The notes beneath the pieces were generated by a model. That model was given only the letters and a program-made list of their open reading frames with translations. It did not search any database and was not told the origin of the DNA. A stretch of 23,892 bases of DNA from a virus. Of the stretch, positions 1 through 23,892 are shown piece after piece; the first letter of the stretch is position 1; each line of letters opens with the position of its first letter. The DNA is taken from IMG/VR virus record IMGVR_UViG_3300034112_001280, positions 1 through 23,892 of that record. The stretch is one strand, 5' to 3'. The position numbers and the translations under genes are program-made.

Positions 1-822
1 CTTAACCTTTGATAAACTAATTTGCAATTGATCCTCTGTTACTGATTTACCACTGATAAACTTTTTAACATTGGCAACGTAATCATCTGGTTTACCTTTT
101 AAATTCTGCTCTATTTCATTTCTCAATTCTGCCTTTACATCACTGCCTGAATCTAACCATGCTTTTATTTGTTTGCCAGTTTCTTGAGTGATCTTAAAAA
201 TCTTGTCAACAAATAAACCTGTTCTATCTTTACTCGTCTGCGCCTCATGGTTCATGGCTACATCAAACACCACAGATAATTCATATTCCATACCCTCGCG
301 TTGTACAGGAGCTAATCCAATTTTTTGTGGCGCAGTTTTGCCTTTACCATTATCAGATAAAACGTAATCCTGTTTTGATCTAATCGCAGCGATTAAATGA
401 ATATCGGATTGGAGCAATGCTGAAATAAATTTTTCTTGTTCAGGTGTAAATTTACTCCAAGAAGTGAAAGAATTGCCGCCGCGCGCATCTACTTGGTTTT
501 TTCTATCTAATATGCCGCCCTCACCATTCCAAGCATGAGATATTGAATCGATAATTAAAACATCATATCCAGCTTTAACAGCATCATTGATTGCCTCTAT
601 ATATTTTTCAGTTGTAAATGGAGCTCGCAATTCCATTGCATCAAATTCAAACCGATCACTATACAGAGATGCGCTGCCATTTTCAGTGTCGATAACAGCA
701 ATTTTACCGCCTAATCCAGTGGCAATTTCCAATGCTGAATAGGTTTTACCCGATCCAGATGGCCCTGTAATACCTAGCTTAATTTTTACTTTTTTACGTT
801 GTGCCTTTTTAAACATGCTCAT
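1..822 (-). CDS. Sak4-like RecA-fold ATPase (phage recombination), 3' end cut by window
   Basis: The frame is open from the ATG at 822 to the window edge (274 codons, no stop), so the C-terminus is missing. The start is set by a GGAGGG ribosome binding site five bases upstream. A Walker A motif GPSGSGKT is at residues 20-27, followed by a DTEN strand end (45-48) and a Walker B strand DVLIIDS at 87-93. This is the pattern of small phage RecA-like ATPases of the Sak4/AAA_24 type, which work with a phage single-strand binding protein in strand annealing and replication-linked recombination. Residues 150-175 are basic and polar and could be a DNA loop. It is the first gene after the lysis genes and the only gene here with a nucleic-acid metabolism role besides the methyltransferase and terminase. 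Family assignment is good; the exact role is inferred. Confidence 0.8.
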   Translation of the reverse strand, partial: MSMFKKAQRKKVKIKLGITGPSGSGKTYSALEIATGLGGKIAVIDTENGSASLYSDRFEFDAMELRAPFTTEKYIEAINDAVKAGYDVLIIDSISHAWNGEGGILDRKNQVDARGGNSFTSWSKFTPEQEKFISALLQSDIHLIAAIRSKQDYVLSDNGKGKTAPQKIGLAPVQREGMEYELSVVFDVAMNHEAQTSKDRTGLFVDKIFKITQETGKQIKAWLDSGSDVKAELRNEIEQNLKGKPDDYVANVKKFISGKSVTEDQLQISLSKVK

Positions 823-854
823 TAAAACCCTCCAATAATTATTAAGATTGGTTA

Positions 855-881
855 ATAATATGTTTTGATTGCGATTGTAAA
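855..881 (-). promoter_or_regulatory. possible promoter upstream of the Sak4-like gene
   Basis: The 86-base gap at 823-908 is the largest non-coding stretch. Read on the minus strand it holds TTTACA (876-881) and TATTAT (855-860), with a 15-base spacer that is shorter than the usual 17. The region is very AT-rich, so such matches are common by chance. It is the only gap large enough for a separate promoter for the recombination gene. Confidence 0.25.
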
Positions 882-908
882 TAGAATATTGACTAATTGT
901 GCTGCGTG

Positions 909-1193
909 TTACTTAAAACAATCAACATCTGGTAATGATTTTTTGATTTGAGTTTTACTCGCGCCAGCGTTTTGTAATATTTTAACCAGCTCGCAGACTT
1001 TATTTTTATGCATGCATGAGAAATCATTAAATGCTGGTTCAAAGCACGTTATTACTTCATTTCTTTCATTAACGATTGACTCTTGCAGACTGTCGCCAAC
1101 ATGCCAGTCTGGATCAAATTTAATTGCTCTGTCGCATTTTGCAGAGATTAATAGAGGCAGTAAAATAAATATTCTAAGTACGGAATACATCAT
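909..1193 (-). CDS. small exported cysteine-containing protein in lysis region (possible outer spanin-like)
   Basis: This 94-residue protein has a clear export signal: Arg7, then a hydrophobic core at residues 8-17 and a plausible cleavage after Ala18. Cys20 lies just beyond, but the residue before it is Lys, so it is not a canonical lipobox. The mature part has four more cysteines (50, 60, 67, 92), suggesting a disulfide-bonded periplasmic protein. It begins inside the end of the preceding gene (20-base overlap), with tandem ATG codons and GAGG seven bases upstream. Last place in a lysis cassette and overlap with a small membrane protein resemble spanin pairs, but it is not proline-rich like Rz1. 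I do not recognise a family; the lysis role is inferred from position. Confidence 0.65.
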   Translation of the reverse strand: MMYSVLRIFILLPLLISAKCDRAIKFDPDWHVGDSLQESIVNERNEVITCFEPAFNDFSCMHKNKVCELVKILQNAGASKTQIKKSLPDVDCFK

Positions 1194-1374
1194 TTAACTG
1201 CCTCGCTGCCTCTGCTCTATTTGGATTTGCAAATGCGTTTCCAATCTTTGTTATTTTATCTCTCAAGATTTTTTCTTCAATACCACGCTCTGCCATGACA
1301 TAAATACCTTTTAGCAGAGAGTAAACCTCTGGTAAAAACTTCCAAAGAAATTTTAGAAACACCCAAAAAGTCAT
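1174..1374 (-). CDS. small membrane-associated protein of lysis region, function unknown
   Basis: A 66-residue protein with a hydrophobic, aromatic-rich N-terminal stretch (residues 1-26, rich in Trp, Phe and Leu with interspersed Lys), then a charged helical part rich in Arg, Lys and Glu. Its ATG overlaps the stop of the upstream holin candidate as TAATG, so translation is probably coupled; the ribosome binding site itself is weak. The layout, an N-terminal membrane segment followed by a short charged helix next to an exported small protein, would fit an inner-membrane spanin partner or a holin accessory protein. The hydrophobic stretch is broken by lysines, so it could instead be an amphipathic helix. 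No family is recognised. Confidence 0.6.
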   Translation of the reverse strand: MTFWVFLKFLWKFLPEVYSLLKGIYVMAERGIEEKILRDKITKIGNAFANPNRAEAARQLNDVFRT

Positions 1375-1652
1375 TATACTTTTTTCTGTGGCAATTTAAG
1401 TGAACCAAACCAGTCAAGCAAATAACTAACTGTTTTGTAAATTTTAGAATCTAAAACTTTATTAAAAAATTCATCGTCTGATTTACTTGGCGTTGCCATA
1501 ACATAAGCTTGGACAAATGACATTACTGGTTTAACAAAAAACCTTAGCATGCCGATAATTGTGAATACTGAAATAACCCATGAGTAATTTACGCCCAAGC
1601 TAGACAATGCTGGTTCTAATAATGTTTTAACCCATTCCAATGTTTGTTCCAT
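1374..1652 (-). CDS. holin candidate (small membrane protein beside endolysin)
   Basis: A 92-residue protein whose ATG follows AGGAG closely. One strong hydrophobic segment spans about residues 24-38 and a second, weaker one about 39-52. After these comes a charged region with a TPSKSDDE motif (residues 54-61) of a kind I know from small phage membrane proteins encoded beside endolysins. The C-terminus is basic (KLPQKKV). It lies directly downstream of the M15-type endolysin gene, the usual place for a holin, which would form the inner-membrane lesion that releases the enzyme. The holin role rests on size, hydrophobicity and position, not on a recognised holin family. Confidence 0.6.
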   Translation of the reverse strand: MEQTLEWVKTLLEPALSSLGVNYSWVISVFTIIGMLRFFVKPVMSFVQAYVMATPSKSDDEFFNKVLDSKIYKTVSYLLDWFGSLKLPQKKV

Positions 1653-1664
1653 GATTTTCTCCTT

Positions 1665-2048
1665 TTAAAAAAATCTGTTAATGTTTGCATCTCGTCTTAT
1701 TTGACAATGAATATGATCACCTTGACCATTAAAATTATGATATACGGCCACTCTAACAATCGAATCTTTACCGATTGCGCCAATATCTAAAAACTCTCCG
1801 TTTAATAAAAAGCATAATTTTTCAATGTGGACGTTTGACCAACCATGCGTAGAAATATCAAACGCTCTACCTTCCTCATGCGTCCTGCTGGTTGATTGTG
1901 TATTTTTTCTGTCGGAAATTAATGAAGTAATCAGACAATTTAAATTATATTCAAGGCAAAAAAGATAAACGCGACAATAGACTAATAAGGTGCCTGTCTG
2001 CCATTTTTGAATATCAGATAATTTACAATCATCTTTTAATTCAAACAT
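1665..2048 (-). CDS. endolysin, M15-type zinc peptidase
   Basis: This 127-residue protein carries the zinc-site pattern of M15/VanY-like peptidases that cut peptidoglycan cross-links: RTHEEGRAFDIS at residues 55-66 gives His57 and Asp64 in the H-x6-D spacing, and GDHIHCQ at 110-116 supplies the C-terminal His (His112 or His114). There is no signal peptide, as expected for a cytoplasmic endolysin that leaves through a holin. At 127 residues it is a lone catalytic domain with no cell-wall binding module. It has five cysteines (8, 25, 31, 38, 79) besides Cys115, unusual for such a small enzyme. Its start overlaps the stop of the preceding virion gene as TAATG. The next gene is the holin candidate, so this is the head of the lysis cassette. 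Confidence 0.82.
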   Translation of the reverse strand: MFELKDDCKLSDIQKWQTGTLLVYCRVYLFCLEYNLNCLITSLISDRKNTQSTSRTHEEGRAFDISTHGWSNVHIEKLCFLLNGEFLDIGAIGKDSIVRVAVYHNFNGQGDHIHCQIRRDANINRFF

Positions 2049-2374
2049 TATAAATTTTTATCCTCAAATTCTAGTGCTGTTCCTTGCACTGCTGTTGCAT
2101 TAACAGATGATATTGTTTGGCCTGCGGTTAATATAACCTCTATAGTTTGACTTGGACTTCCAGACGTAATTAATGGTTGCCATGTTTGAATTGAGCCAGT
2201 GTTAATTAAAGAAGTATTCCCTAGTGTTATACTAGATGCGCTGCCTGGCAATGTTAGATTTTGAATATAAAATTTTGTATATCGACTCGCTGGGACTGTG
2301 TAATGTGTTGCCGTTCCCGATCCGTTGACCGCAACGGCGTTTAAAAACCTTTCGCCTTCAAATGCAGATGCCAT
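2048..2374 (-). CDS. small beta-rich virion protein, tail tip region
   Basis: A 108-residue protein rich in Thr, Ser, Gly and Val and with no cysteine, predicted by eye to be nearly all beta strand. Around residues 25-45 it has a YTVPASRYTKFYIQNLTL segment similar to small phage decoration or tail tip proteins that contain a TVPAGRY-like strand. It follows another small beta-rich protein and the hub gene, and its stop overlaps the endolysin start, so it is the last structural gene of the operon. A role in the tail tip, or as a virion surface protein, is inferred from composition and position. Confidence 0.65.
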   Translation of the reverse strand: MASAFEGERFLNAVAVNGSGTATHYTVPASRYTKFYIQNLTLPGSASSITLGNTSLINTGSIQTWQPLITSGSPSQTIEVILTAGQTISSVNATAVQGTALEFEDKNL

Positions 2375-2383
2375 AAATCTCCC

Positions 2384-2917
2384 CTATATTGGTCTAAAAT
2401 ATATATATGCGCCTAATGTTGTTGCTGCTGTTTGTGCTGCCAAAACGTCTAAACGTAAAGCATCGCCTTGATCAAATGTTGATTTACTTAATACTGGCAA
2501 TGTTAATCCGGTGCCAGTTTCTTGAAATCCATCTGCGAAATTTTTAAAAACATAGGCATTATCGCCTGCTGTATAACTTATTTTTGGAGTAGTAGAAAAA
2601 ATTGTTCCAACTAATACTCCTGTTCCTGATAACCATTTAATATCAATTTCGGTTGTGCCTGCTGTTCCTGCCAGGTAATTAGACATTCCAACAGCAGTTA
2701 TTTCCATGTCAAACGGACAAATAAAAATGCCGTCTATTCCATTTTGAACTAGTGCCGAATATGTTCCGTTTAAGTTCCATTGATGGCGCTCAAAATGTCT
2801 GCGATTAATAAAATTTGCCGTCTGTCCAACCTTTGTCATTAGCGATGCGGAAACGCCTGCCTTAAATTGTACATCTTCTAATTCTATATCGTTTCTTGAT
2901 TCTGCTAGATTGCTCAT
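2384..2917 (-). CDS. beta-rich virion protein downstream of tail hub
   Basis: A 177-residue protein. The first 45 residues are polar and charged and may anchor it to the tail. From about residue 60 it is a beta-sandwich-like sequence with alternating hydrophobic residues and many Thr and Gly, ending in the strand AYIYFRPI. A CPFDMEITAVGMSNY segment (88-102) resembles strands found in jelly-roll phage surface proteins where a lipid- or sugar-like value is replaced by a generic decorated strand. It sits between the hub gene and a second small beta-rich protein. A tail tip or receptor-binding role is reasonable but unproven. Confidence 0.6.
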   Translation of the reverse strand: MSNLAESRNDIELEDVQFKAGVSASLMTKVGQTANFINRRHFERHQWNLNGTYSALVQNGIDGIFICPFDMEITAVGMSNYLAGTAGTTEIDIKWLSGTGVLVGTIFSTTPKISYTAGDNAYVFKNFADGFQETGTGLTLPVLSKSTFDQGDALRLDVLAAQTAATTLGAYIYFRPI

Positions 2918-2930
2918 AATTTCCTTTTAA

Positions 2931-5336
2931 TTAGAATAATAGATATGGCGCGCCGCTGTCACCTGAAAAACCAATTAAGTCTACATAATGTGTTACGCCA
3001 GCATTAAACGGCATGGGATCCACTGTGTTGATTTTTAATCCAACAATCGATAATACCTTGGTCTGGAAATCATCGGAGTAATTTAATGTTCTAATCCTGA
3101 CCGATGTTCCTTCAAAGAATTTTGCAACATCGCCTGCACCAACATTAAACCCTGCGGCATCGCCGCCTGCAGTGCAGATCACTTGAGGATTTAAATAGCA
3201 GTGAACCGCTTTCCAATATTGCATGCGGTTTGCACTGTCATTGTATTGCGGCGTTTCGATTATATAACCAGTAATGGGCGGCGTTGCTATTGCTGTTGAT
3301 AATGTTATTTTGTATGGATCAACCGATTGAATGCGCGATGTTTGGACGCTGGACCAATCAGTGTTCCTTATTATTATTTCCTGCCCAATGTATTCTTCCC
3401 ACTGCTCATATTCGACTCTATCGCCTGTCCAAGGTCCATCGGTTATGTTTATAACTGTTGTGGTGCTGCCCGATCCGATTAACGAACTAGGGGAAACAAC
3501 ACCGTAACGGCCATCAAGGGAATAACTTGAATCTGTTAATTCTAAATTTATATCGCCAGTTTTTAGGTTCATTGATTTATTCGTTACCTCATAAATCCTA
3601 ACGCCTAAATCTCTGGTCCCTTGCTTAGTGTTCGCTAGACTTAAATCGGTTGAATCTAAAATGATCGCGTCGCCAATATCGACAGGATAACCGATATAAA
3701 ATTGTGTTGAGATATTTATTATTTCTGCGCCTAATTTGAATCTGTCTAAAAATCTTGCGCCAGTATTCTCGATTGCCTGATTGGTTGCCACGTTGTTTCT
3801 GGCACCATCACTTTCAATGGTTAAAACTTTATTTCCAACCTTTACCCTTGTAGTTGATTCGCTTGATTGGATAATTGTTGCTTTTAAAAATTTATCTAAT
3901 TGAGCATCTTTTTCATATTTATAAACAACAGCATTATAAAATTTCTGATTAGTTGACCTTTTATTTTTTATGTTGCCAGCGTTTTTTATGTTCTCTTTCG
4001 ATATGTTTCTGGTCCCAAGTATTGCTAATGGCGGCGATGAATAACCAATGCCAATCCTGCCTTTGCGTGGAATTGAATAAATCCCACTTGGGAAAAATAC
4101 TTGAGCATCTAAAAAAGCCTTAGTTTCGATTGTCTCGGATAAATAGAAATCATAATCAATAAATGAGCTGGAAAAATAATTTTCCAATTCTTGAAATCTT
4201 TCTATGTCGATATGGTATGGTTTAATGCCGCAACCAAATTGGAATTTATCATACTTGGAAACAAAACTTGCTATTGCCGCCGTAGTTGTTTCTATAACAA
4301 GCGGCGCTGCGGTTATAATATATTGACCTAATGACCACTCTCCAAACCCTGTTATTACTTCACTGGTCACATTGTTAGCGCCATTGGTTGCACCAGTTAT
4401 TGATATTTTGTCACCAATCACTAATCCGTTGTCATCTTGGATATTAGATTCAAAAAATATAGCGCCAGCAATTGTGTCTACTCCATTTTCATCAACAAAT
4501 CTATTTACTGATTTTGTGCCAAATGCGCCCAATGGAGAAATTAATAATTCAAGTGATAGATTAATTGGATCGCCTTGCACCCTATAGAGCGTTTCAACTG
4601 TTGCCTCATCGTCGTGAGATGCTGCAATTGTTCCCAATTGACCGCGAGTGCAACCGTTTAAGTTTGTTCCTGATATGCTACCAACCTTAATTATTTCATC
4701 GTCTATTTTTACAAATAATTCTAGTGTGTGATGATCTTGGAAAATACCATTAGCAGATTCAACAGGTATGGTTGATTGCGAATTATTAATAGCTGCTGTT
4801 GTTTGTGTTGTTATCGCCTGTAATATTTCCTGTCTGGTTAGCTGTTGAGGGTGTGCAATGTTTAATTGCACGTTGCCTGCGCCATATGTGATTGCGTCTA
4901 TGATGCCTAGAAAAACCTCGCTGGCATCGCGTGGAAATATGCCGCCGTTAGGCATAAAGTAAACTTTCGCCTCTCTGCCTAAAATATCCTGCTCATTACT
5001 TGGAAATGAAAATTCATCAACTAATTCGGCGTTTTTATCAACCAAATTAATCATAAAATTTGTAATTGAATTACCTTCACTGCGATCTATTTCAACGCTT
5101 TGACTAATATTATTTGTTGTGCCATTGAATTGAATATAATCGCGGCTATTTTCATCTGCTATGCCGCCGCCTATTTTTGTTCCATCGCCTATTATATAAT
5201 CGCCAATTCTTGCAAATCGGACAATATCAATTGTCCCAAAACGCAAGCCAATACCTTCAATCTCAAGGATAATATTTGGTTCTATTACTCCTGATTTTAA
5301 AATTGATTCTGCTTGTATGCTTAAACTTAAGGCCAT
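2931..5336 (-). CDS. tail hub / central tail tip protein
   Basis: At 801 residues this is the second largest candidate tail protein and has the features of phage tail hub proteins. The N-terminal ~160 residues form a barrel-like region ending in an EVFLGIIDAITY strand. Residues 190-250 hold a small inserted domain with the phage-typical LNGCTRGQLGT...H motif. The segment around 480-630 carries the hub signature of a Y.IGYPVDIGDAI turn followed by RIYEVTN and a TGDINLELTDSSY strand. The last ~170 residues are an added beta-rich domain. It lies downstream of the tape measure, distal tail and fibre genes, as expected for the tip where fibres attach. Start: ATG beside the stop of the previous gene, with a weak AGAAG site. 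Confidence 0.75.
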   Translation of the reverse strand: MALSLSIQAESILKSGVIEPNIILEIEGIGLRFGTIDIVRFARIGDYIIGDGTKIGGGIADENSRDYIQFNGTTNNISQSVEIDRSEGNSITNFMINLVDKNAELVDEFSFPSNEQDILGREAKVYFMPNGGIFPRDASEVFLGIIDAITYGAGNVQLNIAHPQQLTRQEILQAITTQTTAAINNSQSTIPVESANGIFQDHHTLELFVKIDDEIIKVGSISGTNLNGCTRGQLGTIAASHDDEATVETLYRVQGDPINLSLELLISPLGAFGTKSVNRFVDENGVDTIAGAIFFESNIQDDNGLVIGDKISITGATNGANNVTSEVITGFGEWSLGQYIITAAPLVIETTTAAIASFVSKYDKFQFGCGIKPYHIDIERFQELENYFSSSFIDYDFYLSETIETKAFLDAQVFFPSGIYSIPRKGRIGIGYSSPPLAILGTRNISKENIKNAGNIKNKRSTNQKFYNAVVYKYEKDAQLDKFLKATIIQSSESTTRVKVGNKVLTIESDGARNNVATNQAIENTGARFLDRFKLGAEIINISTQFYIGYPVDIGDAIILDSTDLSLANTKQGTRDLGVRIYEVTNKSMNLKTGDINLELTDSSYSLDGRYGVVSPSSLIGSGSTTTVINITDGPWTGDRVEYEQWEEYIGQEIIIRNTDWSSVQTSRIQSVDPYKITLSTAIATPPITGYIIETPQYNDSANRMQYWKAVHCYLNPQVICTAGGDAAGFNVGAGDVAKFFEGTSVRIRTLNYSDDFQTKVLSIVGLKINTVDPMPFNAGVTHYVDLIGFSGDSGAPYLLF

Positions 5337-5549
5337 TTATTTTCTTCTCACCATGAGTAAAATTGCATCTGTGGTTTTTCTATTCTCTTTTACATCTTGT
5401 TTTATTTCTTCAAGCGACTCTTTTATATTATCGCCGATTGTTTCAACTCTGGCCGTGCGCTCTTTAATTGAAACAATTTCATTTCCTGCCCATCCTGCCA
5501 AGCCTAAAAAAATAGCAGACAGAATAGCGATAGCACCGGCCTTAGTCAT
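5337..5549 (-). CDS. small membrane-anchored coiled-coil protein
   Basis: The start is set at the ATG at 5549, because AGGAG lies just upstream; 39 in-frame bases before it are untranslated or overlap a micro-frame. The 70-residue product has one transmembrane segment (about residues 5-21), then a charged helix with heptad-like spacing (about 26-66) rich in Glu and Lys, and a basic end RRK. This one-helix-plus-coiled-coil layout recalls XhlA-type haemolysin or spanin-like proteins with the order reversed. It sits between the fibre-like gene and the hub, away from the lysis genes. It may be an accessory to the exported fibre-like protein, a holin partner, or a tail tip protein; nothing visible decides between these. 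Confidence 0.65.
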   Translation of the reverse strand: MTKAGAIAILSAIFLGLAGWAGNEIVSIKERTARVETIGDNIKESLEEIKQDVKENRKTTDAILLMVRRK

Positions 5550-5598
5550 GGTTCTCCTGATATTGAGTGCATTGTAACCTTGAATCAAAAAGTTTCAT
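5542..5598 (-). pseudogene. micro-frame carrying a remnant of the fibre gene's 3' end
   Basis: After the fibre-like gene stops, TAGGAG is followed by ATG at 5598 and an 18-codon frame that ends inside the start of the next gene. Its product contains FDSRLQCTQY, which matches FDVRLECTQY, the last ten residues of the fibre-like protein, at eight of ten positions. The fibre copy then has TAG, where this copy has CAG and reads on. It looks like the decayed tail end of a second fibre allele. It may still be translated as a leader for the downstream gene, since a ribosome binding site is present. Confidence 0.55.
5554..5589 (-). repeat. direct repeat, degenerate copy of fibre gene 3' end
   Basis: A 36-base segment matching 5603-5638 at about 27 of 36 positions when read in the same direction. 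An 18-base core (5554-5571 against 5603-5620) matches at 16 positions, including TGCACTCAATA and the AGGAG site. Differences in the outer part are largely codon changes with the encoded residues kept (AGA CTA against AGG TTA), which implies it once coded for protein. Confidence 0.75.
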
Positions 5599-5602
5599 AA
5601 GG

Positions 5603-5638
5603 CTCCTAGTATTGAGTGCACTCTAGTCTAACATCAAA
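5603..5638 (-). repeat. direct repeat, intact copy at the end of the fibre gene
   Basis: This is the partner of 5554-5589. It encodes the last ten residues of the fibre-like protein, its TAG stop and the following AGGAG. The two copies are offset by 49 bases. Confidence 0.75.
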
Positions 5639-7999
5639 CGATGTGCAGTTAGTGGCATTATGGTCAACACAAAAAATACTCATCGAAGTAGTAGATGTAA
5701 ATGTGAAGTTGAGCATAGCTGCCGAGTTATTACTCGCGGTTACTGAGTTTCCACAACTAATTCTAGATGCGTCCGTGAAATTCCCAGATGGGATGGTTAT
5801 CGCGCAAGATCCTCCTGAGATATTCCCGATTGTCGCCGTACCCGTGAAGGTCTGATTTACGATTGACGAACTCGCGTCACAATTTATACTTGCAAAATAT
5901 GTTTTTGAATTTGAAGTATTCGGCGCAGAAACTTTATCGCCTAAGGCTGCAATCATTTCACTTGTCGCTGGCTCCATTGAAATAGAAACTGCGCTTCCAT
6001 TATTTGCCGTACTAGCTAGGGCAACACACGAATTCGCGCTTGCTGCCATATCTATAGCTTGCAATTTCCATTCAACGCTTGCTTGATCGCTGGTGTATTC
6101 TACGATCTCTGAATAGCCATCAATCGCTGTCACATAAGTAGCTGCATGACCATTTTGAGCAATGACCGGCCCAACTATATTCGTTCCGTCGAATAGCCTG
6201 AATCCGCATTGAGTAATTTGCTCTGCATATAAAGAGCCTCCAAAACTAACTCGATATTTTCCTTTCTTAACCTTGCCAGTCTTTAAAGCAAATGCCCCTG
6301 TTGTGGTTGGAGTGACTACATTTCCAATTTTTGTAGCAGATGCGAAAGTGCAATCGGCGGCATCCACTAAGTCCTCGTAGCTGCCATTGCTGGTTCCATC
6401 GGAACAATTTGCCACGTTATACCATTTGATGCCGAATGTTCCTTCTAGATTGTCATTCAGAACTTGATCCTGCTCGATATAAGTAGCAGTCATATTAAGA
6501 ATTGCATTATTGGCATTATTTGCTAAGTCTTGAAATAATCTGATTGTTATAAAATCATCGCGCCCTAATTCACACTCAAATGCAGCTAGGAGAGTTGATT
6601 CATATCCGCTAGTCGGATGAGAGGATGAATTTCCGCAAGTCGCTGCGGCTGAAAAACTCCCTTCTGCAATGCTGTCGTAAATTGTTATAGACTGAGAGGT
6701 CGTTGAATCGCTTGGCTCTAACGACATCACTCCTTTCAAAAAACATTTCGCCCTGTTGCAAATGAATTTCGTTCTAGTCCCAGAAGAATTATCCAGAGTG
6801 ATGACATCATCTCCGGTGCTAGTAAAATTTGCAGTGTTGAATTCTAATTCGTTTGTTCTGTCGGTTAGTGTGCTATTTGCAGCAGTATGCCTTAAATGCT
6901 CAGTATAAATTTTTGTGATTGCTTGAGTTTTTAGATTTCTGATAAAGCAAGAATCGACATAGACATCATCAGTTGTCCCCGAATCGGAAGTGATTCGCAC
7001 ACAAGCCTTACCGGACGCCGGAACAATCATTGAATTTTTAATCTCAAGCCATTCGTTTGCTGCGTTAGGCTTATAATCAGTGCAATTATCTCCTGAACCT
7101 GAATCATTTGAAGCGCAAAGATTAATTAATTCCGAAGTGGTTTTCATCATACAACCGACTTCAAAGTTATTCCCTTCAAATTCAGTGTTGGTTACACAAT
7201 ATTCAGCGTCATAAGTTGCAGAAACAGAGGCATCAATCTTGGCAACATTTAAACCATTAGGTTCATAATTTGGAGATGTGGCAATTGCGCAAGTTTGGTT
7301 TGCGTGGTTACAAGTGAAATTCAAAGCATTTTCAAAACCGCCATCGGATAAAAAATTTTCTCCTCCTCCACCAGCAGGAGCCGTCCAAGACAAAACTCCA
7401 GTTCCATCATTTTTTAATATCTGATTTGTTCCGCCTTGAGCAGGAGGCATTGTCAGTGTGTAACTTGTAGTTGTCCCGTCTGCCTTAATTCCAATGTATT
7501 GACCGCCTGTAGTGTCCTGTAATCGTAATTCATTTTGTGATTTAATATTCAATTGGCCATCAAGGGATAGAACATTTGTGCCAAAATCATAGGCAAATGC
7601 TGCCTCTCCGCTGCCACTGCCTGCGCCTTGAGAAACAATAACCTCTCCGCTTGATGCGCTATTTATAAATGAGCTAGGCGCAGCGATCCAACTAGAAACG
7701 CCAGCGCCATCGGTCGAAAGTAAATATCCTGCCGTGCCATCATTATCTGGTAATGTTAACGTCCAAGATGGACTAACAGTCGCAGGGGATTTTATGCCGA
7801 CATACTGACCGCCTGCTAAATCCTCTAGTTTTAAAACGTAATTTGACTCTATGTTAATATCTTTTTTAGATATTGTTTTTGTGTTTGGGTTTAACTCTAT
7901 TTCGCTAGGCGATGAAATTACTCTATTATTTTGATTTAATTGCGCAAATCCATCAACCGAAATAAGCAAAAAAGAGATTATTAAAATTAACTTTATCAT
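5606..7999 (-). CDS. exported, cysteine-rich fibre-like protein with Sec signal peptide
   Basis: The start is taken at the ATG at 7999, which overlaps the previous stop as ATGA and follows AAGGA; a start nine codons earlier would have no site and would spoil the signal peptide. The first 19 residues are a textbook signal: Lys3, hydrophobic core 4-15, cleavage after GFA. Two repeats follow (about 48-104 and 150-205), each with GGQY(V/I)GIK, a TLT(L/M)P strand and a DG.GV.SW end. From about 215 there is a carbohydrate-binding-module-like beta sandwich, then two jelly-roll-like stretches (about 370-520 and 525-700) and a C-terminal domain ending in ECTQY. I count 22 cysteines, none before residue ~220. 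Length and position say tail fibre; signal and cysteines say periplasm or cell surface. Confidence 0.75.
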   Translation of the reverse strand: MIKLILIISFLLISVDGFAQLNQNNRVISSPSEIELNPNTKTISKKDINIESNYVLKLEDLAGGQYVGIKSPATVSPSWTLTLPDNDGTAGYLLSTDGAGVSSWIAAPSSFINSASSGEVIVSQGAGSGSGEAAFAYDFGTNVLSLDGQLNIKSQNELRLQDTTGGQYIGIKADGTTTSYTLTMPPAQGGTNQILKNDGTGVLSWTAPAGGGGENFLSDGGFENALNFTCNHANQTCAIATSPNYEPNGLNVAKIDASVSATYDAEYCVTNTEFEGNNFEVGCMMKTTSELINLCASNDSGSGDNCTDYKPNAANEWLEIKNSMIVPASGKACVRITSDSGTTDDVYVDSCFIRNLKTQAITKIYTEHLRHTAANSTLTDRTNELEFNTANFTSTGDDVITLDNSSGTRTKFICNRAKCFLKGVMSLEPSDSTTSQSITIYDSIAEGSFSAAATCGNSSSHPTSGYESTLLAAFECELGRDDFITIRLFQDLANNANNAILNMTATYIEQDQVLNDNLEGTFGIKWYNVANCSDGTSNGSYEDLVDAADCTFASATKIGNVVTPTTTGAFALKTGKVKKGKYRVSFGGSLYAEQITQCGFRLFDGTNIVGPVIAQNGHAATYVTAIDGYSEIVEYTSDQASVEWKLQAIDMAASANSCVALASTANNGSAVSISMEPATSEMIAALGDKVSAPNTSNSKTYFASINCDASSSIVNQTFTGTATIGNISGGSCAITIPSGNFTDASRISCGNSVTASNNSAAMLNFTFTSTTSMSIFCVDHNATNCTSFDVRLECTQY

Positions 8000-8490
8000 G
8001 CAACATTCCTTCTTAGTTCTATCCATCTCTCAAGCGATGAATCATAAATCAATTCAATAATATGATATTTTTTTATTAACATTGTCCCGTTTAAAATTGC
8101 ACCGTACTGCTCGTCTGCGTTGTTAATAGTGATTGTGTTAGTGTCACTGTTGCCTACTAACAAAATAACCGTTCCGTGTAACCAACCGCCAGCAGCGCCA
8201 AATAATTTATTTGCAAGGGTTACTGCGCCGCCTGTACTTTCTATTTTTCTGTACTGCCAACCTTGGACGGTTGATGTTGTAACATTTCCTGCCGCTGCTA
8301 ATTGTTCAAGCGAATAAGTAGTAGGCCTCACTCCGTTAATCGATGCCTGCAAATTAGTAACAACAGGTCCACTAGCAGGAGCAGCATTATTCAGTGTGTA
8401 AATCGATGTAACTGTGCTGTTTACCGACTTGCTTGTGAAGGCCGAATTAAAAACACTGGCATCGGCTCTTTGTCCATCTGCAACACTCAT
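7996..8490 (-). CDS. small tail fibre-like virion protein
   Basis: A 164-residue protein whose N-terminus, ADGQRADASVFNSAF then SK..NS.T, matches a short segment I know from many phage tail fibre and baseplate-associated proteins, where it probably forms an attachment region. Residues 55-164 are beta-rich, with an NNADEQYGAILNG segment and the ending ELIYDSSLERWIELRR, typical of small jelly-roll tip domains. It starts after AGGTG one base beyond the distal tail gene and ends in an ATGA overlap with the exported fibre-like gene. It may link that protein, or another fibre, to the tail. The function is inferred from motif and position. Confidence 0.65.
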   Translation of the reverse strand: MSVADGQRADASVFNSAFTSKSVNSTVTSIYTLNNAAPASGPVVTNLQASINGVRPTTYSLEQLAAAGNVTTSTVQGWQYRKIESTGGAVTLANKLFGAAGGWLHGTVILLVGNSDTNTITINNADEQYGAILNGTMLIKKYHIIELIYDSSLERWIELRRNVA

Positions 8491-8491
8491 A

Positions 8492-9265
8492 TTAATTCAC
8501 CTTTCTGTAAATGAGCAATCCTGTCTCATAAAATTCACCCAATCCCATGCCCAACATTTCTTTTATTTTATAACCAACACCGTTTTGACTCTGCTGCGTT
8601 TTTTCCAATTGTATAATATGGTATGTCGCTAGGTCACTCTCATCTGGCATAAATTCTATTTGACTTCGAGTGATGCAGAAATCCATAAATGATCTTAATT
8701 CAGACAATGCATTAGTGTTTTTTCTAATAATAGATGAATCAAATTCAACATGGTTGTTTACATATTTTAGATTAAATTCAAACCTTGATATTTTACCAAC
8801 GGAATAAATTTCAATTGATCCGCTTGATGATTCGTTTACAGTGCTTTGTATATATTCAGAATTATCACTAGCACTGACAAAATCCTGTAATCTAACTTGG
8901 GGAGAATAAATTGTTCCTGTCGCGTTGTTACTTGTATAGGTATTTGTCCCTGTTACATCTGCGCCAGTAAAACCAATCAAGGTAAAAACTGATTCGCCTG
9001 CATTTGCTCCAGATGTAATCAATAGGGAAAAATTTGCCGCTGCCGATATAGTAAATGTTCTATTAGTCCTATTAACTGAAACAGTGTAATCCTGACCGCC
9101 GATGGCGTTTAATGCCCTTGAAACTTCACTAGCTAATTGAGTAAATGAATATTTGCCAGGGCGTAATTCTGCTGTTATCTCGCCAGCGCCTTCATTAAAA
9201 TTAAGATAAAATCCGTCTGCTGGGACAGTGTAACCGTAAAGGAATTTTGACCATGTATAAATCAT
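8492..9265 (-). CDS. distal tail protein candidate
   Basis: A 257-residue protein whose start overlaps the tape measure stop as ATGA, the usual place for the distal tail protein that caps the tube below the tape measure. The N-terminal half has the pattern FNEGAGEITAELRPGKYSF and YTVSVNRTNRTFTIS, which I recognise from a family of phage tail proteins found directly after tape measure genes. The middle holds a PQVRLQDFV strand. The C-terminal half (about 150-257) starts with a long beta strand and ends with a helical part around FMDFC. It is judged structural with good confidence; the exact position in the tail tip is inferred. Confidence 0.65.
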   Translation of the reverse strand: MIYTWSKFLYGYTVPADGFYLNFNEGAGEITAELRPGKYSFTQLASEVSRALNAIGGQDYTVSVNRTNRTFTISAAANFSLLITSGANAGESVFTLIGFTGADVTGTNTYTSNNATGTIYSPQVRLQDFVSASDNSEYIQSTVNESSSGSIEIYSVGKISRFEFNLKYVNNHVEFDSSIIRKNTNALSELRSFMDFCITRSQIEFMPDESDLATYHIIQLEKTQQSQNGVGYKIKEMLGMGLGEFYETGLLIYRKVN

Positions 9266-10989
9266 ATAGCGCCAAATATTTTAATATTATTGTTCAATGA
9301 TGCGTCTTTAATTATTTTAGAAATCCTTAAACCTGTTTCCTCACTGTCAAACACATCGCCCATTATATTAACACTAACCTTTGTTTCTGGTTCTATTCGC
9401 TGTTGATCAAGGAGATCATTAGTAGCAGCAGGAGTAAAAGAGTTAGGGCCTCCAATTGCTGCTCCTGCATCACTACCTCCGCCGCCGCCAGAAAATGATT
9501 TCATAATTGTTCCGAATGCAATTAATCCTGCGCCTGCAGCAATCGCAGCAGCGCCGCCTAATGAGTGTAGTGCATCAATGCCCATACCTGACATTAATAA
9601 AGTCATACCTAACTGCGTCGCCATATCACCCAGCATGCCAGCAATTGATTTGCCAAAATTCTCAAATCCTTTTTCGCCTAACACTAATGATTTTGTTAAT
9701 GCCTCAACACCCATAGCAGCGGATTTTGCTAGCGTTTGACTGATTGCTGAATTGATCGCCTGCGCTCTTGCTGCTCTTTTATCTTGATCCAATCTCTCGG
9801 CATTGGCCTGCTCAAATTGTGATGTTCCTTTAATGCCTGCGAGTGTTGCTTGGTGCTGTTGCTCTAATGTTTGCATGCGAGCGTTAAATTCTTGCTGCCC
9901 GATAAATTCCTGTTCTTGCTGCAGTTTTTTCATATCCTGCTGGAATTGAGCATTGGCAATTTGCGTTTGATCTAATCCAATATTTCCAAGCTTAGACAAT
10001 GATGCCGCTGTTTCTTCCTTGCTTGGGCCTGTTGGAATTTTACCAGCAGGGATAGCATTGGCATTTGTAGCAAGGTTAATAACTTCTTGATTTATTTTTT
10101 CTAATTGCTCTCTGGCGCTCTTTAATGAAATTTGATCTGTTAAAACGCCAAATATTGCGCCTAACCCCTTTGATGGATTTTCTATTGTGCCTTTAACTAA
10201 TTTAATTACGTCTGCCGTTGTGCTAATTGATGTTTTTACGGCATCTGATTCTGTTATTGTTTTGCCGATTGCTTTTTGTAAATCCTCATAACTGGACGTT
10301 AAATCATTTATGGATTTATCGTAATCGGTTAGATTTTTCTGCGCCCTGCCATCAAATTGTGTTGAGATTATTTCCAATGCTCGCGCTAGTGCTTGAGATT
10401 TTGGAATGGTCTCGTCAATGGTTATGCCGTACTTTCTAAATGCTTTATTAAAAGGTTCAACGCCGCCACTGGCAACGCGAGCGATAATATCAGACGCTTG
10501 ATCAAATGAGATTTGCATTCCTGCTGCAAGATCGGCAGCGCCTCTAATAGCGCGCTGTAACCCTTGAGAATCTAAATTTGCCAGTGATTGTATTAATGCA
10601 GCATTTTTTAAAATTACTTTATCGTCAATGCCTGCCAATACTTCTAATTCATCGGCGAGCATTTGTATTGATCTTAGCGCCTGCATTGACCCTGCGCGTG
10701 TTCCCTCTAATGCTGCTGTTAAAATCTTTGTTGCCTGCTCTGATTCTACAAATTCGGCAACCGACTCTCTCGCAACATTCTTGATTGAACTAACGGCGCT
10801 CCTGACCAAATCTGCGCCTAATTGTCCTAACCCTGCACCTGTTGAAATCCGCGCAATGTCTAATAGTGAGCTAGAAAATGATGCGCCAAAATTTTGACCA
10901 GCATCTTTACCAACAGTGGTTAATCTTTTTTTTAATGCTGTTTCAGATGCGGCAGTGTCTAGTTCTACGCCTAAAATTAATTCTGCCAT
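9262..10989 (-). CDS. tail tape measure protein
   Basis: At 575 residues this is the long helical, Ala- and Gln-rich protein directly after the tail chaperone pair, which is the standard place for the tape measure. Residues ~110-230 match the conserved tape measure region with ADLAAGMQISFDQASDIIAR and a FNKAFRKYGI segment. A Gln- and Glu-rich coiled coil lies at about 345-410. The C-terminal part is hydrophobic and Gly/Ala-rich (about 440-510), ending in a poly-Gly run (SGGGGGSD), as expected for a protein that contacts the host membrane on ejection. At about 0.15 nm per residue the tail would be near 85 nm. The ATG lies 13 bases inside the end of the chaperone extension. Confidence 0.88.
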   Translation of the reverse strand: MAELILGVELDTAASETALKKRLTTVGKDAGQNFGASFSSSLLDIARISTGAGLGQLGADLVRSAVSSIKNVARESVAEFVESEQATKILTAALEGTRAGSMQALRSIQMLADELEVLAGIDDKVILKNAALIQSLANLDSQGLQRAIRGAADLAAGMQISFDQASDIIARVASGGVEPFNKAFRKYGITIDETIPKSQALARALEIISTQFDGRAQKNLTDYDKSINDLTSSYEDLQKAIGKTITESDAVKTSISTTADVIKLVKGTIENPSKGLGAIFGVLTDQISLKSAREQLEKINQEVINLATNANAIPAGKIPTGPSKEETAASLSKLGNIGLDQTQIANAQFQQDMKKLQQEQEFIGQQEFNARMQTLEQQHQATLAGIKGTSQFEQANAERLDQDKRAARAQAINSAISQTLAKSAAMGVEALTKSLVLGEKGFENFGKSIAGMLGDMATQLGMTLLMSGMGIDALHSLGGAAAIAAGAGLIAFGTIMKSFSGGGGGSDAGAAIGGPNSFTPAATNDLLDQQRIEPETKVSVNIMGDVFDSEETGLRISKIIKDASLNNNIKIFGAI

Positions 10990-11204
10990 TTGTTCACCAT
11001 AACCGCAAAATCGTCAAACGTTTTGACTTTCTTTTTCTCATTAGGGAATGCAATTTTTGAAATTTGTTTGCGAGATTTTTCTCTGTCGGCATCAACTACA
11101 TGAGGGTATGACGCCACAACCAATTGCGATAACATCTCACGGTTGCGAATCACTTCTATTGCTTGATGATATTCATTAAATGTTACAACAGCTAGTTTCA
11201 TCAC
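10977..11204 (-). CDS. tail assembly chaperone, frameshifted C-terminal part (T domain)
   Basis: This frame is open from 11270 to the stop at 10977 and adds 97 residues to the upstream chaperone after a -1 shift. The first candidate start inside it (GTG at 11204) is unlikely to be used, because the conserved part begins earlier: ENVIRRAEVAHFYGWTHREV is encoded at 11200-11261 and has the helix pattern of phage T domains. The remaining sequence includes a basic stretch (FPNEKKKVKTFDDF). The fusion product would be 179 residues. In lambda-like phages the GT fusion recruits tube protein to the tape measure. Its stop overlaps the tape measure start by 13 bases. Confidence 0.8.
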   Translation of the reverse strand: MMKLAVVTFNEYHQAIEVIRNREMLSQLVVASYPHVVDADREKSRKQISKIAFPNEKKKVKTFDDFAVMVNKWQN

Positions 11205-11226
11205 TTCTCTATGCGTCCAACCGTAA

Positions 11227-11276
11227 AAGTGAGCAACCTCGGCGCGGCGTATAACATTCTCACTTAATTTTTTTTT
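11227..11276 (-). promoter_or_regulatory. -1 programmed frameshift site with possible stem-loop
   Basis: On the minus strand the end of the upstream gene reads ATA AAA AAA AAT TAA. The nine A at 11268-11276 include the classic slippery heptamer A AAA AAA in the correct phase (11276-11270), two codons before the stop. Four bases after the heptamer, AAGTGAG (11265-11259) can pair with CTCACTT (11233-11227) across a 25-base loop, giving a seven-pair stem that could stimulate slipping. The -1 frame is exactly the frame of the T domain. Confidence 0.82.
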
Positions 11277-11515
11277 ATACCTAACAAATCATTAAAGATT
11301 GCGTTAATGTGTTTTTGGTTCATCTTTTTATAATTTTCTTCACTTAATCCGCAATCAGACAATAGGCCCTTAATTAAATCAAGGGCCGTTACTGTGGCGC
11401 TCATTTCAACGCTATCTTTTTGGAATTTTTCTAGTCTCTCATTGGTTGGATATTCAAGGGAGAATGTCTCTCCCTTAAATTTAATATCCAATTTTTCATC
11501 AAGTAAATCGAGCAT
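11264..11515 (-). CDS. tail assembly chaperone (G protein), zero-frame product
   Basis: An 83-residue protein, small, helical and acidic with a Lys-rich end (GIKKN). It lies between the tail tube and tape measure genes, where tail chaperones are almost always found. The start has GGAGG eight bases upstream, inside the end of the tail tube gene. N-terminal strands (DEKLDIKFKGETFSLEYPT) are followed by helices, a common chaperone layout with a beta hairpin first. Its last codons lie on a run of A that allows a -1 shift to a longer product. As in other siphoviruses both products probably coat the tape measure during assembly and are absent from the virion. Confidence 0.82.
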   Translation of the reverse strand: MLDLLDEKLDIKFKGETFSLEYPTNERLEKFQKDSVEMSATVTALDLIKGLLSDCGLSEENYKKMNQKHINAIFNDLLGIKKN

Positions 11516-11518
11516 AGG

Positions 11519-12442
11519 TTATGCCTCCAAATCTTGATGCCAGTCGCCAAATGCAATCAAATTAATTTTAGAATCTTTACCAGCGTCTAGGTAACCTTTA
11601 AATTCTACTGATAATTGTTGTGGTGCCGAACCGTCATAGTTAATAGACTGTGGTTTTGGAGCGCATTTCCAAAGGACCATATCCCTGCTGCGGTCAGATG
11701 CCGCCAATCGGACAGGGTGCAATACCAGCATTCCTGCCTCATCTGCGAGAGAATCAAAAAGTTTTGATTCGCCAAAACCAACAACTTTCGTTCCAAGTGA
11801 TGGTGTCACACTGTCGCCTGCGCCTTCGCCCATGATGATCTGCAAACGCTCTGCGGTTGTTTCAATTAGTGTTAATGAAACAGTGGCAGCATTACCTTGC
11901 ATAATTTCATCGGCAACCAATTCGCCAGTTTGGTTTGATTTAATTTCTACAACTTGAGTTTCAATTGAGACTTCAATGGCCTCTGATGTTTTGCCTAGGT
12001 CCATTCCCGAGCCTTCGCGCAAATTTGTAATTGTAAATCCAGATGTTCCAGCTCCGTCGGCGGTTGCTGGTTCACCCATATATTTATTTTCGATTGTCAA
12101 AACATCGTTTGTTAGATCAATCACTTTAATTACAAATGCTGAATGGCTGTCAATTTCTGTTTTTGTTTTAGTCGCAACAACGGCAGCAGTGTCATTTGCC
12201 ACGATTACAACTTCAATGCCAGTACGGCCAGCAATGGCAGGATCAACAGATGCGCCTGTGTTATACCAGACATAATAATTAACAGCGTCCAAGTTAGGTC
12301 CAAATGCGGAGAGTAAAAAATAATCTCCGCTTAGTGATCCAGCAGTGTCGGCGATTGTGTCAACCGAACGGCAATGTTTCCTGCCATATCTAACTGTAGC
12401 GGCTTCTAAAACTGCATCGATTCTTTTTTGACTTGTTCCCAT
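11519..12442 (-). CDS. major tail tube protein
   Basis: A 307-residue protein with a strong AGGAG site, directly upstream of the chaperone pair, as expected for the tube subunit. The body (about 145-307) is a tube-like beta sandwich with the strand IEVSIETQVVEIKSNQTGEL and a later KPQSINYDG...SVEFKGY segment. Residues ~40-140 look like an inserted domain, with NYYVWYNTG, DPAIAGRTGIEV and a DTAAVVATKTKTEI helix; I know this module from many unrelated phage tail and fibre proteins, where it seems to be an optional surface domain. That insertion explains why the protein is longer than minimal tube subunits (about 200 residues). Confidence 0.8.
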   Translation of the reverse strand: MGTSQKRIDAVLEAATVRYGRKHCRSVDTIADTAGSLSGDYFLLSAFGPNLDAVNYYVWYNTGASVDPAIAGRTGIEVVIVANDTAAVVATKTKTEIDSHSAFVIKVIDLTNDVLTIENKYMGEPATADGAGTSGFTITNLREGSGMDLGKTSEAIEVSIETQVVEIKSNQTGELVADEIMQGNAATVSLTLIETTAERLQIIMGEGAGDSVTPSLGTKVVGFGESKLFDSLADEAGMLVLHPVRLAASDRSRDMVLWKCAPKPQSINYDGSAPQQLSVEFKGYLDAGKDSKINLIAFGDWHQDLEA

Positions 12443-12447
12443 GTTTT

Positions 12448-12888
12448 TTACTCCTGTATATAATCTGTGTAGCGTAAACAGTTTAATGAAATCGTTGCCT
12501 CATAGCCGCGATCATTAGTTGGCATTGCTAAAACACTAATAGAATTACCTAAAATTCCATTAAATGCAATATTGTTATTTGCATTAATTGGACACATCAC
12601 AGCGTCCTTTATCTCATGCGCCTTATTGTATATCATATCAAACTGGTCAATTGACCTACCTGATTCTTGGAAAAATATCTGGATAAATGTCGGTATGGTG
12701 TCGATGTAATAGCCGCCGTCCCTTGAATCTATGGTTGTCTCTCCAAAATAGATTTTAAAACCTTTCTTGATTTCAGAGATTGCAACGTCTTTAGTCCCGA
12801 ACGGATCATCAATTTCTACGGCATCGCTAATAACCGTCAGGATCTGTTCTCTTAAATATTGTCTAACGTCTGAAATATTTAATGCCAT
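12448..12888 (-). CDS. tail terminator / tail completion protein candidate
   Basis: A 146-residue protein in the slot just upstream of the tail tube gene, where the tail terminator normally lies. It has an N-terminal helix (LNISDVRQYLREQIL), a beta region with GGYYIDTIPTFIQIFFQ, a helix around MIYNKAHEIKDAVM and a final strand ATISLNCLRY. This strand-strand-helix-strand order matches the small alpha/beta fold of gpU-type terminators. Its ATG overlaps the stop of the connector gene as TAATG, so the two are probably made in coupled amounts. It would cap the tail tube and join it to the head. Confidence 0.65.
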   Translation of the reverse strand: MALNISDVRQYLREQILTVISDAVEIDDPFGTKDVAISEIKKGFKIYFGETTIDSRDGGYYIDTIPTFIQIFFQESGRSIDQFDMIYNKAHEIKDAVMCPINANNNIAFNGILGNSISVLAMPTNDRGYEATISLNCLRYTDYIQE

Positions 12889-13577
12889 TAGCGCCTCACT
12901 AATCTGCCAGAGTTTAGGTCAACAGTGGACGGTGAATCAACTATGTCAGTTTTTAATCTAATCAATGATGTTGCCATTGCTTTTTTTGCTAAATCAAGAA
13001 ATGATTTTGCTTTATCGTCGTAAACGTCGCCCACTTCATTTTTATTTGAGTTTAATATTCTGTACAGCGTTAAATATTTTGACCAATCTCTAATTTCTGT
13101 AACATCATGTAAATCGGTTTTGCTTAGCTTGGTCCCATCATTAGCAAATACGCGCATGCGATCCAGCTCATCTAATATTTCTTTTTGACTCTCTCTGTGT
13201 TTATCCAGGAATGTTGCGCGGCCATCTCTTAAGTGTCTATGTATGTCGTCTTGTTGAGCTATTAAATCCTCATCATTCGAGAATAAAAGGTCAGCAGCAG
13301 ACGTTACCACTTCAAAAGTTATGTCCTTTGTGGTGCTTGTTGGTGAACCTGTTGATGTAGTTATTCTGATTGTGGCAGTTTTTAACCCTGCCGTTTCATA
13401 TGCCCAATCAAGGTACTTATTTGTTGTTACTGTTATATATGATCCACTGGCCTCTGGTTTAATTTCTACGACAGTGATGGCGCCTTGATCGGTGCTAATA
13501 AATGATTTTGTGGCATCTATTCTTGTTTTATCATATTGCTGAATTATACTTTCAAATCTTGCTTGTATTGAAATCAT
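12888..13577 (-). CDS. head-tail connector / adaptor-like protein
   Basis: This 229-residue protein has two parts. The first ~95 residues are beta-rich and look like an added domain. The rest is helical and includes a DIHRHLRDGR...FLDKHRESQ segment (111-131), similar to the I.RYLP.GR..F...HR.A pattern I know from phage adaptor or neck proteins. It lies between the decoration-like cassette and the tail terminator, which is the expected place for head-to-tail joining proteins. It would bind the underside of the portal. The start has GAGG five bases upstream. Confidence 0.65.
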   Translation of the reverse strand: MISIQARFESIIQQYDKTRIDATKSFISTDQGAITVVEIKPEASGSYITVTTNKYLDWAYETAGLKTATIRITTSTGSPTSTTKDITFEVVTSAADLLFSNDEDLIAQQDDIHRHLRDGRATFLDKHRESQKEILDELDRMRVFANDGTKLSKTDLHDVTEIRDWSKYLTLYRILNSNKNEVGDVYDDKAKSFLDLAKKAMATSLIRLKTDIVDSPSTVDLNSGRLVRR

Positions 13578-13584
13578 AGAATCC

Positions 13585-14277
13585 TCATTTTAATGCCAGA
13601 AATTTTGCAACCGTTAATAATTTACTTGTGTCACTTCCAACAGCATTTGCTAATGCCTCGCCCATAGTGTCGGAAATATTATAATCATCTTTTAGAGCAT
13701 TCCAGACAGCATCTGCCAATGATTGCGGAGATAATTCCGTAAATGGATCAAGATCAGCAGACAAATCAGCAAGGCCTTTAATACCTGCAGACGACGATCC
13801 TACGCCTGATATTGAACATAATGCGCTAACTGTTGCGCCTATGTATGCGTCTACTGTTGCACTGCCTGATATAGAACAAACGCCAAATACCGCTGCGGAT
13901 AATGCCGCATTGTTTATTTGGCCTGTTCCAATCATGTTTGATGCAAACTCTAAAATTAAAATCATGTTTGCAAAATCAATTGAACCAGCGCCTACAATTG
14001 TTGATTCAGCATTTCTGCCGCCTGCGAGATTGGCGCTTGATAATCCTGCAATGCCTTCTATTCTGCCTGTTGACGCTAACCCACCGTCTGACCTTGGATT
14101 GACATAAGTGTACGGAGGACGATAGCCGTTTGGTTGACAAACAAATTTATCGAATTGCATAAATCTGTTTTGATCTGCGCCTGATTGATTAAAATTACTT
14201 CTAAGCGTTGACTGGGCCGTCCCAATATTTCTATTGGGATTTTTCATAAACAGCGAATGATTGCCAATCAAACTCAT
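13585..14277 (-). CDS. minor virion protein with degenerate Ser/Gly/Ala repeats
   Basis: A 230-residue protein of a type seen in many phages: an N-terminal region with LFMKNPNRNIGTAQS and RFMQFDKFV, then a long stretch of loosely repeated short motifs, and a C-terminal LSPQSLADAVWNAL segment (183-196) that ends the family. The middle (about 65-180) repeats a G-hydrophobic-S pattern, clearest as GVCSISGSAT and ALCSISGVGS, as in proteins that form elongated beta structures. It is encoded in the cassette between the capsid and connector genes. It is probably a structural protein on the head or neck. The start has GGAG eight bases upstream. Confidence 0.6.
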   Translation of the reverse strand: MSLIGNHSLFMKNPNRNIGTAQSTLRSNFNQSGADQNRFMQFDKFVCQPNGYRPPYTYVNPRSDGGLASTGRIEGIAGLSSANLAGGRNAESTIVGAGSIDFANMILILEFASNMIGTGQINNAALSAAVFGVCSISGSATVDAYIGATVSALCSISGVGSSSAGIKGLADLSADLDPFTELSPQSLADAVWNALKDDYNISDTMGEALANAVGSDTSKLLTVAKFLALK

Positions 14278-14281
14278 GGTA

Positions 14282-15430
14282 TTAGCTCCAAGCCATATCT
14301 AAGTGTCCATAGTACGGAGTGTTTGTTGGAGTGTTTGCGCCTGACATTAACAACCAACTCAAACAGGCGCCATCTTCAATTTTTGGGAAACTTGGCATTT
14401 GGTTTACGCAATCTCGTTCTGACCAGACGCCGATTGTTGTCATAGGGATTGTAACGATTGGAACACATAACATCACACTAAATTCGCCAGATAAATAGGA
14501 CGCGCTCAATTGAATTGATTCAACAGATGTAATACCGGAATCACCAGCGGCTAATGGGACAAATGGATTATACTTCCCTGCGCCCGCTCCTGAATAAAGA
14601 ACCGTTCCGTTAGCTGCGCCAGATTTACATGTAGGCAATGTAGCTGGAGTCGCCCTGCTTCCGGTGAATGAAGTATTTGTATATCTAAAATCAAGCGTTG
14701 GAGTTGCTGCGCCCATTGCCGTTGCGTTGGTGTTGTATGCAAATTTTCTAACTCTGTCGCCATTGGTATAACGTGGCAATAAAGTTGTAATATTATGTGT
14801 CCCTGTTCCGGCATCTGTGATGTTTATATATGTTCCTGCCACTGCGTTTGCATACGATGTAGCAAGTCTGCAGGTTGTGTTCGATAAATAAATAACAAAA
14901 TAATCCGTTGCTGTTGCTAATCCTGCTGGCAGTGTCCCAGATGTTGTTAGTCTAACACAGGTATAATTTTTTAATTGATAAAATGCATGGGTGCAAATAT
15001 CTGTTGATGCATCGGCGGTAAATGTGTAGCTGACATTCAATGTATTTGTAAATGATTGCAGCGTTGTGGTTGTTACTGTCGTTACTCGATAAAATCCAAC
15101 CAAATCAACCAACATTAGAACAGCAGGCATTGAGGTTGATGCCCCTGAGCCTGCCGACAAATTGATTAAATATTTATCCATTGGACCAACGTCAGGGCCG
15201 GAATAAATTCCTGTCGCATTGGTTGTTGAATAACTCAACGGTTGAAATGCTAAGTTTGTCCCTGTGTTAGCCACCGAATCCGCGCCAGGCGCGCCTGTCC
15301 CTCTGAATAAATGATGCCATTCCCCTGCGACTGCTGCAGCTGTTGGAAGGAAGTTTTTATTCCAATCTTGACGATGAAATCTGCCGCTAGTAATCGCATT
15401 TGTTAAAGAATCTAAAGATGAAATGGCCAT
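14282..15430 (-). CDS. virion structural protein, paralogue 2, with inserted bead-like domain
   Basis: A 382-residue beta-rich protein that shares an order of motifs with the 285-residue product of the gene just upstream: LPRYTNGDRV (218-227), YNPFVPLAAGDSGI (287-300) and a C-terminal PKIEDGACLSWLL...YGHL. It is longer because residues ~130-215 hold an extra domain with the pattern VRLTTSGTLPAGL, DYFVI, RLATSYANAVAGT and TDAGTGTHN, a module I recognise from many phage surface proteins. The N-terminus (QDWNKNFLPTAAAVAGEWH) matches a known phage virion family. It is probably a fibre or decoration protein, judged by its place after the capsid gene. The start has GAGG seven bases upstream. Confidence 0.7.
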   Translation of the reverse strand: MAISSLDSLTNAITSGRFHRQDWNKNFLPTAAAVAGEWHHLFRGTGAPGADSVANTGTNLAFQPLSYSTTNATGIYSGPDVGPMDKYLINLSAGSGASTSMPAVLMLVDLVGFYRVTTVTTTTLQSFTNTLNVSYTFTADASTDICTHAFYQLKNYTCVRLTTSGTLPAGLATATDYFVIYLSNTTCRLATSYANAVAGTYINITDAGTGTHNITTLLPRYTNGDRVRKFAYNTNATAMGAATPTLDFRYTNTSFTGSRATPATLPTCKSGAANGTVLYSGAGAGKYNPFVPLAAGDSGITSVESIQLSASYLSGEFSVMLCVPIVTIPMTTIGVWSERDCVNQMPSFPKIEDGACLSWLLMSGANTPTNTPYYGHLDMAWS

Positions 15431-15440
15431 AAAAATACCT

Positions 15441-16298
15441 CTATATAAATACCGTTTTTAATTCGCCTATAAATTGGTTACCCGAAACACTTCCAACAGG
15501 AAGGCATAAAAAATTCAAATATGCATCGTCTTTTATTTCCGGCACTAATGATTTATCTACAAGAAAATCAATTTCGCTAAATGCTGTTATCTCGTATGTG
15601 CTTTGTGATGAAATAACTTTTACTAATACCAGCGCAAAAAGTCCAATATCAACGCCGTTCATCGTAACAGATTCTATTTTTCGCACGCCTTTGTCGCCAT
15701 CTTGCAGCGGTATAAATGGCCCGTAGCTATTTGGATCATTGTTAGTTGTATGGCTATTAATAATATTCCCAGTAACAGATGCAGTGTTTTGTAAAGTCAA
15801 TTTAGAAACTCTGCCTGTAACTCCGTCGCTGTTGGTATATTTAACCGTAAAAGTTTGGCCGCCTGTTCTAGCGCCTAACGATACCGCCATCATGTTAACG
15901 CCAAATCCGTCTGGATACCTTGGCAATGGTATTGACGTAGTTAACATTTGCTCGTCAGTCGTTGACTCATCAATGAAGGAATAGAACATTAAATAATCGC
16001 ACAAAATCCAGCTGGACGGGTGATAGTTTGCACTGCCTCCGTAAATACTAATTTGCCTCAAATATTTTTTACTAGGTGAAACATTCCCACCGTTAAAAAT
16101 TCCTTTATTTACTGAATAACTTAAAGCAGTGGCGTTTAATGGTATGGCCGCATAATATTGAGCGGACGGATAGCCAGGCGACATAGATGTATCAAACCAA
16201 GTTCTTGATGCAGATGCTTGATTGGGTAATTTTCGGAATGAGGTATAAATAACCTTCCCCGATAATTCCGCATCAACTAAGTCACCTGTAACAATCAT
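15441..16298 (-). CDS. virion structural protein, paralogue 1 (no inserted domain)
   Basis: A 285-residue beta-rich protein. It shares with the neighbouring 382-residue protein the segments LPRYPDGFGV (125-134), FTVKYTNSDG (150-159), YGPFIPLQDGDKGV (192-205) and PEIKDDAYLNFLC near the C-terminus. It lacks the extra ~85-residue domain found in that paralogue. The pair probably arose by tandem duplication. The start overlaps the stop of a 27-codon microgene as TAATG, with AAGGA further upstream, so translation is likely coupled. A virion surface role (decoration or fibre base) is inferred from composition, the family pattern and position between capsid and connector genes. Confidence 0.68.
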   Translation of the reverse strand: MIVTGDLVDAELSGKVIYTSFRKLPNQASASRTWFDTSMSPGYPSAQYYAAIPLNATALSYSVNKGIFNGGNVSPSKKYLRQISIYGGSANYHPSSWILCDYLMFYSFIDESTTDEQMLTTSIPLPRYPDGFGVNMMAVSLGARTGGQTFTVKYTNSDGVTGRVSKLTLQNTASVTGNIINSHTTNNDPNSYGPFIPLQDGDKGVRKIESVTMNGVDIGLFALVLVKVISSQSTYEITAFSEIDFLVDKSLVPEIKDDAYLNFLCLPVGSVSGNQFIGELKTVFI

Positions 16299-16381
16299 TA
16301 TTTTTTATCCTTCTTTTTTATAGCGCCAACGCCAGTTAGAACAGAGCCAAGCTCCACTATAATTGGTTTTTGATTACTCAT
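16298..16381 (-). CDS. 27-residue microprotein
   Basis: A frame of 28 codons starts at the ATG at 16381, with GAGGA five bases upstream in the last codons of the preceding gene. It ends in a TAATG overlap with the next gene. The product (MSNQKPIIVELGSVLTGVGA then IKKKDKK) has a short hydrophobic middle and a strongly basic tail. It fills the whole gap between two structural genes, with a good start signal and linked stop. That makes it a likely real gene rather than a spacer. It may be a small membrane-active or capsid-binding peptide, or serve mainly to couple translation. No family is recognised. Confidence 0.6.
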   Translation of the reverse strand: MSNQKPIIVELGSVLTGVGAIKKKDKK

Positions 16382-16382
16382 C

Positions 16383-16787
16383 TTAATCCTCACTCACTGA
16401 TAATGCTGCAATACTAAATTGCGGTTGCACTAAGTTTTGCACTGTCAAAGATGCGTTTAATGCACCTTTATAAAACACTTGGCCCGCGCCAGACGATGTT
16501 TCGACTAGCGCGCAATGGGTTAGAATATTTGAACCGCCTGTACACTGTGGAAATTGAATTAAATTTGCATTAGTAAATGTGCTGCCGCCATCGGTCCAAC
16601 CAGATGATTTAATAATTGTTTGTCTTGCATAGCCTGTATAATCGGCCTCGGCAGCAAGTGAACCTGCCTCGCCTGGATCGGCGGTAAATAATGCTAAGTA
16701 AATATTTGCATTACCTCTATAGGAAGGATCGACTCCTTTTAGTAGCATTTTTAAAGTGTCATTTTCGGTTGTGTTGGACTTGCTCAT
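16383..16787 (-). CDS. conserved phage minor virion protein (decoration/fibre type)
   Basis: A 134-residue protein matching a phage family I recognise by the pattern IYLALFTADPGEAGSL, then DYTGYARQ, TFTNANLIQFPQCTGGS, THCALVE and GAGQVFYKGAL, in that order, ending in a FSIAALSVSED strand. Members are small, beta-rich and encoded in structural regions of many tailed phages; their position in the virion is poorly established. Here it sits four genes after the capsid protein, in a group of small virion proteins. The start has GAGG six bases upstream. The last codons provide the ribosome binding site for the following microgene. Confidence 0.72.
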   Translation of the reverse strand: MSKSNTTENDTLKMLLKGVDPSYRGNANIYLALFTADPGEAGSLAAEADYTGYARQTIIKSSGWTDGGSTFTNANLIQFPQCTGGSNILTHCALVETSSGAGQVFYKGALNASLTVQNLVQPQFSIAALSVSED

Positions 16788-16798
16788 TTAATACCTCT

Positions 16799-16999
16799 TT
16801 ATGAATATGAATAACTTGCTCTATCATTCCAGACTTTAATAAATTCATCTGTCCCATCTGCGCTCAAAACACCTGTTGGCGTTATTGTTATTATCTGCCA
16901 CAAAGAGGAACTTAGCGGAGTGCCAGGTTCTGCCTTGCCAATGTAGGTTAAATTTGAATTAACCTCATCAATCATTATTTTATATAGACCATCAGACAT
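16799..16999 (-). CDS. small conserved phage structural-region protein
   Basis: A 66-residue protein with the conserved order YKIMIDEVNSNLTYIGKAEPGT, then SSSLWQI, ADGTDEFIKVWNDRASYSY, which I recognise as a small family encoded among phage virion genes. The DRASYSYS end is the strongest part of the match. It starts with GAGG six bases upstream and overlaps the previous gene by eight bases. It is likely a small virion component. Function is not established for the family as far as I know. Confidence 0.65.
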   Translation of the reverse strand: MSDGLYKIMIDEVNSNLTYIGKAEPGTPLSSSLWQIITITPTGVLSADGTDEFIKVWNDRASYSYS

Positions 17000-17366
17000 G
17001 GGAAACCTCTGTCAATATTATGTTAGGCGTGCCTGATGATGATCCAATGTAAACGTTCACTGATGGCCCTACGTTTAAAATATATGGTTGGTTTGCTGTT
17101 GGAAAATTATACGCTGGTATTCCAGACGGTGAAAATGAAAATCTAGCAGATGCCCCAGACGGTTGCATAATTAGCAATGCCCTGTTTGCTTGATTTGAAA
17201 CGCCAACAGATGCTAATTGGAATGTTGTCGATAGCGCCTTGGTTGCTGTTACTGCTGCGCCGTTTGGAGATGGATTAGAAACTGTCTTTACCCTAACCGT
17301 TGTTTGTGAATTTACCTCTTCAAATTTTGTAAATTCCCTATCATGTATTGAGGTTGACAGTGCCAT
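16992..17366 (-). CDS. virion-associated protein, DREFTKF family
   Basis: A 124-residue protein. The start is placed at the ATG at 17366, preceded by AGAGGA; a TTG one codon earlier is less likely. The N-terminus (HDREFTKFEEVNSQTTVRV) matches the start of many small phage structural-region proteins with a H.KF.E....VRV pattern. The rest is beta-rich, with a GASARFSFSPSG segment and the ending GTPNIILTEV typical of a compact beta-sandwich. It overlaps the upstream gene by 26 bases and the downstream gene by eight. It probably decorates the capsid or belongs to the fibre base, on position alone. Confidence 0.65.
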   Translation of the reverse strand: MALSTSIHDREFTKFEEVNSQTTVRVKTVSNPSPNGAAVTATKALSTTFQLASVGVSNQANRALLIMQPSGASARFSFSPSGIPAYNFPTANQPYILNVGPSVNVYIGSSSGTPNIILTEVSHV

Positions 17367-17553
17367 CAAGTTCCTCTTTTATCGTCTGTTCAAGTTCAAC
17401 ATGGAACCACGCATAAAAGTAACCGTTTGCAAAATTGATCTGATAATTAAACCAGATTTTTCTTTTTATGTTATTAACTCGCATCAAGTTAACTAATCCC
17501 TCTGCGGTCTTAGACTTTAAAAAACTAGGACTTGTTTGCGATGTTACTTGCAT
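17341..17553 (-). CDS. small protein just after the capsid terminator
   Basis: A 70-residue frame beginning at the ATG at 17553. The start has no clear ribosome binding site; the terminator hairpin ends only eight bases before it. A later ATG (residue 24) has GAGG too far upstream to be convincing. The sequence is mixed, with a segment of aromatic residues (NYQINFANGYFYAWFHVELE) that would form a beta hairpin, and an acidic end. It overlaps the next gene by 26 bases. Position suggests a head-associated protein, but no family is recognised and the start is uncertain. Confidence 0.5.
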   Translation of the reverse strand: MQVTSQTSPSFLKSKTAEGLVNLMRVNNIKRKIWFNYQINFANGYFYAWFHVELEQTIKEELDGTVNLNT

Positions 17554-17583
17554 AAAAATAAAGCAGGGGATTTCTCCCCTGCT
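17554..17583 (-). terminator. intrinsic terminator after the major capsid gene
   Basis: A perfect nine-pair stem, AGCAGGGGA (minus strand 17583-17575) with TCCCCTGCT (17570-17562), closes on a GAAA tetraloop at 17574-17571 and is followed on the minus strand by TTATTTTT (17561-17554). It lies 12 bases past the capsid stop. All downstream tail genes are on the same strand with no obvious new promoter, so it probably stops only part of transcription and lowers downstream expression relative to capsid. Confidence 0.85.
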
Positions 17584-17594
17584 GTTTTAAGTAA

Positions 17595-18455
17595 TTAATC
17601 GTTTAGAGCAAAGATCAAGGCAGAATTACCAGCGCCAGCAGATTTCTCATCTGTGTGTAGTGCTTTAACTCCGAACAATTGATCAATGGCCACACGCTCG
17701 GCGCCTACGCCAAATTCGTTTGCTTTTTGAGAATCCATTGCCGGACCAGATTGGAAACCGTAGGCAACCGATTCTTTTTCGCAAAGGTAAAGTTCTTTAT
17801 CTGCCAATCCGTTGTGAACGATAACTGGCATACCAAAGATTTTACCGATAACACCATCTGGAACAACTGCGTTACCGCCGTATTCAAGATTTTTTTGAAA
17901 TTGTGATAGGCCCATGATAACAGTTTCTTGGGCAACTGAGGCCAACCAGAAACCCTGACGAGCATTACCATCATTTTTCAAAAAGCGTTTACGCATATCT
18001 TGCAAGTTGGCAAATGTAACATCAACATCTGCACCTACGTTTTGATAGTGAGCAGCAGCAGGCCCTAAAACTGAAATCAAGGCGCTATCGAAATAGCGAG
18101 CATGAGCAGCAGCAGCGCGTTTTGCAAACTCCATTTCTGAATTGATGTTTGATTGTTTCTTTGTCATTGCGTCCAAGATGTATGCAATATAAGCATTGTT
18201 ATCTAGGTTCAATGTGTCGATTGTGGAGGTCAAAACGCTCGCGTCGCCTTGAGCTGCCTCAACGCGATCAACCACTGTAAAGCTGGTCAATTTTGGATAT
18301 GCAATTGATTTTGCGCCGGGCACTGCGAACACTGATAAATCAGTGAACCATTGTCCTAGCACTGATTGGAATGCCAATTCTTTTTGAACTAGTGCAAGGA
18401 TCAAATCCTGTTTTGTTGCGCCTAATTCTGTGTTGCCTGTTACTACGTCTGCCAT
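17595..18455 (-). CDS. major capsid protein (HK97-like fold)
   Basis: A 286-residue protein with a strong GGGAG site, directly after the scaffold gene, which is the standard arrangement. An N-terminal helix (LGATKQDLILALVQKELAF) leads into the IAYPKLTSF strand, the long spine-like helix region with KRAAAAHARYFDSAL, an FANLQDMRKRFLKND segment, and a C-terminal part with IGKIFGMPVIVHN and a PAMDSQKANEFGVGAERVAI loop. This order is typical of capsid proteins of phages with separate scaffolds. It would form the icosahedral shell. A terminator follows, which fits the need for far more capsid than downstream products. Codon use (for example GCA/GCG Ala, AAC) looks more optimised than in neighbouring genes. 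Confidence 0.88.
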   Translation of the reverse strand: MADVVTGNTELGATKQDLILALVQKELAFQSVLGQWFTDLSVFAVPGAKSIAYPKLTSFTVVDRVEAAQGDASVLTSTIDTLNLDNNAYIAYILDAMTKKQSNINSEMEFAKRAAAAHARYFDSALISVLGPAAAHYQNVGADVDVTFANLQDMRKRFLKNDGNARQGFWLASVAQETVIMGLSQFQKNLEYGGNAVVPDGVIGKIFGMPVIVHNGLADKELYLCEKESVAYGFQSGPAMDSQKANEFGVGAERVAIDQLFGVKALHTDEKSAGAGNSALIFALND

Positions 18456-18470
18456 TGTTTACTCCCTTTT

Positions 18471-19079
18471 TTATTTTTTATACTGCCCTTTCTTGAGCAT
18501 TGTTTCTATGTCTTCTCTTTTTAACGCGTCCAGCGTTTTTGGTTTTTCATTTTTCGAGTTATCAACTGGTGCCACATCTTTAACTGTTACTGCGTCCGAT
18601 TTAAAGAAGTAACTCTTTTTAGTTTTTAACTCTCCAATTAGGCCCGACACCGTACTGGCATCAACCTCATAATTTTTCCCAACCTTAATTTTTTCCAAGT
18701 CTGTTTTTTCCAGAGCTTTTAAAAAATCGTCAGGAGCAAGGCAACCGTTTTGAACAGCAACGTTTTTAATCGCGCTGCTAACAACATTCCAACCGTAGGA
18801 TTTCTCTTTTTCCTCTAGTTGTTTTTTTAAAGTTTCATTCTCTTTTTGGTAATTACCAGCAAGTTCTTGAAACTTTCCTTGGGCTTCTAATTCCTTCTTA
18901 GAATGTGCCTCAAGGGCGCTTTGAGTTTCGGAATATTTATCTTTTAATTTCCGATTCTCTCCGAGCAATTCAGAGTTTTTACTCTCCATTGCCTCGATGC
19001 GTCTTTTAAATGTTTCGATTGATTCAGCATCGCCGCTGGCGTTCTGATCTGCTCCGCTGGAGCTGCCTGTTTTACTCAT
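18471..19079 (-). CDS. capsid scaffold protein
   Basis: A 202-residue, highly charged protein rich in Lys and Glu. Residues ~20-95 form a long coiled coil with regular heptads (including KSYGWNVVSSAIKN after it), and the C-terminal ~50 residues are basic (KNEKPKTLDALKREDIE), as in scaffolds whose C-terminus binds the inner capsid surface. It sits immediately before the major capsid gene. It resembles GP20-type scaffold proteins in layout and length. It would guide procapsid assembly and leave or be degraded on maturation. The start has AGGAG eight bases upstream. Confidence 0.85.
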   Translation of the reverse strand: MSKTGSSSGADQNASGDAESIETFKRRIEAMESKNSELLGENRKLKDKYSETQSALEAHSKKELEAQGKFQELAGNYQKENETLKKQLEEKEKSYGWNVVSSAIKNVAVQNGCLAPDDFLKALEKTDLEKIKVGKNYEVDASTVSGLIGELKTKKSYFFKSDAVTVKDVAPVDNSKNEKPKTLDALKREDIETMLKKGQYKK

Positions 19080-19101
19080 TGTAAATACTCCTGTTTGTTT
19101 G

Positions 19102-19617
19102 TCAATACCTGATAAAGCGTTGCACAGATTTTACTAACATCGCACTAACTTTATCAAGAAATGATTTTCTAGTTACAATTTGCTCTTGAATGTTCCTGCC
19201 TGCATCTGATTGCCATTCATAGATTTGCTTCATAGTTGATTGTTTGCCTTTCATATTCCTGCCGTTAGATTTCTTGTATGGTTTATGTTTTTTTTCTGGA
19301 AAGATAAATCTAAATTGATTTTGAGCAGTAACGTAAAATGATTTCATTGAATCCAATAGCTCACCAGTGGCGGTTAAATTTGAAAATGCTGCTCTAAATT
19401 TTGCATGCATATTATTATATCGCGCTAAGTATTCCCTATATTTTATAGACGCTCTTTTTAATGATGGCGATAATCCGGCAATTCTTGTTTCTATTATTAA
19501 TTCTTTTTTAAGTGTTTCCTTGAAATCACTGCGAGCAATGGCAGAATATATTTTTCTTTTTTGCGCCTTTGTAGCTCGCTCTAATCCTTTTAGGTTAATT
19601 GTCACCTTAGTGCTCAT
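19102..19617 (-). CDS. HK97-gp10/virion-morphogenesis-like protein, second copy
   Basis: A 171-residue basic protein. It has LSPSLKRASIKYREYLARYN (53-72), then SNLTATGELLDSMKSF (79-94), a pattern of phage virion-morphogenesis and gp10-like head-tail joining proteins, in which a (T)GELL.S segment precedes beta strands (NQFRFIFPEK). The C-terminus is helical and basic (FLDKVSAMLVKSV). It overlaps the previous gene by four bases. The upstream neighbour shows the same order of motifs, so the pair may be related by duplication. It is unusual that such genes lie between portal and scaffold rather than after the capsid gene. Confidence 0.55.
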   Translation of the reverse strand: MSTKVTINLKGLERATKAQKRKIYSAIARSDFKETLKKELIIETRIAGLSPSLKRASIKYREYLARYNNMHAKFRAAFSNLTATGELLDSMKSFYVTAQNQFRFIFPEKKHKPYKKSNGRNMKGKQSTMKQIYEWQSDAGRNIQEQIVTRKSFLDKVSAMLVKSVQRFIRY

Positions 19618-20138
19618 TCTGCCTCTAATCTAAGATTTCTAACAATGTCCCTAATATCCTCTTGCTCAACAATATCTGCTGCTGTTCTTTCGCCTTGATC
19701 GTCTGACCTTGCAATGGCCTCAGCAATTAGTGTTGCCTCTGATTTTGTTAATCCGAAAAACTTTCTTTTAGGTCCATTCTCAATTGTTGGGTGTCCCTCG
19801 TAACCTGTCATGTGAGCAAATGCCTTTACTGCATTATCGTCGTCTATCTTGAGGGTAAATTTTCCTTTGGAATAATCATAATCGATTGCCTCTAACATAT
19901 CGCCGAATAAAGTCATATCAACCTCATCGACTGAAACACCTTTAAAGTTCGCATAGCCTTCGGAATAATCTTTAAATTGTTTCTGGTTAATATCTTTATT
20001 TGATTGTGTTCTTTCTATTATTACTTCTTTCGCTATCTCGAAAAAAGCATCTGCCTCTGCTTTGCTCGGATTATAACCTAGCAATGTCGCCAAGTTTATC
20101 TCCTGCTTTACCTCGTCCATTGAGAGAGATATTTTCAT
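19614..20138 (-). CDS. HK97-gp10/virion-morphogenesis-like protein, first copy
   Basis: A 174-residue acidic protein. Residues 37-78 have IIERTQSNKDINQKQFKDYS and VDMTLFGDMLEAIDYDY, matching the shape of gp10-like head-tail proteins (a helix, a S..Y segment, then a TLFG(D/E)ML..I turn before strands). Later, KAFAHMTGYEGHP and RKFFGLTKSEATLI (about 108-140) resemble the R.F.GL ending of that group. Its start follows GAGGA in the overlap with the portal stop. It is acidic where the second copy is basic, so the two might bind each other. The head role is inferred. Confidence 0.55.
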   Translation of the reverse strand: MKISLSMDEVKQEINLATLLGYNPSKAEADAFFEIAKEVIIERTQSNKDINQKQFKDYSEGYANFKGVSVDEVDMTLFGDMLEAIDYDYSKGKFTLKIDDDNAVKAFAHMTGYEGHPTIENGPKRKFFGLTKSEATLIAEAIARSDDQGERTAADIVEQEDIRDIVRNLRLEAE

Positions 20139-20139
20139 T

Positions 20140-21687
20140 TTATTCCTCTATATCGTCCTGCTCCATTTCTTTATTGATTTTGTCCATTTTACTAACGTCT
20201 GCTTTTTCTTCTATCTCGCCAGTCGCCAGTTTGTTATCGATAATGTTTTGTTGCAGTTTCTTTAATGCATCGGTCCTGCTTATATTTTCTTTTTTTGCAA
20301 TGTAATCGATAATTGAAACTACGTTTTGCGGCAATTGTCTCTCCATTAAATCCCATTCCTCTGTTTCAGTTTTTTCTGATTGTGGTTTTTTAAATGTAAT
20401 TGATAGTTCTGAATCTGCCGGAATAGATGGCGACTTCATTAAATTCAACGTGGCAGTTTTTGATAAATTACCTTGCATCGTTTTAATTAAATGGAATAGA
20501 GCAATTTCAGCATTTGTAAATGTCTCGAAATCATCTTTATTGCTCATTGCTCTGTCTATCATTGAAACTAATCGCTCAAATCCGCTGGCATATGACTCTC
20601 CAGAATTATCAGACGTAATAGCGCCATCAACTGATTGACTCGACAGAAACATAAATAACAATACTTTTAAAAACTCAATTGTGCCGCCAATATCGGCGTT
20701 AGGTGTGGCAAATCCAAAATCTGTTTCGACTCCTGCCTCTTTATCATTAGGTAATTTTAAAACGTAGTTAGGTCCAACCTTTACCGATTGTAGCAATGCC
20801 TCTTTATTGCCTTTATACCATGCCTGCGCAAATCCCTGCATCTTTACAACTTGAGCTGCCTCACTCATGCGAGTGTTAAACTCAACTGTAAAATCAGAAA
20901 AAGGCGATCCTTGTCTAACCCAATATTCGTATTCTTTTACATCTGATATTTCGATAAACGGCAATATGCCTAATTCATTTGAAACATTATCGCCAGAAAC
21001 AATTTCCCCTGCTCCATTGAAAATAAAATTCAACTGCTTGGTCCAAGCAGCATATCTTTTATTTTTCTGTTTTTCTTTCTCTCGCATTTGAGCTGTTTCA
21101 TTATATTGATCTGTCGATTGAGCAGACATTGAAAATGTCCCTGTCGCTGGCGCAGGCCTTTTACCTTGCTCATATGCCTCGTTTGATTTGTCATATGCAG
21201 AGATAATATAACCAGCAGCATTCTCTATATCATTATCGCCCATGATCGGATCATAGTGGTGCGGTTGATAAATCTTTGTTGTCAATTTCCCATTGGCCGG
21301 AACAACTTGCATTAAAATCTGTCTATGCAATTTGTAATATTTCAATGCAGAGCAAACTGCCTTATTAACCCCGATTTCTTGATAAAGCGATTGTAAATCA
21401 TATTCGCTATTGGCAATACGTCTGTCTGGTTGCTCTTGATAGACGATTGAACTTTTATTGATGGCGCGTTTACAGATATTAATTGATTTAACAACAGGCA
21501 TTTCTATAATGGTTTGCTCGTCAAACTGTTTGCGTAATTCAGCATAAACATAATTATCCAAGCGGTCCTTTAATATCTCGCTCTTTTTATATGACTCTGC
21601 TTTACGTCCTTTATTTTCATTTGATTCAATAATCTCGACAATTTTTCTACGGCCTTCAACTGTTAGTAACAAATCTTGATTAATCAT
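20140..21687 (-). CDS. portal protein
   Basis: A 515-residue protein directly after the large terminase gene, with an ATGA overlap, as is standard for phage portals. Residues ~40-140 include LDNYVYAELRKQFDEQTI and an INICKRAINKSSIVYQE helix typical of the wing region. Residues ~225-300 hold a WVRQGSPFSDFTVEFNTRM helix and QGFAQAWYKGN, and ~355-420 an SQSVDGAITSDNSGESYASG segment before a long helix that resembles the portal stem/crown boundary. The C-terminal 60 residues are charged and Gln/Glu-rich. The dodecameric ring would hold the terminase and the connector. Confidence 0.82.
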   Translation of the reverse strand: MINQDLLLTVEGRRKIVEIIESNENKGRKAESYKKSEILKDRLDNYVYAELRKQFDEQTIIEMPVVKSINICKRAINKSSIVYQEQPDRRIANSEYDLQSLYQEIGVNKAVCSALKYYKLHRQILMQVVPANGKLTTKIYQPHHYDPIMGDNDIENAAGYIISAYDKSNEAYEQGKRPAPATGTFSMSAQSTDQYNETAQMREKEKQKNKRYAAWTKQLNFIFNGAGEIVSGDNVSNELGILPFIEISDVKEYEYWVRQGSPFSDFTVEFNTRMSEAAQVVKMQGFAQAWYKGNKEALLQSVKVGPNYVLKLPNDKEAGVETDFGFATPNADIGGTIEFLKVLLFMFLSSQSVDGAITSDNSGESYASGFERLVSMIDRAMSNKDDFETFTNAEIALFHLIKTMQGNLSKTATLNLMKSPSIPADSELSITFKKPQSEKTETEEWDLMERQLPQNVVSIIDYIAKKENISRTDALKKLQQNIIDNKLATGEIEEKADVSKMDKINKEMEQDDIEE

Positions 21688-22949
21688 CGTCTATCCTGCG
21701 GTATATTGTTAAATTCAAAATCTTTTTTCATCGGAAACAATTTCCAAGCAACATAACCTAAACAATCGGAAACGTGAGTTAGCATTGGGTCGCTTGTTTT
21801 ATCTAAATCATCGTCCTTCCAAGAAACTTTATTCAAGTCGCCAATAAGCTTTTTGCATTTAGGATTTATCTTTATCCTGCCTGCGGTAAATAGCCTGTTC
21901 AAATTGTTTACCCTATCCCTGACAAATGGATTATGCGTTGTGATAACTGTAAATCCATTTTCTTTTAAAATCAAATGATCCGACTTCCCTGACGTTTTTC
22001 TATTTTTGCCAGTGCTGTCTGGAATAATAGATGCGCCGCCGTGTGATTCCTTTATTAGGTAATCACTCATTTTATAAGTGTCGCTATTTTCTAACCAAAC
22101 CTCATCGTGAACATGCAATTCATCGCCGATTACTTGGCAGATAACTGCCGTCATTGGATTAACGTTGAAATCCATACCAGCAAATCTGGTGCCGTGAATT
22201 AGTGTTGTGGGTGCAACGTGTTTATCTCTGTCGAATGCATAATAAGCAATGCCATCGTCTGAATCTATGAATTGACCTAGCAAGAAACGCTGCCTTTGTT
22301 TCTCTGGTAATCCTGCCAATAACTTCAAATAATCCTCATCAATATTTTTGATATTATCTTGAGGATTCATAATAATACTTGAGTAATCATCTCTGTTAAC
22401 AGGTTCGCCAGATTCTGGATCAACACCTTGGATAAACAAAGAATAACTCCAATGTTTTTTGGTTGGCGGATTTTCGTCGAAATATGCTTTTTTCTTTAAC
22501 TCATTTTTTTCTGCCAATCTGGTAATTGCTATCTGCACTGATTTATACTTAATCTGTGAACACTCATTGAAATATATAGTTGAATATTCTTTACCTAGAA
22601 TTTTTTCTACTCTTTTTTCATCGTCCAATCCTGCAATCCAAATTTCCGAACCATTGGGATATGTCCAAAAATGATCCGTTTTATTCTCGTCCATTGTTAA
22701 AGTAGGAAAACTTAATTTTTTAACCTTTGGGAATGTGTCATACCAGATGGACGTTTTAACATGGTTGAAATGTTCCCTGACAATTAGATGCCTGGATTTG
22801 ACCTTGGACGCTCTAATCATTATTGCTCTGCACAGATAGAATGTTTTACCTGACCTTGATCCGCCATATGCCATAAAGAATTTTTCAGGACCGCCAAGCA
22901 TGCGCCCCAATTCTTTTTGTTTGTCGGTTAGCTCAAAGATTTGACTCAT
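21684..22949 (-). CDS. terminase large subunit (packaging ATPase and nuclease)
   Basis: A 421-residue protein with both terminase activities. Walker A is GGSRSGKT (29-36), Walker B TIYFNE (124-129), with the motor coupling segment DENPPTKKHW (158-167). The C-terminal nuclease shows Asp260 in GMDFN, Asp311 in IPDST and Asp395 in HVSD, the expected RNase H-like acidic triad. Length and motif spacing fit PBSX-type (Terminase_3-like) large subunits. It overlaps the small terminase gene by 17 bases and the portal gene by four. It would cut concatemers and drive DNA into procapsids through the portal. Confidence 0.92.
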   Translation of the reverse strand: MSQIFELTDKQKELGRMLGGPEKFFMAYGGSRSGKTFYLCRAIMIRASKVKSRHLIVREHFNHVKTSIWYDTFPKVKKLSFPTLTMDENKTDHFWTYPNGSEIWIAGLDDEKRVEKILGKEYSTIYFNECSQIKYKSVQIAITRLAEKNELKKKAYFDENPPTKKHWSYSLFIQGVDPESGEPVNRDDYSSIIMNPQDNIKNIDEDYLKLLAGLPEKQRQRFLLGQFIDSDDGIAYYAFDRDKHVAPTTLIHGTRFAGMDFNVNPMTAVICQVIGDELHVHDEVWLENSDTYKMSDYLIKESHGGASIIPDSTGKNRKTSGKSDHLILKENGFTVITTHNPFVRDRVNNLNRLFTAGRIKINPKCKKLIGDLNKVSWKDDDLDKTSDPMLTHVSDCLGYVAWKLFPMKKDFEFNNIPQDRR

Positions 22950-23301
22950 CTTTACTTATTGTAATGTTGATTGATTGATTCAATTCAGGACGTTCACCAT
23001 ATAGACGCCAGAATCTAGTCTTTAAAGGAAACAGGATTGCTGCAATGTCTGATTTTTTGTGGTCAAACCCTTCTATGTTGCGTCCAGATGCCTTTGCGCT
23101 TAGGAGTTTTTCATAGAATAAAAGCGCCAATGAATCGGCAATATCCTTCGCCTCTCCAAACTCTTTATGCCTCTCTGTCCATTGATATGCGCATTCTCTA
23201 CTAACCCTGATAACACCGCAGAATGATCCAAAACTTAAACCCTGCTGACAATGCTTTATTAGCATATCGCAGTATTCCTCTTTATATTTTGATGCTGGCA
23301 T
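22933..23301 (-). CDS. terminase small subunit
   Basis: A 122-residue protein with a helix-turn-helix at about residues 22-45 (SFGSFCGVIRVSRECAYQW), as in phage small terminases that bind the packaging start site. The rest is helical with a likely oligomer interface (DIADSLALLFYEKLL). The last ~15 residues overlap the large terminase gene, in the -1 direction, which is a common arrangement. Its ATG follows GAGG; the site lies in an inverted repeat that could hide it (see the 23303-23337 entry). It would recognise the phage DNA end or pac site and pass it to the large subunit. Confidence 0.8.
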   Translation of the reverse strand: MPASKYKEEYCDMLIKHCQQGLSFGSFCGVIRVSRECAYQWTERHKEFGEAKDIADSLALLFYEKLLSAKASGRNIEGFDHKKSDIAAILFPLKTRFWRLYGERPELNQSINITISKDESNL

Positions 23302-23302
23302 A

Positions 23303-23337
23303 AAATAACCTCGATGTTTATTGTTTGCTGGTTATTT
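23303..23337 (-). promoter_or_regulatory. inverted repeat covering the small terminase ribosome binding site
   Basis: On the minus strand AAATAACC (23337-23330) and GGTTATTT (23310-23303) can form eight pairs around a 19-base loop. The second arm includes the GG of the GAGG site and reaches one base before the ATG. The stem is AT-rich and could be weak; whether it acts is unknown. Confidence 0.45.
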
Positions 23338-23351
23338 GCAGATCAACTTTT

Positions 23352-23892
23352 TTAGTCATTAGCTTTTAACTCACTATATTTTTTACCGCTTGATTCTAGC
23401 GTTGCCTCTTTGCCAGTAAAATTCTGCCAGCGATTAATAATCACATCGCAAAATATTGGATCAAGCTCCATTCCATAAAATTTAATGTTATTTTTTTCAC
23501 AGGCCATCAATGAAGAACCAGAACCTGAAAAGAAATCAATCATTGATTTAACTTCTTTCTTTGATTTTTCAATGGACCACTCACACAAAGAGACTGGCTT
23601 TTGAGTCGGGTGAACCCTGTTTATTTTCTCAGAAGCCTGTGTAAATTGCCTAACAACCGATCTGAAATTTGTCCACGCCAGCTCACAGTCAGTTTGGTCG
23701 CTTCCGCCATTATTCTTATCCCAAACGAGCCAGCATTCACTGTCTGGTAATCCGCTCGAGTAATAATTAGCACCCCACCAAACATGTGCAGAGTTTGGAT
23801 ATAGAGAAATCGCTAAATTAAAACAATCCTTGGCCGATTGATTAGAACTGTCGCCTATAATATCTGTCTTGTAATTTTTCGACAATACACCT
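23352..23892 (-). CDS. beta-class DNA methyltransferase, 5' end cut by window
   Basis: The frame is open to the right edge, so the N-terminus is missing; the TTG at 23885 is only the first candidate codon inside the window. The visible first residues (GV just before [11 protein letters not shown]) would follow a DPPYGV-type catalytic motif lying just outside. Counting from the TTG, the visible part has VWDKNNGG (54-61), HPTQKP (92-97), the SAM-binding motif I DFFSGSGS (117-124) and GMELDP (138-143), and the family ending FTGKEA (156-161). Catalytic motif before SAM motif is the beta-class order, usual for adenine-N6 or cytosine-N4 enzymes. Phages often carry such genes beside the terminase, sometimes fused to ParB-like nucleases. 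Target base is not known. Confidence 0.88.

Follow-up and report, generated by a model that had tools for sequence, protein, structure and literature searches.

The product of gene P0001 (797 aa, start codon ATG 7999) is interpreted, at even confidence, as one half of a tail fibre made in two parts, namely the exported, distal half that binds the receptor; it would fold outside the cytoplasm and attach to the virion once the cell has lysed. The gene lies in the window, i.e. the whole stretch of DNA analysed here (an IMG/VR virus record of 23,892 bases, itself a fragment), whose genes include a terminase (Pfam PF04466, 1e-18), a major head protein and scaffold, and a tail operon. The interpretation draws on a signal peptide, a fibre split over two genes, the recurrence of this arrangement in relatives, the pairing of anchor and fibre types, and domain homology. 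The proximal half (anchor and C-terminal cap, 7996-8490) would be made and built into the tail inside the cytoplasm. The distal half would be exported by the Sec pathway, cleaved after GFA and folded outside the cytoplasm, probably as a trimer, with its disulfides formed there. At lysis it would meet the new virions, its mature N-terminus docking on the anchor cap, and its CBM16-like and TNF/C1q-like domains would then bind the surface glycans of the next host. No earlier case in which an exported fibre docks on a tailed virion once the cell has lysed was found in the literature, and none is known to us. A word search of open papers returned no report of a tail fibre bearing a signal peptide in a tailed phage. 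The features concerned are the following; relatives are given by their handles (G and L numbers).

8492..9265 (-): conserved tail protein, 257 aa, upstream marker of the fibre slot (31-40% identity in seven relatives).
8007..8011 (-): Shine-Dalgarno sequence AAGGA for ATG 7999, 7 nt upstream of the start.
7996..8490 (-): fibre anchor/cap gene, 164 aa, no cysteine, related to the anchors of G022, G007, L224, G031 and L239.
5606..7999 (-): gene P0001, candidate Sec-targeted, 22-cysteine distal fibre protein (open frame, Shine-Dalgarno sequence AAGGA, signal peptide, domain matches).
7943..7999 (-): signal peptide of P0001, residues 1-19, MIKLILIISFLLISVDGFA^QLNQ, signal peptidase I type (rule-based score 4.86; conserved feature in the slot of relatives).
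7364..7942 (-): mature N-terminus and fibre-shaft repeats, residues 20-212, cysteine-free (from the sequence).
6941..7360 (-): CBM16-like beta-sandwich, residues 214-353 (relatives' profile without the window, iE 9.6e-8).
6470..6913 (-): beta-rich cysteine region, residues 363-510 (no domain match found).
6038..6430 (-): TNF/C1q-like domain, residues 524-654 (profile without the window, iE 7.5e-8).
5609..5902 (-): C-terminal cysteine-rich domain, residues 700-797 (weak likeness to the C-terminal domain of other slot fibres by hhalign, probability 13%, E 0.002).
2931..5336 (-): conserved tail hub-like protein of ~800 aa, downstream marker of the slot (30-37% identity in relatives).

The signal peptide and the 22 cysteines, which the initial annotation had placed past residue ~220, were both confirmed. 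The signal peptide has an n-region with a lysine, a clean hydrophobic stretch and the cleavage site GFA^Q (…SVDGFA^QLNQ). The cysteines are at residues 230, 237, 268, 283, 295, 306, 333, 351, 414, 419, 455, 476, 532, 550, 598, 658, 707, 732, 749, 777, 785 and 794. Neither a lipobox nor a membrane anchor was seen in P0001, the first cysteine being residue 230. A true start downstream of the signal region had been named as the case that would overturn the annotation. A start bypassing the signal is very unlikely, because ATG 7999 is preceded by a Shine-Dalgarno sequence and neither the earlier in-frame ATG at 8026 nor the TTG at residue 11 has one; the first ~130 codons contain no further in-frame start. 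Shine-Dalgarno sequences were present in 20 of the 25 window genes, against a chance expectation of 8.6%. ATG 7999 and the upstream gene (7996-8490) share a 4-base ATGA overlap.

No family was found for P0001 in PHROGs, Pfam or NCBIfam, and a single-protein search of viral contigs, phages and plasmids returned no close relative. Domain profiles were made from relatives with the window left out and searched against P0001, and AlphaFold2 models of two domains were built from small alignments. The model of residues 206-363 (pLDDT 72) was matched by Foldseek to CBM16 (2zew, E 2.2e-7, TM 0.64). That of the TNF-like domain (pLDDT 71) gave as first match 8okw, the C-terminal domain of Bd2734 (E 3.3e-9, TM 0.69/0.79), with C1q and TNF proteins next in rank. 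Bdellovibrio bacteriovorus has 21 secreted fibres, and Bd2734, a MAT (mosaic adhesive trimer) fibre, is one of them (Caulton et al. 2024, PMC10769870). The homology to its tip was also detected by sequence (profile A7, E 1.6e-21; L219 alone, 9.5e-15; L212 alone, 3.3e-11); the window protein also matches 8okw directly (E 0.019), and in this alignment its Cys 532, 550 and 598 fall on cysteines. The guess of CBM-like and jelly-roll-like domains made from the letters alone was therefore a good one, and the presence in P0001 of glycan-binding-type folds, CBM16-like and TNF/C1q-like, is well supported by sequence evidence, recurrence and these models. The shaft contains, beyond residues 20-55, two copies of the motif L.L.D..GGQY.GIK...LT.P...G....L..DG.G..SW. 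Residues 62-210 match a cyanophage protein, and the shaft region also matches the slot fibres of G022 and G007.

The slot was then compared between phages. The window terminase is common to 79 loci. Eighteen whole or nearly whole relative records were read, their gene orders were compared and their signal peptides were scanned. Signal-bearing slot fibres were found in a first survey in G031 (628 aa), G022 (1136 aa), G014 (552 aa), G040 (494 aa) and G018 (323 aa), and also in G007 and G028, where both are cut by contig ends. Use of the hub protein of another branch as query added L202, L206, L212, L216, L219, L223, L224 and L225, and L219 used as query added L238 and L237. Besides the window, this makes 16 signal-bearing fibres in the equivalent tail-operon slot of related uncultured phages and one in the podovirus L237. 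Signal peptides were graded by a simple rule-based score of our own, with the line set at >=3.3. This score was reached by 16 of the 18 signal-bearing fibres, the other two falling just under the line (3.24 and 2.99), and by 2 of 270 other open reading frames of at least 200 aa in these phages, both probable lipoproteins. The signal is not universal in the slot, since G015, G025, G035 and others lack it. In G015, which has no exported fibre, a lipoprotein of 224 aa with 12 cysteines occupies the slot (L089 11908-12582).

In the signal-bearing phages a short anchor gene (127-289 aa; 617 aa in G031) lies as a rule directly upstream of the fibre gene, and the two share the ATGA overlap in the window, G018, L202, L206, L216, L225 and L237. 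In the signal-less G025, G017, L210 and L220, anchor and fibre form one chain. Profiles of the separate anchors match the N-termini of these single-chain fibres (iE 5e-18 in L220, 1e-15 in L210, 2e-12 in G025 and 9e-10 in G017). In G028 the anchor domain sits behind the signal peptide in the fibre chain (iE 6e-8). The shafts of exported fibres match tail-fibre families (phrog_16641, 1.8e-11 in G018). BppL_N was considered as the anchor and rejected, the Pfam matches in some relatives corresponding to a short shaft motif. P0001 itself starts with the signal peptide and has no virion-anchor domain at its N-terminus, the anchor being the gene at 7996-8490. Its gene sits in the tail operon between the homologues of the conserved tail genes 8492-9265 and 2931-5336. 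The window anchor gave no profile match to the N-terminus of the single-chain fibre G035, though the two are alike by eye; for this reason we infer the split in the window from the one seen directly in its relatives. This comparative anatomy favours a tail fibre split over two genes, in which the anchor would be encoded by the upstream gene and the distal half by the P0001 gene.

Anchors can be grouped by the cap at their C-terminus, and the exported fibres, compared by mature N-terminus, form matching groups. The first cap family comprises G014, G040, L219, L237 and L238, and the second G018, L202, L206, L216 and L225; in both, the fibre N-termini match. The third comprises the window, G022 and G007, and the N-terminus of the window's fibre matches this group weakly. 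L237 is a temperate podovirus with an integrase and internal virion proteins, and is unrelated to the other carriers. Its anchor has a T7-type tail-fibre N-terminus (residues 1-127; phrog_1640, 1.6e-35) and a cap (residues 224-376) 54-58% identical to those of G040, L219 and L238, and the exported fibre directly after this cap has 61% identity to the L219 fibre. From this anatomy, cap and exported fibre were transferred together between virions that are unrelated, and the joint lies within the anchor gene. Co-transfer of this kind would be expected of a docking interface; simple linkage could also produce it and explains less. The adjacent anchor and fibre genes may also be co-inherited without physical contact between their products. 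The L237 integrase gene is at 9572-10462, so that L237 may be integrated in the genome of a host as a prophage.

Two options were offered in the initial annotation: a phage protein that is exported and then shown by the infected cell or released from it, and a fibre with periplasmic maturation. Export targeting and glycan-type folds both stood, and between the two options the comparative anatomy favours the fibre maturing in the periplasm. Display or release is the main rival and is rather unlikely. The exported fibre would then stay on the infected cell or leave it, block the receptor of competing phages or alter host adhesion, and its gene would lie beside tail genes because it derives from, or was swapped into, a fibre gene. 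The signal peptide of P0001 is a classical one, and a protein binding the receptor of its own phage would be a natural superinfection blocker; the carrier L237 has an integrase. Several MAT fibres of B. bacteriovorus, of the same tip family, have been shown on the surface of the predator (PMC10769870). Against display, the fibre always comes directly after an anchor that has no tip, and the cap and fibre types match and travel together, which display does not require. Moreover, no lipobox or membrane anchor was seen in P0001, and expression from the late tail operon would be late for exclusion.

The cysteines give a less regular picture of the exported half. Their number is even in 12 of the 13 mature exported fibres (p 0.0017; the proteins are related and not independent), and they are denser in exported than in signal-less slot fibres (Mann-Whitney, p 0.005). 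A shaft motif, P-C-P.MT..QRDA...GDCVYN, has its cysteine pair in five exported fibres and lacks it in three ordinary phage homologues. The idea that cysteines mark the exported form held for this difference in density and failed as a strict rule, which was dropped because of L239, L206, L223 and L224. On the 78.8-kb phage contig L239, gene 5554-7419 encodes the same cysteine-rich MAT-type tips, 51-56% identical to those of exported fibres, with 14 cysteines and no signal peptide; L206, L223 and L224 have the signal and 0-2 cysteines only. Export is thus not needed to make such a tip, as L239 bears one without a signal. The L239 fibre gene lies directly after a gene with a window-type cap at its C-terminus.

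That a tip relative works without a signal peptide also bears on a second rival, in which the N-terminal hydrophobic segment would be a plug buried in the anchor and the fibre would be assembled in the cytoplasm without export. Hydrophobic docking of this kind would account for the split as well. This rival is judged quite improbable, as all the segments show the n-h-c pattern with cleavage sites of the A-x-A or G-x-A type, mostly followed by Q, and this pattern is kept on chains whose mature N-termini differ. The high cysteine load also argues against it, and a Sec signal would be engaged by default.

The tip family being that of MAT fibres, a Bdellovibrio-like predator may be the host of the virus; this stays no more than a lead, because no prophage or genome link was found. 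None of the best 80 terminase matches in genome contigs was in Bdellovibrionota. These matches are as a rule alike over about the first 230 residues, at <=53% identity for the best. INPHARED contained no close relative of the window terminase, major capsid, tail hub or 8492-9265 proteins. The tip was absent from 399 Pseudomonadota genomes, the same profile finding it in four phage records, and 241 genomes of Lentisphaerota, the phylum of L135, gave one marginal partial match. Lipoprotein-like genes near the slot of relatives suggest a diderm host. A Bacteroidota host, hinted at by the FA^Q sites, was considered less likely given the Shine-Dalgarno sites of the window genes, the frequency of such sites being an argument against this phylum.

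Least likely of all, by a little, is that P0001 is a captured MAT-type adhesin serving a predatory host, i.e. a moron with no virion role: the tip homology to Bd2734, the 0/399 count in Pseudomonadota and the signal peptides of MATs are in line with it, and the shaft and context, which are those of a phage fibre, and the presence of the tip on the signal-less phage fibre L239 speak against it.

Other loci of the window were also noted. The terminase gene (21684-22949) has many relatives in bacterial genomes (loci L121-L200) and some in phages that match about its first 230-257 residues only, as if the ATPase half had a history separate from that of the nuclease half, or the nuclease half had diverged. 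Region 909-2048 (-) resembles a lysis cassette when read by eye, with no Pfam match: 1665-2048 resembles a small M15-type peptidase (HEEGRAFDIS...GDHIH), 1374-1652 is holin-like, and two overlapping small genes ending at 909 are spanin-pair-like, the last (94 aa) having a signal sequence and 5 mature cysteines. Near the head genes, 14282-15430 and 15441-16298 have ~30% mutual identity and look like a tandemly duplicated gene for a decoration- or fibre-like protein. The window edges hold an incomplete N6/N4 DNA methylase gene (23352-23885; PF01555, 8.3e-13) and an incomplete ATPase-like gene with a P-loop (1-861 (-); GITGPSGSGKT).

With somewhat less confidence than for P0001 alone, the two-part fibre may be extended to many uncultured tailed phages and an unrelated podovirus: Sec-exported, oxidised tips would snap onto a capped stub after lysis, and tips would have passed between these phages and the fibres by which Bdellovibrio-like predators recognise prey. 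In the textbook view the tails of tailed phages are built entirely in the cytoplasm, an environment in which disulfides are not formed. If the extension is true, virion assembly would have a second stage, outside the cytoplasm, allowing disulfide-rich tips. If display is true instead, the coating of infected cells with the phage's own receptor-binding tips would be widespread. The phage fibres are also tied to the secreted prey-recognition fibres of Bdellovibrio, whose attachment to the cell surface remains unexplained.

Among known systems, the small superinfection-exclusion lipoproteins Llp and Cor have a lipobox cysteine at the cleavage site, whereas P0001 has 797 aa and the predicted cleavage site GFA^Q. 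The pIII protein of filamentous phages, a component of the virion, has a signal peptide and disulfides and reaches maturity outside the cytoplasm. P0001 would resemble it in this scheme; the virus types are unrelated, filamentous phages being assembled at the membrane and tailed ones in the cytoplasm. CBM16 (2ZEW) and residues 206-363 of P0001 are alike in predicted fold, with 12-15% identity and extra cysteines in P0001. The MAT fibres of B. bacteriovorus (Bd2734, PDB 8OKW) are alike in signal peptide (residues 1-19 of P0001, from the start with a Shine-Dalgarno sequence), fibre-like shaft and adhesive TNF-like tip (the Bd2734-type domain at 524-654). P0001 differs in being encoded on an IMG/VR record, downstream of a fibre anchor in the tail operon of a phage and not by a predatory bacterium, and in having several tip-type domains per chain. 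In MATs a conserved beta-rich domain of ~130 aa comes immediately behind the signal peptide; in P0001 residues 20-55 have no assignment and shaft repeats come next. Ordinary tail fibres (G025, G035, L218 and L220; PF03906/phrog_1640) share the slot, anchor domains, shaft families and tips; they are one cytoplasmic chain without a signal, whereas the tip half of the P0001 type is a separate, Sec-targeted chain.
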